DNA of 64,000 nucleotides from Luteirhabdus salina (GTDB taxonomy: Bacteria > Bacteroidota > Bacteroidia > Flavobacteriales > Flavobacteriaceae), in the NCBI GenBank assembly GCA_025384855.1, contig JALAHT010000001.1, forward strand, positions 1,183,064 to 1,247,063, given 5' to 3'. Of the stretch, positions 1-64,000 are shown in pieces. Under the pieces are notes generated by a model. That model did not search any database. It saw only the letters and a list, made by a program, of their open reading frames with translations, and was not told the DNA's origin. A program made the translations under genes and the position numbers. The first letter of the stretch is position 1, and the number at the start of each line of letters is the position of its first letter.

Positions 1-489
1 AAAATAGGTGTCGGCTGCCGAGGCCCAAATATCGGATGATCGAAAATGGGAAAGATTCTGTTCCGGATAACCTACGCCGTGCACCACCTTCATCTTTCCA
101 TCTCCCCACATGGTTTCCATAGCGGTCAAATAATCAGGAATCCCGAAATCAGCATCTAGATTAATCAAGTCATTTTCCTGATGGCGAATGGTGGGCCGTA
201 AGTTAGCGTAGGTAGCATAATCGTAGATAGGAACTATGGTATTTAGCCCATCATTTCCACCTTTTAGACGAATAATGACCAAAATTCGGTCGTTTTCGCT
301 TTGCGAGAGCGCCACCGAAAGCGGTGAAGGTCTATTTGCCGTGATATTGCTTCCTGCCAACATCATACTTCCGGTTCCTGCAAGACCCAAGGCTTGAAGG
401 AAAGATCGTCGGTTCCAGAGCGTATGTTCACGATCATGGTGTTTTTCGTGTTTTGCTTTGTTGGGTGAAAAATGATGGTCGTTACACAT
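1..489 (-). CDS. DUF1501 family exported protein, N-terminal 163 codons (cut by window edge)
   Basis: The reading frame starts at 489 (MCNDHHFSP) and stays open to the first base of the window, so the C-terminus is missing. A His-rich start is followed by a twin-arginine signal, RRSFLQALGLAGTGS, which predicts Tat export of a folded protein. The following ILVIIRLKGGNDGLNTIVP stretch is typical of DUF1501 proteins, an alkaline-phosphatase-superfamily-like group of unknown reaction. The start codon is six bases after the stop of the DUF1800 gene, so the two are co-transcribed and probably translationally coupled. DUF1800-DUF1501 pairs are common in Bacteroidota and Proteobacteria; no substrate is established. 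Confidence 0.88.
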   Translation of the reverse strand, partial: MCNDHHFSPNKAKHEKHHDREHTLWNRRSFLQALGLAGTGSMMLAGSNITANRPSPLSVALSQSENDRILVIIRLKGGNDGLNTIVPIYDYATYANLRPTIRHQENDLINLDADFGIPDYLTAMETMWGDGKMKVVHGVGYPEQNLSHFRSSDIWASAADTYF

Positions 490-495
490 AGCACT

Positions 496-1971
496 TTATT
501 TAAGTTGAAATTCGGGCATTCTAGCAATATGATTCAGCAACAGCAATACCTGATATGGGGCGGAATCCCAATTCAGGTTCCAGAGTCCTTCGTCATAATA
601 ATTTTGAGGCACTTCCCATTTAAAAATATCGATAGCGGTATCATAATCGGTAACGGTCCATAAGCCTTTACTCGTTAAATAATCAATTATGACTTGAGTG
701 ATGTAGGCCGGATCGTTGCTATTGTTGGTAAGGTCGATAGCAAAATCGCGGAAATTGTTTTCATATCCTTGGTCGAAGAGGTAAAAGTGATAGATTTCCA
801 TCAATTGCCATCGTCCCGTAAGGGTTGAAGTATTAATCCATGTTTCATCGCGCTGCCAACCTGAAACATCAGGCGGATCAAAAATTTCCTGTCCCATCAA
901 TCCAGCATAATATAATACCGATTCCATGACCGTATTATCGTAAAAGAAACCAGTCTCATTGATATAGTTGAAGATGACATCAAATGGACTTTTCACGATG
1001 ACACCTAAGGCTTTTTCGTCGAAAAAATGTTCGCTTTTGAACAATTGCTTTAGCATGGGAACCATTTCAAAATCGTTGGCAAGCAGTGTATCTGCCAAAG
1101 GTTGAATGATGTTCTGCTCGATGTCGGAATCCACAGAGGGACTCACAAAGAAGCGATATAATTTTTCACATATAAAATAGGCAGCTTGGTTTCCGCGTTC
1201 CTGAAACAAAATATCGATGACGTCATTATAATTCCAATTTCCAGTTTGCCCAAAGATTGTCTTATCGCCATCATCGAAAGTAGAAGCATCAAAAGTAATA
1301 GGTGCACCTGGCTCTGCCCAATGATTATAACCAGTAAGCGCTCTGGCGGTTTCCGTAATGTCGGTTTCGGTGTAGCCGTTCCCTTCACCTAAGGTAAAAA
1401 GCTCAAACAGCTCGCGAGCATAATTCTCGTTGGGGTTGAAATTGGTATTTTCAAACCCATTCAAATACAGAAGCATAGCAGGCGTTAGGCCGATTTCCCG
1501 AACGAATTCTCTAAAATTCCCTACTGAAAATTCCTGAAGCTTGCTGTAATACTGAAAAAGATACGGCGCATAAAAGTAAGTTTCCAATTCGGTTACAAAA
1601 TGGTTCGACCAAAAACTGGCAAGTCGGCCCCTTATATTTTGGGTAAGGGTTTCATTTCCTGCAAGAATGCGAAAATCAAAAACAAACTGGTTGTTCTCTG
1701 TTTCAAAATCGTTGAAGTCGCTTACCGCCCAATATCCCCAACTCGGTGTAGGCGTAGTAGGCAGGGTGGCAGCGGTATCGACCAATTGATCGATGAAATC
1801 GGAAGGCGATAAGGCCAAAGCGGCGTCTACATCGACTTGCGATGCTCCAAACCCCAATCTTCTATGGGTGTGTTCCACTTTTTGGGTGCTCCAGGGATTG
1901 TCGGCATCAGGAACATAAGGAGCTAAGGTTGAGGTGTTACAGGAAAGGTTTGTACTAGTTTCCATAGGCAT
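496..1971 (-). CDS. DUF1800 domain-containing protein
   Basis: A protein of 491 residues with the DUF1800 hallmark HRRLGFGAS near residue 37, then NYARELFELFTLGEG and the C-terminal DVSGWQRDETWI region. Function is unknown; the family nearly always accompanies DUF1501. The start could also be the third codon (1965). An in-frame stop lies at 1984-1986, just upstream, so there is no room for a longer N-terminus, and the visible N-terminus is hydrophilic with no signal peptide or lipobox. The downstream partner does carry a Tat signal, so the two might be exported together (inference). Confidence 0.88.
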   Translation of the reverse strand: MPMETSTNLSCNTSTLAPYVPDADNPWSTQKVEHTHRRLGFGASQVDVDAALALSPSDFIDQLVDTAATLPTTPTPSWGYWAVSDFNDFETENNQFVFDFRILAGNETLTQNIRGRLASFWSNHFVTELETYFYAPYLFQYYSKLQEFSVGNFREFVREIGLTPAMLLYLNGFENTNFNPNENYARELFELFTLGEGNGYTETDITETARALTGYNHWAEPGAPITFDASTFDDGDKTIFGQTGNWNYNDVIDILFQERGNQAAYFICEKLYRFFVSPSVDSDIEQNIIQPLADTLLANDFEMVPMLKQLFKSEHFFDEKALGVIVKSPFDVIFNYINETGFFYDNTVMESVLYYAGLMGQEIFDPPDVSGWQRDETWINTSTLTGRWQLMEIYHFYLFDQGYENNFRDFAIDLTNNSNDPAYITQVIIDYLTSKGLWTVTDYDTAIDIFKWEVPQNYYDEGLWNLNWDSAPYQVLLLLNHIARMPEFQLK

Positions 1972-2063
1972 GGTTTTCAGCGGCTAATGACTAAAAATAC
2001 TGAATTTAAAATAGTTAGCTTAACTATTGGATACGATTATAACGCCAAGGTTTAATTATTTAT

Positions 2064-2079
2064 TTTTAGACGTCTAAAA
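2064..2079. promoter_or_regulatory. 16-bp perfect palindrome in front of ldcA, candidate operator
   Basis: TTTTAGACGTCTAAAA is a perfect palindrome ending 7 bases before the ldcA start codon and overlapping a near-consensus -7 box (TATTTTTA, 2061-2068). A second inverted repeat, AATAGTTA/TAACTATT with a 3-base loop, lies at 2010-2028. Both are between the divergent DUF1800 and ldcA genes. A dimeric repressor bound here would block the ldcA promoter; the regulator is unknown. Confidence 0.45.
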
Positions 2080-2086
2080 CAACTGT

Positions 2087-2986
2087 ATGGTTACACCTCC
2101 CAACTTACAAACCGGCGATACCGTGGCAATCGTTGCTACGGCTCGTTCGGTCCAGGAAAATGAACTTTCTAATGCGAAACAGTTTTTGGAAAAGATTGGA
2201 CTTAAGGTTTTAGTCGGCTCCTCCATCGGACCTGTAGACAATCAATTTGCAGGGAGTGATGAAATTCGATCTAAAGATTTTCAAAAAATGTTAGATCATC
2301 CTGAAGTTAAAGCGATTTGGTGTGCTAAAGGTGGTTATGGAACCGTTCGCATTTTGGATAGCTTGGATTTTTCAACCTTTCTAAATAATCCAAAATGGAT
2401 TATTGGCTATAGCGACATTACGGCTTTACATAACCATGTTCAAGGTTTGGGCGTAGAATCGTTGCACGCACAAATTGCATTAGGGTTGGAGAATAAAACG
2501 AAAGAAACCCTAGCTAGTATAAAAAAGGTGCTTTTCGATGAGCCATATTCTATTTCCTATGCCGTTGAAGAAGAAAACGATAATCGAATAGGGGAAGCTG
2601 AAGGAGAACTTATTGGCGGAAATTTGTCGGTACTTTATTCGCTTATCGGCAGTTCATCATTTCCCAAAACCGATGGAAAGATTCTTTTTATTGAAGATTT
2701 AGATGAATACTTATACCATATCGATCGAATGATGCAAAACCTAAAGCGAAACGGCATGCTAAAAAATTTGAAGGGATTGATTGTGGGCGGTATGAACGAT
2801 ATGAACGACAATACCATTCCCTTCGGAAAAACGGCTGAAGAAATTATCAGGGAAGCGGTCTCGGCATACGATTACCCCGTCTGTTTCAATTTTCCCGCGG
2901 GCCATATTGAAGACAATCGCGCCCTAATCTTGGGAAGAAATGTTACCTTAGCAATAACCGAAAAATCGATGATCCTTACCTTTTAG
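2087..2986 (+). CDS. ldcA: LD-carboxypeptidase (muramoyltetrapeptide carboxypeptidase, peptidase family S66)
   Basis: A 299-residue protein of the size and order of family S66. The nucleophile motif GYSDITALHN places the catalytic Ser at residue 109. EGELIGGNLSVL supplies the Glu region and FPAGHIEDN the C-terminal His, giving the Ser-Glu-His triad of LdcA. Known members remove the terminal D-alanine from murein tetrapeptides during peptidoglycan recycling, in the cytoplasm; no signal peptide is visible here, which fits. yraN follows after 24 bases, probably in the same transcript. Expression may be controlled by the palindrome at 2064-2079. Confidence 0.9.
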   Translation: MVTPPNLQTGDTVAIVATARSVQENELSNAKQFLEKIGLKVLVGSSIGPVDNQFAGSDEIRSKDFQKMLDHPEVKAIWCAKGGYGTVRILDSLDFSTFLNNPKWIIGYSDITALHNHVQGLGVESLHAQIALGLENKTKETLASIKKVLFDEPYSISYAVEEENDNRIGEAEGELIGGNLSVLYSLIGSSSFPKTDGKILFIEDLDEYLYHIDRMMQNLKRNGMLKNLKGLIVGGMNDMNDNTIPFGKTAEEIIREAVSAYDYPVCFNFPAGHIEDNRALILGRNVTLAITEKSMILTF

Positions 2987-3010
2987 ATTCCCCAGCACAT
3001 TTTTTCTGAA

Positions 3011-3373
3011 ATGGCATCTCATAACGAATTGGGAGCGCTGGGGGAACAATTAGCCGTGCAATTTTTGCTTCGAGAAGGCTATGAAATCCTGGCACGTAAC
3101 TATCGGTTTCAAAAAGCGGAAATCGATATTATCGCACAACGTGAAGCTGATGTTGTGGTGATGGTTGAAGTGAAAACGAGAAATAGTTCCTATTTTGGCG
3201 ATCCCCAAAGTTTTGTCACCCCGGCAAAAATCAAGCTTTTGGTGAAGGCGGCCAACGAATACATTATCGCAAACGATTTAGACGTGGAAGTCCGTTTTGA
3301 TATTATTGCGGTATTAAAAAACGAGGAAACTGAGCAAATCGAGCATTTTCCAAATGCTTTTTATCACTTCTGA
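3011..3373 (+). CDS. yraN: YraN family (UPF0102) putative endonuclease
   Basis: A 120-residue protein with the conserved GALGEQLAVQFL start, then AEIDIIAQ and VEVKTR, the D...ExK metal-binding pattern of a restriction-endonuclease-like fold. The middle FGDPQSFVTPAKIKLL is also conserved in the family. The cellular role is not established; Holliday-junction-resolvase similarity has been noted for the fold. Its 3' end overlaps the convergent mfd stop by 10 bases. Confidence 0.9.
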   Translation: MASHNELGALGEQLAVQFLLREGYEILARNYRFQKAEIDIIAQREADVVVMVEVKTRNSSYFGDPQSFVTPAKIKLLVKAANEYIIANDLDVEVRFDIIAVLKNEETEQIEHFPNAFYHF

Positions 3374-6300
3374 AAAGGCTCCAACGCCTTTAACGCTTTA
3401 TCGACATTGGTAATCCCATCAAAGGTGAGGAGCAGTCGAAGTCCGTTTCGGGTTTTCTTTTCCTTCATGGTGACTTTGTTTGGGTGACTTTGAACATACT
3501 GTAGTACTTGGGTGAAGGCAGGACTTTGATAGAAACCACTTTCCTGATCGCTGATGAAGTATCCGACCAGCTTTTTCTTTTTCATCACCACTCGTTCCAA
3601 GCCCATATCGATGGCAATCCACTTGATACGGACGCTGTTCAACAAATCCTCCGCTTCAGCAGGCAACTCGCCAAAACGATCGATAAGTTCTTTTTCAAAG
3701 GCTTGCAGTTCCGCTTCAGTCTTTAAGCCATTCAATTTTTGGTAGAGGTTCAAGCGTTCGGTGATGTTGTTCACGTAATCGTCTGGGAACAATAACTCAA
3801 AATCGGTGTCAATGACCGTTTCCCGTAAATACGTTTTCTTCTCATGTTCGGTACCAGCGTACAGATCCTTGAATTCCTTTTCCTTCAACTCGTCGATGGC
3901 CTCCGTCAAAATCTTCTGGTAGGTCTCAAAACCGATTTCATTGATAAAGCCACTTTGTTCACCACCCAGCAAATCACCTGCACCTCGAATCTCTAAATCT
4001 TTCATGGCAATGTTGAGGCCGCTACCCAATTCGGTGAATTGTTCCAAAGCGGTAATCCGTTTCCGTGCTTCTTCAGTCATAGCCGAATAGGGAGGCGTAA
4101 TAAAATAGCAGAACGCTTTTTTGTTACTTCGTCCCACACGTCCACGCATCTGGTGCAAATCACTCAACCCAAAATTATTAGCATTGTTGATAAAAATCGT
4201 GTTGGCATTCGGAACATCCAGCCCACTTTCAATAATGGTGGTCGATACCAAGACATCGAACTCGTTATTCATGAATCCGAGCATCAATTGCTCCAGTTTT
4301 TTTCCTTCCATCTGCCCGTGACCAATACCAATTTTAGCATCTGGTAATAAACGTTGCAGCATGCCCGCCACTTCCTTGATGTTTTCTATACGATTATGGA
4401 CAAAGAATACCTGCCCACCTCGAGAAATCTCATAGCGAATCGCATCGCGCATGGTTTCCTCCGAAAAACGAATCACGTGTGTTTCTACCGGATATCGGTT
4501 TGGTGGTGGCGTGGTAATAACGCTTAAATCGCGCGCGGCCATCAAACTGAATTGTAAGGTTCGCGGAATAGGCGTTGCCGTAAGCGTTAGGGTATCCACG
4601 TTTTCCTTGATAGTCTTCAACTTATCTTTTACTGCAACACCGAATTTTTGTTCTTCATCGATAATTAATAGCCCTAAATCCTTAAACGAAACCGATTTAT
4701 TGGTCAGTTGATGGGTTCCGATAACGATATCCAAGGTTCCTTCCTTCAATCCTTCCAATACTTCCCGACGTTGCTTTGCCGAACGGAAGCGATTAAGGTA
4801 GTCGACTTTCACGGGCATTTCGGCCAAACGTTCACTAAAGGTTTTATAGTGTTGAAAGGCCAAAATGGTCGTAGGAACCAAAACTGCTACTTGTTTTCCG
4901 TTATCGACCGCCTTGAACGCTGCACGGACAGCTACCTCAGTTTTTCCGAAGCCTACATCGCCACAAACCAGTCGGTCCATCGGCTGCTGACTTTCCATAT
5001 CTCGTTTTACATCTTCGGTGGCCGAACTTTGGTCGGGCGTATCTTCGAACATAAAGCTCGATTCCAATTCATGTTGCAAATAACTATCGGGATCGTAGGC
5101 GAAACCTTTTTTTAAGCGACGTTTTGCGTAGAGTTCTATAAGGTTGAAGGCAATCTCCTTGACGCGCTTTTTCGTCTTTTGCTTCAGTTTTTTCCAAGCG
5201 GCGCTACCGAGTTTGTAGATTTTCGGTTCTTTCCCTTCCTTACCGTTGTATTTGGTGATTTTGTGAAGCGAATGGATGCTGAGGTACAGAATATCGCGTT
5301 CGCCATAGATTAATTTAATTGCTTCCTGTTGCTTGCCTTCAACGTCTATTTTTTGAAGTCCGCCAAACTTTCCAATCCCATGATCGATATGGGTTACGTA
5401 ATCGCCAACCTCTAGATTTGTAAGTTCTTTTAGCGTAATAGCCTGCTTCTTTGCGTAGCCATTTTTCAGTTGAAATTTATGGTAGCGCTCAAAGATTTGG
5501 TGATCGGTATAGCAAACAATTTTCTGGTCATCATCGATAAATCCTCGATACAACGGAAAAACAATGGTCTCAAACTGTGAAACATGCTGTTCGGCATCTT
5601 CAAAAATATCATGAAATCGTTTCGCCTGTTGTTCGCTACTACAGAAAATATAATTGCGGTAGCCGTCTTCAGCATTTTCATTCAGGTTATCGATCAGCAA
5701 GTTAAACTGCTTATTGAAAGAAGGCTGCGGTTTGGTGTTGAAGGACACCCCCCTCGATCCCCCCTCAAGGGGGGAAGCTCCAGCATAGGAAAATTGGACT
5801 AGGGTAAACTCACCCAATTGTTCCTTCAACTCTTCTGAAGTACAGAATAACTCGACTGGTGTTGCTCGCTTCACTTCTCCGGATGCTTGGTTGAAGGCTT
5901 CCGTCGCTTTTTTGAAAAGCTTGTCGATACTACTGCTGAGCAATTCTTCATTCTTTAGGAATACCACTGTCTTTTGGGCGATATACTTCAAAAAGCTCAT
6001 GCGCGTTTCCACCGACGACGCGGCATCCACATTTGGCATGATGGAAATTTTCTTCAACTGCTGGTCCGATAGCTGTGTTTCCACATCAAAGGTTCGGATA
6101 CTGTCCACTTCATCGCCGAAAAACTCGATTCGATACGGTTCGTCGTGACTAAAACTAAACACATCCAGAATACCGCCACGAACCGAAAACTCCCCTGGTT
6201 CGGTTACAAAATCGGTTCGCTTAAATTTGTATTCGAATAAGACTTCATTTACAAAATCGATGGTCACTTCCTCCCCAACCTTCAACTTTAGCGTATTCTT

Positions 6301-6726
6301 TTCTAACTCTTTTCGGGTAACTACCTTTTCGAACAGCGCTTCAGGATAGGTAACGATACAAGCAGGCTTACGACGTGAATTGATACGGTTCAACACTTCA
6401 CTTCGCAACAACACATTTGCATTGTCGGTCTCTTCAATTTGATACGGTCTTCGGTAACTTCCGGGGTAGAACAGCACGTTGTCTTCACCCAACAAATTTT
6501 CAAGATCGTTAAGGTGGTAGGCAGCTTCTTCCTTATCGTTCAAAATAAAGAGAAAGGGAAGTTCAGAATTTTTGAAAATCTCCGCCAACACCAGTGAAAC
6601 CGACGATCCAACCAATCCTGAAAGATGGATGGTAGGCGCATTTCCTTCATTTTCGACAATAGTGTTCTGCAGTTCCGCTGTTGGGGCGGACTGTGAGAAG
6701 AGTGAAGACACAAATGTTTTGCTCAT
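3364..6726 (-). CDS. mfd: Transcription-repair coupling factor Mfd
   Basis: Mfd displaces RNA polymerase stalled at DNA damage and recruits UvrA. Domains in order: an N-terminal UvrB-like module; the RNA-polymerase-interacting CarD-like domain (EVGDYVTHIDHGIGKFGGL); the translocase with Walker A GDVGFGKTEVA, the DEEQ box (IIDEEQKFGV), the TATPIPRTL motif and motif VI MRGRVGRSNKKAF; and a C-terminal TRCF domain. The start at 6726 (MSKTFVSS) is preferred over 6735, because the longer start falls inside a -7 box at 6733-6740. About residues 316-327 (GASPLEGGSRGV) are encoded by a short palindromic repeat inserted in frame, in the linker before the CarD-like domain. Confidence 0.97.
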   Translation of the reverse strand: MSKTFVSSLFSQSAPTAELQNTIVENEGNAPTIHLSGLVGSSVSLVLAEIFKNSELPFLFILNDKEEAAYHLNDLENLLGEDNVLFYPGSYRRPYQIEETDNANVLLRSEVLNRINSRRKPACIVTYPEALFEKVVTRKELEKNTLKLKVGEEVTIDFVNEVLFEYKFKRTDFVTEPGEFSVRGGILDVFSFSHDEPYRIEFFGDEVDSIRTFDVETQLSDQQLKKISIMPNVDAASSVETRMSFLKYIAQKTVVFLKNEELLSSSIDKLFKKATEAFNQASGEVKRATPVELFCTSEELKEQLGEFTLVQFSYAGASPLEGGSRGVSFNTKPQPSFNKQFNLLIDNLNENAEDGYRNYIFCSSEQQAKRFHDIFEDAEQHVSQFETIVFPLYRGFIDDDQKIVCYTDHQIFERYHKFQLKNGYAKKQAITLKELTNLEVGDYVTHIDHGIGKFGGLQKIDVEGKQQEAIKLIYGERDILYLSIHSLHKITKYNGKEGKEPKIYKLGSAAWKKLKQKTKKRVKEIAFNLIELYAKRRLKKGFAYDPDSYLQHELESSFMFEDTPDQSSATEDVKRDMESQQPMDRLVCGDVGFGKTEVAVRAAFKAVDNGKQVAVLVPTTILAFQHYKTFSERLAEMPVKVDYLNRFRSAKQRREVLEGLKEGTLDIVIGTHQLTNKSVSFKDLGLLIIDEEQKFGVAVKDKLKTIKENVDTLTLTATPIPRTLQFSLMAARDLSVITTPPPNRYPVETHVIRFSEETMRDAIRYEISRGGQVFFVHNRIENIKEVAGMLQRLLPDAKIGIGHGQMEGKKLEQLMLGFMNNEFDVLVSTTIIESGLDVPNANTIFINNANNFGLSDLHQMRGRVGRSNKKAFCYFITPPYSAMTEEARKRITALEQFTELGSGLNIAMKDLEIRGAGDLLGGEQSGFINEIGFETYQKILTEAIDELKEKEFKDLYAGTEHEKKTYLRETVIDTDFELLFPDDYVNNITERLNLYQKLNGLKTEAELQAFEKELIDRFGELPAEAEDLLNSVRIKWIAIDMGLERVVMKKKKLVGYFISDQESGFYQSPAFTQVLQYVQSHPNKVTMKEKKTRNGLRLLLTFDGITNVDKALKALEPFQK
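5744..5782. repeat. Interspersed C/G-rich palindrome inside the mfd coding sequence
   Basis: On the plus strand CCCCTCGAT is followed by a 6-bp stem, CCCCCC (759-764 of the 5-kb block) and GGGGGG, around the loop TCAA. The reverse complement of the copy at 54141-54175 has the same layout: CCCCTCTAAAT, stem CTCCCC/GGGGAG, identical loop TCAA. The stem bases differ but pair in both copies. Inside mfd the element keeps the frame open and adds about 12 Gly/Ser/Pro-rich residues. Confidence 0.75.
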
Positions 6727-6732
6727 CGGCGG

Positions 6733-6740
6733 CAAAGATA
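6733..6740 (-). promoter_or_regulatory. -7 promoter box of mfd
   Basis: TATCTTTG on the minus strand matches the Bacteroidota -7 consensus TAnnTTTG. It ends 6 bases before the ATG at 6726, so the predicted mRNA is leaderless or nearly so. This decides the start codon of mfd. Confidence 0.65.
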
Positions 6741-6839
6741 AAATCTTCCGAACGTAGTAAAACGCCTTTTTTAAACTTTATCATTTTAATAACAGACTAT
6801 CGAAGGCGCCTTGGTTACATTTATGTGAAAACAGTAAGA

Positions 6840-7274
6840 ATGCAGCAGTTGACGAATGATGAACTCGCGTTTTTTATTGCGAGAATTACGATTGGAATTA
6901 ATTTTTTTATTCATGGTGCCGTACGATTACCCAAATTATCTCAGTTTGCCGAAGGCGTGGCCGGTTCTTTTGAAGGATCCTTGTTACCGACGGTCATTGC
7001 GTTGGGATTTGCCTATTTGATTCCCTTCGTTGAAGTGATTTTGGGCTTTTTACTGTTTTTGGGACTGAAAACAAGGAAAGTAGCAGCAGGATTGGGCATT
7101 TTTATCGCTTTTCTCATTTTGGGATCTGGTATTCGTGAAGATTGGGGCGCTGTTGGAACCCAGATGGTGTATGCTATTTTCATATTTCTACTGATCAAGA
7201 ATTTACACTCGAATGCGATTGCACTCGATATCAATAAAAAGAATACGACAAATGAATTTACAACTGAAGGATAA
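6840..7274 (+). CDS. DoxX family membrane protein
   Basis: A 144-residue membrane protein with about four hydrophobic segments. The first segment, ARITIGINFFIHGAVRLPKL, and the next, LIPFVEVILGFLLFLGL, are DoxX-like. DoxX family proteins are small quinone-linked or redox-associated membrane proteins whose exact reaction varies. The start at 6840 (MQQLTNDE) is chosen because the family similarity begins there; the frame is open further upstream but reads into the mfd promoter. Its 3' end overlaps the next gene by 23 bases, so DoxX, SDR and the flavoprotein form one operon, suggesting a joint redox role. Confidence 0.82.
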   Translation: MQQLTNDELAFFIARITIGINFFIHGAVRLPKLSQFAEGVAGSFEGSLLPTVIALGFAYLIPFVEVILGFLLFLGLKTRKVAAGLGIFIAFLILGSGIREDWGAVGTQMVYAIFIFLLIKNLHSNAIALDINKKNTTNEFTTEG

Positions 7275-8034
7275 AAGAGCCTTTATCTCTGGATCGACCA
7301 AAGGTATTGGTTTTGCTACGGCAAAGCTTTTAGGTGAAGAAGGTGCCACCGTAATAATTAATGGTAGAAGTGACGATTCGGTAAATAAAGCACTTTCAAA
7401 GTTGAAAGAAGAAGTTCCCAATGGTGATTTTTCGGGAATACAATGCGATTTTGCCAATATTTCTGAAATCGATTCGCTGATTGAAGAATTAGGAAGCATC
7501 GATATCCTTATCAATAACGTAGGCATTTTTGAAAACAAGGGTTTTTTCGATATTCCAGATGATGAATGGAGGGAATTATATGAAGTAAACGTCTTAAGTG
7601 GCGTTCGACTCACGCGAGCCTTACTGCCAAAAATGATGAAGCAGCATTGGGGTCGGGTGTTATTTATTTCATCAGAAAGTGCCCTCAACATTCCCACGGA
7701 AATGATTCATTATGGGATGACAAAAACGGCACAGTTAGCTGTCGCCAGAGGTGTTGCAGAACTGACCGAAGGTACAGAGGTTCGTGTCAATTCAATTTTA
7801 CCGGGACCTACGCTTTCTAACGGGGTGAAGGATATGATGGATATTGAAAGTGAAGAAGACAAGGAAAAGGCGGAAGAGGAATTCTTTTCAGAGGGAAGGC
7901 CGACATCGATTATTCAACGGTTTACCACACCTGAAGAAGTAGCCAATACCATCGTATATTTTGCCAGTCCGTTGTCTTCCGCTACAAACGGAGCAAGTAT
8001 TAGAGCGGAAGGTGGTATCGTCAAAACAATATAA
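7252..8034 (+). CDS. Short-chain dehydrogenase/reductase (SDR)
   Basis: A classical SDR of 260 residues with the NAD(P)-binding motif SGSTKGIGFATA, the structural NNVG motif, the catalytic Ser in FISSES and the YxxxK pair in HYGMTKTA. The substrate cannot be told. The start at 7252 (MNLQLKDKRAF) is typical for the family and lies inside the DoxX gene. The next gene begins 2 bases after its stop. Confidence 0.9.
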   Translation: MNLQLKDKRAFISGSTKGIGFATAKLLGEEGATVIINGRSDDSVNKALSKLKEEVPNGDFSGIQCDFANISEIDSLIEELGSIDILINNVGIFENKGFFDIPDDEWRELYEVNVLSGVRLTRALLPKMMKQHWGRVLFISSESALNIPTEMIHYGMTKTAQLAVARGVAELTEGTEVRVNSILPGPTLSNGVKDMMDIESEEDKEKAEEEFFSEGRPTSIIQRFTTPEEVANTIVYFASPLSSATNGASIRAEGGIVKTI

Positions 8035-8036
8035 AT

Positions 8037-9389
8037 ATGGGAATAGAATCGTTTGATGTTTTCGTGATTGGAACGGGAACTGCCGGAAAAAGTGTCGCTT
8101 ACGACTGCGCTGCCGAAGGTATGCGAGTAGCGATTGCCGATAACCGTGAATTTGGAGGAACCTGTGCGAATCGCGGTTGCGACCCAAAGAAAGTGTTGGT
8201 AGGCGTAACCGAAGCATGGCAACGTGCGCAGGAATTGAAGGGAAAAGGAATTTCGGAAATACCAAATATCAATTGGGTGGAGTTACAAACTTTTAAAAAT
8301 ACGTTTACGGAGGCGGTGCCAGCCGCAACCGAACGTGATTTAAAGGAAGCAGGTATCGAGATGTACCATCAATCACCGCAATTTTTGGATGAAAACACCC
8401 TTTCGGTGGAAGGAAAGACGGTTAAGGCAAAAAAAATAGTCATTGCGACAGGTCAGAAACCCATGGAATTACCCATTCCCGGTCGCGAATACTTGAAGGT
8501 AAGCGATGATTTCTTGGATCTTGAAGAATTGCCAAAAAGTATCGTTTTTGTCGGCGCAGGTTATATCGGGATGGAATTTGCTCATATCGCGGCTCGCTGC
8601 GGAGCGAAAGTCACAGTAGTGGAAGCAGACGACCGACCATTGGCACCCTTCGATCATGATATCGTTTCACATCTGACGGAAGCTTCAGAAGCACTGGGGA
8701 TTGACTTTCATTTTAATGCGAAGGTTTCGGCTGTTGAAAAATTACAAAAGAATTATCGCGTGTCCTTCGAAAAGGATGGAAAGACCGAATCAATTGATGC
8801 TGCAATGGTGTTCAACACAGCAGGAAGAGTTCCTTCTATCGACATCCTCGATTTGGAGAAAGGAAATGTAGCATTTGAAAAAGCAGGTGTTTCCGTGAAT
8901 GAATATCTTCAAAATACGACGAATCCCTCGGTTTATGCCTGTGGCGATGTATCGGCTAGCGGAAGTTTACCGTTAACGCCCACATCCTCACAGGAAGCGC
9001 GAATCGTTTCCCAAAACATTCGAAAAGGAAATAAGAATAAAATGAATTTTCCGCCCGTCCCCTCGGTGGTGTTTACACTTCCACAGGTGGCCTCCATCGG
9101 ACTAACGGAGGATGAGGCCAGACGAAAAGGATACCATTTCACCATAGAATATAAAAGTGTTCCCGATTGGTACAACGCGAAGCGTATCAATGAAAAGACA
9201 TATGCATACAAAACAATAGTTGAAAAAGAGACCAACCTTATTTTGGGGGCTCATATTATTTCAGCCCAAGCAGGGGAAATGATCAATTTATTTGTATTGG
9301 CGATGTGTGGAAAATTGGAGTGCCAACACTTAAAAGCCATGATTTTCGCCTATCCGACTTGGGGGAATGATATTAAGGGGATGGTGTGA
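8037..9389 (+). CDS. FAD-dependent pyridine nucleotide-disulfide oxidoreductase lacking the C-terminal His-Glu pair
   Basis: A 450-residue flavoprotein of the glutathione reductase/dihydrolipoamide dehydrogenase fold. It has an N-terminal FAD motif (VIGTGTAGKS), the redox pair C43-C48 in GGTCANRGCDPKK, a second Rossmann motif (VFVGAGYIGMEFA), the FAD-binding YACGDV and a C-terminal dimerisation domain. The usual HPTxxE base motif is replaced by YPTWGN (Tyr439, Asn444), so this is not a standard glutathione or lipoamide reductase. It is the last gene of the DoxX-SDR operon. A bacillithiol, low-molecular-weight thiol or quinone substrate is possible; none is shown by the sequence. Confidence 0.88.
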   Translation: MGIESFDVFVIGTGTAGKSVAYDCAAEGMRVAIADNREFGGTCANRGCDPKKVLVGVTEAWQRAQELKGKGISEIPNINWVELQTFKNTFTEAVPAATERDLKEAGIEMYHQSPQFLDENTLSVEGKTVKAKKIVIATGQKPMELPIPGREYLKVSDDFLDLEELPKSIVFVGAGYIGMEFAHIAARCGAKVTVVEADDRPLAPFDHDIVSHLTEASEALGIDFHFNAKVSAVEKLQKNYRVSFEKDGKTESIDAAMVFNTAGRVPSIDILDLEKGNVAFEKAGVSVNEYLQNTTNPSVYACGDVSASGSLPLTPTSSQEARIVSQNIRKGNKNKMNFPPVPSVVFTLPQVASIGLTEDEARRKGYHFTIEYKSVPDWYNAKRINEKTYAYKTIVEKETNLILGAHIISAQAGEMINLFVLAMCGKLECQHLKAMIFAYPTWGNDIKGMV

Positions 9390-9426
9390 CTTTCGAAGGA
9401 ACCGAAGTCAGAATGCGAATGATAAA

Positions 9427-9451
9427 GGTGGCTGAGGCTCTCGAAGCCACC
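9427..9451. terminator. Palindromic repeat acting as bidirectional terminator
   Basis: GGTGGCT (9427-9433) pairs with AGCCACC (9445-9451) around GAGGCTCTCGA. It sits in the 65-base gap between two convergent genes. The loop-proximal core CTGAG-N-TCGAAG is shared with the hairpin at 62065-62101, while the stems differ and compensate. Confidence 0.65.
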
Positions 9452-9454
9452 GTA

Positions 9455-10258
9455 TTAATTCTTCCCAAAATACTCCTTCATCTTCAAATGCGGAGCGGTA
9501 TCTCGATTTTTGAATGCATGAACACTACTGCTTACAAATAGTATTGCCGCAACAAAAATTGCCGTATAGGTAACCGATTGATGTTCATTCAAATTTGCAA
9601 CGGCGATGGCAACAACCGCCCAAACGCCAACGAGCGCAAATTCACGCATATTACGTGTCCAGGTAATAGCCAAATTGATAACTCCAGCTACAAGTAACAT
9701 GATGATTGCCCAGGTAGGTTCAGAAATTCCCCAACCATTCCAATCGATACTGGTTAAATAGGCCGAAACATTCGCGATGCTTGCAACGGTTACCCATCCG
9801 CTATAAAACACGAACGGCCACCAAAGAAATGCGATTACAGATATAGGACCGTCCCAAAGCTCCATTCGGTTTCGCATCACAATCATTATTAATGAGAATA
9901 GGAGAACAAAAATGGCCAAAATAGAATAGCTGAAATAACCATACAGCCAAAACAAAACCCATAGGATATTTGCGGTACAGGAGAGGACAAACCACCAGCC
10001 TGTTTTCAGAATAAAGGCATCGTCACGAACCTTGGTAAAAAGACTTCGGCTTTGGTAGATAATGAAGCCGAGTAGAAGCAAATAAATTACGCCCCAAATG
10101 GAAAATGCATAGCCAGCCGGCGTAAATAAGTTTTGCATGCTTGCAGACACTTCTCCAATAGTAGTATTGTTGATGGCTCCCGTATTGGAAGCATAATTCA
10201 CAATTATAGTGGCGATAAAAGCGATAATATTCGCAATCTGTAGGGTTTTTTTCATCAT
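9455..10258 (-). CDS. TspO/MBR-like tryptophan-rich membrane protein
   Basis: A 267-residue polytopic protein with roughly seven to eight hydrophobic segments rich in Trp. The signature FTPAGYAFSIWGVIYLLLLG near residue 46 and LWWPFVFYSGWVTVASI match the long tryptophan-rich sensory (TspO-related) proteins of Bacteroidota. Classical TspO is about 160 residues with five helices, so this is the extended version. TspO proteins bind porphyrins or sterols; a function here is inferred only. A near-consensus -7 box (TATCTTTA, minus strand 10263-10270) sits just upstream of the ATG ATG start. Confidence 0.75.
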   Translation of the reverse strand: MMKKTLQIANIIAFIATIIVNYASNTGAINNTTIGEVSASMQNLFTPAGYAFSIWGVIYLLLLGFIIYQSRSLFTKVRDDAFILKTGWWFVLSCTANILWVLFWLYGYFSYSILAIFVLLFSLIMIVMRNRMELWDGPISVIAFLWWPFVFYSGWVTVASIANVSAYLTSIDWNGWGISEPTWAIIMLLVAGVINLAITWTRNMREFALVGVWAVVAIAVANLNEHQSVTYTAIFVAAILFVSSSVHAFKNRDTAPHLKMKEYFGKN

Positions 10259-10309
10259 CTTTTAAAGATACCCATTGCGAACTCGTTTTCAAAAAGCTTT
10301 TCAATTTCC

Positions 10310-10942
10310 TTAACGAAGCAGCAGCACTTCCCCTTCCACCAAGGCATAGACCTCGTCGGTTTCGGTAGGTTTCAGGATATATTTTCCTGTGAAGGTGCCG
10401 AAAGCGGGTAAAATAAGCTGCTTTTCACTTTTGAAGAAGCATGGCAGTTTCACACTTTGTCGTGCCAATCCTTGCAATCGCACCCCAGGATGAATATGTC
10501 CAGCAATGTTGAAAAAGTTTTCTTGTTCAATGGGATGATGCGTAAGTGAAAACCCTTCGATATCTAGAGAGGGAACGACCTGAATTCCCAGCGCCAAATA
10601 CTTATCTGGCGCGATGATGTCGTGATTGCCTGCCACTAAAATAATGGTTGCAGCAGTGTATTCTACCCATTTGGTGAAATCGTGCCATTCCTGATTCAAT
10701 TCACTATGAAACAAATCGCCTAAAAAGCAAACTGTTTTAGGGGAAAGCTCGTTTACGACATCCGTCAATTTCTCCAGATTTTGATACGCAACATGTGCGG
10801 GGATAGCGGAACCGTGTTTTCGGAAATGTGATACTTTCCCCAAGTGTACATCGGCCACTAATAGCATATCCTGATCTTTCCAATAGGCAGTGCCCGTTGG
10901 GTGGAAAAGAAATTCGTTATTGTGTATTGAAATCTGTTGCAT
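10310..10942 (-). CDS. pdeM: Ligase-associated DNA damage response endonuclease PdeM (metallophosphoesterase)
   Basis: A 210-residue calcineurin-like phosphoesterase. Metal-binding motifs in order: LLVADVHLGK (DxH), CFLGDLFHSE (GDxxH-like), VAGNHD (GNHD) and GHIHPGVRL (GHxH). It is the fourth member of the ligase-associated DNA repair cluster, downstream of the helicase and separated from it by a 69-base gap holding a palindromic repeat. A GACCTTTG box (minus strand 10956-10963) could provide its own promoter 13 bases before the start. Confidence 0.9.
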   Translation of the reverse strand: MQQISIHNNEFLFHPTGTAYWKDQDMLLVADVHLGKVSHFRKHGSAIPAHVAYQNLEKLTDVVNELSPKTVCFLGDLFHSELNQEWHDFTKWVEYTAATIILVAGNHDIIAPDKYLALGIQVVPSLDIEGFSLTHHPIEQENFFNIAGHIHPGVRLQGLARQSVKLPCFFKSEKQLILPAFGTFTGKYILKPTETDEVYALVEGEVLLLR

Positions 10943-10974
10943 TGCCGAGGAAGTGCAAAGGTCGTTATTTTTTT

Positions 10975-11007
10975 AGACCCACAGAGTATTCAAAACCCTG
11001 CGGGTCT
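10975..11007. repeat. Imperfect palindrome AGACCC...GGGTCT between helicase and pdeM
   Basis: AGACCC-a-CAG (10975-10984) pairs with CTG-c-GGGTCT (10998-11007), one mismatch, loop AGTATTCAAAACC. It is flanked by T-rich tracts on the plus strand. It looks like an intergenic interspersed palindrome or a weak processing/termination hairpin within the repair operon. Confidence 0.5.
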
Positions 11008-11011
11008 GATT

Positions 11012-13471
11012 TTATTTTTCACCCTGCAAGGTCATTCGTTTGATTCGATCCTTTAATTTTTCTGAAGAAAGTTTCTCGCGCAATCTATCGGTAATGATGG
11101 GGAAGCTAAAGGGCGTGTATTTTTCACATTGCTTCCAAACGATTTCCTGGGTAGCGATACGTTCCAATGCCATCCGTAAACGACCTTTCTCAAGCTGATG
11201 TTCAAAGGTCTCTCGAAAGGCTTGCTGATATAGTAAATTATCGGGTTCGTAATCGCGAAAGACATCGAATAGCAACTGACTGCTGCTTTGAAGGTGTTTG
11301 GTTTTTGCCATTTTGTTCGGATACCCCTGAAACACCATTCCGCTAATCACCGCAATGTCACGAAATTTCCTGCGAGCGAGTTCAGTACTATTCAAGCTTT
11401 TTTGAAGATCATCGAAAAGATAGTCGGTGGTGAAAAGGTTATTGTCAATTACCTGTTGAATGTCCAACGGCTTATCGCTTAAGAGTTCAAAGCCATAATC
11501 GTTATACGCTAACGAGAAGGTGATGGGTTGAAGTAAACTAATGCGATATGCTAATAAACTGCTCATCGCCTCATGAACGAAGCGGCCTTCAAAAGGATAA
11601 AATAACGCATGGTATCCTTCACGGGTTTTGAAGGTTTCAATCAAGAATTCATTTTCTGCGGGTACGATACTTTCCTGTTCCTGTCGGTGAAAAAGTTCGT
11701 GAAGTGCTTTCAATTCTGGAGTATTTCGTTTGTATTCGCCACCGCTTTGCAATTCTTCACGTAAAATAGCACTCATTTGTGAAGAGAGCGTCATGCGGCC
11801 ACCCATAAAACTCACTATTTTTGAAGATTTTTTCTTCGATCTTCGAACTTGGGCGACCATATTTCGCAATCGTACCAACTCTAACGTTCGCCCAGCAAAG
11901 ACAAATGTATCGCCAGGTTTCATTTTCCCAATGAAATATTCCTCAATGGTTCCGATAAAGCCACCACTGACGTATTTCACCAAAAGCATCGAATCGCTTA
12001 CGATGGTGCCGATGGAAAGTCGATGCATCATGGCAATTTTTCGACTTTCAACTTTGAAGATTCCTTCTGAAGAAACCTCAACGCGTTTGTATTCATCATA
12101 ACTTTGAAGGCTTTGACTTCCCAATGTGATAAAATTTAAACACCATTGCCATTGGTCCTCCGTAATACCTTGAAAGCAGAACGTATTTTGAATTTCAGGA
12201 AATATTTTGGAAGGTTTGAAGCCTTCACTTACCGCCAAGGTTACCAAATACTGAATTAGCACATCGAAACTCAAAAGATAGGGAATGCGATCTTCCATCA
12301 CTTCTTCCTTTACCGCTCTTTTTAGTGCGGAGGCTTCCACCAATTCCAGGGCGTGGGTCGGTAAAAAGTAAATGACCGAGGCTTCTCCCGGTCGGTGATT
12401 ACTCCGTCCGGCGCGTTGCAGGAACTTTGCAATTCCTTTCGGTCCGCCGATTTGAATAATCGTTTCCACTGGAGAAAAATCGACCCCTAAATCCAAACTT
12501 GAGGTCGCTACCACCGCTTTTAAGGTTTCATTTCGAATGGCCTGTTCTACCCAAAGGCGGGTGTCCTTTGCAATACTTCCATGGTGCATGGCGATTTCGC
12601 CGGCGAATTCTGGGTAGCGATTCAATATTTTTTGAAACCAAATTTCCGCTTGTCCACGCGTATTGGTGAATACTAAGGTCGTTTTACTCTTCTTAATGAT
12701 GGGAATGATTTCATCCAACAGATGTAGCCCAAGGTGTCCGCGCCATGGAAACTTTTCCATGGTTTTGGGAATAATGGACTGAACCTTTATTTTTCGCTTC
12801 CGCTTGGCGCGAATCAAGACGGAGTTTTCACGAAAGGCTGGGGCCATTCCCAACAATACATCCTGCGCCTGTTCCAGATTGCCAATGGTAGCTGAAATAC
12901 CCCAGATACGAAGCTCCGGACTGATGGTTTTGAGTCGCGATAGCCCCAATTCCATTTGTACGCCGCGTTTGCTTCCCAAGAGTTCGTGCCATTCGTCTAC
13001 TACCACTGCGGTTAGCGATTTGAACATTTTTTTATAGCCTTTGGAGGCTAGGAGAAGCATTAAACTTTCAGGGGTGGTGACCAACAAATCGGGCATGCTC
13101 CGCTTTTGTTTCGCCCGTTCTTTTTGAGGGGTGTCTCCGGTACGAATGCCGACAGTTAGACCGGTTTCAAGTTCATCGGCGAAGCGTTGGGCAGCTTGTT
13201 GAATTTCTACAGAAAGCGCACGGAGTGGGGTAATCCAAATAGCCTTTAATCCTTTTTGGTGCTTTGTCTTATACTCGGGATTGTCTTTTATGTATTGTAA
13301 CACAATCGGAATCCAGAGCGCATATGTTTTACCGCTACCGGTCGGCGCATTTAATAATCCGTGCTTCCCTTGTAAGAATGCCTTCCATGTTTTCCGTTGA
13401 AAGGGAAAGGACTTCCAGCCTTGGTCGGCAAACCAGGTTTCGGCTTTCTCAAGAAGTTCGGTTTGGGTCAC
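11012..13471 (-). CDS. Ligase-associated DNA damage response DEXH-box helicase (Lhr-like)
   Basis: An 819-residue superfamily 2 helicase. Walker A is APTGSGKTYALW, motif II is VVDEWHELLG (DEWH), motif III ISATIGN, motif IV LVFTNTRGQAE, and motif VI LQRAGRSNHRPG. A long C-terminal Lhr-type region follows. Lhr proteins are 3'-5' helicases on single-stranded DNA or RNA-DNA hybrids. Its start overlaps the ligase stop by 4 bases (ATGA), so ligase and helicase are translated together. The gene set is the established ligase-associated DNA damage response cluster. Confidence 0.93.
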   Translation of the reverse strand: MTQTELLEKAETWFADQGWKSFPFQRKTWKAFLQGKHGLLNAPTGSGKTYALWIPIVLQYIKDNPEYKTKHQKGLKAIWITPLRALSVEIQQAAQRFADELETGLTVGIRTGDTPQKERAKQKRSMPDLLVTTPESLMLLLASKGYKKMFKSLTAVVVDEWHELLGSKRGVQMELGLSRLKTISPELRIWGISATIGNLEQAQDVLLGMAPAFRENSVLIRAKRKRKIKVQSIIPKTMEKFPWRGHLGLHLLDEIIPIIKKSKTTLVFTNTRGQAEIWFQKILNRYPEFAGEIAMHHGSIAKDTRLWVEQAIRNETLKAVVATSSLDLGVDFSPVETIIQIGGPKGIAKFLQRAGRSNHRPGEASVIYFLPTHALELVEASALKRAVKEEVMEDRIPYLLSFDVLIQYLVTLAVSEGFKPSKIFPEIQNTFCFQGITEDQWQWCLNFITLGSQSLQSYDEYKRVEVSSEGIFKVESRKIAMMHRLSIGTIVSDSMLLVKYVSGGFIGTIEEYFIGKMKPGDTFVFAGRTLELVRLRNMVAQVRRSKKKSSKIVSFMGGRMTLSSQMSAILREELQSGGEYKRNTPELKALHELFHRQEQESIVPAENEFLIETFKTREGYHALFYPFEGRFVHEAMSSLLAYRISLLQPITFSLAYNDYGFELLSDKPLDIQQVIDNNLFTTDYLFDDLQKSLNSTELARRKFRDIAVISGMVFQGYPNKMAKTKHLQSSSQLLFDVFRDYEPDNLLYQQAFRETFEHQLEKGRLRMALERIATQEIVWKQCEKYTPFSFPIITDRLREKLSSEKLKDRIKRMTLQGEK

Positions 13472-15060
13472 TTCGGAATTAATGCTTTAAGATCGTCTAA
13501 GGTGTTCGCTTCTTCGATCGGTTTATCCTTTCGCCACCGTACCATTCTGGGAAAACGGGTTGCTACGCCACTTTTATGTCTGCTACTTTCGGCAATTCCC
13601 TCGAAAGCAATTTCGAAAACGTGATGGGGTGTTACACTTCGTACGGGTCCGAAGCGTTCCAAGGTATTTTTCTTAATCCAGGCATCAATCTGACGAAACT
13701 CCTTATCTGTTAATCCGGAATAGGCCTTTGCAAACGTCACTAATTCTTCTCCATCCCATAATCCGAAGGTGTAATCGGTATATAGGTTGGCACGTCGACC
13801 GTGACCACGCATCGCATAGGTAAGCACGGCGTCGATAGTGAAGGGATCGACCTTCCACTTCCACCAATCGCCTTTTTTTCGTCCAACTAGGTAGGGAGAA
13901 TCATGACGCTTCAGCATTAAGCCTTCACTTCGTTTTTCACGGGATAAATCGCGTTCGGCAGCGGCATCTTTCCAAGAATTGAAAGTCATGGTTTCACTTA
14001 AATACAAACCGATTTCATCGCATGGACAGTTGCTAATGAGTGTGTCTAAAATCTCTCTCCGCTCTGAAAACGGCTTGTCACGTATGTCTTCTCCTTCCCA
14101 CTCCAATAAATCATAAGCCGTTAGAATAACGGGTGTTTTTTCCAATAATTTTTTCGTCAGGTTTTTTCGTCCGATTCTCGTCTGTAACTCCCGGAAGTTT
14201 GCGATTTCACCATCCACAAACGGTAAAATTTCACCATCGAGCACGGTTCCATTAGGAATTTCTTTCAAAAAACGTTGAAACTCTGGATATTTGTCGGTAA
14301 CCAGCTCTTCACCACGCGACCAAACGAAGACTTCATCGTTCCGTATAATGACTTGTGCTCGAATACCGTCCCATTTATGTTCGAAGCTCCAGTTTGAAAT
14401 GTCATCCAATTCCTCTTGAAAATCATCCTCCACCGCATATGCCAGATAGAATGGATAGGGTTTGCTGAGGTAATCCTCTTCATTTTCCTCTAAAATGAGC
14501 TTTTTGTAGGTAGTTTTTTCGGGAGTCCAATCGCCCATCATCTTGTAGGCCAAGATATCCTCATCGATATCGGTCGCTTTAGCCAACGCACGGGTCATCA
14601 GTTTTTGACTCACCCCGATTCGGAAGCTACCCGTAATGATTTTGTTGAAGACAAATCGCTCGTAATAATCTAGTTTCAACCAATTTTCATGTAAGTACGC
14701 CTTCTTTTCATTCTCGGGAAGTGAACGTAGTTCAATAATTTCTGAGATATATTCCGAAAGCGATTTTTTGCTGGTAGATACGGTTTTTGGTAAGATTAAC
14801 GCAATCGTTTCAGCCAAATCGCCTACGATATGATAGCTTTCTTCGAAGAGCCATAGCGGAATGCCACTTAACTCGGTGGCCCATTCACGAAGTAAGGTCG
14901 TGTTTACGGGGCGTTTCGGACGACGATGGGAAAGAATGGCAATGGTCCAGAGTTTGTCATCATCTTCAGCGGTATTGAAGTAGTCTGCTAACGCCTGTAC
15001 CTTAACGTTCGTTTTGTTGGTACTATCTATGGTCTTTATGAGGCTGGCAAATTTTGACAT
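13468..15060 (-). CDS. ATP-dependent DNA ligase (bacterial LigB/C type)
   Basis: An ATP-dependent ligase of about 530 residues. The adenylation motif is EHKWDGIRAQV, with Lys as the nucleotide acceptor. Later motifs include LDGEILPF, AYDLLEWEGED, SEGLMLKRHDSPY and KGDWWKWKVDPF. The N-terminal DNA-binding domain begins MSKFASLIKTIDSTNKTN. I prefer the start at 15060 because family members begin at this point and GGAGAGGGG precedes it. An alternative at 15108 overlaps the exonuclease stop. It seals breaks together with the neighbouring exonuclease, helicase and phosphoesterase. Confidence 0.93.
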   Translation of the reverse strand: MSKFASLIKTIDSTNKTNVKVQALADYFNTAEDDDKLWTIAILSHRRPKRPVNTTLLREWATELSGIPLWLFEESYHIVGDLAETIALILPKTVSTSKKSLSEYISEIIELRSLPENEKKAYLHENWLKLDYYERFVFNKIITGSFRIGVSQKLMTRALAKATDIDEDILAYKMMGDWTPEKTTYKKLILEENEEDYLSKPYPFYLAYAVEDDFQEELDDISNWSFEHKWDGIRAQVIIRNDEVFVWSRGEELVTDKYPEFQRFLKEIPNGTVLDGEILPFVDGEIANFRELQTRIGRKNLTKKLLEKTPVILTAYDLLEWEGEDIRDKPFSERREILDTLISNCPCDEIGLYLSETMTFNSWKDAAAERDLSREKRSEGLMLKRHDSPYLVGRKKGDWWKWKVDPFTIDAVLTYAMRGHGRRANLYTDYTFGLWDGEELVTFAKAYSGLTDKEFRQIDAWIKKNTLERFGPVRSVTPHHVFEIAFEGIAESSRHKSGVATRFPRMVRWRKDKPIEEANTLDDLKALIPK

Positions 15061-15100
15061 CCCCTCTCCAGCACCAGTTGACTCAATATTATTTTTCTTT

Positions 15101-16120
15101 TCAGTCATCCGATTCAGATTTAACACTTTCTGAATTCTCCTCTTCGTATTGGGTCTTTTCCGTTCGGGCATCGTATCCTAATTCTTCTCGTAAATAGCGT
15201 GAAAAGATATCCGTATATCCATGGGTAGTGATTACTTTTTCACAACCGGTCGCTTTAATGGAATCCAATAATCCATCCCAATCGGCATGGTCGCTCAGCA
15301 CAAATCCACGATCTATCGCCCTTCTTCTTCGTGCTCCGCGAAAGGTCATCCATCCACTCGCACTTGCGGTCACGTAGGGAACCATTTTGCGAATCCAAGT
15401 TCCCCCGTGCGCACTTGGTGGAGCCACCACCAAATGGCCTGCAATATCTTGTTTGGATACTTCACGCGTGATCCTTGTTGTTTCGGGGAAGTCATAGTTT
15501 TCACGAAGGACGTTTGTCATATTCTCCACGGCACCATGGGTATATATTTTTCCGATGGAAGTATCTAAGTGTTTCAATAGGCGTTGTGCTTTTCCTAAGC
15601 TATAGCCAAATAGTACTGAAGTTTTTCCTTCACTTTTATTTTGTGCCCACCACGTATTAATGTCGGAGAATACTTCCGCCTGTGGTACCCATTTGAACGC
15701 CGGAAGTCCGAAAGTACATTCGGTAATAAACGTGTGGCATTTCACTGGTTCATAGGGTTCGGCTATACCATCATCTTCCGTTTTATAATCGCCTGTAAAA
15801 ACCCAAACCTCACCTTTATACTCCACCCGAACTTGAGAGGAGGCTACGATATGCCCTGCGGGATGAAGGCTAAAGGTGACCCCATTAATCGTAAAGGTTT
15901 CACCCCAATCCTTACCGGAAACTTCAATATCGCCCAAACGGTGCTTGATAATCGGAACGTTGTTATGCTGCGTGATGTATTGTTTATGGCCCCAACGACT
16001 ATGGTCGGCATGGCCGTGTGTCACGATGCACTTATCAACAGGTCGCCAGGCATCGATGTAGACATCGGCCTGTTCGCAGTAAATTCCTTTATCATTAAAT
16101 ACCAATAGTGGGTTTGCCAT
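15101..16120 (-). CDS. Ligase-associated DNA exonuclease (metallo-beta-lactamase fold)
   Basis: A 339-residue MBL-fold nuclease. Zinc ligands are in VTHGHADHSRWG (HxHxDH) and LHPAGHIVASSQV. A later aspartate is in FTGDYKTE, and the C-terminal LSDHADWDGLL and ITTHGYTD are beta-CASP-like motifs. It is the first gene of the four-gene repair operon (exonuclease, ligase, helicase, PdeM), whose members are all on the minus strand. Confidence 0.92.
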   Translation of the reverse strand: MANPLLVFNDKGIYCEQADVYIDAWRPVDKCIVTHGHADHSRWGHKQYITQHNNVPIIKHRLGDIEVSGKDWGETFTINGVTFSLHPAGHIVASSQVRVEYKGEVWVFTGDYKTEDDGIAEPYEPVKCHTFITECTFGLPAFKWVPQAEVFSDINTWWAQNKSEGKTSVLFGYSLGKAQRLLKHLDTSIGKIYTHGAVENMTNVLRENYDFPETTRITREVSKQDIAGHLVVAPPSAHGGTWIRKMVPYVTASASGWMTFRGARRRRAIDRGFVLSDHADWDGLLDSIKATGCEKVITTHGYTDIFSRYLREELGYDARTEKTQYEEENSESVKSESDD

Positions 16121-16273
16121 AATGCTGATTCAATAGCAGCATAAAATTAAGGGATTGCAAGGCAACTCCTAAGGGATTAAGAAAAGTTTAGTGGTCGCGA
16201 ACTTGAGATGTAAAAAATGATTTTCGACATAAAAGAAACACCAGGATTCTTCGGAAATTTTTTCAGCAAGGCC

Positions 16274-16281
16274 TATATTTG
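16274..16281 (+). promoter_or_regulatory. -7 promoter box of the TerB-like gene
   Basis: TATATTTG matches TAnnTTTG and lies 17 bases before the ATG at 16299. The 178-base gap upstream (16121-16298) holds nothing else I recognise. Confidence 0.6.
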
Positions 16282-16298
16282 TAGCCTAAATCAATATT

Positions 16299-16727
16299 AT
16301 GTCATTTACCGATCTGTTTGAATCCGGAGAGCACTCAAGAAATTTGAGTCATTTTGCTTCTATCGCCAATATCGCATCTATTGATGGCGAAATAAATGAA
16401 GAAGAAGAGCGTTTGTTGAAGCGCTTTGCCCAAAAATTGGGCGTTGATGAGTCGGAATATAAAGCGGTCTTAAAAGATCCAAAGAAATATCCTATCAATC
16501 CTCCAAACTCTGCCGATAAGCGGTTGGAGCGTATGCACGATTTGTTTGAAATGATCTTTGCCGACCATGAAATCGATGATCACGAGCGATTTTTGATCGA
16601 GCGCTATGCTATCGGATTGGGCTATACGGCTGAATTGGCAAAAACACTCATCGAACGTTCCATCGATATTTACGAGGGTGGATTGGATTTTGAAGATTAC
16701 CGCTATTTGTTGAACAAGCGCGGCTAA
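16299..16727 (+). CDS. TerB-like (DjlA N-terminal-like) helical protein
   Basis: A 142-residue all-helical acidic protein. It has two DGEINEEEERLLKRFAQ / DHEIDDHERFLIERYA repeats of the TerB fold, where conserved acidic residues follow helix turns and could bind metal. TerB-like proteins appear in tellurite/stress clusters and as stand-alone cytoplasmic proteins of unknown job. It stands alone on the plus strand, with a clear promoter and a shared terminator. Confidence 0.78.
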   Translation: MSFTDLFESGEHSRNLSHFASIANIASIDGEINEEEERLLKRFAQKLGVDESEYKAVLKDPKKYPINPPNSADKRLERMHDLFEMIFADHEIDDHERFLIERYAIGLGYTAELAKTLIERSIDIYEGGLDFEDYRYLLNKRG

Positions 16728-16748
16728 TTCGATTTCAATAAAGAAATT

Positions 16749-16777
16749 AAAGGCTTCTCCTCTTTCGAGAAGCCTTT
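16749..16777. terminator. Bidirectional intrinsic terminator between the TerB-like gene and fbp
   Basis: AAAGGCTTCTC pairs with GAGAAGCCTTT around a 7-base loop, and T-rich tracts follow on both strands. It closes the TerB-like gene and the convergent fbp, whose stop codon is 3 bases away. Confidence 0.88.
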
Positions 16778-16779
16778 GT

Positions 16780-17784
16780 TTATGCGTTTTGCATAAATTC
16801 CTCGGCCTTTAGCACCATGTTCTTGCTTCCACAGATAAAGGGAACGCGCTGGTGTAGCTCGGTTGGTTGAATGTCTAATATTCTTTCAAATCCGTTACTA
16901 GCTTTTCCACCTGCCTGTTCGGCTAAAAAGGCCATCGGATTGCATTCGTATAACAAGCGCAACTTCCCATTCGGATCTTTTGCCGTGTTCGGATAGATAT
17001 AGATGCCTCCTTTAATCATATTTCGGTGAAAATCGGATACCAACGACCCGATATAGCGCGAAGTATAGGGACGATCGCCCTCTTCTTTTTGGCAATATTT
17101 GATATAATCTTTAATTCCCTGTGGGAAATGCACATAGTTTCCTTCATTCACCGAATAAATACGGCCGTCTTCTGGAAACTTCATGTTTGGATGCGAAAGG
17201 TAATAGGTTCCAATAGCAGGGTTTAAGGTGAAACCATTTACGCCATGGCCCGTGGTATACACAATCATGGTTGAGGTACCATACACGATATAACCCGCTG
17301 CTACTTGTTTGTTCCCTGGTTGAAGGAAATCGTCTATCGTTACTGGTGTTCCAGATGGGGTAACCCTCCTATAGATGGAAAATATGGTTCCTACGGAAAC
17401 ATTGACGTCGATATTGGAAGAACCATCCAAGGGGTCGATCAAAACGATATATTTATTATCGTTTTTTTCATTTCGACCTTTAATAGTGATAAAATCGTCT
17501 TCCTCTTCACTGGCGATACCACAAACAATTTCGCGATTGGTAAGTGTCTTGATGAAGGCTTCATTGGCATAGACATCCAATTTTTGCTGGTCTTCACCTT
17601 GGATGTTGGTTTCACCAGCAGCTCCTAGGATGTCGACCAAGCCTGCCTTGTTCACTTCATGATTTACGACCTTGGCGGCTAATCGGATGGAATTGATGAG
17701 TCGGGACAATTCTCCAGAGGAATATCTAAATTCCTCTTGATTTTCAATGATAAATTCGCCTAAGGTTTTGTTTGTGTTTGCCAT
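16780..17784 (-). CDS. fbp: Fructose-1,6-bisphosphatase, class 1
   Basis: A 334-residue gluconeogenic enzyme that hydrolyses fructose-1,6-bisphosphate to fructose-6-phosphate. Metal-binding motifs are ASEEEDDF and [19 protein letters not shown]. The sugar-phosphate region is [19 protein letters not shown] and [16 protein letters not shown]. The start at 17784 ([12 protein letters not shown]) is preferred to the longer frame because family similarity begins there. It is monocistronic and divergent from the GNAT/aspartate kinase genes, sharing a palindromic control region with them. Confidence 0.95.
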
Positions 17785-17813
17785 TTTTGTGGGTATCGAT
17801 GTATAATCGCCAC

Positions 17814-17830
17814 AAATATCGATATTTTTG
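17814..17830. promoter_or_regulatory. Palindrome overlapping a promoter between fbp and the GNAT gene
   Basis: AAATATCGATATTT (17814-17827) is a perfect 14-bp palindrome. It overlaps a plus-strand -7 box, TATTTTTG (17823-17830), which lies 31 bases before the GNAT start. A minus-strand near-match (GATATTTG) faces fbp. It is a candidate shared operator. Confidence 0.45.
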
Positions 17831-17861
17831 CACAAAGCATTTTTCATTTAAAACTAAAAAG

Positions 17862-18344
17862 ATGGAGTTTACGATTCGAAAAAGTACCGAAGAAGACATG
17901 CCTGCTGTCCTTCACCTCATTAAAGAACTTGCAGATTATGAAAAAGCCGAACATGAGGTAGAGATTTCCGTGGAAGAACTAGAAGAGGGTGGCTTCGGCG
18001 ACGAGCCTCTTTTCGATTGTTTTATTGCTGAAACCGAAAGCGGAGAAGTCGTGGGAATGGCCTTGGTCTATTTTCGATTTAGTACGTGGAAGGGTAAAAC
18101 ACTTCACTTAGAAGACTTGATGGTGAAAAAGGAGTATCGTGGAAAGGGCCTTGGAATTGCGTTATACAGTGAAGTCATTAAAGCAGGAGCAGAACACGGT
18201 GTGAAACGAGTAGAATGGATTGTACTCGATTGGAATAAAAATGCGATCAAATTCTACGAAAGCACCGGTGCAGCACTTCAGAAGCAGTGGTATACCGTAC
18301 AAATGGACGAAGATGGTATCCGCAAGTTTGTGGAGAACCTCTAA
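17862..18344 (+). CDS. GNAT family N-acetyltransferase
   Basis: A 160-residue acetyltransferase with the acetyl-CoA loop VKKEYRGKGLGIALYSEV and the C-terminal WNKNAIKFYESTGA strand-helix. The layout (LEDLMVKKEYRGKG) resembles spermidine/diamine acetyltransferases, but the acceptor is not certain. The start at 17862 is 31 bases downstream of a -7 box. The aspartate kinase gene starts 28 bases after its stop. Confidence 0.88.
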   Translation: MEFTIRKSTEEDMPAVLHLIKELADYEKAEHEVEISVEELEEGGFGDEPLFDCFIAETESGEVVGMALVYFRFSTWKGKTLHLEDLMVKKEYRGKGLGIALYSEVIKAGAEHGVKRVEWIVLDWNKNAIKFYESTGAALQKQWYTVQMDEDGIRKFVENL

Positions 18345-18372
18345 TTCATGAATTGCTAGATTATTTTTTCAG

Positions 18373-19629
18373 ATGAAAGTATTTAAGTTCGGAGGTGCTT
18401 CTACGAAGGATACTGCCGGTGTCCGTAATGTTGCAGCCGTTTTAAAAAGTTGTCAGGAGCCGGATTTGTTGGTAGTTATTTCCGCTATGGGGAAAATTAC
18501 CAATGCTTTGGAGGTAGTGGTGCGCGACCATTTTGATGAAAAAGCTGATAGCGAAGCTGCGATGGCTTCCGTGTATGAATATCATTTTTCTATATTGGAT
18601 CAACTTTTCGAAAATCGCTCGCATCCCATTTTTAAGGAGATAGCTACGATGTTCGACGATATGAAACGATTTCTTCGTACTACCAAGTCGAAAAACCATT
18701 CGTTTGTATACGATCAGGTAGTGTCTTATGGCGAATTGCTTTCCAGCACCATCGTTTCAACCTTTTTACGAGAAAATGATATTTCCAACACTTGGTTAGA
18801 TGTGCGCGATTGTATCGTTACCGACTCCGAATACAGGGACGCAAAGGTTGATTGGGACAAGACCCATACCAATATCGCTACCACTGTTTCACAAAAAGGA
18901 ATTACTATTACCCAAGGCTTTTTGGGTGCAGAACATAAGAACAGTTTTACCACTACGCTAGGCAGGGAGGGAAGTGATTACACTGCAGCGATCTTCGCCT
19001 ATTGTTTGGATGCCGATAGCGTTACCATATGGAAGGACGTGCCTGGAGTGTTGAATGCCGATCCGAGATACTTCGCTGAAACGCAGTTGTTGGAGCATAT
19101 TTCCTATAGGGAAGCCATTGAATTGGCTTTTTACGGAGCCTCTGTTATTCACCCCAAAACACTTCAGCCCTTACAGCGAAAGGAAATTCCGTTATATGTG
19201 CGATCTTTCGAGAATCCTACTGCAACCGGAACCTGTGTTGGAAAAGGCGTTACGCTGAGACCTAAAATTCCGTGTTATATTTTGAAGAAAAATCAAGTGT
19301 TGTTGTCGTTATCTTCATTGGATTTCAGCTTTATGATGGAAGACAATATCGGCGATGTCTTTAAATGGTTGCACCAATACCGAATGAAAGTGGAGCTTAT
19401 CCAAAACTCGGCCATCAGCTTTTCCGTATGTGTTGATAATAGATTTGATCGGTTGGAAGAATTGCTCACGAAACTCCGTTCTACCTTTGCGGTGAAATGG
19501 AACGAGGATGTTACCTTATACACTGTTCGTCACGCGAGTCCTACCGAAATTAAGGCGTTGATGAATGGAAAAGAAGTCTTGTTAAAGCAGGAAAGCCGCG
19601 AAACCGTCCAATTAATTGTTAAAGAATAG
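18373..19629 (+). CDS. Aspartate kinase
   Basis: A 418-residue monofunctional aspartokinase, the first step of lysine, threonine and methionine synthesis. The ATP/aspartate-binding start is KVFKFGGAS (usually FGGTS). TLGREGSDYTAAIFAY and WKDVPGVLNADPR are the catalytic-domain signatures. The C-terminal half (about residue 300 onward) is ACT-like and likely gives feedback control. It follows the GNAT gene closely and is probably co-transcribed. Confidence 0.9.
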   Translation: MKVFKFGGASTKDTAGVRNVAAVLKSCQEPDLLVVISAMGKITNALEVVVRDHFDEKADSEAAMASVYEYHFSILDQLFENRSHPIFKEIATMFDDMKRFLRTTKSKNHSFVYDQVVSYGELLSSTIVSTFLRENDISNTWLDVRDCIVTDSEYRDAKVDWDKTHTNIATTVSQKGITITQGFLGAEHKNSFTTTLGREGSDYTAAIFAYCLDADSVTIWKDVPGVLNADPRYFAETQLLEHISYREAIELAFYGASVIHPKTLQPLQRKEIPLYVRSFENPTATGTCVGKGVTLRPKIPCYILKKNQVLLSLSSLDFSFMMEDNIGDVFKWLHQYRMKVELIQNSAISFSVCVDNRFDRLEELLTKLRSTFAVKWNEDVTLYTVRHASPTEIKALMNGKEVLLKQESRETVQLIVKE

Positions 19630-19642
19630 TCGTTTGTTTCCC

Positions 19643-19650
19643 TATATTTG
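19643..19650 (+). promoter_or_regulatory. -7 promoter box of olsF
   Basis: TATATTTG fits TAnnTTTG and lies 41 bases before the olsF start at 19692, just after the aspartate kinase stop. I see no convincing -33 TTG at the right distance. Confidence 0.45.
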
Positions 19651-19691
19651 TGAAGACGCCACGTTCAACAAACCAATAATCCAACCAATAC

Positions 19692-21506
19692 ATGGGACTC
19701 GTTAATGCTAAAGAAGTTGCCAAGGCCATTAAGGTCGACAAATTCGGTTTTCTGGGTACTTCTTTAGGATGGACACTCATGAAAGTTCTCAATATTTCAA
19801 CTTTAAATGAAATTTACGATCGAAATAAGCATTTGGAGAAACTTCCCTTTATCAATGCTTTGTTGGAAGAGTTTGAAATCAAGTTTGAGATTCCAGAAGA
19901 GGACTTAAGGCGAATTCCCAAAACAGGTCCTTTTATTACCATAAGCAACCATCCGCTAGGAGGGATCGATGGTATTTTATTGTTGAAGTTGTTACTTGAA
20001 AAGCGACCCGATTTTAAGATTATTGCAAATTTCCTGTTACACCGAATCGAACCGTTAAAGCCGTACGTAATGCCGGTGAATCCTTTTGAGGACAGAAAGG
20101 ATGCCAAAAGTAGCATTATGGGATTCAAACAGGCATTGGCGCATTTAGGAGAAGGCAAACCATTAGGGATTTTTCCAGCGGGTGAAGTTTCAACCTATCG
20201 CGATGGCAAATTGGTGGTGGACAGGCCATGGGAACCGGCTGCCATGAAGTTGGTGAAGAAGGCCGAGGTGCCTGTTGTTCCTATATATTTTCATGCAAAA
20301 AATAGCAAATTGTTCTATCGCCTGGCAAAGTTGAGCGATGTGCTTCGCACGGCGAAGTTACCTTCAGAATTATTGACGCAAAAAGAGCGGGTTATAAAAG
20401 TAAGAATTGGAAATCCGATTACGGTAGCCGACCAGAAAGAACATGAATCCTTAGACGATTTCACCAATATTCTACGTAGAAAAACGTATGTTCTAGCGAA
20501 TCCATTTGAAAAGAAAAAACTTATTGATACGCTACCCAAATCACTGAAAATCCCAAAAGCACCAAAGAAAATCGCTGGAGCGGTTCCAGTGGAAGCTATG
20601 GAGGATGAGGTGGAAGCCCTTCGAGAAAACGAGAAACGGCTTTTGATCAGTAAAAACTATGAAGTGTTCTTGGCACATCCGGAGAACATTCCAAATATCC
20701 TTCAGGAAATTGGTCGTCTTCGCGAAATTACCTTTCGGGAAGTGGGCGAAGGTACGAACGAGTCGGTCGATTTGGATAAGTTCGACACCTATTACCGCCA
20801 TATGTTTTTGTGGGACAATGAAGCAAATAAAATTGCCGGCGCTTATCGTATGGGTCTTGGAAAGGAAATTTTTGAACGCTTTGGCATCGATGGATTTTAC
20901 CTTCAGGATTTGTTTCGCTTCGAACCGGAATTATACCCCATGATGAGCAAGAGTATCGAAATGGGCCGTGCTTTTATTATTGCGGAATATCAACAACGTC
21001 CGATGCCATTATTTCTTCTTTGGAAAGGAATCGTACATACCACATTGCGATATCCAGAACACCGTTATTTGATTGGTGGTGTAAGTATCAGCAACAAATT
21101 CTCTGATTTCAGTAAGAGTTTGATGATTGAATTCATGAAATCGAATTACTACGATCCCTATGTTGCCCAATACATCAATCCGAAAAAGGAATATAAGGTA
21201 AAGTTGAAGGATGCAGATAAGGACTTCATTTTCGATGAAACCGAAGCAGACCTAAATAAATTTGATAAGCTAATCGATGAGGTGGAACCCGGATCGCTTC
21301 GCCTTCCCGTACTCATCAAAAAGTACATAAAGCAAAATGCGAAAGTGGTTGCTTTCAATGTAGATCCTCTTTTCAACAATGCTGTAGATGGCTTGATGTA
21401 TATACGCATCGCCGACTTGCCTGAAAGTACCGTTAAACCCGTAATGGAGGAATTTCAGGCAGAGCTTGAAAAGAAATACGCCAATGGCGGTAAGGAAGAG
21501 GAGTAG
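19692..21506 (+). CDS. olsF: OlsF-like bifunctional acyltransferase (ornithine lipid synthesis)
   Basis: A 604-residue fusion. The N-terminal half is a PlsC-type O-acyltransferase with ISNHPLGGIDG (His87...Asp93; spacing H-X5-D, as in hemolysin-like members, rather than H-X4-D) and FPAGEVST. After a Lys/Pro-rich linker near residue 290, the C-terminal half is a GNAT/OlsB-type N-acyltransferase (REITFREVGEG, KIAGAYRMGLGKE, ISNKFSDFSKS). Bifunctional OlsF enzymes of this architecture make ornithine lipids in Flavobacterium and Serratia; the amino acid acceptor here could also be another residue. The stop abuts the convergent DUF1206 stop exactly. Confidence 0.82.
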   Translation: MGLVNAKEVAKAIKVDKFGFLGTSLGWTLMKVLNISTLNEIYDRNKHLEKLPFINALLEEFEIKFEIPEEDLRRIPKTGPFITISNHPLGGIDGILLLKLLLEKRPDFKIIANFLLHRIEPLKPYVMPVNPFEDRKDAKSSIMGFKQALAHLGEGKPLGIFPAGEVSTYRDGKLVVDRPWEPAAMKLVKKAEVPVVPIYFHAKNSKLFYRLAKLSDVLRTAKLPSELLTQKERVIKVRIGNPITVADQKEHESLDDFTNILRRKTYVLANPFEKKKLIDTLPKSLKIPKAPKKIAGAVPVEAMEDEVEALRENEKRLLISKNYEVFLAHPENIPNILQEIGRLREITFREVGEGTNESVDLDKFDTYYRHMFLWDNEANKIAGAYRMGLGKEIFERFGIDGFYLQDLFRFEPELYPMMSKSIEMGRAFIIAEYQQRPMPLFLLWKGIVHTTLRYPEHRYLIGGVSISNKFSDFSKSLMIEFMKSNYYDPYVAQYINPKKEYKVKLKDADKDFIFDETEADLNKFDKLIDEVEPGSLRLPVLIKKYIKQNAKVVAFNVDPLFNNAVDGLMYIRIADLPESTVKPVMEEFQAELEKKYANGGKEEE

Positions 21507-22283
21507 TTATGATACTGCCAAACTGCTATATTTCGCTTTTACAATCATAAAGACACCATAGGCAACAAGACCTGCTGCGATAATTCCCATTACGACTGTT
21601 CCGAATTCATTTTGAAGAAAGCTGAAAGCATCGGTTTTACTCACTTTTTCTGCGCCACCGCTAAATGCCGTTCGGAACATCAAAAAGGCCATAATACCCG
21701 CTATAATTCCACGTGATGTTAGTCCGACCTTACCTGATTTAATAATTAGTGAATGCGCTTCCTGCGGAATATCGGCTTCGTCTACTTCCTCTCGGAATTT
21801 GCCAGAATAGGCTTGATAAATTTCGTAAATCGCTTTTCCGAGTAATATTAATCCTATAACTATCGCAATTGTAACGGCATAGTCAGAATTTAAGGCTTTT
21901 GATAGCATACTATTATTTCCCGATGAAGAACTGCCGCCCGTTCCCCTTGAAATTGCAGAATATGCAAGTGCACCGTAAAACAATCCACTACCAAAATAAC
22001 TTACTCTTTTTACCATACCCTTGGTATCGGTTCCTACTCCTTTTGGATCGGCAAAGGCTTGATACCAACGCCAAAAAAGGTAACCCAATAGGCCTAAGCC
22101 TGTTAGAACCAACAAAATTTTTCCAAAATCTTGTTGCGCGATAAAATCTAGTGCGGTATCGCTTCCAGCTTTTTGTCCGCCGCCTCCAAAAGCAGCAAAG
22201 GCTGTTAATCCACCGATGATGAAATAAACAATTCCTTTGGTAGCCAATCCAAAGCGTGCAAAATTCTTTTTCTTAGAGCTCAT
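21507..22283 (-). CDS. DUF1206 membrane protein
   Basis: A 258-residue membrane protein made of three repeats, each with two hydrophobic helices: FGLATKGIVYFIIGG, VKRVSYFGSGLFYGALAY and GLTSRGIIAGIMAFLMFR are the equivalent repeat starts. This threefold two-helix layout defines DUF1206, of unknown function. A 107-base gap separates it from the upstream flavodoxin-like gene. There is no intergenic space to olsF. Confidence 0.88.
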   Translation of the reverse strand: MSSKKKNFARFGLATKGIVYFIIGGLTAFAAFGGGGQKAGSDTALDFIAQQDFGKILLVLTGLGLLGYLFWRWYQAFADPKGVGTDTKGMVKRVSYFGSGLFYGALAYSAISRGTGGSSSSGNNSMLSKALNSDYAVTIAIVIGLILLGKAIYEIYQAYSGKFREEVDEADIPQEAHSLIIKSGKVGLTSRGIIAGIMAFLMFRTAFSGGAEKVSKTDAFSFLQNEFGTVVMGIIAAGLVAYGVFMIVKAKYSSLAVS

Positions 22284-22390
22284 ATCATAGTTTCTTTATT
22301 AGTTGACTGATAAGATAGTAAGAGACACTATGAATTAAAGCCAAAGAATTTATAAATACAGCGGGTAAAATCTTAAGAGACCGCTAAAAA

Positions 22391-23098
22391 TCAGCGATAT
22401 TCGGGATTTTCAAAATTCCAACGCGTGCCATCGTCCCATGCCGAACGTGAATTACCATACGAAGGGTAATAGTTATTTTCCTTTAAAAGCTTCGCTAAAT
22501 GAAGCAGATTATAGGTCATAAAAGTGGTATTCCGATTGGTAAACGCATTGTTTTTAGCACCGCTTTCTTCATCTAAATAGCTCGGACCAGGTCCAATCTC
22601 GCCAATCCAGCCACAATCGGCCTGAGGTGGAATACTGTATCCTACATGCTGTAGCGCATATAAGATCCCCATGGAGCAATGCTTTACGCCATCTTCATTA
22701 CCCGTTACAATACAGCCACCGACTTTGCCATAAAAAATATACTGTCCTTTTTCGTTTTGCATTCCGCTCATAGCATAAAGACGCTCGATAAGTTTGGTTG
22801 CTTCGGAAGAGCGTTCACCTAACCAAATGGGGGTTCCGATGATTAAAATATCTGCTGCCTGTACTTTTTTCCAAATCGTTGGCCATTCATCCTTGTCGAT
22901 ACCATGCTCGGTCATATCAGGATAGACGCCTGGAGCTATGATATGATCGACCAAGCGAATTACATCATATTCGACATGTTCATTTTCGAGTATGGTTGCG
23001 GATACATCGATTAACCCGCGAGTGTGACTTTGTCTTGGTGATTTCTTTAACGTACAATTTATGTAGAGGGCTTTTAACTTGGAAAAATCTGGTTTCAT
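22391..23098 (-). CDS. Flavodoxin family protein / NAD(P)H-dependent FMN reductase-like
   Basis: A 235-residue protein with a flavodoxin-like fold: ALYINCTLKKSPRQSHT is the FMN phosphate-binding start and ILIIGTPIWLGERSS the second FMN loop, with GGCIVTGNEDGVKH following. Members reduce quinones, nitro compounds or protein partners; no substrate is visible. Its ATG is only 3 bases beyond the base of a perfect 17-bp hairpin, which should affect how it is expressed. Confidence 0.85.
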   Translation of the reverse strand: MKPDFSKLKALYINCTLKKSPRQSHTRGLIDVSATILENEHVEYDVIRLVDHIIAPGVYPDMTEHGIDKDEWPTIWKKVQAADILIIGTPIWLGERSSEATKLIERLYAMSGMQNEKGQYIFYGKVGGCIVTGNEDGVKHCSMGILYALQHVGYSIPPQADCGWIGEIGPGPSYLDEESGAKNNAFTNRNTTFMTYNLLHLAKLLKENNYYPSYGNSRSAWDDGTRWNFENPEYR

Positions 23099-23101
23099 AA
23101 A

Positions 23102-23141
23102 AATAGCTTTCTATAAAAATACCATTTTATAGAAAGCTATT
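23102..23141 (-). terminator. Perfect 17-bp hairpin abutting the flavodoxin start codon
   Basis: AATAGCTTTCTATAAAA (23102-23118) is exactly complementary to 23125-23141, loop of 6. On the minus strand it follows the TM2 gene, and the hairpin plus a five-T run leads straight into the ATG at 23098. It can terminate TM2 transcripts or hide the ribosome site of the next gene. Confidence 0.7.
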
Positions 23142-23166
23142 CGTAACGAAATGCACCAATACCTAC

Positions 23167-23565
23167 TTAAAACCAAGGTTTTTGACCAACCTGATAGGTT
23201 TGGTAGAATTCTTTATCGCTTTTGGTAAGGTAGATGATTCCTTCAATAAGACCGATAATTCCGGTAGCCATATAAAGGAAAACGCCTACAAAAAAACAGG
23301 AGGTTACAATACCGATTAGCGTAACAACCAATAAGATGATGCCTTCCTTATTATAGCCCAAGATAAATTTGTGAACGCCAAGAGCTCCTAATACAATTGC
23401 CAAGATTCCAGCCAATATTTTCTTATTCTCACCACCATGGGTGGCTTGATTCCAGCCTTCCTTGAATTCGTTGGCAGTACTTTTGGCTTCTTTTTCAAAC
23501 GAATCGGACGTGTCGTCCATTCGTTTTTTAGTGCTATCGTAGCCTTCGTTTGTATTGTCTTGCAT
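23167..23565 (-). CDS. TM2 domain-containing membrane protein
   Basis: A 132-residue protein. The first 45 residues are charged and hydrophilic. After them comes the TM2 domain, two helices with ILAIVLGALGVHKFILGYN and a GIIGLIEGIIYL second helix. The GxxGxHxFYLG-type motif is reduced to GALGVHKFILG. The TM2 family has no settled function. It may be the last gene of the DUF4199-DUF1801-VOC run (61-base gap). Confidence 0.88.
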   Translation of the reverse strand: MQDNTNEGYDSTKKRMDDTSDSFEKEAKSTANEFKEGWNQATHGGENKKILAGILAIVLGALGVHKFILGYNKEGIILLVVTLIGIVTSCFFVGVFLYMATGIIGLIEGIIYLTKSDKEFYQTYQVGQKPWF

Positions 23566-23626
23566 TGGATTGGTTTTTGGTTAGACGACTAAGATAAAAC
23601 AAATCTTAAAACCAAAACATCTCAGT

Positions 23627-24013
23627 TTACAGAAAAGCGCTGTCTACAGGTTCCCAAAGTTCGATTTTGTTGCCTTCAGGGTCAAGAATCCAACCGAATT
23701 TTCCATATTCATATTCTTCCATTTCACCAACAACGGTAACTCCTTCGTCTTTCAACACCGCTAGTAATTCCTTTAAATTTTCTACCCGGAAATTCATCAT
23801 AAATTGCTTATCACTGGGTTGAAAGTATTTCGTATCCTTCGGAAATGGACTCCATTGTGTACTACATTTGTTGCCTTCTTCATCATTCCACCAAAAGGTG
23901 CATCCGTAGTCATCGGTATCAAGTCCCAAATGGTCATGGTACCAATTCTTGATTTTCTTTGGGTCTTTAGTTTTAAAGAAAAAGCCGCCTAGGCCGGTTA
24001 CTCGTTTTTTCAT
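23627..24013 (-). CDS. VOC (glyoxalase/bleomycin resistance) family protein
   Basis: A 128-residue vicinal-oxygen-chelate protein. It opens with GGFFFKTKDPKKIKNWYHD and closes with GWILDPEGNKIELWEP, whose Glu is a usual metal ligand. This is a single-domain, probably dimeric, member of unknown substrate. The start overlaps the DUF1801 stop by 4 bases (ATGA), so they are coupled. Confidence 0.9.
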   Translation of the reverse strand: MKKRVTGLGGFFFKTKDPKKIKNWYHDHLGLDTDDYGCTFWWNDEEGNKCSTQWSPFPKDTKYFQPSDKQFMMNFRVENLKELLAVLKDEGVTVVGEMEEYEYGKFGWILDPEGNKIELWEPVDSAFL

Positions 24014-24468
24014 TTTTTCTTGATGTTTTTTTCATATAAATCAATCCATTCCTGGGAAGTCACTTTCTGGCAGAGTTCCGCAATAAGATCATACGGAATG
24101 TCATCCATTCGTTTAAATCGGACACAGCTTTTTCCCATGTCCAATTTATAGTTACAATGTTTTGGATATTCCGCAACAAACCAGTCATGAAGTTCTTTGT
24201 TCGCATAAATACCGCTATGGTACAATGCCACAAAATTTTTCTGTGAAGCTATATTAATAAAAGGTAACGGATCGTTTGGATTACAGTGATATCCGTCTGG
24301 GTACCGTGAATGTGGAACGTAAAAGCCAATCATTTTATATTGAATGCCTTCCTCAAAACCTTCCGGAAGGTTATCCGCAACAGTTTTTCTTAGCTTTTGA
24401 ACCGCTTCTGTTCGTTCTTTGGGAATCTGGTCTAGATATTCCTGTACTGTTTCTACGTCGTATTGCAT
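24010..24468 (-). CDS. DUF1801 (YdhG-like) domain protein
   Basis: A 152-residue protein with the DUF1801 core: LRKTVADNLPEGFEEGIQYK, then FINIASQKNFVALYHSGIY and DMGKSCVRFKRMDD. The fold is related to iron/frataxin-like YdhG proteins; the function is unknown. Start and stop are tightly packed between DUF4199 (1-base gap) and VOC (4-base overlap). Confidence 0.86.
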   Translation of the reverse strand: MQYDVETVQEYLDQIPKERTEAVQKLRKTVADNLPEGFEEGIQYKMIGFYVPHSRYPDGYHCNPNDPLPFINIASQKNFVALYHSGIYANKELHDWFVAEYPKHCNYKLDMGKSCVRFKRMDDIPYDLIAELCQKVTSQEWIDLYEKNIKKK

Positions 24469-24469
24469 G

Positions 24470-24982
24470 TTAGTGTTCTTTTTTCTGAAGGATTACTGCT
24501 GAAAGCAATGATATAATAGTGCCAATTAGAACAACGGTAATAAACATTAGTGCTGCCATAAAGCCAGAACCACCATATACTTTCATCTGTTGTTGAAGCA
24601 CTGTTTTTTGCTTTTCAAACTCTTCTGCTGAAAGGTCTGCCTTCATATCGGCAAGCATGGCGGTTTCATATTCTACCATAAAATCGGGATTGATGGCGGT
24701 TGTATAAATATAGTCGATGATTCCAAACCCAATACCTGCAAATATGGAAATCAGGATTCCGATTGAAAAGGCTTTCCAAAAGGAAACGGCACCGCCATTT
24801 ATTTCGTCACGATAATGTTTTATTCCGAAATAGACAAAAACCAAGGAAACCGTCATCGTAACATACCCGAGAATTTCTTGAGTACTATACGATAAATCGT
24901 CGCCTAAGGTGAGGGCTAATAAAAAAAGAATCGCTGCAAGTATCAGCGAGTATACCCCATATCTTACCACTGTATGTCTCAT
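24470..24982 (-). CDS. DUF4199 membrane protein
   Basis: A 170-residue protein with four hydrophobic helices. A cytoplasmic start (MRHTVVRYG) and the YRDEINGGAVSFWKAFSIG loop between helices 2 and 3 are characteristic of DUF4199, a Bacteroidota family of unknown function. It heads an operon with DUF1801, VOC and perhaps TM2. A -7 box (TACTTTTG) ends 23 bases before the ATG, and two direct repeats lie upstream of it. Confidence 0.85.
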   Translation of the reverse strand: MRHTVVRYGVYSLILAAILFLLALTLGDDLSYSTQEILGYVTMTVSLVFVYFGIKHYRDEINGGAVSFWKAFSIGILISIFAGIGFGIIDYIYTTAINPDFMVEYETAMLADMKADLSAEEFEKQKTVLQQQMKVYGGSGFMAALMFITVVLIGTIISLLSAVILQKKEH

Positions 24983-25005
24983 AGTCTTTATCGATTTGTT
25001 TTAAA

Positions 25006-25070
25006 CAAAAGTAGGGGAATACCCTGGTTTTCCTATCATACGAAAGTACCAAACCGCATCATACGAAGGT
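25006..25070 (-). promoter_or_regulatory. DUF4199 promoter with two 13-bp direct repeats
   Basis: Minus strand: a -7 box TACTTTTG (25006-25013). Plus strand: ATCATACGAAAGT (25035-25047) and ATCATACGAAGGT (25058-25070), 12 of 13 bases identical, spaced 23 bases start to start. Taking the start site about 7 bases after the box (near 24999), the repeats centre near -42 and -65, the classical places for an activator. The gene immediately upstream encodes a LuxR-type regulator. Confidence 0.55.
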
Positions 25071-25075
25071 GGGAA

Positions 25076-25489
25076 TTACAAAATATGCAATTGTTTTGCT
25101 TTTTGAAGGGCTTGCGTTCTTCGTTTTACACTTAACTTAGAATAGAGGTTGGAAAGATGTGTCTTGACCGTACTTTCAGAAATAAACAGCGTTTCGCCAA
25201 TTTCCTTATTCGAGAGTCCTTCTGAAAGTTTTACTAAAATTTCATGCTCGCGGTCGGTAATGCCCAACTCGTTAATCTTATCCGAATCAATAGGGGCAGG
25301 TTTAGGTTGAAGCAATCGCTCTTTTCTTCTATATTGAAGCAGAAAGCCTACTATCAAGAAAACGATGGCCGTGATTGCAATGAAGACTTCAGAAGATAAA
25401 TCGCCTGCCATTATAGAATAGGAACTAAGCTGAAATAGACTTAGCAGAGCTACGATAAGGATGCCGAAGACGAAAATTGTCTTTTTCAT
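25076..25489 (-). CDS. Membrane-anchored LuxR-type transcriptional regulator
   Basis: A 137-residue protein. Residues 4-27 and 35-53 form two hydrophobic segments. A basic stretch (QYRRKERLLQP) follows, then a LuxR HTH from about residue 75: LGITDREHEILVKLSEGLSN, KEIGETLFISESTVKTHLSN. There is no receiver or ligand domain, so the membrane hairpin may be the sensor or anchor. The start at 25489 overlaps the dehydrogenase stop by 4 bases (ATGA). Direct repeats right after its stop suggest control of the DUF4199 operon. Confidence 0.85.
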   Translation of the reverse strand: MKKTIFVFGILIVALLSLFQLSSYSIMAGDLSSEVFIAITAIVFLIVGFLLQYRRKERLLQPKPAPIDSDKINELGITDREHEILVKLSEGLSNKEIGETLFISESTVKTHLSNLYSKLSVKRRTQALQKAKQLHIL

Positions 25490-26427
25490 GATGCTCCAAA
25501 GGTATCCAGAATTTTCTCGGCAATGGTCTCTGCCAATTTTATCTTGCTTTCCATCGTCCAACCGGCCACATGTGGACTAAGAAGGACATTTTCCATAACA
25601 AGCAATTCTTGAAATGCAGGAGGCATTTCTTCAGAGAAAAGCGATTCAAACGATAATTTTTCGTATTCCAAAACATCGAGACCGGCGCCTAATATTTTTT
25701 CTTCTTTTAGGGCTGAAACCAAATCGGCCGTAACCACACTTCTTCCTCTAGACGTATTCAGAAACCAAAAGGGTTTTGAAAAAGCATTTATAAAATCGCT
25801 ATTCACCATTTTATCGGTTAATGGCGTCCAAGGGGTATGCAAACTGACCACATCGGCCATTTCCTGAAGCGTTTTCAACGAAACCTGTGTTGCGTTTCGG
25901 TCGCCAATGTCCTCTTTAATATCATAACAAAGGACCGTACAATCGAATCCTTTCAATTTTTTGGCGAAGGCCTTCCCCATATTTCCATATCCGATAATAC
26001 CAACCGTTTTTCCGTCGAGTTCGGTACCTCGGTTTTCCTCGCGATTCCATTGACCGCTTTTTACCTGCTTGTCGGCGCTATTCAACTTGTTAAATAAAGA
26101 TAGGAGCATACCCAAAGCGTGTTCACCTACGGCATTGCGATTGCCTTCGGGAGCGGAGAATAGTTGTATTCCCTTTTTCTCGGCGTACTCGGTGTCGATA
26201 CTTTCTAGTCCAGCCCCAACACGGCCAATAAATTTCAACTTCTTTGCGGCATCCAAAAATTCCTTATCGATTTTGAAACGACTTCGAATAATGATGCCGT
26301 CGTATTTTGAAATGGTTTTCTGAATTTCTTCTTTTGAAGAAGTATAGTCTTCAACATTGGTAAAACCAGCTTCTTTAAGGCGTTGCTGAAGAATGGGATG
26401 ATTGTTATCTAGGTGAAGTATGGTCAC
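25486..26427 (-). CDS. D-2-hydroxyacid dehydrogenase (phosphoglycerate dehydrogenase-like)
   Basis: A 313-residue NAD-dependent dehydrogenase. The Rossmann motif is VGIIGYGNMGKAFAKKLKG; the catalytic Arg is in NTSRGRSVV, the Glu in GAGLDVLEYE and the His in LLSPHVAGWT. There is no C-terminal ACT domain, so it is the short form. The substrate is uncertain: phosphoglycerate, glycerate or another 2-keto acid. The gene is coupled to the LuxR regulator. A 118-base gap (26428-26545) without visible features precedes it. Confidence 0.88.
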   Translation of the reverse strand: MTILHLDNNHPILQQRLKEAGFTNVEDYTSSKEEIQKTISKYDGIIIRSRFKIDKEFLDAAKKLKFIGRVGAGLESIDTEYAEKKGIQLFSAPEGNRNAVGEHALGMLLSLFNKLNSADKQVKSGQWNREENRGTELDGKTVGIIGYGNMGKAFAKKLKGFDCTVLCYDIKEDIGDRNATQVSLKTLQEMADVVSLHTPWTPLTDKMVNSDFINAFSKPFWFLNTSRGRSVVTADLVSALKEEKILGAGLDVLEYEKLSFESLFSEEMPPAFQELLVMENVLLSPHVAGWTMESKIKLAETIAEKILDTFGAS

Positions 26428-26545
26428 AATAAAGGAAAATCTAGTTTAACACTATTAAAAGTAACCATTTTAGAAAGTTGAAATAGTGCAATCGAAGAGT
26501 TTTTGTCAACAGGAATAAGGGGTAAAACTGTTGATATCCTTTCGC

Positions 26546-26938
26546 TTATAGAAATAATTCTTGGATTTCGGCAGGAATCCGTGACGGCTTCTGCGATTCG
26601 AATTCGACATAGCACCAAAGGGTATTGGCATTTACCATTACTTTTCCGTCTGAAGGTCTGGAAATTTTGTAGTTCCGTTCGCTCTTAACGCCCTCGGCGG
26701 AGGTTACCCAGGTTTCAAGTAACAGTTCTTCACCTTCAAAACTAGGGTTTTTGTATTCGATGAAGTGGTTCAACACTACCCAAAAATAGTTTTCGGTATA
26801 GTCCTTCGGGGCTTTTGCAAACCAATGCTTTTCAGCCAAATCGATACACCATTGTAGATAGGTGATATTATTAACGTGTCCATTCTCATCGATGGCGGAA
26901 CTTGGTACTACAAGTTTTTCAGAAAAAATCATCATCAA
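26546..26938 (-). CDS. Acyl-CoA thioesterase, hot-dog fold (4HBT-like)
   Basis: A 130-residue single hot-dog domain. The signature SSAIDENGHVNNITYLQWC places the active-site Asp/Asn region near residue 17, and later TWVTSAEGVKSERNYKI forms the substrate groove strand. It hydrolyses acyl-CoA thioesters of unknown chain length. The start overlaps the mgtE stop by 4 bases, so it is coupled to mgtE. Three Met codons begin the frame; the exact one is unclear. Confidence 0.85.
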   Translation of the reverse strand: MMMIFSEKLVVPSSAIDENGHVNNITYLQWCIDLAEKHWFAKAPKDYTENYFWVVLNHFIEYKNPSFEGEELLLETWVTSAEGVKSERNYKISRPSDGKVMVNANTLWCYVEFESQKPSRIPAEIQELFL

Positions 26939-28284
26939 AACCCTAACATTAATTTAGAGATGTAAAAAAATAGAAAGATTCCGAAGATATCGTTGCTCGT
27001 GGTGATAAACGGACCGGTAGCAATAGCGGGATCGATCCCACGTTTGTCGAGGATAATGGGAACAAAAGTTCCAATCAGGGCTGCTACGATTATGACCGAC
27101 AATAATGAAATTGCAATGGTGAGACTAACCATTTGGTCTTGGCCAACGACCAGGCCGAAAATAATCACCAAAAATCCTAATGCCAAGCCATTAATCATAC
27201 CAAGCCCAACCTCCTTCATGAGCCGATTGAAAAGACTTCCTCGTAAGGAGTCGTTTGCCAATCCTTGAACAATAATTGCGCTGGATTGCACACCCACATT
27301 TCCCGCCATCGCAGCAATAAGTGGCGTAAAAAAGAACAAAATAGGAAAGCTGGCGAGTGCCTCATCAAAGCCTTGCATGATATATACACTTCCCAAACCA
27401 CCGAAAAGCCCGAGTACCAACCAAGGTAACCGTGCTCGCGTGAGTTGAAAAATGCTATCATCGGCTTCAACATCTTCAGAAATACCAGCTGCCATCTGAT
27501 AATCGCGTTCCGCTTCTTCCTTGATAAAATCGACAATATCGTCGATGGTAATACGTCCGACCAACACACCATCTTCATCTACTACGGGAATCGCTTCCAG
27601 ATCGTATTTCTGCATGATACGTGCGACCTCTTCATTGTCGGTATGAACGGTAACATAATCCACTTTTGGAATAAAAACCTCGCTAATCTTGGTTTTTTCC
27701 GCTGCGGTAAGCAAGTCCTTTAGTGAAAGTCGACCGATCAGTTTTCCTTCTTTATCGGTAACATAGATAGAATGAACCCGCGTCACGTTTTCAGCTTGCC
27801 GTCGCATTTCCCGAACACAGCCGGCAACCGTCCAAGTTTCCTTTACGCGCACAAGCTCTTTCGCCATCAGGGCTCCGGCCGTATCTTCGTCGTACTTCAA
27901 CATCTCAACGATATCGGCGGCATGCTCGGTATCCTGAATGCTTCCGATTACCTGTTGTTGCACTTCTTCATCCAATTCGCCCATTACGTCAACCGCATCA
28001 TCGGTATCCATTTCTTGAAGTTCTTGTGCGATTTCTTCCGGAGAAAGATTGCTCAGGATACGTTCACGGAAGTCTTCATCCAGCTCCATGAGCGCTTCAC
28101 TGGTGGTCTGACTATCGAGTAGTTTCACTAAATAGGTGGCGTCCTCGAAGTTAAGTTCTTCTAGAATTTCAGCCACATCGGCGAAGTGAATTTCGGCAAA
28201 GGTTTCCCGTAGGGCATTCCCATCACGATTGGTGATGAGCTGCTCTATTTGCTCGATAAAATCATTTGTCAGTTGAAAGGGCAT
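26935..28284 (-). CDS. mgtE: Magnesium transporter MgtE
   Basis: A 449-residue inner-membrane Mg2+ channel. The N-terminal superhelical domain contains [20 protein letters not shown]. Two CBS domains follow (about residues 135-250), and then five C-terminal helices with [19 protein letters not shown], the [18 protein letters not shown] filter helix and [16 protein letters not shown]. In family members the N and CBS domains sense cytosolic Mg2+ and close the pore. Its start overlaps the rsmA end by 23 bases, an arrangement common in Bacteroidota. Confidence 0.96.
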
Positions 28285-29056
28285 GCTGTTCTATCTTTTG
28301 GGTGAGCGATATAAATTGCGCCACCGATAGTTGTTCCGGGCGTTGCCCAAAGATAGTATCTTCTTTCAGTTTATCGGAGAGTTCGAAGGATTTTAAACTA
28401 TTCCTTAACGTTTTTCGTCGTTGTTGAAAGCCTGTTTTCACCACTTTAAAGAATAAAGCTTCATCACAGGGAAGCTCATAATTTTTCTTCCGCCGTAAGC
28501 GAAGGACACCGCTATCTACTTTTGGAGGGGGTGAAAAAACGCCAGGTTTTACTGTGAACAGGTATTCAGCTTCATAAAATGCTTGTACTAATACAGAAAG
28601 GATGCCGTATGTTTTTGAACCCTCTGTTTCACAAATGCGTTGGGCGACTTCCTTTTGAAACATACCTGTGAATTCAGGGATTCGCTCGCGATTTTCCAAG
28701 GCCTTAAATACGATTTGGGAGGAAATGTTGTAGGGGAAATTACCCGTTACGGCAAAGGGTTCTCCATTGATGAAATCAGAAAGATCGATTTTTAGGAAAT
28801 CGGCTTCCTCGACGGTAAGATTGATGGCCGGCAGCTCTTTTTCTAAATAAGCGATAGATTCCGTATCGACGTCCAATGCGGTTACCGGCATACCTTTTTG
28901 AATAAGATATTTGGTGAGCACACCCATGCCGGGACCGATCTCCATGATGTGTTTATACCCTTCAAGCGTAAGCGTATTGCTAATTTTCTCAGCTATGTTT
29001 TCATCGTGAAGGAAATGTTGACCGAGATGTTTTTTGGCGCGAACCTTTTTGGACAT
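28262..29056 (-). CDS. rsmA: 16S rRNA (A1518/A1519-N6,N6) dimethyltransferase RsmA (KsgA)
   Basis: A 264-residue methyltransferase. Family motifs are [30 protein letters not shown] (SAM binding), [16 protein letters not shown] and the catalytic [13 protein letters not shown] (NxPY). The C-terminal [14 protein letters not shown] and [12 protein letters not shown] are also typical. It dimethylates two adenines in helix 45 late in 30S assembly. It heads the rsmA-mgtE-thioesterase run; a near-consensus -7 box (TACCTTTA) lies at 29076-29083 on the minus strand. Confidence 0.97.
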
Positions 29057-29222
29057 AAAGTTATGCTTTTGAAAGTAAAGGTACTGAAAGAAGAGAGAAG
29101 TTATAAGCGACTAATTATCAGAAAACAACGCCAAATCGTGCAGTTAATCGATTAAAACTGAATTACATCAAATACTTGTAAGAAATTACTTATTTATATT
29201 CTATATTAGCTGTCAATCAGTA

Positions 29223-29267
29223 ATGTCTGGCATTCTTGATGAGGAGCAAGCAATGCCATTCGAATAA
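29223..29267 (+). CDS. Possible 14-codon ORF MSGILDEEQAMPFE
   Basis: ATG at 29223 is followed by 13 sense codons and TAA at 29265-29267. The stop is the first base pair of the terminator stem, as is usual for the last gene of a transcript. The peptide is acidic, with no hydrophobic segment. Hairpin 1 of the RNA lies wholly inside the ORF, so the conserved feature could be RNA structure instead of peptide. There is no visible ribosome site, which is normal in Bacteroidota. Confidence 0.35.
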   Translation: MSGILDEEQAMPFE

Positions 29268-29301
29268 GCCCCAAGTTTCACTGAAACGGCCGGGCTTTTT
29301 T
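29266..29301 (+). terminator. Intrinsic terminator, plus strand
   Basis: AAGCCC (29266-29271) pairs with GGGCTT (29292-29297). An inner stem GTTTC/GAAAC (29275-29287) is separated by a small internal loop. Six T follow (29296-29301). On the opposite strand no U tract follows, so it serves plus-strand transcription. Confidence 0.8.
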
Positions 29302-29608
29302 ATTGCTCGCAAATTACTTCTAGCTCGGTTCTGAAGGCTACAAACTTTCCCTCGAACGCAGCACTCTGCGAACGCATTTCGTCAGCATCCTCTTGATAAT
29401 ATCTTTCAAGAGTAGCCTTGCTGTCGGTTCTGTATTGAACGGAATAAGTGATACCACCCATTTCTTCTTCTACTTGAACCTTGGTCATTAGGGCTTTTTT
29501 AAACTTTCCCGTATCCAACATTGCAGGAATGTGCTCTTTCTTCATCCAAAGAAGCCATTGGTCGTGAACGCTTTCATCAACATTAATCGTTACGTTATAG
29601 ATATACAT
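29300..29608 (-). CDS. DUF4286 family protein
   Basis: A 102-residue protein starting MYIYNVTINVDESVHDQWL, the conserved DUF4286 opening, followed by WMKKEHIPAMLDTGKFKKA. It has a ferredoxin-like alpha/beta pattern (dimeric alpha-beta-barrel type). The function is unknown. The stop codon lies in the T tract of the opposing terminator. Confidence 0.88.
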   Translation of the reverse strand: MYIYNVTINVDESVHDQWLLWMKKEHIPAMLDTGKFKKALMTKVQVEEEMGGITYSVQYRTDSKATLERYYQEDADEMRSQSAAFEGKFVAFRTELEVICEQ

Positions 29609-29626
29609 ACTTTTTTATCTTTTTAT

Positions 29627-30286
29627 TTAGTAGGAATTCTTTCCGTGCTTTTCTATAAAATCGGTCATGCGTTGTAGCAGTTCTTCCTGTCGCTGCAAGC
29701 GAAATTGCATCATATAGCTATAGCTGGTTAGAATGTTCTTATAAACCTGATTATGGTATTTTTCACGATCCTGAAGCGTAGCGCGGCGCATGTCGAAATT
29801 GTTCATTACATACGGTTGAAAATTATCCAAATACGTATCGCGGGTGGCATCATCTAAAGCTCTTGCCCAGTTGAAATACTCATAAAGCGTGATAATGTCA
29901 TCGCGTAGCTTTAAATCGTTGATAAAACGAATATCGCCAGACTGTTTTAAACTGTTGTATGCATTTTGTTTGTAATAGGAATAGTTCAGTCCAAGTGCCT
30001 TTAGGCTGAGCATATTAATGTTCCAAAGTGAACCATCGGAGTCGAGTAGCGTCATAATCGAATCGATTGTCTGTTTCAGGTGCTTAGATGCTACAATGGT
30101 TTTTTCTAGATTCGCTTTGTTGAACTGCGTCTCTTCCGTGATATTCGTTATATGACGGTCTATTAACTTCGCCTGTTCTTTTTCTTCTGAACAAGTGTTT
30201 AGTTGGAAGGCCAATAGAATTCCAATAATTACTACAATAAACTCAAGAAAATGGTTGAGCCAATCAATTTTTTTGAAACCACGCAT
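29627..30286 (-). CDS. Membrane-anchored protein of unknown function
   Basis: A 219-residue protein I do not recognise with certainty. It has one N-terminal transmembrane helix (FLEFIVVIIGILLAFQL) followed by NTCSEEKEQAKLI and a long helical, probably coiled-coil, extracytoplasmic region. The arrangement resembles the flavobacterial DUF6090-type proteins, with an IVVIIGILLAFQ helix and then an N...E turn. DUF4286 begins 18 bases after its stop. A second ATG at 30292 gives two more residues. Confidence 0.7.
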   Translation of the reverse strand: MRGFKKIDWLNHFLEFIVVIIGILLAFQLNTCSEEKEQAKLIDRHITNITEETQFNKANLEKTIVASKHLKQTIDSIMTLLDSDGSLWNINMLSLKALGLNYSYYKQNAYNSLKQSGDIRFINDLKLRDDIITLYEYFNWARALDDATRDTYLDNFQPYVMNNFDMRRATLQDREKYHNQVYKNILTSYSYMMQFRLQRQEELLQRMTDFIEKHGKNSY

Positions 30287-30328
30287 ACCCAAAATTTATA
30301 GCGACAATATAGTGAAGAATTTCGAGCC

Positions 30329-32116
30329 CTACTCGATCGCATCGCCACGAAGCGAACGATAGCGTTTTCGGGCTTGAACAAAATAGATACTAGCGGCGTA
30401 GGAAAATATAATCTGTTCATAATATTCTTTGGCCTTTTCGGGAAGCCCCAGTTTTTCTTCGTACAGCTTTGCCAACAAGAAAAACGCATCATCGGCCAAA
30501 ATATCATCTTTATAAAACTCGATTAGCTTTAAGTAGTTGGCTTCAGCATTTTCAAAATCGCCTACTGTTTCATAAATTTTGGCTTGTTTCAAGAGCGCTT
30601 CGTCCTCAATCTTCTCGCCTTTATGTTGTGTAAGGATATCCTCTAACACAGTAACAGCTTCTTCATTTTTATTCTGAAGTGCCAACAAATCGGCTCTCGC
30701 ATATTTCTTTAGGGCGGTTTGGGTAGAATCTTCCAAGGAGTTATCACGAATCATTAAACTTAGTTGCATGGCATCGTTGGCAATGAGTTGTGAAGCCGAT
30801 TTCCGTAGCACATCCAATTGTACTTGCGCCCATTCGAAATCGCCCTTATAATAACTGGTCTTCGCCACTTTGAACCGTGCTTCCTGCGCTAAGACGTTCC
30901 CTTCCAGTTTGCTCTGAATTTGTGAATAATAAATAAGCGCCTGATTGAACTTTTCATCAAATACCAAGATATCGGCTAAGGTCATTTTAACATGGGCCTC
31001 GCGATAGGAGTTTAGGTTGGTAGCTAACAAATCCTTTAAATTTTGAATGGCTTGCTCCTTTTTTCCCGCCTTAAAAGCCAAAAACTCGTTATAGTCGGTT
31101 TGCAGTTTATAGGTACTAGCATTGCGACCGTATTCATCCAACAATTCCTCAAATCTTTTTTCCAGTTTGGGATAGCCTTCGGGAGGTGTAGTTTTTAATG
31201 CAATGGTCATCATATATTGATGTCCCTGCAATTTTGCTTCAGGAGAATAACTATTATCAATCAGAAACTGAACGAATTCTTCAGCATCCTCATAGGCTTC
31301 TTCCGAAATAGCAATTAAGGCAAGGTCTAGCACACCACGAAGGTTTTCCTCTTCACTTCTTTTATAGATCGCTTTTTCTTGAGCGAAGGCTTTTCGATAT
31401 TCCTTTTGTTGAATAAACAACCAGCTCAATAATTGATTGTACAACAACTGTGGATTGTTCTGTAGTCGATGCAGCAACGTTCTTCGGAGTACTTCATTGG
31501 CCTCGTTCAGCGGATCTTCAGTGATATAGCTGCTGAAATTCCGTTGCGCTACCGCTCTATAGGAAGGATTGCTTTGCATCAAATCGATATAGCTTGAAAA
31601 CATCTTTTCCAAATTCCCTTGTTCGCCATATAAGCGAGCCAATTGTATGTTGAAGTCTTTACTTGGATCGGCCTGCATGGCTTCCGTATACACCGCTATC
31701 GCTTCTTCCAATAAGCTGTAATCGGATAGTGCCCTTCCAACCGTATACGCATAATTTGTATTCTCCTTCGCAGCACGTATTGCTTTTTGATACGCTTCCT
31801 TTGCGAGCGAATCTTGCTGTTGAAGGGAATGGTTATAGCCCAACTCTACCCATAACTGTGGATTGGCACGCACCCCTTGTAACTTCGACTTCAACAGTGC
31901 TTCGACTTCATCAAAATGTTCTAGTTGTTGATGACTTTCGATAAGGGAAAGAAAAAAGTCCAAACGACCCGGGGTATCCTCATAAAGCTTTTCATAAATG
32001 CTCAAGGCTTTTTCATATTCACCTTGTTCAAAATAGTTTTTGGCTAAGGCCTCATTTTGAGACAAAGCCGAGGCATTCACCAAAAAAATAAAAAATACAG
32101 TTATCAGAATACGCAT
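30329..32116 (-). CDS. Exported tetratricopeptide-repeat protein
   Basis: A 595-residue protein with a signal peptide (cleavage near ALSQ, residue 20). From about residue 25 to the end there are repeated 34-residue helix pairs; AKNYFEQGEYEKALSIYEKL, YAYTVGRALSDYSLLEEAI and DAFFLLAKLYEEKLGLPEKA are examples. It is a periplasmic TPR scaffold, probably for protein-protein contacts. A TATCTTTA -7-like box (minus strand 32121-32128) lies 4 bases before the start, implying a short leader. Confidence 0.85.
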   Translation of the reverse strand: MRILITVFFIFLVNASALSQNEALAKNYFEQGEYEKALSIYEKLYEDTPGRLDFFLSLIESHQQLEHFDEVEALLKSKLQGVRANPQLWVELGYNHSLQQQDSLAKEAYQKAIRAAKENTNYAYTVGRALSDYSLLEEAIAVYTEAMQADPSKDFNIQLARLYGEQGNLEKMFSSYIDLMQSNPSYRAVAQRNFSSYITEDPLNEANEVLRRTLLHRLQNNPQLLYNQLLSWLFIQQKEYRKAFAQEKAIYKRSEEENLRGVLDLALIAISEEAYEDAEEFVQFLIDNSYSPEAKLQGHQYMMTIALKTTPPEGYPKLEKRFEELLDEYGRNASTYKLQTDYNEFLAFKAGKKEQAIQNLKDLLATNLNSYREAHVKMTLADILVFDEKFNQALIYYSQIQSKLEGNVLAQEARFKVAKTSYYKGDFEWAQVQLDVLRKSASQLIANDAMQLSLMIRDNSLEDSTQTALKKYARADLLALQNKNEEAVTVLEDILTQHKGEKIEDEALLKQAKIYETVGDFENAEANYLKLIEFYKDDILADDAFFLLAKLYEEKLGLPEKAKEYYEQIIFSYAASIYFVQARKRYRSLRGDAIE

Positions 32117-32188
32117 GCGCTAAAGATAATGATTTGGTTCGGGAAAATACTTGCAAAAACAGCGCCATTTTAGCTATCATTACCGCTC

Positions 32189-32218
32189 TTGAGCAACGAA
32201 ATTATAATAGTACCTTTG
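32189..32218 (+). promoter_or_regulatory. Promoter of the thiamine-binding/PnuC operon
   Basis: TTG (32189-32191), a 19-base spacer, then TACCTTTG (32211-32218) give a full Bacteroidota-type promoter. The predicted start near 32225 rules out a longer N-terminus for the first gene and supports the ATG at 32240. There is no TPP-riboswitch signature between promoter and gene. Confidence 0.7.
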
Positions 32219-32239
32219 AAGAAATTAGCAGAAAAAAAT

Positions 32240-32500
32240 ATGGATATTTCAGTTGAATTAACCCTAACGCCGATTCAAGATGATTACGAACCGGCCATCA
32301 TCAATTTTATAAAGGAATTACGTGGTTCTGGACTTACCGTAAAGGAAAATCCGCTGAGCACACAAGTATATGGCTCTTATGATGAAGTAATGAATGTGCT
32401 AGTGCCACATATGAAATCAGCACTCGAAGCCGTAGATAGAGGCTTGCTGTATATGAAAATGGTAAAAAGCGATAGAAGCGACTATGAGCCTCATTTTTGA
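32240..32500 (+). CDS. Thiamine-binding protein (MTH1187/YkoF superfamily)
   Basis: An 86-residue protein, MDISVELTLTPIQDDYEPAI then ENPLSTQVYGSYDEVMNVL, matching the small ferredoxin-like thiamine-binding family. In YkoF-type proteins this fold binds thiamine or hydroxymethylpyrimidine in the cytoplasm. It overlaps pnuC by 17 bases; the pairing with a PnuC-type carrier supports a vitamin-uptake role. Confidence 0.82.
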   Translation: MDISVELTLTPIQDDYEPAIINFIKELRGSGLTVKENPLSTQVYGSYDEVMNVLVPHMKSALEAVDRGLLYMKMVKSDRSDYEPHF

Positions 32501-33116
32501 TTGGTTTTTTAGTCAGTACGATGGCATCCCAACCTATCTAATCGTCCTTGAACTGATAGGGGTTCTGTTCGGGTTCTTAAGCGTTTGGTATTCCAAACAG
32601 GATAATATTTTAGTGTATCCAACGGGAATAATCAGTACGGCCATATTTGTATACATTCTATCGGTGTACGGACTGTTGGGCGATATGCTCATTAATGGGT
32701 ATTATTTTGCTATGAGTATTTACGGTTGGTATGTTTGGACCCGAAAAGTTGATACTGTTCATTTTACTCCCATAACTAACACCACCACCAAGGAGAAACG
32801 AACATCGGTTCTATTGTTTGTCGCTACCATCCTCTTCGTTTTTGGGATCTATCAATATTTTGATAAATGGGACAGCTGGACGGCCTACGTCGATACGCTA
32901 ACCACGGCTATCTTTTTCGTTGGCATGTGGCTCATGGCTCGGAAAAAGTTGGAGAATTGGGTGTATTGGATTATTGGCGATCTGATTTCGGTACCCCTGT
33001 ACATTTACAAAGGATTGTTATTTACAGCCTTTCAATACGCATTATTTACGATTATTGCCATTTACGGATATAAGGCATGGAAGAAAAACTTACGCAACGA
33101 CCTAGCACCGTTATAA
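32484..33116 (+). CDS. pnuC: PnuC family vitamin transporter (PnuT-like?)
   Basis: A 210-residue inner-membrane protein with about seven helices. FLSVWYSKQDNILVYPTGI and NGYYFAMSIYGWYVWTRK are the PnuC signatures, and WVYWIIGDLISVPLYIYKG lies in the last helices. PnuC members carry nicotinamide riboside (PnuC), riboflavin (PnuX) or thiamine (PnuT). The thiamine-binding neighbour argues for thiamine; the NadR-like neighbour argues for nicotinamide riboside. Confidence 0.88.
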   Translation: MSLIFDWFFSQYDGIPTYLIVLELIGVLFGFLSVWYSKQDNILVYPTGIISTAIFVYILSVYGLLGDMLINGYYFAMSIYGWYVWTRKVDTVHFTPITNTTTKEKRTSVLLFVATILFVFGIYQYFDKWDSWTAYVDTLTTAIFFVGMWLMARKKLENWVYWIIGDLISVPLYIYKGLLFTAFQYALFTIIAIYGYKAWKKNLRNDLAPL

Positions 33117-33637
33117 AGATAGTACTGTTCGGACCCGAATCGACAGGGAAGACCACCTTGGCCGAAGCCTTGGCGGAAAAATATAATACCAATTGGGTAC
33201 CCGAATTTATGCGAAGCTATTTAGAGCACAAGTGGGAGGCGAAAGGAGAAACGATAACCCGCTCCGATATTCGGCCAATAGCGGAAGGTCAGATGAAAGC
33301 AGAAAATATGCAGACCCTGAAAGCGGATAAACTTTTGTTTTGCGATACCAACCTTCGAGAGCTAAAGGTGTACGCGAATTATTACTATGACGAAGGCTGT
33401 CCGTCCTACCTTTCGGAAGCCGTTGAAAATCATTATTACCATCATTATTTTTTGACTGATATCGATGTGCCTTGGACACCTGATATTTTAAGGGATCGAC
33501 CTAATGATAGAGTCGAAATGTTTCGTATTTTTGAAGAGGAGTTGTCGCACTATTCACTTCCCTACACCATTCTAAAAGGAACAATAAAAGCCAGGATGCA
33601 AACTGCTTCCCAGGTCATCGACACATTATTGAGGTAA
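33077..33637 (+). CDS. NadR-like P-loop kinase (ribosylnicotinamide kinase-type ATPase)
   Basis: A 186-residue P-loop protein: Walker A LFGPESTGKTTLAEALA, then WVPEFMRSYLEHKW and LLFCDTNLRELKVYA, all typical of the kinase half of NadR. There is no adenylyltransferase domain or DNA-binding part. Its 5' end overlaps pnuC by 40 bases. It would phosphorylate the vitamin as it enters and so trap it; nicotinamide riboside is the family substrate, thiamine a possibility. Confidence 0.85.
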   Translation: MEEKLTQRPSTVIKIVLFGPESTGKTTLAEALAEKYNTNWVPEFMRSYLEHKWEAKGETITRSDIRPIAEGQMKAENMQTLKADKLLFCDTNLRELKVYANYYYDEGCPSYLSEAVENHYYHHYFLTDIDVPWTPDILRDRPNDRVEMFRIFEEELSHYSLPYTILKGTIKARMQTASQVIDTLLR

Positions 33638-33643
33638 CAAACT

Positions 33644-35173
33644 ATGCTAACAGACCAAGACCTAAAACAGATTGAAGAACACGGCTCTAGCCGCTTACAG
33701 GTCGAGCAACAACTGAAGACATTTGAAAAGGGAATACCCTTTACCCATGTGGTAACAGCGGCTACGATCGATAATGGAATTACCCGTCTATCGCAGAAAG
33801 AAGAAGAAAAACTGGTTTCGTTATATGAAAAAAAGAAAGATACACTTGAACTTGTAAAGTTTGTACCCGCCTCTGGTGCAGCCACGCGTATGTTTCGTTT
33901 CCTCCATACCTTTTTGTCTGAGTACGATCCGGAGGAGGAAACCTTTGCCCAGTATTGTAAACGAACCGATAACAAAGCAGCTAAGACCTTTTTCGATTCC
34001 TTAAAGCATTTTCCCTTTACCAATGAAGTCAGAAGGGTCATCCGTCAGCAATACGATGACTATAAAAATAGTCAGAAAGGCCCACGTGCTATTTATTACG
34101 CAAAGGCCTTATTAACCGATAAAGGATTAAAGTATGCCGATAAGCCTAAAGGCCTGGTTCCTTTTCACAAGTACACCAAATATAGTGCTACTGCTTTTGA
34201 GGAGCAATTATATGAAGCGGCGTTCTATGCCGCTGCTAGAGGAAAGGCCTTTTTACATTTTACCTTTTCCGAAGAACATGTAGATGCGTTTCGAAAGGAA
34301 TATAACGATATTAAGAATAGGGTCGAGAAAAAAACCAAAACGGAATTTCATATCTCTTATTCCTTTCAGGAGAAGGCAACCGATACCATTGCTGCAACTC
34401 CAACGAACGAACCATTTCGTGATGAAGTAGGCAACTTGGTTTTTCGTCCCGGTGGTCATGGAGCATTGATTAAAAATTTAAATGACGTGGACGCCGATGT
34501 GGTGTTTATCAAAAATATCGATAATGTGGTAGCAGAACCGTTTGTTGAAGAGATCGCGCTTTATAAAAAAATGTTGGGAGGTAAACTTCTTTCAGTGCAG
34601 CAACAGACCTTCACCTATTTAAAGGCACTTTCTGAAAGTACCGTCTCCAAGGAAACCATTAACGATATAAAAGCGTTCTTATGGAACGAACTGAATTGTA
34701 AAGACATTCCCGATACACCAAAGGAGCTCTATAAAAAACTACACAGGCCTATCCGTGTCTGTGGAGTGGTGAAGAATACCGGAGCGCCAGGTGGAGGCCC
34801 CTTTTGGGTTATTGATTCGGATGGAAGTACGATCCTTCAAATAGTGGAAACAGCACAAATCGATTTGGATAATGCAACACAACAAAACACGGTTCAAACA
34901 GCAACGCATTTTAATCCAGTTGATATTGTTTGTGGCGTTCGCGACCATACCGGAAAGAAATACGATCTTGAGGACTTTGTAAACAATAAAGCTGGTTTTA
35001 TCAGTCAGAAGTCGCTAAATGGAAAACCACTTAAGGCCATGGAACTTCCGGGACTGTGGAATGGGGGTATGGCGTATTGGAATACTATTTTTGTTGAAGT
35101 ACCCCTTCAAACCTTTAATCCGGTTAAAACGGTAAATGACCTATTGAATCGTGAACACCAACCTAACCTATAA
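33644..35173 (+). CDS. DUF4301 family protein
   Basis: A 509-residue cytoplasmic protein beginning MLTDQDLKQIEEHGSSRLQV, with VPASGAATRMFRFL near residue 76, FRPGGHGALIKNLND and GTGAPGG-like VKNTGAPGGGPFWVIDSDG. These glycine-rich sites recall nucleotidyltransferase (sugar-phosphate uridylyltransferase-like) proteins. DUF4301 is a Bacteroidota family without an assigned reaction. It is part of the operon, 6 bases after the NadR-like gene. Confidence 0.87.
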   Translation: MLTDQDLKQIEEHGSSRLQVEQQLKTFEKGIPFTHVVTAATIDNGITRLSQKEEEKLVSLYEKKKDTLELVKFVPASGAATRMFRFLHTFLSEYDPEEETFAQYCKRTDNKAAKTFFDSLKHFPFTNEVRRVIRQQYDDYKNSQKGPRAIYYAKALLTDKGLKYADKPKGLVPFHKYTKYSATAFEEQLYEAAFYAAARGKAFLHFTFSEEHVDAFRKEYNDIKNRVEKKTKTEFHISYSFQEKATDTIAATPTNEPFRDEVGNLVFRPGGHGALIKNLNDVDADVVFIKNIDNVVAEPFVEEIALYKKMLGGKLLSVQQQTFTYLKALSESTVSKETINDIKAFLWNELNCKDIPDTPKELYKKLHRPIRVCGVVKNTGAPGGGPFWVIDSDGSTILQIVETAQIDLDNATQQNTVQTATHFNPVDIVCGVRDHTGKKYDLEDFVNNKAGFISQKSLNGKPLKAMELPGLWNGGMAYWNTIFVEVPLQTFNPVKTVNDLLNREHQPNL

Positions 35174-35176
35174 GTT

Positions 35177-35584
35177 GTGAATACAGACCTTCTCCTTACC
35201 GAATTGGATTTTACTGCCGTTAAAAGTGGCGGCCCAGGTGGACAACACGCCAATAAGACGGCTTCAAAGGTGAAGGTAGCCTTCAATATTGAAACTTCAC
35301 AAGCACTCAGCGATAAAGAGAAGGAGCGGTTGCTTCACCGCTTATCGAATAAATTGGACTCAGACGGTACTCTTCACATGGAGTGCTCGGAAACCCGTAG
35401 TCAGCATCGCAACAAAACCTTGGTTATCGAGCGTCTTATAAATTTTATTTCCCATCATCTTCAACCCAAAAAGAAACGGAAGAAAACGAAGAAGCCACGA
35501 CGGGCCATCGAGAAGCGTTTACGGGAGAAAAAGAAGCAAGCGATGAAAAAGAAAGATCGAAAGCCTCCCAAATTAGATAAATAA
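35177..35584 (+). CDS. arfB: Peptidyl-tRNA hydrolase ArfB-like ribosome rescue factor
   Basis: A 135-residue protein with the class-I release factor GGQ loop KSGGPGGQHANKTASKVKV (residues 16-34) and a Lys/Arg-rich C-terminal tail (KKKRKKTKKPRRAIEKRLRE). In ArfB the basic tail enters the empty mRNA channel of stalled ribosomes and GGQ releases the peptide. The start is GTG at 35177, 3 bases after the DUF4301 stop; no in-frame ATG fits better. Confidence 0.88.
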   Translation: MNTDLLLTELDFTAVKSGGPGGQHANKTASKVKVAFNIETSQALSDKEKERLLHRLSNKLDSDGTLHMECSETRSQHRNKTLVIERLINFISHHLQPKKKRKKTKKPRRAIEKRLREKKKQAMKKKDRKPPKLDK

Positions 35585-35595
35585 ACACCAACTTC

Positions 35596-35634
35596 TGTGT
35601 AATAGTTACACACTGTTTCCTAAAATGTAACACA
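35596..35634. promoter_or_regulatory. Inverted repeat TGTGTAA-N3-TTACACA plus a third half-site
   Basis: TGTGTAA (35596-35602) and TTACACA (35606-35612) form a perfect 7-bp inverted repeat. A further TGTAACACA is at 35626-35634. They lie 160-200 bases upstream of the secreted PepSY-like gene and just after arfB. This could be a CRP/FNR-like operator or a weak hairpin. Confidence 0.35.
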
Positions 35635-35792
35635 TTTCTGGATATCCTTAGAATATATCACAACATGTAAAATACTAATCTACAGTTAATTATGTGTTTA
35701 TTAGGGGCTTTCGTAAGTGTTGGCACTTTCTTTTCTTATATCTAAGCAATTAGTAACAAACCTAATTAGAAATTTTAAAAAATAAGAAAACT

Positions 35793-36131
35793 ATGAAAAA
35801 GTTAATTTTTGCATCCGCACTAGTAGTAGGATCACTAACCGCAGTAAACGCTCAAGATAAAATTGCACAAGCAACTTCCCAAGAGCAAGAAGCCGAAACA
35901 GTAGACCAAGCAATCACTGAATTACAAGACATTCAGGATTTTAAGGAAATCAAAGCTTCAGAACTTCCACAACCCGTATTGGAATCTGTTGGAAAAGATT
36001 TTGAAGGAGCAACGGTATCGAAAGCTTACAAAAACGAAAAAGGCGAGTATAAACTTGTCCTAGCCACTGAAAAAATGGGCGAAAAAACCGTATATGCCAA
36101 CGCTAAAGGCGAGTGGTTGAAGAAGCAGTAA
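35793..36131 (+). CDS. Small exported PepSY-like protein
   Basis: A 112-residue protein with a signal peptide (MKKLIFASALVVGSLTAVNA, cleavage after NA/Q). The mature part has KASELPQPVLESVGKDFEGA then KGEYKLVLATEKMGEKTVYA, the alpha-beta pattern of PepSY/BLIP-like periplasmic proteins of Bacteroidota. A role as inhibitor or chaperone-like protein is only inferred. The long upstream region (35585-35792) holds repeated TTACACA motifs and likely the promoter. Confidence 0.8.
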   Translation: MKKLIFASALVVGSLTAVNAQDKIAQATSQEQEAETVDQAITELQDIQDFKEIKASELPQPVLESVGKDFEGATVSKAYKNEKGEYKLVLATEKMGEKTVYANAKGEWLKKQ

Positions 36132-36166
36132 GCTGCGGTAATTTTTGATTTAATACTTCGGAAGAA

Positions 36167-36191
36167 GGGTGCCAATTGGCGCCCTTTTTTT
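36167..36191 (+). terminator. Intrinsic terminator after the PepSY-like gene
   Basis: GGGTGCCAA pairs directly with TTGGCGCCC (one G-T pair), followed by seven T. The nearly loopless palindrome is strong. Confidence 0.88.
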
Positions 36192-36227
36192 ATGAAAATT
36201 TTAAAGTGGGTTGGTGCAACGAGTCCG

Positions 36228-36235
36228 TATTTTTG
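36228..36235 (+). promoter_or_regulatory. -7 promoter box of the NtrC-type regulator
   Basis: TATTTTTG matches TAnnTTTG and lies 18 bases before the ATG at 36254. It shows that the longer reading frame from 36176 is not used. Confidence 0.55.
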
Positions 36236-36253
36236 TGCTTCACCACTATTGCC

Positions 36254-37615
36254 ATGGCCCAGAAGTTTTTAATTGTTGAAGATGATGTTGCGTTTCGTAC
36301 CATGCTAGTCACGTACCTCGAACGCAAAGGCTACGAATTGGTAACTGCTATGGATGCCGAAAACGCCAAAAAACTACTTCAGGAAGACTCTTTTGATACT
36401 TTGATAACCGATTTAAAACTTCCCGATGGTTCTGGACTCGAACTCCTCGATTTCTGTAAATCTGAAACACCACACCTGCCAGTTATTCTGATGACAGGTC
36501 ATGCCGATGTTACCACAGCTGTGGAAGCCATCAAAAAGGGAGCGCTTGACTATATTTCAAAACCGTTTCGACCCGAGGAATTATTGATGGTTATCGAAGA
36601 AGCCTTGCAGAAAGACAACGAGAAATCGACTTCTACTCCCCCACCACCTGAAACAGAAAATACAACAGTATCTTCAACACAGCCTACAAAAAAGGATTTT
36701 GTTGTTGGTATTAGTGAAGCCTCTAAAAAGTTTAATCAGTATTTAGAATTGGTCGGTCCTACCGATATGTGCGTGCTTATTCAGGGGGAAAGCGGAACGG
36801 GTAAGGAAGTAGCGGCAAAGGCCATCCATCAGTTTAGCAAACGTTCCCAAAAACCTTTTATAGCGGTGGATTGTGGTGCCATTCCCAAGGAAATTGCGGC
36901 GAGTGAGTTTTTTGGTCACATAAAGGGAAGCTTCACCGGAGCCGTCAACGATAAGGTAGGTCACTTTGAAGCAGCCGAGGGAGGAACCCTTTTTTTGGAT
37001 GAAGTAGGAAATCTGAATTACGAAAATCAAGTACAGTTACTCCGTGCGTTGCAAGAACGAAAAATTAAACCGGTTGGTAGTAACAAGGAAATCAGTGTCG
37101 ATGTGCGTATTCTTTCGGCTACAAACGAAGACTTGGTGAAAGCTGTAGAAGAGGGCGATTTCCGTGAAGACTTATATCATCGTTTAAATGAATTTTCAGT
37201 CCATATTCCTTCGCTACGCGAACGGCAAGAGGATCTTTTTCTATTCACCGAGCACTTTTTAAATGAAGCGAATGCATCGTTGGATAAAAATGTGATCGGA
37301 CTTTCACCCGAAGTGAAAACCGCATTTGAACGCTATCGCTGGCCAGGCAATCTTCGCGAATTTCGCAACGTCATTAAACGATCGGTCTTGCTTACCCAAG
37401 GCGACACGATTTCATTGGAAGCGATTCCGAAGGAAGTGCTTTCCGACACCAAATCTTCAAGCAAAAAAGACTTCTCTAAGGAAAGCAACGAAAAGAAATT
37501 GATAGAAAACGCCCTAAGGGAAGCCGACTTCAACAAATCGAAAGCAGCTAGGTTGCTAAACATTACCCGAAAAACACTTTACAACAAAATCGCCCAATAC
37601 GAAATCGAGGCCTAA
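36254..37615 (+). CDS. Sigma-54-dependent response regulator (NtrC family)
   Basis: A 453-residue activator. A receiver domain (residues 1-120) has VEDDVAFR and the phosphoacceptor in LITDLKLPDGSG. After a Pro/Thr linker, the AAA+ domain carries Walker A GESGTGKEVAAKA, the sigma-54 contact loop GSFTGA (canonical GAFTGA, with Ser for Ala) and Walker B TLFLDEVGN. A Fis-type HTH (ADFNKSKAARLLNITRKTLY) ends the protein. Its stop overlaps the convergent hybrid kinase stop by 4 bases, and the two may form a pair. Confidence 0.94.
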   Translation: MAQKFLIVEDDVAFRTMLVTYLERKGYELVTAMDAENAKKLLQEDSFDTLITDLKLPDGSGLELLDFCKSETPHLPVILMTGHADVTTAVEAIKKGALDYISKPFRPEELLMVIEEALQKDNEKSTSTPPPPETENTTVSSTQPTKKDFVVGISEASKKFNQYLELVGPTDMCVLIQGESGTGKEVAAKAIHQFSKRSQKPFIAVDCGAIPKEIAASEFFGHIKGSFTGAVNDKVGHFEAAEGGTLFLDEVGNLNYENQVQLLRALQERKIKPVGSNKEISVDVRILSATNEDLVKAVEEGDFREDLYHRLNEFSVHIPSLRERQEDLFLFTEHFLNEANASLDKNVIGLSPEVKTAFERYRWPGNLREFRNVIKRSVLLTQGDTISLEAIPKEVLSDTKSSSKKDFSKESNEKKLIENALREADFNKSKAARLLNITRKTLYNKIAQYEIEA

Positions 37616-40047
37616 GGTATTTCTTCTATGTTGCGTTTAAGTGCTGAAAAGAGCTCTTCTAGGTGCCTTTTAAGTTTCTGGGTTTGATTTTTATAAAATT
37701 CAATATCCGATGTTTCCGCATCTTCGATGGCTTCCAGCTGTTCGACAACCTGCGTTGCTTGTAATTGTCGGGTCATCGTAAGCATTTTATGGGCTTGTTG
37801 TTTCGCTTCATCAATAGCTGAAGAGGAAATAGCTACTTCCAGTTTTTCAAAATCATGCTTGGCTTCCGAAATAAAGGTTTTTAAAATTGGTTGTACCGCT
37901 GCTTCATCACCCATATAACTGAGCAACAAGGTTAAGTCGAAAAGAGTAGTTGATTCTGTTTCCGCAATAGCTTTTTCTGGATCGAGGGTAGCGAAAGAAA
38001 CGCCTAAAATTGTTTCGAGCGCTTCCACATAGCGGGCTTTCCCAAAGGGTTTTTCCAAAACTTCAGCAAAGCCATTTTCCAGATAATGGGTTCGGTTATT
38101 ACTTCTATTGCCGGTCATAGCTATCACGGGAATGTCGGCCTTCTTCTTCACTTCACCCAACACTTCATGCCCACTCATCGCAGGCATTTGAATGTCGGTC
38201 AGGATAAAATCCAGATTTGATACGTTCTCAAAATCGAATTTCGACCCATCCGAGCAGGTTTCTATGTTGATATTCAGTTGTACATTCAAGCGTTGTAGCA
38301 TATCCAACATGGCAGTGTCATCGTCAAAAATCACAGCTTTCAAGGTGGTGGATGATACCAATTTCGTAGGGGAAGCTTGCGTTTTGCCATTATCGGTTAG
38401 TGGAAATGTAACCTGTAGCGTAAACGTCGTTCCTTTTCCAAGGTCACTTTGTACGGTTAATGATCCTCCCAACAACGTTGCTAGTTTTTTTGAAATGGCA
38501 AGTCCGAGTCCGTATCCTTCTTTCTTGACGCTATTTTCATCTTCAATCTGGGTGAATTCCTTAAAAATATCCTCTAATCGCTCCTTCGGAATGCCAGGTC
38601 CTGTATCCGTTACTGAAATCTTAACGGTATGCGCTTCCTCCTTAAATGCTTTTTCTGCAATTGCTGAAAGGGAAATCGTTCCTCTTTCAGTAAACTTAAA
38701 GGCATTACCGACCAGATTGTTCAAAATTTGCTGTATCCGAAGTGGATCGCTTTTATAGGTGTTGCCCTTAATTTCTTCTGAAATGTTTAGCTGAAGTGCG
38801 ACTGAACTTTCCTTAAACAGTTCCTGATGGGCTTCGCCTATTTTCCGAAGCATGTTTTCCAGTGAAAAGGGGATAGCATCGACCGTCAGTTTTCCGGCTT
38901 CCAATTTGGAGAAGTCGAGAAGGTCGTTTACCAGCTTTGTAATATAATGACTGCTGTCGCTAATCTGACCTACGTAGAGTTTGTTACGTTTGTCAAGGTT
39001 TCCCTGTTCTAATAATTCGCTATAACCTACAATGGTGTTTAAAGGTGTTTTAAGGTCATGACTAACCGTTGCCATAAGCTGTTCGCGGCTTTTCAACAGC
39101 GATTCGGCATAGGTTTTCTCCTCCGCAAGCGATTCTTTATATCGTTCGGCCCGGAAGAAATCACTTAAAACAATATAAGTGAAGAAAATAACGACCAGAA
39201 AACTGATAATTGCCGCTATTTTTAAAAACGTAGCTGTCTTCTCCTGTGAAGCTTTTTGAGAGGATGCTAAGGATTCGTTTTGAGTTACGATTTCCGCCTC
39301 GATTTGGGTAATCAAACTTCGTAACTGCTCCGACAGTTGAAGGTCATTTTCGATAAGCTGACTTTCCTTTTCTTCTAACGACCGACGTGCCCGTGAATCG
39401 GCTTTTTTTGCTTGGTTTACAATATAACGGGAAGCCGTAAGCATGGAATCGACCACGGTGGCGTCTACCTGAACCGTATCGGCTTGGTTGTTTCGGTTTA
39501 TCAGTTCTACCAAGGATTGAAAGTAGGCGCGTTCGCGATTGCTGAGCCGTGCTGGATTTTGCACGAAGGTTTCAACCGAAAGCCGACCCAAGGTATTGTC
39601 CAATTTTTTGAATTCTTCCAATAAATCATCTAAGGTAGTATTCCCTCGATTGGTGATCTTCAACACTCGGAGCTGTTCAATATTGCTTCTTTTCTCCACC
39701 AACAATTCCTGGACACTATCCAATTGTTGCGCTTGAATATTAGAAACCAATAACTCCTTCAACCGTTCCAATTGCTGTTGTAAAGAATCCTGGAGCGAAA
39801 CATATCGCCCAAAATCGTCTTCTTCTAACGTAAGTAAGGCAAGGCGCGAAAAACTATCTGTTTCATACACCAAATTGATAAGCGAACCGGTCTCGAAATA
39901 ACGTTCCTCATTCATCGTATTGGTATCGGCAGTGCTCAGGCGTTGATATTCCTGATATAGTACATAGCCTACGCCCATAGCGATGGCAGCCAGCACCACA
40001 TAGCTCGCGATTACCTTTAGCGTAAACCTATTTTTGAACGTCGCCAT
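37612..40047 (-). CDS. Hybrid sensor histidine kinase with receiver and Hpt domains
   Basis: An 811-residue membrane kinase. One N-terminal helix, a long coiled-coil extracytoplasmic region, and a second helix near residue 270 precede the HisKA box MATVSHDLKTPLNTIVGYSE. HATPase motifs follow (NLVGNAFKFTERG, VTDTGPGIPKERL, GYGLGLAISKKLA). A receiver comes next (FDDDTAML; phosphoacceptor in LDFILTDIQMPAMSG), and a C-terminal Hpt has the phospho-His in KQQAHKMLTMTRQ. The start is 40047 (MATFKNRF) because the in-frame ATG at 40053 lies inside the -7 box. It is a phosphorelay, probably feeding the convergent NtrC-type regulator. Confidence 0.93.
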   Translation of the reverse strand: MATFKNRFTLKVIASYVVLAAIAMGVGYVLYQEYQRLSTADTNTMNEERYFETGSLINLVYETDSFSRLALLTLEEDDFGRYVSLQDSLQQQLERLKELLVSNIQAQQLDSVQELLVEKRSNIEQLRVLKITNRGNTTLDDLLEEFKKLDNTLGRLSVETFVQNPARLSNRERAYFQSLVELINRNNQADTVQVDATVVDSMLTASRYIVNQAKKADSRARRSLEEKESQLIENDLQLSEQLRSLITQIEAEIVTQNESLASSQKASQEKTATFLKIAAIISFLVVIFFTYIVLSDFFRAERYKESLAEEKTYAESLLKSREQLMATVSHDLKTPLNTIVGYSELLEQGNLDKRNKLYVGQISDSSHYITKLVNDLLDFSKLEAGKLTVDAIPFSLENMLRKIGEAHQELFKESSVALQLNISEEIKGNTYKSDPLRIQQILNNLVGNAFKFTERGTISLSAIAEKAFKEEAHTVKISVTDTGPGIPKERLEDIFKEFTQIEDENSVKKEGYGLGLAISKKLATLLGGSLTVQSDLGKGTTFTLQVTFPLTDNGKTQASPTKLVSSTTLKAVIFDDDTAMLDMLQRLNVQLNINIETCSDGSKFDFENVSNLDFILTDIQMPAMSGHEVLGEVKKKADIPVIAMTGNRSNNRTHYLENGFAEVLEKPFGKARYVEALETILGVSFATLDPEKAIAETESTTLFDLTLLLSYMGDEAAVQPILKTFISEAKHDFEKLEVAISSSAIDEAKQQAHKMLTMTRQLQATQVVEQLEAIEDAETSDIEFYKNQTQKLKRHLEELFSALKRNIEEIP

Positions 40048-40050
40048 ATT

Positions 40051-40058
40051 CAAAAATA
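40051..40058 (-). promoter_or_regulatory. -7 promoter box of the hybrid kinase
   Basis: TATTTTTG on the minus strand ends 3 bases before the ATG at 40047, predicting a leaderless or near-leaderless mRNA. Confidence 0.55.
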
Positions 40059-40117
40059 CACAGTTGGCGAGGGGCGGACTATTAAGGTTTTCGTAAAAAA
40101 AATAGAAGTAAGGGTTT

Positions 40118-40146
40118 TTGTAAGGTGATATTGTTGGTTACCTTTG
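40118..40146 (+). promoter_or_regulatory. Promoter of the TPP-riboswitch leader
   Basis: TTG (40118-40120, in a TTTTTG run), an 18-base spacer and TACCTTTG (40139-40146). Transcription would start near 40153, at the edge of the riboswitch. Confidence 0.75.
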
Positions 40147-40154
40147 CGCGCACA

Positions 40155-40292
40155 TCTCAAAGGGGTGCCTATTTAAATTTAGAATGTAGAATTCAGAATG
40201 CAGAAGTGTCATGCTGAATTCAGATTTCAACATTTAGAAAAGCTGAGATTATACCCATGGAACCTAGAACAGGTAATGCTGTTTAGGGACAG
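40155..40292 (+). promoter_or_regulatory. TPP (thiamine pyrophosphate) riboswitch with enlarged P3 arm
   Basis: Conserved TPP elements in order: AAAGGGGTGCC (40160-40170), CTGAGAT (40243-40249), ACCC, then GGAACCTAGAACAGGTAATGC with the 3' TTAGGGAC. Between GGGGTGCC and CTGAGA lie about 72 bases, far more than the usual short P3 arm. This insert includes 7-base repeats (TAGAATG, TAGAATT, CAGAATG, CAGAAGT; 40180-40207), and GAATTCAG pairs with CTGAATTC. It controls the downstream TonB receptor. Confidence 0.93.
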
Positions 40293-40313
40293 CTGAAAAA
40301 GACTCTTTTTCAG
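40293..40313 (+). promoter_or_regulatory. Hairpin after the TPP aptamer, possible expression platform
   Basis: CTGAAAAAG pairs with CTTTTTCAG around the loop ACT. No strong U tract follows. It starts right at the aptamer's 3' end, so ligand binding could compete with it. The gene begins 60 bases further on. Confidence 0.45.
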
Positions 40314-40373
40314 TTCAAATCATTTTTAGTAACCGAGAATAATGACCCCTTTTATTCGTATAAACCTTTACGA

Positions 40374-42560
40374 ATGAAATCGTTATTTATTTCGGCTGCG
40401 CTAGTATTAACTTTAGTAGCAGCTCATGCGCAAGAACCAGACGCGCAACAACAACAAGACTCTACCGATGTGGAAGCATTGGAGGAAGTACTTATCAAGG
40501 CAGTCCGTGTAGATGCCGACTCGCCCATTACCCACAGTAATCTCGATCGGGAAACCATCGAGAAACGCAATTTGGGACAGGATTTACCTATTTTATTAAA
40601 TTATTTGCCATCAGTCGTTACCACAAGTGACGCTGGTGCCGGGGTGGGCTATACCTACATTCGGGTACGCGGTAGCGATGCCTCGCGTGTAAACGTAACC
40701 TTAAATGGAATTCCGTACAACGATGCCGAAAGCCAGGGAACCTTTTGGGTTAATTTACCCGATTTTGCGTCTTCTGTCCAAAACCTTCAGCTACAACGAG
40801 GGGTTGGAACCTCAACGAATGGTAGCGGTGCCTTTGGTGCCAGTTTAAATATCTTAACCGATGAGGTTTCGGAAGAAGCTTTTGGCGAACTTACCAATTC
40901 CTTTGGCTCGTATAACACCCATAAGCATAATGTTCGCTTTAGCACGGGATTAATTAACGATAAATTTGAAGTTTCCGGCCGATTATCGAACATTCAGAGC
41001 GATGGCTATATCGATCGGGCGACCTCCGATTTGAAATCCTATTTTCTTCAAGCGGCCTACGTGGAAGGGAATACACTCATAAAAGCGTTAACTTTTGGCG
41101 GAAGGGAAGAAACCTATCAGGCATACTTTGGAATTGATGCTGAAACCTTGGAAGAAGACCGCCGTTTTAATCCTGCTGGCTTGTATACTGACGAAGACGG
41201 TAATGTAAGATTTTATGACAATGAAGTCGATAATTATGCCCAAGACCATTTTCAAGTGGTGTGGAACCAGAAATACAACCGCTATTGGAGTAGCAATGTA
41301 TCGTTGAACTATACCTACGGAAGAGGATACTTCGAACAATATCGTGAAGATGAAGACTTCGATTATTACGGTTTTGAACCTATTGAATTAGGAGGTGAAG
41401 TGATCAATACCACCGATTTGGTTCGCCGTAGGTGGTTAGATAATGATTTCTATGCCGTGAATGCCAATGTAAATTATAAGGATAATCAATTCGATGTGTC
41501 GGGAGGAGCATTCTACAGTTTCTATGATGGCGATCACTATGGGGAAGTTATTTGGGCCCAGAATGCGGGTGGAAGTGAAATTCGCGACCGATACTACTTC
41601 GGAATCGGGGATAAAAGTGAATTTACCGTATTTTCAAAGGCAACGTACCGTATCGATGATCAGTGGAGCGCGTATTTAGATTTGCAGGGACGTTTTGTAA
41701 ACTATGAAGCAAGGGGAACGACTTCCGATTTAATAGAATTGAATGATCGAGAGAAATATGAGTTTTTTAACCCAAAGGCGGGATTGACCTATCGTTTGAA
41801 TGAAAATAACCAGTTTTATGCTTCCTTCGGAAGAGCGCATCGCGAACCAAGACGAAGCGATTTTGAACAGGATATTTTCTCGGCAGAGCGCTTAGACGAT
41901 TATGAATTGGGCTGGCGTTTCGCTTCAGAAAAAGCAAAGGTGAATACCAATCTCTATTACATGGATTACACGAATCAATTAGTCTTAACAGGAGCCATTG
42001 ATGATGTGGGGTCGCCTATTCGTGCTACGAGCGGTGAAAGCTACCGATTGGGGATTGAAATCGACGCGGATATTTCTTTTACCGAAACATTAAGCTGGCG
42101 ACCCAATCTTGCGTTGAGCACCAATAAGAATAAGGATTTCGTAACCTCTCGCGATGGCGAACTGGTGAACCTTGGAAATACTAATATTTCCTATTCTCCT
42201 GAAATTGTTGCTGCGAGTGCTTTGGCATTTCGCCCGTTTCAGAACTTCGAAGCGGCATTGCTTACAAAGTTTGTAGGCGAACAATACATGGGCAATATTG
42301 ACAGTGAAGCGTCCATTTTGGATAGTTTCACTGTAACAGATTTAAATGTAGTATATCTTTGGGATACTGCTCCGTTGGTAGATGAAATTCTCTTTAGTGG
42401 CTTATTGAACAACGTATTTAATGAAGAATATGTGTCGAATGGGTATTTCTTCACCTTCGATGATGTAGATGGAGAAGGAAACGTAACCACTTTTGAAGGA
42501 GCCGGCTACTATCCACAGGCAACCATCAATTATTTGATTGGGGCAACGATCAAGTTTTAA
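40374..42560 (+). CDS. TonB-dependent outer-membrane receptor for thiamine (riboswitch-controlled)
   Basis: A 728-residue protein. It has a signal peptide (MKSLFISAALVLTLVAAHAQ), a plug domain (about residues 45-160; YTYIRVRGSDASRVNVTLNG, GTSTNGSGAFGASLNI) and a 22-strand barrel ending GYYPQATINYLIGATIKF with a C-terminal Phe. There is no N-terminal carboxypeptidase-regulatory domain, so it is not SusC-like. TPP-riboswitch control identifies thiamine or a derivative as the likely cargo, as for Omr1-type receptors. Its stop overlaps the convergent lipoprotein stop by 4 bases. Confidence 0.92.
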   Translation: MKSLFISAALVLTLVAAHAQEPDAQQQQDSTDVEALEEVLIKAVRVDADSPITHSNLDRETIEKRNLGQDLPILLNYLPSVVTTSDAGAGVGYTYIRVRGSDASRVNVTLNGIPYNDAESQGTFWVNLPDFASSVQNLQLQRGVGTSTNGSGAFGASLNILTDEVSEEAFGELTNSFGSYNTHKHNVRFSTGLINDKFEVSGRLSNIQSDGYIDRATSDLKSYFLQAAYVEGNTLIKALTFGGREETYQAYFGIDAETLEEDRRFNPAGLYTDEDGNVRFYDNEVDNYAQDHFQVVWNQKYNRYWSSNVSLNYTYGRGYFEQYREDEDFDYYGFEPIELGGEVINTTDLVRRRWLDNDFYAVNANVNYKDNQFDVSGGAFYSFYDGDHYGEVIWAQNAGGSEIRDRYYFGIGDKSEFTVFSKATYRIDDQWSAYLDLQGRFVNYEARGTTSDLIELNDREKYEFFNPKAGLTYRLNENNQFYASFGRAHREPRRSDFEQDIFSAERLDDYELGWRFASEKAKVNTNLYYMDYTNQLVLTGAIDDVGSPIRATSGESYRLGIEIDADISFTETLSWRPNLALSTNKNKDFVTSRDGELVNLGNTNISYSPEIVAASALAFRPFQNFEAALLTKFVGEQYMGNIDSEASILDSFTVTDLNVVYLWDTAPLVDEILFSGLLNNVFNEEYVSNGYFFTFDDVDGEGNVTTFEGAGYYPQATINYLIGATIKF

Positions 42561-42985
42561 TTAGTAATCCGAACTATGTTCCCAACACGTTCGGCGCGAT
42601 AGAATTGCATAGGATATAAGTCAGGATTATCGACGTGTTGTCCAGTCGTAATATCGTATCGATTGTCGTCGTCGCAAGCACATTCCGCAAACGGAAATTC
42701 AACTTCCATGGCAGAGCAATCGTTGGGAATGTGGTTTGGATCTGATAATTCCCACGCTAGATACTGCGTGTTGTTTACATTATACACGATGATGCCACGA
42801 ATACCTTGGCTTGTAACTACTACCGTACTGCTTGGGAAATTAAGTGCATCGTATTGCGGTAAATTTAGGTTTAAATCTAAACTGATTAAGGGCTGAGTTA
42901 AATACGGATTATCATTTAGGTTATCATCGTCATTTTTACACGATAGTAATGCACAAAACAGGAATAGCAAGGCAGCTTTTTTCAT
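42557..42985 (-). CDS. Small lipoprotein, Rieske-like fold without cluster ligands
   Basis: A 142-residue protein. The lipobox FCALLSCKN directs lipidation at Cys16, and Asp-rich residues follow. The rest (STVVVTSQGIRGIIVYNV, then PNDCSAMEVEFPFAECACDDDNRYDI) has the layout of the Rieske-like lipoproteins of Flavobacteriaceae. The paired Cys-His ligands of a 2Fe-2S site are not complete, so it probably carries no cluster. The function is unknown. An upstream ATG at 42991 adds two residues. Confidence 0.72.
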   Translation of the reverse strand: MKKAALLFLFCALLSCKNDDDNLNDNPYLTQPLISLDLNLNLPQYDALNFPSSTVVVTSQGIRGIIVYNVNNTQYLAWELSDPNHIPNDCSAMEVEFPFAECACDDDNRYDITTGQHVDNPDLYPMQFYRAERVGNIVRITN

Positions 42986-43039
42986 GGCCAAAATTTTGGG
43001 TGTAAAACTACTATAAATACGCGAGAACTAATTTTTTAG

Positions 43040-43145
43040 TATATTTGTATTAGATAAAAAATCCCGTCCCGCATGGGATTTTTTTAATTCCCAACGATGT
43101 TGGAAGAATAAGTTAGTGCGTCCACAGTTGTCGGACGTGCTTTTT
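43040..43145 (+). promoter_or_regulatory. greA leader: promoter box and three tandem hairpins
   Basis: TATATTTG (43040-43047) is followed by a leader of about 110 bases. Hairpin A, ATCCC/GGGAT extended by A5/T5 and ending in a T run (43056-43085), looks like a complete terminator. Hairpin B is TTC-c-CAAC/GTTG-GAA (43088-43105). Hairpin C, GTGCGTCC/GGACGTGC with two G-T pairs (43116-43140), is followed by five T. Two of the three resemble terminators placed before greA. Confidence 0.6.
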
Positions 43146-43166
43146 GTATATTAAAATGATGATGAT

Positions 43167-43643
43167 ATGAGCAAAGTATCGTATTACACTGCTGAAGGAT
43201 TGAAGAAACTTCGGGATGAATTGAACCAATTAAAGGACGTAGAGCGTCCGAAAGCTTCCCAAGCGATAGCCGAAGCCCGCGATAAAGGCGATTTGAGTGA
43301 GAATGCCGAATACGACGCCGCCAAGGAAGCACAAGGCTTGTTGGAAATGCGTATTTCGAAATTGGAGGAGGTTTTGGCCAATGCCAGATTGATAGACGAG
43401 TCGCAATTGGATACTTCGAAGGTATTGGTGCATAGTACCGTTACTATAAAGAACAAGACGAATAATGCGAAGATGAAGTATAAACTGGTAGCCCAAAGTG
43501 AAGCCGATTTAAAAAGCGGTAAGATTTCGGTCGATTCTCCGATTGGGAAAGGGTTGCTTGGAAAGCAAGTAGGCGATACGGCTGAAATAAAAGTACCGAA
43601 TGGTACGATAGAATTTGAAATACTCGAAATAACACGCGAATAA
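43167..43643 (+). CDS. greA: Transcription elongation factor GreA
   Basis: A 158-residue protein of standard GreA length. An N-terminal coiled coil enters the RNA polymerase secondary channel; its tip SQAIAEARDKGDLSENAEYDA contains the acidic DLSENAEY motif that stimulates transcript cleavage. The C-terminal FKBP-like domain has VSVDSPIGKGLLGKQVGD-like residues. The long hairpin-rich leader suggests attenuation or autoregulation. The HIT gene starts 2 bases after the stop. Confidence 0.97.
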   Translation: MSKVSYYTAEGLKKLRDELNQLKDVERPKASQAIAEARDKGDLSENAEYDAAKEAQGLLEMRISKLEEVLANARLIDESQLDTSKVLVHSTVTIKNKTNNAKMKYKLVAQSEADLKSGKISVDSPIGKGLLGKQVGDTAEIKVPNGTIEFEILEITRE

Positions 43644-43645
43644 GT

Positions 43646-44038
43646 ATGGCATCGATTTTTACAAAAATTATAAATGGTGATATTCCCTGCCATAAAGTAG
43701 CAGAAGACGAAAATTTCATCGCTTTTTTAGATATTAGCCCAAATGCGAAAGGGCATACTCTATGTGTTCCGAAGGAAGAGGTAGATAAACTTTTCGACCT
43801 TGGTGAACATATGTATCTACAGCTCATGCAGTTTAGCAGAAGAGTAGCGAAGGCACTTGAAAAAACGGTTGACTGTAACCGAGTGGGAATGGCGGTTATC
43901 GGATTGGAAGTGCCACATGTTCATGTGCATCTCATTCCACTGAACAGTATGGATGATATGGATTTTTCCTCCAAGATTTCCATGACAGATGATGAGATGG
44001 CGGAATTGGCGGCCGCAATTCGACAAAAACTTCAATAA
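43646..44038 (+). CDS. HIT family (histidine triad) hydrolase
   Basis: A 130-residue Hint-type protein. FTKIINGDIPCHKVAEDENF and FLDISPNAKGHTL are the typical start, and HVHVHLIPL (near residue 92) is the catalytic histidine triad. Members hydrolyse nucleoside phosphoramidates or adenylylated compounds as dimers. It is co-transcribed with greA (2-base gap), a pairing seen in other Bacteroidota. Confidence 0.94.
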   Translation: MASIFTKIINGDIPCHKVAEDENFIAFLDISPNAKGHTLCVPKEEVDKLFDLGEHMYLQLMQFSRRVAKALEKTVDCNRVGMAVIGLEVPHVHVHLIPLNSMDDMDFSSKISMTDDEMAELAAAIRQKLQ

Positions 44039-44039
44039 A

Positions 44040-44507
44040 CTACGAACGTAGTATTTTTTTCAAGAGTACAATCTGGCCTAGGTGATAGTGGGAATGCTCG
44101 ATGATACCTTGAATGTTCCGATAATAATTACCGTATTTCGCATTGGTGAAATCTTCCCATAATGTCGCTTCGGGTAAGGCTTCGATATGATTTGCTAATG
44201 TTTCAACCCGTTGCCAAATGTTACTTTGAAATGCTTTCCAATCTTCCTCTGAAGTTATCGTAGGATGGGTGAAACTCTCTTTGTCACTCGCTTGCAGCGC
44301 TCTTCCTTCGAAAACAGGCGTTATCTTTTCAATATAATATTGCATATGATATACCAACGTAAGAATCGAATTGCAGGAGTTCACTTTTTGCTGCGCTTCT
44401 TTTAGGGAAACATCAGCCAACGTAGCCTTCAGGTTTACGTCCGTCCAATTGCCCCCGAAGTGAAGGTCGCGCAAATGCTTGGCGAGGTGTATTGACAGAT
44501 TTCCCAT
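44040..44507 (-). CDS. DinB superfamily protein
   Basis: A 155-residue four-helix-bundle protein. The three expected metal ligands are visible: a His in LTLVYHMQYYIEK and two in IIEHSHYHLGQIVLLKK. DinB/YfiT-like enzymes are metal-dependent transferases, including bacillithiol transferases; the substrate here is unknown. It stands on the minus strand, convergent with HIT. Confidence 0.85.
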   Translation of the reverse strand: MGNLSIHLAKHLRDLHFGGNWTDVNLKATLADVSLKEAQQKVNSCNSILTLVYHMQYYIEKITPVFEGRALQASDKESFTHPTITSEEDWKAFQSNIWQRVETLANHIEALPEATLWEDFTNAKYGNYYRNIQGIIEHSHYHLGQIVLLKKILRS

Positions 44508-44548
44508 TAGGCACTATTTTTAGGTGTTTAGGTAATAAATTTAGGCGT

Positions 44549-44980
44549 CTAGTCCATCCCCAAATCGGCAAGATGCTTCACCTTATGATATTGCAAAGCC
44601 GCTTTCACGCAACTTTTAAGCTCCTTTTTTGGTAATGAATCTTCCATGGATAATACAATCGCTCTGCTACCTTCATAATCGAAGGTTTTTGAAAACACCA
44701 TCCGAAAAGTAGGAATGAGTTTGGTGTTGCAATTGAAATAGAGCGCCACTTGATCGGGTGCTTTTTGCTTCCAATCGAGACGGATCGTACTTCCTTTTTT
44801 AGTTACATAGCTTACTTCGCCCCATTTCAGGGTTTCCTCTAAGGTGTCTACCGCTTCCGATTTTTCGGCAGTTTCAATAATTGTTTTACGTAGCTGCTGT
44901 AGCCGCTTTTGAGCGTTTTTTGGATAGTCTTTCCAATAGGACATATAGTCGACAGTCGATTTTAGTTGAAACGCCTTCAT
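44549..44980 (-). CDS. DUF1801 domain protein (second copy)
   Basis: A 143-residue protein. LQQLRKTIIETAEKSEAVDT then TLKWGEVSYVTKKGSTIRL matches DUF1801. It is clearly diverged from the one at 24010-24468, so not a recent duplicate. Function unknown. The zinc-ribbon gene lies 7 bases upstream on the same strand. Confidence 0.82.
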   Translation of the reverse strand: MKAFQLKSTVDYMSYWKDYPKNAQKRLQQLRKTIIETAEKSEAVDTLEETLKWGEVSYVTKKGSTIRLDWKQKAPDQVALYFNCNTKLIPTFRMVFSKTFDYEGSRAIVLSMEDSLPKKELKSCVKAALQYHKVKHLADLGMD

Positions 44981-44987
44981 AATTTGT

Positions 44988-45278
44988 TTATTTCTTTAAA
45001 AAGAGCCGCAACCGCATTTTTGAAGATAAGGGTCGAATCCGCTTCTTATGGTATTGGTACACACGCTCAATATCTTCTGTCCACCGGATAGGGTACAGGG
45101 TTGTCCCACATGTATGGCAGATCAATTGTTCGCCAATTTCTGGCGAAGCTTTTCGATACCATTTCGTCAGTTTTTCTTTCTGCGTAAAGGTCAATTCCAA
45201 GCCATCCGTCGCGAAGCATTCAGGACAGTTGTTGTTTAATTCCGCTTTCAATAAAATATGCTCTACTTCCTTAGCCAT
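44988..45278 (-). CDS. Small zinc-ribbon protein of unknown function
   Basis: A 96-residue protein with two CxxC pairs, NNNCPECFATDG and QLICHTCGTTLYPI, spaced about 40 residues, consistent with one zinc ribbon. A basic tail (KKRIRPLSSKMRLRLFLKK) follows. I recognise no family. The start at 45278 (MAKEVEHILL) overlaps the kinase stop (45271) by 8 bases, so it may be linked to that kinase. Confidence 0.72.
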   Translation of the reverse strand: MAKEVEHILLKAELNNNCPECFATDGLELTFTQKEKLTKWYRKASPEIGEQLICHTCGTTLYPIRWTEDIERVYQYHKKRIRPLSSKMRLRLFLKK

Positions 45279-46425
45279 CGCTTTTCCGTAATTGAATTTC
45301 AATTGTGGTTCCTTCCCCTACCGAGCTTTTCAATACTCCAATTCGACCGTTGTGGTAGGTTTCAATAATCCGCTTTGCTAGTGAGAGTCCAAGTCCCCAG
45401 CCGCGTTTTTTGGTGGTATATCCCGGAGCAAATACCTTTTTATAATGCCTCTTGGAAATTCCTTTTCCAGTATCACTAACCCTCAGGAGCGCCTTTTTCG
45501 ACGTTTGCTCTATGGCTACTGTTATACTGCCCTTTCCTTTCATGGCATCGATGCCGTTCTTAACCAAATTTTCAATCGTCCACCCTAACAGTTGTGAGTT
45601 TAAATCTACATAAATGGGTTCGTCGGGAAGCAAAAGCTCAAAACGGATCAGTTTACTGCTGCGTCGTTGTAAATAACCCACGGCAGCTTTGGTTTCGGCA
45701 ACTAGATCCTTTCGCTTCAGTTCTGGAATACTTCCCACTTTCGAAAAACGTTCGGTAATCGTCTTAAGCCGATCGATGTCTTTCTCCATTTCAACTATAT
45801 ATTCAGGATCGACCTTCTCATTTTTCAAGATTTCAGTCCAACCTACTAACGATGATAAAGGTGTTCCGATTTGATGGGCGGTTTCCTTTGCCATTCCGGC
45901 CCAAAGTTTATTCTGTTCCGCACTTTTGGATGTTTGATAGAAGAGATAAATAGCCAAGAAAATCAGTAGAATAATCAAAATCAGAACCGCGGGGTAATAC
46001 TTCAATTTATTGATCAGGCTCGAATTTCCATAGTAGATTGTCTGAAGTAATTCGTCCTCATACCGCACTTCAATAGGTTTGTATTCGGTCGTAAACTGCT
46101 CGATAAGTTGTTGTAGCTTTTCAGGGGTATCTATCTGTTGATCTGGAATATTTCGAGTGTTATAGTCGCCGGAAAGGTGACTGTAACTTATCATAGGTGT
46201 AGTGTTATTACTTTGAATGACAGCCGAGGCCGTCTCGCTCACGGCATTTTCAGCAGTGCTTAGCTTTTGCAACTCCTCTTGGGCTGCGGCCCAAACCTTC
46301 ATCTTGCTGCGTTCGTCTTCCTTCAACTGATTGAAAAACGCAAAGCTGTTCCAAATAATCAGCGTAATGATAATCAGGGCCGAAATAATAAAAAACCAGC
46401 GGGTAAAGGCCAATCTATTAACCAT
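45271..46425 (-). CDS. Sensor histidine kinase
   Basis: A 384-residue membrane kinase. The first helix is at residues 7-30 (WFFIISALIIITLIIW) and a second near residue 155 (VLILIILLIFLAIYLF), bracketing an extracytoplasmic sensor region. HisKA is MAKETAHQIGTPLSSLVGW, and the ATPase motifs are TIENLVKNGIDAM, VSDTGKGI and KRGWGLGLSLAKR. No adjacent response regulator is visible. The start at 46425 (MVNRLAFTRW) follows from a -7 box at 46444-46451; longer starts lie upstream of the promoter. Confidence 0.92.
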   Translation of the reverse strand: MVNRLAFTRWFFIISALIIITLIIWNSFAFFNQLKEDERSKMKVWAAAQEELQKLSTAENAVSETASAVIQSNNTTPMISYSHLSGDYNTRNIPDQQIDTPEKLQQLIEQFTTEYKPIEVRYEDELLQTIYYGNSSLINKLKYYPAVLILIILLIFLAIYLFYQTSKSAEQNKLWAGMAKETAHQIGTPLSSLVGWTEILKNEKVDPEYIVEMEKDIDRLKTITERFSKVGSIPELKRKDLVAETKAAVGYLQRRSSKLIRFELLLPDEPIYVDLNSQLLGWTIENLVKNGIDAMKGKGSITVAIEQTSKKALLRVSDTGKGISKRHYKKVFAPGYTTKKRGWGLGLSLAKRIIETYHNGRIGVLKSSVGEGTTIEIQLRKSDG

Positions 46426-46443
46426 AAAGGAAGGTGTTTTTGT

Positions 46444-46451
46444 CAAATGTA
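46444..46451 (-). promoter_or_regulatory. -7 promoter box of the histidine kinase
   Basis: TACATTTG on the minus strand lies 18 bases before the ATG at 46425 and excludes the upstream in-frame ATG at 46455 as the start. Confidence 0.6.
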
Positions 46452-46532
46452 GCATTTTGCTACTAATAACAGTTAAAGGATTTTTCCTGAAATTATTGCC
46501 TTTTCGCGTTTTTTTGAGGCAGCTAGTTTGGG

Positions 46533-46540
46533 TACCTTTG
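46533..46540 (+). promoter_or_regulatory. -7 promoter box of the flavin reductase gene
   Basis: TACCTTTG ends 5 bases before the ATG at 46546, with a TTTTTTG run about 16 bases upstream as the -33 element. The mRNA would be leaderless from 46546, or have a leader of about 10 bases if the ATG at 46555 is used. Confidence 0.6.
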
Positions 46541-46545
46541 TGTAT

Positions 46546-47427
46546 ATGAAAACAATGGATCCAAAAGAATTGCCCACTCCAAAACTGCATGGTTATTTGT
46601 TGGGAGCGGTGGCGCCACGGCCAATTTGCTTTGCCAGTACAGTTGATGGTGAAGGAAACGTAAACCTTTCACCCTATAGCTTTTTCAATGTATTTAGCGC
46701 GAATCCACCTATCATGGTTTTTTCACCTGCACGTAGGGTGCGTGATAATACCACGAAGCATACTTTGGAGAATATTTTGGAAACCAAGGAGGTCGTCATC
46801 AACATTGTTACCCATAGCATGGTACAACAGATGTCGCTTTCCTCCACCGAATATCCGAAAGGGGTAAACGAATTTATCAAGGCTGGTTTTACGGAAGTGA
46901 CATCGGATATCGTGAAACCGCCACGTGTAAAAGAATCGCCCGCACAGTTTGAATGTAAGGTGAACGAGGTCATCACTTTGGGTGAAGAAGGTGGTGCAGG
47001 AAATTTGGTAATCTGCGAAGTGGTGAAGCTGCACATAGATGAAGCTATTTTGGATGAAAAGGGAACTATCGATCCCGCAAAATTGGATGCCGTTGCCCGA
47101 ATGGGAGGAAATTGGTATAGCCGAGCCAAAGACGGTATGTTTGAAGTGCCCAAGCCGTTGCGAAGCTTAGGGATGGGCATCGATGCGTTGCCAGCCTCCA
47201 TCCGAAACAGTTCGGTACTTACCGGAAACGATTTGGGTATGTTAGGGAACGTGGAACGGATTCCGACCAGAGATGAGATCCAGCATTTTATCGACAGCGC
47301 TTCAGAGACTGAACAATATGTGATGGCTTCCGGGAGCGATGAAGAACTTCATACGAGAGCTCAGGAATTATTGTGCGAGGGAAATATTTCACACGCATGG
47401 AAATTGTTGCTGGCCAAAGAATTGTGA
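46546..47427 (+). CDS. Flavin reductase family protein (FMN-binding split barrel)
   Basis: A 293-residue protein. The N-terminal 200 residues form the split-barrel FMN domain: APRPICFASTVDGEGNVNLS, PYSFFNVFSANPP, then VVINIVTHSMVQQM. The C-terminal 90 residues (SVLTGNDLGMLGNVERIP onward) are a helical extension found in this Bacteroidota subgroup. It reduces free or bound flavin, or uses FMN for another reduction. It is divergent from the histidine kinase. Confidence 0.88.
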   Translation: MKTMDPKELPTPKLHGYLLGAVAPRPICFASTVDGEGNVNLSPYSFFNVFSANPPIMVFSPARRVRDNTTKHTLENILETKEVVINIVTHSMVQQMSLSSTEYPKGVNEFIKAGFTEVTSDIVKPPRVKESPAQFECKVNEVITLGEEGGAGNLVICEVVKLHIDEAILDEKGTIDPAKLDAVARMGGNWYSRAKDGMFEVPKPLRSLGMGIDALPASIRNSSVLTGNDLGMLGNVERIPTRDEIQHFIDSASETEQYVMASGSDEELHTRAQELLCEGNISHAWKLLLAKEL

Positions 47428-47507
47428 ATAAAATAATGGCCCCTAGGTTGGGGGTGCCGAAACGAGTTAGTATATTTCAACCCTTTTAAAATAATAGACA
47501 GCGAAAC

Positions 47508-47882
47508 ATGGAAGTACAGGGAAAAATCAAGATGATAGATGAGACCAAAACCTACGGAAATAACGGATTCCGTAAGCGTGAAGTGGTCGTAACCACAGAA
47601 GAACAATACCCACAACACCTAATGATCGAATTTGTGCAGGACAAGACAGACTTGCTCAATAATTTTCAGGTAGGTCAGAATGTGAAGATACAAATCAACC
47701 TTAGAGGACGCGAATGGACCAATCCGCAAGGAGAGACCAAATATTTCAACTCTATTCAAGGATGGCGGATTGAGAATATAGACCAATCGGTTTCCAACGA
47801 TATGCCACCGGTACCGCCGGCCGATGCCTTTGAGCCAGCGAACGATTTCAATGAAGAAGATCACGACGACCTTCCGTTCTAA
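47508..47882 (+). CDS. DUF3127 OB-fold protein with an SSB-like acidic tip
   Basis: A 124-residue protein. The first 95 residues form the DUF3127 domain: MEVQGKIKMI, NNGFRKREVVVTTEEQYPQH, then NFQVGQNVKIQINLRGREWT, an OB-like barrel. The last residues, EEDHDDLPF, copy the acidic C-terminal tip of single-stranded DNA-binding protein (consensus DDDIPF), which recruits repair and replication proteins. This suggests a DNA-repair adaptor role (inference). A -7-like TATATTTC is near 47470. Confidence 0.85.
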   Translation: MEVQGKIKMIDETKTYGNNGFRKREVVVTTEEQYPQHLMIEFVQDKTDLLNNFQVGQNVKIQINLRGREWTNPQGETKYFNSIQGWRIENIDQSVSNDMPPVPPADAFEPANDFNEEDHDDLPF

Positions 47883-47905
47883 GGATGCAAAAAAGTTATT
47901 TTTGA

Positions 47906-47935
47906 AAGCCTGTGGCAGTATGCTACAGGCTTTTT
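47906..47935 (+). terminator. Strong intrinsic terminator after the DUF3127 gene
   Basis: A 12-bp stem (AAGCCTGTGGCA with TGCTACAGGCTT, one G-T pair), loop GTA, then five T (47931-47935). It separates this gene from the atoE-like gene 14 bases on. Confidence 0.92.
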
Positions 47936-47948
47936 CTATTTTAGCTGT

Positions 47949-49322
47949 ATGAAGATCACCCAGACCATCGAGACCCTCTTTCGAAGATTCTTACCTTCTC
48001 CATTTGCCATTGCCGTACTTCTTACGTTGGTAACCATGTTGTTGGCCTTATTTTTTACCGATGCTCCAGCTGAAGAAAATCATGCCTTGGCCATACTTTC
48101 ATGGTGGGAAAGCGGTATCTGGAACAACGATCTGTTGGTCTTCGCCTACCAAATGATGCTGATTCTGGTATTGGGTCATATTTTGGTGCTTAGCAAACCG
48201 ATGACAAGGCTTATTAATACCTTAACCAAAGGGGTTTCGAATACTTCCAACGCTGTATTGCTGGTGAGCGTTACCACCATGTTGGTGTCGTTTTTTAATT
48301 GGGGACTTGGACTTATTTTCGGAGCCATTATGGCGCGAAAAGTAGCGGAAGCGGCTCAGGCGCGTAACCTTAATATTAACTATCCTTTGGTGGGTGCGGC
48401 CGGCTATGTGGGATTGATGATTTGGCATGGCGGGATGAGTGGCTCGGCTCCGTTGAAAGTTGCGGAAACAGGTCATTTGGCAAGTCTAATGCAGGGAATG
48501 GATACTTCACTAGTGGCGCAATTGCCGGTGGTAATTCCCTCTTCGGAAACGATATTTAGCGGGTTTAATCTGTTGCTTTTTGGAATTTTATTGGTGCTGT
48601 TGCCTAGTTTTCTCTTTTTTATGGGGAAGAAGGTCTCAACTACGCCCGTCAATCTACCGCTATATTCAGGTGAAGTTGAAGAAGAACAACCTGCAAAGGG
48701 TGCCGAGCGTATCGACCGTTCTAAGTGGGTTGGGGTGTTTTTCGGATTGTTGATACTCGTAGCCTTTGTATATCAGTATTTCGATAATATTTCAAACTTC
48801 ATCATTACGCCAAATATATTGAATTTCTTTATGCTTGGTTTAGGGCTACTGCTACACGGAAGTTTTGCCAGTTACCTTCGAGCTGTGGAGGAAGCAATCT
48901 CTGGAGCGAGTGGAATTTTGATACAATTTCCTTTGTATTTTGGAATTATGGGAATCATGCGAGAAAGTGGAATGGTGGTACAGATTTCCGATTTCTTCGT
49001 TTCGGTAGCTACAGAAACTACCTTGCCGATCTTTACCTTTTTCAGTGCAGGGCTCGTCAATATTTTTGTTCCTAGTGGCGGTGGACAGTGGGCTGTACAA
49101 GGACCAATCGTCATCGAATCGGCCTTAAAACTGGGCGTTTCCATCCCTAAAATGATTATGGCGCTAGCCTATGGCGACCAGATTACAAACATGCTACAAC
49201 CCTTCTGGGCCTTACCATTATTAGGGATTACAAAACTAAAGGCACGAGAGATCTTACCCTATACCTTATTGCTGATGTGTATCGGGATTGTGGTATTTAT
49301 CACAGGTTTATTACTTTGGTAA
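47949..49322 (+). CDS. Short-chain fatty acid transporter (AtoE family)
   Basis: A 457-residue inner-membrane protein with about twelve hydrophobic segments. Family motifs include FLPSPFAIAVLLTLVTMLLA, FFNWGLGLIFGAIMARKVAE, YVGLMIWHGGMSGSAPLKVA and PSGGGQWAVQGPIVIESA. AtoE takes up acetoacetate or butyrate. No atoAD genes are nearby. The aat gene starts 3 bases after the stop. Confidence 0.93.
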   Translation: MKITQTIETLFRRFLPSPFAIAVLLTLVTMLLALFFTDAPAEENHALAILSWWESGIWNNDLLVFAYQMMLILVLGHILVLSKPMTRLINTLTKGVSNTSNAVLLVSVTTMLVSFFNWGLGLIFGAIMARKVAEAAQARNLNINYPLVGAAGYVGLMIWHGGMSGSAPLKVAETGHLASLMQGMDTSLVAQLPVVIPSSETIFSGFNLLLFGILLVLLPSFLFFMGKKVSTTPVNLPLYSGEVEEEQPAKGAERIDRSKWVGVFFGLLILVAFVYQYFDNISNFIITPNILNFFMLGLGLLLHGSFASYLRAVEEAISGASGILIQFPLYFGIMGIMRESGMVVQISDFFVSVATETTLPIFTFFSAGLVNIFVPSGGGQWAVQGPIVIESALKLGVSIPKMIMALAYGDQITNMLQPFWALPLLGITKLKAREILPYTLLLMCIGIVVFITGLLLW

Positions 49323-49325
49323 TGT

Positions 49326-49967
49326 ATGATACTATTGAATGATGACCTTTGGTTTCCACCCGTTCGCTCGGCTTCAGCAGAAGGACTTCTGGCTATTGGT
49401 GGAGATTTGTCGCTCGAACGATTGAAGTTAGCCTATAATTCAGGCATATTTCCATGGTATGAAGCGGGCCAACCTATCCTTTGGTGGAGTCCAGACCCAC
49501 GAATGGTATTGATTCCCAACGAGCTTCACATTTCAAAAACACTTCAGAAAAAAATTCGCTCCGGCGTTTTCAAAATAACAGTCAATCAAAATTTTTCGGA
49601 AGTAATTCAACAATGTGCCAAAATCACGCGAAAAGGACAAAAAGGTACTTGGATTACCGCTGAGATGGTTTCAGCATATGAAATTCTTCATCAAAAAGGG
49701 ATAGCGGTTTCTATAGAAGTTTGGCAAGAAGATGAATTGGTTGGTGGATTGTATGGCATCGATTTACCTGAGAAAAAGATTTTTTGTGGTGAAAGTATGT
49801 TTACAAAAGTGAGCGATGCGTCCAAGGTCGGCTTTTGCTTTTGGGTGGAAACGCTTTTGGAACGCGGCTATAAACTTATCGACTGTCAAGTATATACGCA
49901 ACATTTAGAACGATTTGGCGCCAAGGAAATACCAAGAGCGGAATTTATGCAATTGATTGAATGTTAA
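49326..49967 (+). CDS. aat: Leucyl/phenylalanyl-tRNA-protein transferase
   Basis: A 213-residue enzyme with the conserved GLLAIGGDLSLERLKLAYNS, GIFPWYEAGQPILWWSPDPR and GGLYGIDLPEKKIFCGESMF. It adds Leu or Phe from tRNA to proteins starting with Lys or Arg, marking them for ClpS/ClpAP, the N-degron pathway. It is tightly packed after the atoE-like gene and probably co-transcribed with it. Confidence 0.95.
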   Translation: MILLNDDLWFPPVRSASAEGLLAIGGDLSLERLKLAYNSGIFPWYEAGQPILWWSPDPRMVLIPNELHISKTLQKKIRSGVFKITVNQNFSEVIQQCAKITRKGQKGTWITAEMVSAYEILHQKGIAVSIEVWQEDELVGGLYGIDLPEKKIFCGESMFTKVSDASKVGFCFWVETLLERGYKLIDCQVYTQHLERFGAKEIPRAEFMQLIEC

Positions 49968-50029
49968 TGCATTGCTATAGTTTCAGCGATTTGTTGAAAT
50001 ACTGTATCTTCGTGACTCAAATTTGAAAT

Positions 50030-51772
50030 ATGATGCAATACCTACGCTATTCCCTAGTTTTCTTTTTTTTAGTAAACGTTTTTGCCCTTCAGGCACAAGA
50101 ACCTCAAGTTTTGCCAAAGGGGATGACCAACGCCGAAAAAGGCTTGGTTTCAGAGTATCAATTTACCAGTACACGTTTAACGCCACCACCATCCATGCCG
50201 GTTCGGGCAGCAGCTGAGTGGGAGGAAATCGAATACCTTATGGTAAGTTGGAATCCAGGATATCCCAATATTCTACGACAAATAGTTGCAGCAGGTGTGG
50301 AAGAGTGTAAGGTAATCGTAATTACGGAGAACGAAACGAATGTTTCTAATTACCTAACTTCGAATGGCGTTTCCCTAGATAATGTGATTTTTATGGATGA
50401 GGAAACGAATAGCATTTGGATCCGCGATTATGGTCCGAACACCATTTATCAAAATGATATAGGACAGCGTGCTATAACAGATTGGATTTATAACCGTCCA
50501 CGTCCAGACGACGATGTTATCCCATCTGCGATTGCAAGTTATATTGGAATCCCTTTTTACAGCACGGATTCGGGTACAAATGATCTTGTGAACACTGGGG
50601 GCAATTACATGAGCGATGGACTGGGAACTGGTTTTGCCTCAGAATTGGTGTTGGAAGAAAATGAAGCTGGAAATCCTTATGGTGTCAGTGCCAAAACTGA
50701 AGCGGAGGTCGATGCTATTATGAATGCCTACATGGGGCTGGATCGTTATATCAAAATGGAAACGCTTCCGTTTGATGGAATTCACCATATCGATATGCAC
50801 ATGAAATTGTTGGATGAAGAAACACTATTGGTAAGTGAATATCCCGAGGGCGTTGCCGATGGGCCGCAAATTGAAGAAAACATACAGTATGTGCTGGATA
50901 ATTTTCAATCAGCTTTTGGGAAACCGTATCAAATTGAATGGATTCCGGCGCCACCGAGCACTTCCGGAAACTACCCCGATAATGGAGGATGGTACCGAAC
51001 CTACACGAATATGACTTTTGTTAACGGAACAGTATTATTACCTATTTACCGTCCTGAGGTAGATGGGCCAGCTATCGCACAGTTACAAGAATTACTGCCA
51101 GGATATAATATTGTTGGAATCGACGTGGATGAATCGGAAGAGCCTCTTATAGGTTCCTTGGGCGCTATTCACTGTATAACACATACAGTTGGGGTAGCCG
51201 ACCCATTATGGATTGTTCATGACGATATCGAGGAAGGCAATTCAGGTAGCACAATTCCCGTAGAAGCAATGATTAGACATAACAGCGGAGTTTCACAAGC
51301 AAGTCTTTTTTGGCGTGAAACAGGTGCTACGGAGTATAATGAAGTTGCAATGAGCGCGTCAGGTGATGATATGTGGACAGCAGATTTTACCCTTCCCTCA
51401 GAGGAAATTAATGTTGAATACTACATTTGGGCAGAGGCCAATTCAGGAAAAAGTTTGACGCGACCTATCGTGGCTCCTGATGGGTATTGGACCATAAATG
51501 TGGCATCTCTTGCAACTTCCGATTGGGCCGCACAAAATGTCGTTGGACCGTATCCAAATCCTGCAACCGATGTTGTACGTTTTGAATTGGGCAATATAGA
51601 AGGTCCTTTGGAAGTTACGCTGCATTCAATTTTAGGTCAGGAACTTTTTACTGAAAAGGTTGAAGCAAATGGAACCCTAACACTTACCTTGAACCCCGCA
51701 TGGCAAGGGACTTTATTTGTGACCTTTAAAGGAAACTTTGGATCCTTAACCAAAAAGCTTTTAGTGAAATAA
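50030..51772 (+). CDS. T9SS-secreted peptidyl-arginine deiminase/agmatine deiminase-like protein
   Basis: A 580-residue protein with a signal peptide (cleavage after LQAQ). The deiminase domain (about 25-385) has every catalytic-site element of the Porphyromonas-type enzyme in order: IWIRDYGPN (Trp, Asp), HHIDMHMKLL (His, Asp), YTNMTFVNG (Asn) and the nucleophile Cys in GAIHCITHT. An Ig-like domain follows (about 395-485), then a T9SS sorting domain of about 75 residues (VGPYPNPATDVVRFELG ... KKLLVK). It would convert peptidyl-arginine to citrulline outside the cell or on its surface. Confidence 0.9.
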   Translation: MMQYLRYSLVFFFLVNVFALQAQEPQVLPKGMTNAEKGLVSEYQFTSTRLTPPPSMPVRAAAEWEEIEYLMVSWNPGYPNILRQIVAAGVEECKVIVITENETNVSNYLTSNGVSLDNVIFMDEETNSIWIRDYGPNTIYQNDIGQRAITDWIYNRPRPDDDVIPSAIASYIGIPFYSTDSGTNDLVNTGGNYMSDGLGTGFASELVLEENEAGNPYGVSAKTEAEVDAIMNAYMGLDRYIKMETLPFDGIHHIDMHMKLLDEETLLVSEYPEGVADGPQIEENIQYVLDNFQSAFGKPYQIEWIPAPPSTSGNYPDNGGWYRTYTNMTFVNGTVLLPIYRPEVDGPAIAQLQELLPGYNIVGIDVDESEEPLIGSLGAIHCITHTVGVADPLWIVHDDIEEGNSGSTIPVEAMIRHNSGVSQASLFWRETGATEYNEVAMSASGDDMWTADFTLPSEEINVEYYIWAEANSGKSLTRPIVAPDGYWTINVASLATSDWAAQNVVGPYPNPATDVVRFELGNIEGPLEVTLHSILGQELFTEKVEANGTLTLTLNPAWQGTLFVTFKGNFGSLTKKLLVK

Positions 51773-51797
51773 TCCTTTTTTGGTCAAATTTTAACAG

Positions 51798-51832
51798 AAC
51801 CCGTGATAGATTTTTGTCACGGGTTTTGTTTT
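51798..51832 (+). terminator. Intrinsic terminator after the deiminase gene
   Basis: AACCCGTGA (51798-51806) pairs with TCACGGGTT (51817-51825), then TTGTTTTTTT. No other plus-strand gene is read through it. Confidence 0.92.
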
Positions 51833-51935
51833 TTTGAAAAAGTAACAAACCCGTTGCAACATTTAAGAGTTTGAATTTCAATTATTAACAAGAAAATTCT
51901 TACATTAGCATGCTGTAACCCCTTATTCCCTATTT

Positions 51936-52286
51936 ATGAAATACCTAAAAGCCCTCGCGTTAGTCGGTTTCGGCTTCGCCTCCCTGACGATTTCTGCACA
52001 AGAAACTACGACTTCCAAAACCGATGTCAATAAAAATGTTGACGTGGTAAAAGTCTATGAACAAGTAGAAGAGGAAGGATATGGAACTCCATTTATTTAC
52101 AAGGAATTGGCAAATGCTTATTACTTCAAAAGTGAATATGCCAAAGCCAAGAAATGGTTCGAAAAATTATTTGCTTCGGAAGAGGTTACCGATAAAACCT
52201 TACAATATCGATATAAGCAAACGTTGAAAGCCTTAAAAGCTTCCCGATCCAAAGAAACAGTCGCTTCTATTTCAGAAATTGATTAA
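51936..52286 (+). CDS. Small exported TPR-like protein
   Basis: A 116-residue protein with a signal peptide (cleavage after ISAQ). The mature part has one TPR-like helix pair: GTPFIYKELANAYYFKSEYA, KAKKWFEKLFASEE. This resembles the N-terminal TPR of PorE-type OmpA proteins, but here without a further domain. The start codon has an A/T-rich lead and a weak TACATTAG box about 20 bases upstream. Its stop overlaps the DUF2490 stop by 4 bases. Confidence 0.75.
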   Translation: MKYLKALALVGFGFASLTISAQETTTSKTDVNKNVDVVKVYEQVEEEGYGTPFIYKELANAYYFKSEYAKAKKWFEKLFASEEVTDKTLQYRYKQTLKALKASRSKETVASISEID

Positions 52287-52981
52287 AGCGAATACTGTAT
52301 GCCGGTCGTAAAGAAGAGGCGTTGACCTCCTGCGTTGAAGTAGTCATCGAAGCGATATTGTACGTCAACTTGAAGCCGCGTCTTACTCGTAAGTTCTCGA
52401 CCAAGACCTGCCGTAATACGCTGATCCCATTCAGGTGTGTCTCTGGAAGCGACTGTCAACAAACTCTCCACACTTGCGGCAAAGTAAAATTCCTTGGCAT
52501 TCAATTGTTCCCCATTTAAGGGAAGATCAATTGATAGCCGATAGCGGAATCGATGTGCCGTTCCCGTACTTTTAATGCGCTGTTCACTTCGCACTCTATG
52601 TACCAAGCGGATACTGTTGTATTGCTTGCCATAACTATATTGCTGAATTGTCCGCAATTCATTGGATTCATCTACCGGCCCAATAGTGTTAAAACGGTAC
52701 ATAATACCTGCACTCACCTTTCCATAGAACCCTATTTCATACGTGGTATTCTGTGAAAACGATAGATGGATAGGAACATATTGAATCCCTGCTTCTCCGA
52801 GCTGTTCCGATAGTCCAACCCGGTAATCGGTTCCGAAGTTCATCGACCAACGATTGCTGATGTCAAGGTCGAGTTCTGCCTCTGGTTCCCACAGGACTGC
52901 AGTGCCCTGAGCGAATGAAAGCAGCGGTATAAATACCACCACTATAAGTCCAAAAAAGTTTTTAGAAAAGTAGGAATCCAT
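52283..52981 (-). CDS. DUF2490 outer-membrane beta-barrel protein
   Basis: A 232-residue protein with a signal peptide (cleavage near LSFAQ). After it comes AVLWEPEAELDLDISNRWSM, and then alternating amphipathic strands ending RLFFTTGIQYSL, a barrel with a C-terminal aromatic strand. The layout matches DUF2490. No function is known. Its start overlaps the end of the upstream gene by 20 bases, so the two are coupled. Confidence 0.82.
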   Translation of the reverse strand: MDSYFSKNFFGLIVVVFIPLLSFAQGTAVLWEPEAELDLDISNRWSMNFGTDYRVGLSEQLGEAGIQYVPIHLSFSQNTTYEIGFYGKVSAGIMYRFNTIGPVDESNELRTIQQYSYGKQYNSIRLVHRVRSEQRIKSTGTAHRFRYRLSIDLPLNGEQLNAKEFYFAASVESLLTVASRDTPEWDQRITAGLGRELTSKTRLQVDVQYRFDDYFNAGGQRLFFTTGIQYSL

Positions 52982-53537
52982 AGGAGCGACGTATCACTTT
53001 TCGTTTTTGTAAAAATTGTCCTTCGGAAGTAAACAACAATTCAAATTTTTGAAGCTTTCCATCGTTTTTAGTGGCCACAATTAGTTCGATGTTGAATGGT
53101 GAAACGGTCAATGGATTGCGAAGGACACTTTTCAATAAATCAGTATTGTTTTCTTGTGGTAAAAATTGACGTTGAAATTTCTCTAATTTCCAACGCTCGT
53201 AATTCGATTGCATATAGTTTTCGAGGCTTTGCTGAAAGGATTTGGGAAGGTCTTCCCAATCGGTAGTAACTTCAATATCCTGAAGTTGACCTTCTGTATT
53301 AAACTCCACACTAAACCATTCGCCATCCTTTTTAAACTTCGCCTCGTAGCTTTCACGTTCGCCATCGGTTTCATAATAATAGCGAAGCCTTCGATAGTCA
53401 TTGGAATCGGTATCCAAAAATAAGAGTGCTGTTGCGGGAAAATCCCGTTCCTTTACACGCTCTTCCATTTCCCGTTTTTCCTGTGCAATCAGGAGAATCG
53501 GTAACAGCATTATGCTAAGAATAATGAAGTGTTTCAT
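52962..53537 (-). CDS. Exported PepSY-like protein of unknown function
   Basis: A 191-residue protein with a signal peptide (MKHFIILSIMLLPILLIAQ). The mature part is charged, with KFKKDGEWFSVEFNTEGQLQ, DIEVTTDWEDLPKSFQQSLE and a later KLQKFELLFTSEGQFLQKR, two repeats of a PepSY-like strand-helix unit. The start at 53537 overlaps the tag stop by 4 bases (ATGA). It may work with the barrel protein encoded next. Confidence 0.72.
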   Translation of the reverse strand: MKHFIILSIMLLPILLIAQEKREMEERVKERDFPATALLFLDTDSNDYRRLRYYYETDGERESYEAKFKKDGEWFSVEFNTEGQLQDIEVTTDWEDLPKSFQQSLENYMQSNYERWKLEKFQRQFLPQENNTDLLKSVLRNPLTVSPFNIELIVATKNDGKLQKFELLFTSEGQFLQKRKVIRRSYGFLLF

Positions 53538-54109
53538 GCTAACTTTTTTACTTCGTCGTAACGAAAACAATCGGTTATATGATCGTTTACCATGCCGGTG
53601 GCCTGCATATAGGCATAAATTACGGTGCTTCCAACGAATTTGAAACCACGCTTCTTCATATCCTTACTAATGGCATCGCTTTCTTTAGTATTCGCGGGTA
53701 CTTCTTTCATGCTTTCAAACGAATTCTGAATCGGTTTGCCTTCAACAAAGGACCAAATATAATGGCTAAAACTTCCAAATTCCTCTTGAATTTTAATAAA
53801 GTTTTGCGCATTCGTAACTGTTGCTTTTACCTTTAACTTATTTCGAATGATACCTTCATTTTGAAGCAACTCAGAAAGCTTGCTCTCACTATATTCCGCA
53901 ATTATTTTGTAATTGAAATCGTCGAAAGCCTTTCGAAAATTCTCCCGTTTCCGAAGAATTGTAATCCAACTCAGGCCCGCCTGAAAGGTTTCCAAAACCA
54001 AAAACTCGAATAAGGTAGCATCGTCCCGAACCGGAACGCCCCATTCCTCATCGTGATAGGCTACGTACAAAGGATCGTCGCCACACCAAGGGCATCGTAT
54101 TTTACCCAT
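53534..54109 (-). CDS. tag: DNA-3-methyladenine glycosylase I
   Basis: A 191-residue base-excision repair enzyme that removes 3-methyladenine from alkylated DNA. The N-terminal RCPWCGDDPLYVAYHDEEWG carries the zinc-binding Cys and His. FQAGLSWITILRKRENFR is the HhH region, and C-terminal MVNDHITDCFRY supplies the last His-Cys zinc ligands. The start at 54109 (MGKIRCPW) is where similarity begins; the longer frame would translate an intergenic repeat. Confidence 0.94.
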   Translation of the reverse strand: MGKIRCPWCGDDPLYVAYHDEEWGVPVRDDATLFEFLVLETFQAGLSWITILRKRENFRKAFDDFNYKIIAEYSESKLSELLQNEGIIRNKLKVKATVTNAQNFIKIQEEFGSFSHYIWSFVEGKPIQNSFESMKEVPANTKESDAISKDMKKRGFKFVGSTVIYAYMQATGMVNDHITDCFRYDEVKKLA

Positions 54110-54140
54110 ATTATTTTTTCTCAAAAGATACGAAACTTTA

Positions 54141-54175
54141 AAGTCTCCCCTTGAGGGGAGATTTAGAGGGGTATG
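54141..54175. repeat. Interspersed palindrome, second copy of the mfd element
   Basis: CTCCCC (54145-54150) pairs with GGGGAG (54155-54160) around TTGA, with ATTTAGAGGGGT following. Its reverse complement aligns with 5744-5782. It lies in the 106-base gap between tonB and tag. Confidence 0.72.
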
Positions 54176-54215
54176 GGTTAATGAAGATATCCTATTAACT
54201 ATTAATAGTATGCTA

Positions 54216-54926
54216 CTAATACTGTCCTGGAAAGTTGTAAGAAATGGTTCCCAACTGTTGTTTTTTCCCGGCTTTGGTCGAAAAAATAGCCTGAACAGCA
54301 TACTCCTTTGCGCTGTCGATCAAACATCCATTGGTAGTGGTAGAGGCGCTTTCGTTATAATCGGTGCTGATGACTCTTCCACGTTCGTCCACCGTGATAT
54401 TTATGACAACTTTTCCAAAACCTTCACAAGTGTATACTGGATTGGGCAAGTCCAATGCCGACCGTCCCACCAATCGGTAGCTAATGGTAGTGTTTCGGTT
54501 TGCTCCTTTAGCTGCTGTAGTCTCGGCTGTTGGCATTTTAGTAGCGTTGTTTTCTTCTGCTTGTTTTTTTCGTTTTGCTGTATTTTTTCCTAGCGGATTC
54601 CAATTGTTAGAAGAAGAAATGGCATCATCGATTGCCTTTAGTTTTTCTTCCGTCGTTTCTTCGGGAGTTTCGCGCTGGCTTTCCAAATCGGAGATATAAC
54701 GTTCGGCTTCGTTGTAGGCACGATTGGTTTCAACTCGAGCCATCTCGGGCATTTCAATTTCTTCTTGAGGTGTTGGTTGAAGTTCTTCAGCGATGTATTC
54801 GACATCGTATTTCGGTTCCTCTGGCACGTCGACAGAGCCTAACTTCAAACTGTATAGTCCGAGGAAAAGAATACCAAAAAGAAGACTGGTAATTAAGAAG
54901 GCGCGATATGAATAATTGAAATTCAC
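54216..54926 (-). CDS. TonB-like energy transducer
   Basis: A 236-residue protein. One N-terminal membrane helix (FLITSLLFGILFLGLYSL) is followed by a Pro/Glu-rich spacer (VPEEPKYDVEYIAEELQPTP) and a C-terminal TonB-type domain (EGFGKVVINITVDERGRV). It would transmit proton-motive force to TonB-dependent receptors such as the thiamine receptor in this window, but no exbBD genes are adjacent. Confidence 0.82.
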   Translation of the reverse strand: MNFNYSYRAFLITSLLFGILFLGLYSLKLGSVDVPEEPKYDVEYIAEELQPTPQEEIEMPEMARVETNRAYNEAERYISDLESQRETPEETTEEKLKAIDDAISSSNNWNPLGKNTAKRKKQAEENNATKMPTAETTAAKGANRNTTISYRLVGRSALDLPNPVYTCEGFGKVVINITVDERGRVISTDYNESASTTTNGCLIDSAKEYAVQAIFSTKAGKKQQLGTISYNFPGQY

Positions 54927-54998
54927 GATGCTAATAACTGAATTTTCGGGCTAAAATACACGTTTGCAGTGAGTTTTTAACGAAATCTTGTAGTGGTT

Positions 54999-55688
54999 TT
55001 AACGCTGAAGTTCACGTTCCAATACTTCAATAGTGGTAGCGTCTTCAACTGAAAAATCGCCAATTTTTGTCCGTCGCAATGCTGAAAGATGCGCGCCGTT
55101 ATTCAATGCCTTACCAAAATCATGTGCTAAAGAACGGATGTAAGTTCCTTTGCTACACTTCACTCGAAAGAAAACATCGGCACCATCAATATCAGTAATT
55201 TCGAATTCCGAAATCGTCACGATGCGCGTGGGAACTTCTACCTCCTTGCCTTTTCGGGCGTACTCGTACATGCGTTTGCCATCTTTCTTCACCGCAGAAA
55301 AAACAGGTGGTTTTTGTTTTATTTCACCTAAAAACTGCGTGGTAGCCTCATGAATGTCAGCTTCTGAAATATCCGAAATATCGAACTCTTCATCTATCTC
55401 CGTTTCGAGGTCGTAGCTGGGCGTCGTAGCGCCCAAGGTAATCGTTCCGGTATATTCTTTTTCCTGTGCTTGGAAGGTTTCAATTTTTTTGGTGAATTTT
55501 CCCGTACAAAGAATCAGTAATCCAGTTGCTAGAGGATCTAGGGTTCCGGCATGACCGACCTTGATTTTCTTTAGGTCAAACTTCTTTTTGATCAGCCATC
55601 TCACTTTGTTCACCACTTGAAAGGAAGTCCAATCCAAGGGCTTGTCGATTAAGATTACCTGACCGTTTTTATAGTCTTCTACATCCAT
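54999..55688 (-). CDS. truB: tRNA pseudouridine(55) synthase
   Basis: A 229-residue enzyme. VILIDKPLDWTSFQVVNKV opens the domain; the catalytic Asp is in KVGHAGTLDPLATGLLILC; later CSKGTYIRSLAHDFGKAL binds the T-loop RNA. It makes the T-loop pseudouridine. The C-terminal PUA domain is absent or short, as in other Bacteroidota. It starts right after uppP with no gap (55688/55689), in the ftsX-DUF3098-uppP-truB order common in this phylum. Confidence 0.95.
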   Translation of the reverse strand: MDVEDYKNGQVILIDKPLDWTSFQVVNKVRWLIKKKFDLKKIKVGHAGTLDPLATGLLILCTGKFTKKIETFQAQEKEYTGTITLGATTPSYDLETEIDEEFDISDISEADIHEATTQFLGEIKQKPPVFSAVKKDGKRMYEYARKGKEVEVPTRIVTISEFEITDIDGADVFFRVKCSKGTYIRSLAHDFGKALNNGAHLSALRRTKIGDFSVEDATTIEVLERELQR

Positions 55689-56480
55689 TTACACAAAACT
55701 AAGGATGATCGCCAGAAGTCCAACAATTATGCAATAAATCGAGAAATAGCGAAGCTTGCTTTTCTTCACCAGGGAGATCATCCATGTACAGGCAATTAGG
55801 CCACAGATAAAGGCAGCGATAAAGCCTAAGCTTAAAACAGTGAAGTTGGTCGATTCGGTAGAAAGATCACCGCTAAGAATGTCTTTTGCAATTTTTCCAA
55901 AGATCAGCGGGACGACCATTAAAAATGAAAATCGTGCTGCTTTCCCCTTATCGTTTCCTAACAGAACCGAGGTTGAAATGGTAGCGCCGCTTCGTGAAAT
56001 ACCTGGTAACATGGCAACTGCTTGTGAAACTCCTATAATAAACGCATCAAAATAGGTAACAGGCTTCCCTGTGTTTCGACTTCTGTCGGCTAGGAACAAA
56101 AGGATAGCGGTAATGATAAGCATCGCACCTACAAAGGCGACATCGCCCCCAAATAGGGCTTCCAATTGTTCTTCAAATAGAAGACCGATAATAGCTGCGG
56201 GAAGCATGGAAATACCAATTTTAAACACGAATTGCGTTTCCTCGTTCCACTTAAATTGAAGCAGGCCACCAATGATGGTAACAATATCCTTTCGGAATAC
56301 GACTATAGTACTCAAGGCGGTTGCAAAGTGAAGCACGACGGTGAATAGTAAACTTTCTTCAGGTACAGAAGTATCGCCAAGAATGGCTTTTCCCAACTCT
56401 AAGTGACCGCTTGATGAAACGGGAAGAAATTCAGTGAAACCTTGGATGATGCCCAATAAAATGGCGTCCCAACTACTCAT
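55689..56480 (-). CDS. uppP: Undecaprenyl-diphosphate phosphatase
   Basis: A 263-residue membrane enzyme that recycles the C55 lipid carrier of peptidoglycan. The two active-site regions are IIQGFTEFLPVSSSGHLELG and LPGISRSGATISTSVLLGND. About eight hydrophobic helices are visible. The start overlaps the DUF3098 stop by 4 bases. Confidence 0.96.
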   Translation of the reverse strand: MSSWDAILLGIIQGFTEFLPVSSSGHLELGKAILGDTSVPEESLLFTVVLHFATALSTIVVFRKDIVTIIGGLLQFKWNEETQFVFKIGISMLPAAIIGLLFEEQLEALFGGDVAFVGAMLIITAILLFLADRSRNTGKPVTYFDAFIIGVSQAVAMLPGISRSGATISTSVLLGNDKGKAARFSFLMVVPLIFGKIAKDILSGDLSTESTNFTVLSLGFIAAFICGLIACTWMISLVKKSKLRYFSIYCIIVGLLAIILSFV

Positions 56481-56743
56481 GAATTATTTTTATGGGGATT
56501 CAATAAAATAGCATAGACCTCAATTCCGAAACCGATTAAAATAAGGGCAGGTGCTAGACGGATGCGTCGCCAGCTATATATTTCTGGGTTGAATACATTT
56601 GGATCGTCACTTCCGCCGCCCATCATCAAAATGAAGCCCAATGCGATAAAGGCAATACCGATAAGCATAAAGATATAGTTCTTTCGCTCGAAGATAAACG
56701 TCTGGTTCTCTTTGGCTTCTTCTCTACGTTTCTGTTCGCCCAT
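56477..56743 (-). CDS. DUF3098 membrane protein
   Basis: An 88-residue protein with two helices: IFMLIGIAFIALGFILMMGG, then ALILIGFGIEVYAILL. GGGSDDPNVFNPEIYSWRRI between them is the DUF3098 signature. It is nearly always encoded between ftsX and uppP in Bacteroidota, suggesting a cell-envelope role. A TATCTTTG -7 box (minus strand 56762-56769) gives it a promoter separate from ftsX. Confidence 0.9.
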   Translation of the reverse strand: MGEQKRREEAKENQTFIFERKNYIFMLIGIAFIALGFILMMGGGSDDPNVFNPEIYSWRRIRLAPALILIGFGIEVYAILLNPHKNNS

Positions 56744-56761
56744 AATGCGCTATTTTGTGGT

Positions 56762-56769
56762 CAAAGATA
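56762..56769 (-). promoter_or_regulatory. -7 promoter box of the DUF3098-uppP-truB operon
   Basis: TATCTTTG on the minus strand matches TAnnTTTG and lies in the 31-base gap after ftsX, 18 bases before the DUF3098 start. Confidence 0.55.
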
Positions 56770-56774
56770 CGGGT

Positions 56775-57653
56775 TTAATAGTATAATTCGTCGGTACGAA
56801 GGTTGAGAAAGCGCTGAGTAGCGAAAAAGGTACTTAACCAAGAGATTAAAATTCCAATCAAGAATACGCCAACAAACAAACCGATGAGTAATAGTTGATC
56901 TTCCAATAGTTGAAGTTCGGGGAAACTTTTGTTCAAGTAATACAATACCAGTCCCATTCCAATTAGGGCAACCACGGCACCAATCATTCCCAACTTCATA
57001 CTCTTCCAGATAAAAGGCTTTCGAATAAAGCGCTTGGTAGCACCTACCATCTGCATGGTTTTAATGGTAAATCGTTTGGCATATACCGATAGTCGGATGG
57101 AGCTGTTAATGAGTAAAACTGCTATAAATAGGAAGACACTGCTTATGATGAGTACCCACAGACTTATTTTTTTTACGTTATCGTTCAGCAAGGCAATTAA
57201 GGGTTTGTCGTAGACCACTTCATCTACAAAACCTTTGGTCATTATTTCGTTGGTAATTTCCTCCAATTGTGCTGGTGAGACATAATCGGCCAATAAATAC
57301 ACATCGATACTGTTCTGTAGTGGATTTTCACCCAAAAACTCCATAAAGTTTTCACCTATAGTTTCGCTATGCTCTTCGGCGGCCTGTTCCTTACTGATAA
57401 AAGTTGCGGTTTTTGTGTATTCTGCTAATGCTAGACTTTGCTGTAATTGTTCGATTTCAACTTGCTTGGCGGTATCTTTTAAGTAAACAGTCAACGCGAT
57501 TTTTTCCTTGAAATGATCGGCTACTTTTTTGGTATTCAACACCAATAATCCGAGTAATCCTAACAGGAATAGGACAAGCGAAATACTGATCACCACCGAA
57601 AAATACGAGGAGATCAACCGGCGTTTTTGATACTTTTCAAAAGATGAGGCCAT
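56775..57653 (-). CDS. ftsX: Cell division protein FtsX (permease-like)
   Basis: A 292-residue membrane protein. It has one N-terminal helix (VVISISLVLFLLGLLGLLVL), a periplasmic domain (about 45-165) and three C-terminal helices, with FTIKTMQMVGATKRFIRKPF as the conserved cytoplasmic loop. With FtsE it activates murein hydrolases at the septum. FtsE is not in this window. Confidence 0.93.
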   Translation of the reverse strand: MASSFEKYQKRRLISSYFSVVISISLVLFLLGLLGLLVLNTKKVADHFKEKIALTVYLKDTAKQVEIEQLQQSLALAEYTKTATFISKEQAAEEHSETIGENFMEFLGENPLQNSIDVYLLADYVSPAQLEEITNEIMTKGFVDEVVYDKPLIALLNDNVKKISLWVLIISSVFLFIAVLLINSSIRLSVYAKRFTIKTMQMVGATKRFIRKPFIWKSMKLGMIGAVVALIGMGLVLYYLNKSFPELQLLEDQLLLIGLFVGVFLIGILISWLSTFFATQRFLNLRTDELYY

Positions 57654-57843
57654 AAAGGATTATTTGATGCGTAAAAATACAATTCCTATTCGAAACGTAG
57701 CGGGTGGGGTGATTATTTTAAACGAGTTGTATTTGTTATAGCTTAAATCACAAATCACAACTCACAAATAGCAAGTCTGTTGGCAGTTGGCCTTTGGCTG
57801 TTGGGGGTTAATAGTTATTTGTTGAATTTCGATTAGCATCAAT

Positions 57844-58104
57844 ACTCTTTGATACTTTGTTTCTCTGCTCCTTTGCAACTCTGAACTCATAATAGTCGAT
57901 AGTCATTGGTCAATTGTCGGTAGAAGTCAAAGGTTATTCATAGTTTCGCATCAATACTCTTAACTCTTTGCTTCTTTGATACTTTGTCTCTCTACTCCTT
58001 TGCAACTCATAACTCATAATTCTTAATTCTATATCCTTTTGCTCCTTTGCATCTTTTATACTTTGTTTCTCTGCTTCTTCGCAACTCCCGACTACCGACT
58101 GACA
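57844..58104. repeat. Octamer-periodic repeat array between ftsX and leuS
   Basis: The 510-base gap 57654-58163 holds three arrays that read in 8-base words. Array 1 from 57844: ACTCTTTG, ATACTTTG, TTTCTCTG, CTCCTTTG, CAACTCTG. Array 2 from 57963: ACTCTTTG, CTTCTTTG, ATACTTTG, TCTCTCTA, CTCCTTTG, CAACTCAT. Array 3 from 58034: TCCTTTTG, CTCCTTTG, CATCTTTT, ATACTTTG, TTTCTCTG, CTTCTTCG, CAACTCCC. The word order is kept between arrays. The rest of the gap (57721-57835) has short A/C- and G/T-rich repeats; no gene is visible. Confidence 0.75.
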
Positions 58105-58137
58105 ACCAATTCCCTTTCCCCTTTCACACAATAGCTG

Positions 58138-58145
58138 TAAATTTG
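58138..58145 (+). promoter_or_regulatory. -7 promoter box of leuS
   Basis: TAAATTTG matches TAnnTTTG and lies 18 bases before the ATG at 58164 (9 before the ATG at 58155). It fixes the start downstream of the repeat array. Confidence 0.55.
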
Positions 58146-58163
58146 CGCTTTCAAATGGCACCC

Positions 58164-61100
58164 ATGAGCAAATACGAATTCAATTCCATAGAAAAGAAGT
58201 GGCAACAGTACTGGGCCGAACACAATACCTTCGCTGCCCAGAACGAAAGCGATAAACCGAAATATTATGTATTGGACATGTTCCCCTATCCTTCGGGAGC
58301 AGGCCTTCACGTGGGTCACCCGTTGGGATACATCGCTAGCGACATCTATGCGCGATACAAACGTCACAAGGGCTTTAATGTGCTTCACCCGATGGGCTAT
58401 GATAGCTTTGGGCTGCCAGCCGAGCAATATGCCATTCAAACCGGTCAGCATCCGCGAAAAACGACCAAGGAAAATATTGCGCGCTATCGTCAGCAGCTGG
58501 ATACGATTGGATTTTCATTCGATTGGAACCGTGAGGTGCGAACAAGCAGTCCGAAGTATTACCGGTGGACGCAATGGATTTTTATGCAGCTTTTCGAAAG
58601 TTGGTACGATTACAATGCCGATAAGGCGCGATCGATTCCAGAATTGATATCCATATTTTCTTCGGAAGGAAATACATCGGTGAACGCCGCTTGCGATGCT
58701 GAGGTATCTGATTTTTCTTCGGAAGAATGGAATGACTTTTCAGAGGAAAAACAACAGAAAATCCTACTACAATATCGCCTTACCTACCTAGCTGAAACAG
58801 AGGTGAACTGGTGTCCAGCCCTCGGAACGGTTTTGGCAAATGATGAAATTGTAAATGGCGTTTCCGAACGTGGCGGCCATCCTGTGGTTCGTAAAAAGAT
58901 GAAGCAATGGAGCATGCGCATTACGGCTTATGCGCAACGCTTGTTGGACGGACTTGATAAAATCGACTGGCCACAACCACTAAAGGATTCTCAAACCAAC
59001 TGGATCGGTAGAAGTGAAGGTGCGAGCATTACCTTCGACGTAAAAGACCATGATGCGACCATCGAAGTGTTTACCACACGGCCCGATACGATTTTCGGGG
59101 TAAGTTTTATGACCCTGGCACCCGAACACCCGCTGGTTTCAAAAATTACCACCGAGGCCCAAAAGGAAAAAATTGAAGCCTATGTCGAGGCTACCGCAAA
59201 GCGAAGCGAGCGCGAACGTATGGCCGATGTTAAGACCATTTCAGGGGAGTTTACAGGCGCCTACGCCGAACATCCCTTCACCAAGGAACCGATTCCGATT
59301 TGGATTGGCGATTACGTGTTGGCAAGCTACGGAACCGGTGCTGTAATGGCCGTTCCGGCAGGTGATCAGCGTGACCATGATTTTGCAAGGCATTTCGATA
59401 TTCCGATTCCCGATATTTTTGAAGGTGTTGATATTTCTGAAGAAGCCTATGCTGAAAAGGATAGCACACCGCTGATGAATAGCGATTTCCTAGACGGACT
59501 ATCTTATAACGAAGCTGTTAATAAAGCTATTGAAGCCTTGGAGCAACAAGGTGCTGGAAAAGGAAAAATTAATTACCGTCTTCGTGATGCCGTGTTTTCG
59601 CGTCAACGTTATTGGGGTGAACCCTTCCCGGTCTTTTATAAAAACGGATTACCACAATTAATCGATGCGAAACACCTTCCATTGACCTTACCCGAGGTTT
59701 CGGCCTATCTTCCTACTGAGGACGGGCAGCCGCCATTGGGCCGCGCCGACAAATGGGCGTGGGATTCCGAAAAGAATGAAGTGGTCGAAAATAATAAAAT
59801 AGATGATGAAACTGTCTTTCCTTTGGAGTTGAATACTATGCCGGGTTGGGCGGGAAGTAGCTGTTATCTGTTTCGCTATATGGATCCTAATAATGAAGAG
59901 CAGTTAGCAGGTGAAGAAGCCTTACAGTATTGGCAGAATGTCGATCTGTATTTGGGTGGAAGCGAACACGCTACCGGTCACTTGTTGTACAGCCGATTTT
60001 GGACGAAATTCTTACATGATAGAGGAGTGCTTCAGGTTGATGAACCCTTCAAGAAATTGATCAATCAAGGCATGATCTTGGGCGATAGTGCTTTTTTACA
60101 TAGGATTAATGCTGGATATTATCAGTTGGAAGATGAAGTTTCTATTCAAGATTTAAATGATTTCTTTGAGAATTTTGATGCGGTTTTTGATAGTACTCTT
60201 TTAGGTAGGATTGTTTCTTGGAATCTCTTAGAAGGAAAAAAAGTTGAAGATGCTATAGCAGGAGAGAAATATAAACTGACTGACGTTTTCGAGTTAAAGA
60301 AAGTTGTTGATTTTTTTGAAGGGACTGGATTTGACGCCAGAAGAGTTTATTTTACCACCTCGAAAATCCATGTACCTGTTCAATATGTCGATGCTAAGAA
60401 TAGTTTAATAATGAAGGATTTCATTTCCTGGTATCAGGATGAGCTTATAAACGACATTAGATTTGAAAATGGTAACTCGAGTTATGACGTGTCTCGCGAA
60501 GTCGAAAAAATGTCGAAGTCGAAGTATAACGTCGTAAATCCCGATGATATCTGCGAACAGTACGGTGCCGATACCCTTCGTATGTATGAAATGTTCCTCG
60601 GACCAATCGAACAGGCGAAACCATGGAATACCGCCGGAATTACAGGCGTGCATAGTTTTCTGAAAAAACTGTGGAAATTGTACCACGGTGGTGAAAACGG
60701 AAGCTTTCAGGTTTCAGATGACGCGGCAGATAAAGAAAGTTTAAAAACGCTTCATAAAACGATTAAAAAGGTAGAGGAGGATATCGAGAACTTCAGTTTT
60801 AACACCTCCGTTTCAACCTTTATGATTGCGGTGAACGAGCTTTCAGCCCAAAATTGTAATCAGCGTGAAATTTTAGAACCATTGGCGATCCTCATTTCAC
60901 CGTATGCGCCACACATTGCGGAGGAACTTTGGGAGAAATTGGGGCATAATGGCAGTATTTCTAAGGTTGCCTTTCCGAAGTTTGAAGAAAATCATTTGGT
61001 GGAAAGCAGTAAGGAATACCCTATCTCCTTTAACGGGAAAATGCGGTTTACGATGGAATTGCCATTGGATATGAGCAAGGATGATATCGAGGCTGCCGTA

Positions 61101-61193
61101 ATGACACATGAAAAGACCGAGCAATACTTGGAAGGCAGAACACCTAAAAGAGTAATAGTAGTACCAGGCAAAATCGTGAATATCGTAGGATAA
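58164..61193 (+). CDS. leuS: Leucine-tRNA ligase with an extra internal segment
   Basis: A class-I synthetase of about 1,009 residues. The HIGH motif is GLHVGHPLGY and the KMSKS loop is at residues 782-786 (VEKMSKSKYNVV). The CP1 editing domain (TTRPDTIFGVSF; YGTGAVMAVPAGDQRDHDF) and the C-terminal anticodon domain are intact. A 40-residue insert near residue 160 (SIPELISIFSSEGNTSVNAA) is normal in Bacteroidota. A further stretch of about 75-80 residues between DSAFLHRI and VYFTTSKI (60110-60345) is not in the usual plan. The start could also be 58155. Confidence 0.96.
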   Translation: MSKYEFNSIEKKWQQYWAEHNTFAAQNESDKPKYYVLDMFPYPSGAGLHVGHPLGYIASDIYARYKRHKGFNVLHPMGYDSFGLPAEQYAIQTGQHPRKTTKENIARYRQQLDTIGFSFDWNREVRTSSPKYYRWTQWIFMQLFESWYDYNADKARSIPELISIFSSEGNTSVNAACDAEVSDFSSEEWNDFSEEKQQKILLQYRLTYLAETEVNWCPALGTVLANDEIVNGVSERGGHPVVRKKMKQWSMRITAYAQRLLDGLDKIDWPQPLKDSQTNWIGRSEGASITFDVKDHDATIEVFTTRPDTIFGVSFMTLAPEHPLVSKITTEAQKEKIEAYVEATAKRSERERMADVKTISGEFTGAYAEHPFTKEPIPIWIGDYVLASYGTGAVMAVPAGDQRDHDFARHFDIPIPDIFEGVDISEEAYAEKDSTPLMNSDFLDGLSYNEAVNKAIEALEQQGAGKGKINYRLRDAVFSRQRYWGEPFPVFYKNGLPQLIDAKHLPLTLPEVSAYLPTEDGQPPLGRADKWAWDSEKNEVVENNKIDDETVFPLELNTMPGWAGSSCYLFRYMDPNNEEQLAGEEALQYWQNVDLYLGGSEHATGHLLYSRFWTKFLHDRGVLQVDEPFKKLINQGMILGDSAFLHRINAGYYQLEDEVSIQDLNDFFENFDAVFDSTLLGRIVSWNLLEGKKVEDAIAGEKYKLTDVFELKKVVDFFEGTGFDARRVYFTTSKIHVPVQYVDAKNSLIMKDFISWYQDELINDIRFENGNSSYDVSREVEKMSKSKYNVVNPDDICEQYGADTLRMYEMFLGPIEQAKPWNTAGITGVHSFLKKLWKLYHGGENGSFQVSDDAADKESLKTLHKTIKKVEEDIENFSFNTSVSTFMIAVNELSAQNCNQREILEPLAILISPYAPHIAEELWEKLGHNGSISKVAFPKFEENHLVESSKEYPISFNGKMRFTMELPLDMSKDDIEAAVMTHEKTEQYLEGRTPKRVIVVPGKIVNIVG
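60110..60345 (+). other. Inserted segment in leuS before the KMSKS loop
   Basis: Codons here are visibly A/T-richer than flanking leuS sequence (for example TTAAATGATTTCTTTGAG). They encode an acidic helical stretch with DLNDFFENFDAVFDSTLLGR, VEDAIAGEKYKL and ELKKVVDFFEGTGFDARR. The frame stays open, so it is translated as part of LeuS in the leucine-specific/zinc-domain neighbourhood. Confidence 0.6.
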
Positions 61194-61314
61194 GAAAGGG
61201 TCTTCAGTCAACCAATTCTTAATAATTTCTCAAAAATGGCGAGCGATTAAAAAACTTGCACGGGGTTTGCTATCTTTAGTTTGAAAATTTATGACTTTGT
61301 TTGATTGGAAAATT

Positions 61315-61341
61315 GTCTGGTCGAGCGCAGTCGAGACCTAA
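61315..61341. repeat. Interspersed palindrome upstream of the metallopeptidase gene
   Basis: GGTCGAGCGCAGTCGAGACC: GGTC (61319-61322) pairs with GACC (61335-61338), and the TCGAG...TCGAG core is kept. It resembles the loop-conserved, stem-variable elements at 9427-9451 and 62065-62101. It is 17 bases before the gene start. Confidence 0.55.
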
Positions 61342-61354
61342 ATAACAAGAAAAA

Positions 61355-62047
61355 ATGATTGGATATTATATACTCGCAGGTATCATCTTTTTGGTGAGCA
61401 TGTATGTGAGCAACAAGTTGAAAAGTAAGTTTAAGAAGTACTCGAAAGTACACTTGCAAAATGGAATGAGCGGTAAGGAAATCGCTGAAAAAATGCTAGC
61501 TGACAACGGTATTACCGATGTGCAGGTCATTTCGACCCAAGGTCAGTTGACGGATCATTACAATCCCGCGAAGAAAACCGTTAATCTAAGTGAACCTGTC
61601 TATATGGAACGAAATGCTGCTGCTGCTGCGGTGGCGGCCCACGAGGTCGGCCATGCGGTACAGCATGCCACGGCTTACAGTTGGTTGAAGATGCGTTCTG
61701 CCATTGTACCGGCTGTTGGCGTTGCTAGTAAGCTTTCGAACTTTGTAATTATGGCGGGACTTATTTTGTTCGCTACGGGAAGTGCTATCGGAAATACGAT
61801 TTTTCTAATCGGAATCCTGTTATTTGCGGTGACTACAGCTTTCGCCTTTATCACCTTACCAGTGGAGTTCGATGCTAGTAAGCGTGCACTAGCTTGGTTA
61901 GAAAGAGAAAATATGGTCACCCAACAAGAACATGACGGCGCCAAAGATGCCTTAAAATGGGCAGCACGTACGTACGTAGTTGCCGCGCTTGGTTCATTGG
62001 CGACGCTTTTATATTTCGTCAGTATCTTTTTAGGTGGAAGGGATTAA
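61355..62047 (+). CDS. Membrane zinc metallopeptidase (YugP-like)
   Basis: A 230-residue protein. It has an N-terminal helix (ILAGIIFLVSMYVSNKLKS), the zinc motif AAHEVGHAVQH (HEXXH) near residue 92, two or three further helices, and ITLPVEFDASKRALAWLERE after them, the conserved C-terminal part of this family. The substrate is unknown. It lies between two palindromic repeats; the second also serves as terminator. Confidence 0.92.
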   Translation: MIGYYILAGIIFLVSMYVSNKLKSKFKKYSKVHLQNGMSGKEIAEKMLADNGITDVQVISTQGQLTDHYNPAKKTVNLSEPVYMERNAAAAAVAAHEVGHAVQHATAYSWLKMRSAIVPAVGVASKLSNFVIMAGLILFATGSAIGNTIFLIGILLFAVTTAFAFITLPVEFDASKRALAWLERENMVTQQEHDGAKDALKWAARTYVVAALGSLATLLYFVSIFLGGRD

Positions 62048-62064
62048 TTTTGAACAGAATTTAG

Positions 62065-62103
62065 AAAATGTCACGCTGAGCTTGTCGAAGCGTGACATTT
62101 TTT
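62065..62103. terminator. Perfect 13-bp palindromic repeat, bidirectional terminator
   Basis: AAAATGTCACGCT (62065-62077) pairs with AGCGTGACATTTT (62089-62101), loop GAGCTTGTCGA, with T runs on both strands. It separates the convergent metallopeptidase and saccharopine-dehydrogenase-like genes. Confidence 0.9.
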
Positions 62104-62116
62104 GTTTAAATACTCG

Positions 62117-63487
62117 TTACCCCTGCACATTATCAGGATTGTAACCCAGGTATTCGGTGAAATGCTCCTTAAACGAAATACCGTGACCCTTTAATTCTTC
62201 AAGTATGGGCTCGTACACTTCTTTCGAAATCGGAATCTGAACGCCAGGGGTCGTAATTTCTTCATTTAAAATCTTTAAAGCAGCCATGGCAACAGGAAGT
62301 CCAACGGTTTTTGCCATTGCAGTATGTGTTTGGTCTTCTCCGATAATGACCATATTGCTATCGATTTGTTTTTTCTTACCATCGAGTTCGTATCCAAATT
62401 TGTGATACATCACAATCATGTCCTTATCATCCGGTTGCAAGGTCCATTTGTCTTCGAGAATTTTTTGAAGGGCTTGCGCAGGCGTGGCATCCTTGATGCC
62501 AATTTTTTTGTTTGGGTTGAAGATATCGAGCTCTTCCAATTTCCCCCACATCAAATCGTCCTGGTCGATCTTTAGGTTATGGCGCATCTTTAGTTCAACC
62601 GAATCGGTAGGTGAATAGGGTAAGAAGAGATTTACAAATTCGCGATAGCTTAAATTTTCTGAATCTGGTATAGTATAGCCATCATCGGTCATCCCGAGTT
62701 GGACAAACATATTCCATGCTTTGCTGAACCCGACGCGACGAATCGTTCCGCGGTATAAGGTCAAAACATCTTCCAAGCCGTAAATGCTTCGATATTTTAG
62801 TGAGTTTCGGTTTGCGTAGCCTTCAAAACGACCGTGTCCTTCAATTTCTAAAAATTCAGTTCTTCTAAACAAACGATGGTAAGGAATGTATTTATAGGTT
62901 CCTTCCTGAATGAATTCGGCAGCGCCTCCCTGTCCAGCAACGACAACATTTCGTGGATTCCAGGTAAATTTATAATGCCACAGGTTGTCATCGCTTTCAG
63001 GAGCGACCAAGCCACCTGTAAAGGATTCAAACAACAACATTTTTCCACCGTTATCGCGAATTCTATCAATAACCTGCATAGCACTCATATGATCGATACC
63101 AGGATCTAGGCCGATTTCATTCATAAATACCAATCCTTTGGAAGTTACCTTGGCATTTAGCGATTGCATTTCATCACTTACATACGAAGCGGTTACCATA
63201 TGCTTTCCGAACTCCAAGCAATCTTTTGCCACGTTGATGTGGTATCGGGCGGGTAACATGCTAATCACCAAATCGGCAGCCTCTACCGCTTCCCTTCGTT
63301 CCGGATCGTTGAAGATATCGAGCATAATAGCTCTCGAATTGGGATGATCGCCACTCAGTTTTTGTGCATTTTGAAGATTGATGTCGCCGATGGTTAAAAA
63401 TAATTCTTCTGCTTCGGACTTGTCTAATAAATAGTGAATCAAGCTACTAGCCGAACGTCCGGCGCCGATTATTAAAATATTTCGCAT
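62117..63487 (-). CDS. Saccharopine dehydrogenase family protein (Lys9-like)
   Basis: A 456-residue oxidoreductase. The Rossmann start is ILIIGAGRSASSLIHYLLDK; AADLVISMLPARYHINVAKD and GLDPGIDHMSAMQVIDRIRD are typical of saccharopine reductase/dehydrogenase (glutamate-forming), and FESFTGGLVAPESDDNLW binds the substrate. Its likely role is lysine metabolism through saccharopine. No partner LKR gene is nearby, so the assignment to a pathway is inference. Confidence 0.9.
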   Translation of the reverse strand: MRNILIIGAGRSASSLIHYLLDKSEAEELFLTIGDINLQNAQKLSGDHPNSRAIMLDIFNDPERREAVEAADLVISMLPARYHINVAKDCLEFGKHMVTASYVSDEMQSLNAKVTSKGLVFMNEIGLDPGIDHMSAMQVIDRIRDNGGKMLLFESFTGGLVAPESDDNLWHYKFTWNPRNVVVAGQGGAAEFIQEGTYKYIPYHRLFRRTEFLEIEGHGRFEGYANRNSLKYRSIYGLEDVLTLYRGTIRRVGFSKAWNMFVQLGMTDDGYTIPDSENLSYREFVNLFLPYSPTDSVELKMRHNLKIDQDDLMWGKLEELDIFNPNKKIGIKDATPAQALQKILEDKWTLQPDDKDMIVMYHKFGYELDGKKKQIDSNMVIIGEDQTHTAMAKTVGLPVAMAALKILNEEITTPGVQIPISKEVYEPILEELKGHGISFKEHFTEYLGYNPDNVQG

Positions 63488-63500
63488 GTATGGAATTTAG

Positions 63501-63508
63501 TAATTTTG
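63501..63508 (+). promoter_or_regulatory. -7 promoter box of the DUF423 gene
   Basis: TAATTTTG matches TAnnTTTG; 32 bases to the ATG at 63541 and 47 to the ATG at 63556. It lies between divergent genes. Confidence 0.5.
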
Positions 63509-63555
63509 TAGTCGTTTGTTAGGAAAACGAAAATACTAAAATGCCTTTGGAACCT

Positions 63556-63948
63556 ATGACTCAAATTCAAAAAAAAATACTCGTTACAGCAGCAATTTTA
63601 GGAGCGATTACTGTTATTATCGGTGCTTTTGGAGCACACGGATTAAAAAAACTGGTAGATGAAGCTGCCGTTAGCAGTTTTGAAACCGGCGTACGTTATC
63701 AGATGTACCATGTTTTCGCCTTATTGTTTTTGGGAATGGTTACCGGTATCTCAGAAGCAACCCACAAATGGGTATTTCGATTATTTCTGCTAGGAGTGCT
63801 CTTATTTTCTGGTTCAATTTATCTTTTAGCACTACAAGATGTAGTCTCCTTTACCGTTTCATTCTTAGGTCCCATTACCCCAATAGGAGGTAGTCTTTTA
63901 ATAATAGGCTGGTTTCGGCTAGCTTGGGGCTTGTATTCGTTAAAGTAA
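63556..63948 (+). CDS. DUF423 membrane protein
   Basis: A 130-residue protein with four helices. LGAITVIIGAFGAHGLKKLV, then FETGVRYQMYHVFALLFLG and PITPIGGSLLIIGWFRLAWG, are DUF423 signatures. Function unknown. The ATG at 63541 would add five residues; I prefer 63556 because the family starts close to the first helix. Confidence 0.9.
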   Translation: MTQIQKKILVTAAILGAITVIIGAFGAHGLKKLVDEAAVSSFETGVRYQMYHVFALLFLGMVTGISEATHKWVFRLFLLGVLLFSGSIYLLALQDVVSFTVSFLGPITPIGGSLLIIGWFRLAWGLYSLK

Positions 63949-63992
63949 AAACAAAACGACTTTGCTTTAAGGGCTTTCTGTTTCAGAATTCT

Positions 63993-64000
63993 TATTTTTG
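63993..64000 (+). promoter_or_regulatory. Possible -7 box at the window edge
   Basis: TATTTTTG, the last eight bases, matches TAnnTTTG and suggests that a plus-strand gene begins just outside the window. Confidence 0.3.

Follow-up and report, generated by a model that had tools for sequence, protein, structure and literature searches.

The rsmA-DUF4286 spacer and its predicted features

The window analyzed, a stretch of 64,000 nucleotides, comes from a marine Luteirhabdus-like bacterium, the genus Luteirhabdus having been described in PMC8590676. The features considered are collected in Table 1. Between rsmA/ksgA and the DUF4286 gene lies a spacer of 243 nt (29057-29299), which contains a predicted hairpin and terminator unit. 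For about 5 kb to the left of the spacer every gene is on the minus strand, and to the right the nearest plausible plus-strand gene begins near 32189, leaving the terminator with no plus-strand gene to serve. The position and the context that an earlier note on this DNA had given for a plus-strand terminator, set between two minus-strand genes and without a plus-strand gene of its own, are both confirmed. The T-run of the terminator (six T, 29296-29301) overlaps the stop codon of DUF4286 (29300-29302, minus strand), and downstream of DUF4286 the terminator hairpin is thus also the structure that comes first. The same spacer further contains, near 29083 on the minus strand, a weak promoter-like site (TACCTTTA) for rsmA.

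Table 1. Positions of the annotated and predicted features in the window
Feature	Position	Strand	Basis
rsmA/ksgA, 16S rRNA adenine dimethyltransferase	28262-29056	minus	Pfam PF00398, E 7.8e-50
Promoter-like element: TTG, 23-nt spacer, TATATTAG	29176-29178 and 29202-29209	plus	consensus TAnnTTTG
Candidate noncoding transcript, ~87 nt	29214-29300	plus	inferred from promoter-like element and terminator
14-codon frame MSGILDEEQAMPFE*, unsupported as a gene	ATG 29223, end 29267	plus	
Hairpin, 11 pairs and one bulge, 8-nt loop AUGAGGAG	29228-29258	plus	RNA folding
Intrinsic terminator	29266-29301	plus	RNA folding; orphan context; T-tract polarity
DUF4286 gene	29300-29608	minus	Pfam PF14114, E 2e-37
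greA leader	43040-43166	plus	
greA	43167-43643	plus	

RNA folding of the plus strand from 29195 to 29303 returned the same two hairpins together with a small 5' stem, at -30.2 kcal/mol (z -2.6), an energy equaled by 2 of 200 shuffles; the minus-strand fold is less exceptional (z -1.3). The upstream hairpin is formed by the arms TGGCATTCTTG (29228-29238) and CAAG-c-AATGCCA (29247-29258) around the loop ATGAGGAG (29239-29246). In the terminator, an outer stem of AAGCCC/GGGCTT (29266-29271/29292-29297) is accompanied by an inner stem of GTTTC/GAAAC. The hairpin with an eight-base loop and the 14-codon frame opened by the ATG, both described in the earlier note, agree with the sequence and with the predicted fold. 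The stability of the upstream hairpin was matched in just 6 of 300 shuffles, but 41% of the intergenic strands that have no gene ahead of them contain an equally stable hairpin. A simple terminator scanner missed the terminator, probably owing to the internal loop.

The spacer was scanned with the Bacteroidota promoter consensus TTG-N17-23-TAnnTTTG, taken from PMC6847099 and PMC9723704, and gave one plus-strand match (TTG at 29176 and TATATTAG at 29202; 8 of 9 positions). This match lies at a sensible distance and would place a transcription start near 29214. Intergenic strands that have no gene ahead carry such matches at 1.6 per kb, about 0.4 being expected in the spacer, and against this background the match constitutes weak evidence.

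Terminator polarity against the genome baseline

Baselines for terminators and for sequence identity were drawn from 400 kb of each of two genomes, an orphan context meaning that neither flanking gene shares the strand of the hairpin. There are 28 orphan terminator-like hairpins in 400 kb, 27 of them besides the one studied here, compared with 42 that follow same-strand genes over the same total length of spacer. The gene caller used for the baseline was crude and some orphans are misfiled; at least 2 of the 28 (43059 and 43115) are really terminators of the greA leader, misfiled because the gene caller chose a spurious antisense open reading frame over greA. At the rsmA-DUF4286 terminator, T occupies 7 of 8 positions on the plus strand versus 4 of 8 on the minus strand. 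A T-tract clearly favoring the orphan strand was observed for only 3 of the 20 orphan hairpins with dG <= -10, this terminator among them. For hairpins that follow a gene running in the same direction, the mean on that side is 6.4 T out of 8, in a set that by construction requires at least 5 T. We consider the T-tract polarity, as read from the sequence, to be the best argument for a plus-strand transcript, and since the promoter-like element points the same way, a unit on the plus strand is plausible. The most strongly polarized of the orphan terminator-like sites is another one, at 10973-11017 on the plus strand, where a hairpin with a strong T-tract (TTTTATTTTT) is flanked by genes that the crude gene caller places on the other strand on both sides.

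Occurrence and conservation of the unit

The unit is also present in L. pelagi A3-108, the sole congener compared, in which the spacer is 245 nt long and 94% identical. Both promoter boxes are kept there, with two base differences between them. The hairpin carries a single change (C29256 to U) that converts a G-C pair to G-U and keeps the pairing, and the terminator stem has no changes. The two-hairpin fold is common to both genomes, which at such a distance are unable to show covariation either way. Over 400 kb the two Luteirhabdus genomes are 93.9% identical in coding and 93.3% identical in noncoding sequence. When comparing the unit itself (29208-29301) with L. pelagi, 94.7% identity was obtained versus an intergenic mean of 92.8%; 55% of 94-nt windows of intergenic DNA equal or exceed this value, indicating no sign of selection on the unit.

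A BLAST search over 299 family genomes gave no credible match to the unit beyond the genus, the 183 genomes with something at E <= 1 representing chance level. With a covariance model built from the source and L. pelagi sequences, credible matches among 149 family genomes were restricted to the two Luteirhabdus genomes, and no match was obtained in 17 near genomes. One extra match, in genome G017 (E 0.019 per genome, where about 3 would be expected over the 149), was rejected as an ordinary terminator that resembles the query only in that part. Of the conservation among near relatives that the earlier note had proposed to look for, the occurrence in L. pelagi is what was found, and there is none outside the genus by BLAST or covariance model. 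An already named RNA family, also raised in that note, did not emerge, as the Rfam search, including 6S and Flavo-1, returned no family at gathering score in the 64 kb and no meaningful match to the unit at E values up to 10. The idea of a repeat or mobile element was rejected because the unit is single copy in the genome, and three viral-contig matches to an exact 18-mer taken from the hairpin were judged to be chance given the size of the collection.

In most close genera examined, including Aequorivita, Altibacter, and Pukyongia, DUF4286 and rsmA overlap, adjoin each other directly, or have at most about 100 nt of unrelated sequence between them, in contrast to the ~243-nt spacer in Luteirhabdus. 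In Flagellimonas/Allomuricauda relatives and some other genera (L081, L085, L089, L090, L102, L027, L029, and L030) the DUF4286-rsmA spacer is ~380-400 nt. These larger spacers appear to hold a small gene with a translation near 'YLFTYGTLQD...', gamma-glutamylcyclotransferase-like by eye, which suggests that the DUF4286-rsmA junction is a recurrent insertion point.

Interpretation of the candidate plus-strand unit

The reading we favor, tentatively and with not quite even confidence, is that the rsmA-DUF4286 spacer contains a genus-restricted orphan transcription unit yielding a short noncoding RNA rather than an mRNA. From the sequence, the predicted structure, the terminator polarity, and the occurrence in two genomes, we infer that RNA polymerase may initiate near 29214 at the weak promoter of Bacteroidota type (TTG/TATATTAG) and stop at the terminator, giving an RNA of about 87 nt that would fold into one stem-loop with the purine-rich loop AUGAGGAG. 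If such an RNA were functional, the likeliest modes would be base-pairing, either via the open loop or via the 5' part that is left unpaired, or cis-antisense action on a read-through DUF4286-rsmA mRNA, which would contain the full complement of the candidate RNA. A selected function takes only a minority share of the short-transcript reading. It is rather improbable that a functional sRNA was born de novo in Luteirhabdus when the DUF4286-rsmA overlap was opened by ~243 bp, controlling rsmA/DUF4286 read-through or, via the GAGGAG loop, distant mRNAs. In a search of the genome for targets of the loop sequence, complements with one mismatch occurred at chance number and none was better. A near-match in an Rrf2-like gene, present in both genomes, was discarded since it has the same sense as the RNA and so is not a target. 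The RNA is a modest and unproven candidate, and a small structured RNA on the plus strand is plausible. The earlier note had taken either a micropeptide gene or a regulatory RNA to be implied. The RNA part keeps its plausibility from the T-tract polarity and the promoter-like element, and "implied" is too strong a word for a unit that lacks relatives beyond the genus, is not unusually conserved within it, has a promoter match at the rate expected by chance, and shares its orphan context with 27 other hairpins in 400 kb.

Units of this kind have been mapped elsewhere in the phylum. In Flavobacterium psychrophilum, 85 independent transcribed regions were reported, typically short and noncoding (PMC9723704), and in Bacteroides thetaiotaomicron 49 terminator-ended intergenic sRNAs, 27 of them strain-specific (PMC7366714). 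Going by these maps, short orphan RNAs limited to one lineage are commonplace in the phylum, and the Luteirhabdus unit, even if real, is of a known sort. Like the F. psychrophilum regions (the Rfp sRNAs; PMC9723704), it would be a short and noncoding unit of narrow distribution, intergenic in position, with a terminator and a putative sigma-A-like -7 box; unlike the Rfp sRNAs, which were found by RNA-seq, it is predicted from sequence and has no sequence relative. It also shares an intergenic position, an intrinsic terminator, and a putative phylum-type promoter with the B. thetaiotaomicron sRNAs such as GibS (PMC7366714), many of which are strain-specific. In contrast to GibS, whose 5' seed is open and conserved and whose targets are known, the candidate seed in our unit is a hairpin loop, for which the target search stayed at chance level.

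The main rival is that the hairpin is the 3' end of the DUF4286 mRNA, either a terminator or a stabilizing hairpin, viewed from the wrong side and without any plus-strand transcript. This is a distinct possibility that we nevertheless hold to be doubtful, and both it and an orphan RNA would be ordinary. The T-run would then simply be the A-run at the DUF4286 stop codon, read on the complementary strand. As in bidirectional or shared gene-end terminators, the hairpin directly follows the DUF4286 stop codon, the stem beginning within 3 nt of it, which is the best argument for a shared hairpin. Most of the 28 orphan hairpins in the baseline are no more than ~60 nt away from where the opposing gene ends, which is where hairpins serving both strands should lie, and once the overlap was lost in the genus, DUF4286 and rsmA could become separate units. 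However, unlike in shared gene-end terminators, only the strand opposite DUF4286 has a strong T-tract; on the minus strand the tail, UUAUUCG here and UUAAUUCG in L. pelagi, makes a poor U-tract.

It is unlikely, though less so than the de novo origin of a functional sRNA, that the terminator is an insulator. In that role it would keep DUF4286 free of antisense transcription arising within the spacer on the divergent side of the rsmA promoter, and the short RNA would be a by-product. Position and polarity would fit exactly, as the terminator occupies the last possible place ahead of the DUF4286 coding region, and there is a precedent in F. psychrophilum, in which antisense RNAs overlap 12% of genes and mostly result from imperfect termination or non-canonical starts (PMC9723704). 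By sequence an insulator is indistinguishable from the orphan RNA unit that we favor, and the readings shade into each other, as a short RNA would be made by an insulator too; against it, gene 3' ends in the source genome do not generally carry such terminators.

A 14-residue peptide gene, proposed in the earlier note from the ATG-opened frame at 29223-29267, is very improbable and not supported: in L. pelagi an inserted T (a 1-nt indel) turns the stop TAA to TTA and the frame runs on to 20 codons (MYGILDEEQAMSFELSPKFH*), both in-frame substitutions (S2Y and P12S) are nonsynonymous with none synonymous, and the stable hairpin covers most of the frame. The start context, AGTAATG, has an A at -1; the Kozak-like A at -3 reported for Flavobacterium johnsoniae (PMC6847099) is not clearly present, weakening the peptide further.

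If the noncoding unit is transcribed, it would add one more lineage-specific orphan sRNA to the Flavobacteriaceae, a family with few mapped sRNAs, and, as a dated case, would show a transcription unit arising at a newly opened gene junction. It would leave general understanding unchanged.

A terminator-like hairpin in the greA leader

The leader of greA provides a better and stronger lead than the rsmA-DUF4286 unit. It contains a perfect -7 box, TATATTTG (~43040-43047), followed about a dozen nt on by a terminator-like hairpin, AAATCCCGTCCCGCATGGGATTT, with T7 (43059-43088); a second hairpin with T5 (43115-43146) lies just ahead of the start codon. An Rfam search of the leader gave no match. 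At greA loci of the family and the order (Flavobacteriales), TAnnTTTG is found upstream in 26 of 30, and all 26 boxed greA loci also have an early terminator-like hairpin no more than 55 nt from the box, compared with 5 of 58 other boxed genes in 400 kb of the source genome. In layout the leader is comparable to E. coli GraL, the known greA leader terminator of that species (PMC6829880, which makes no mention of Bacteroidetes). Judged from sequence, the arrangement looks like a conserved greA-leader attenuator, possibly autoregulated by GreA.
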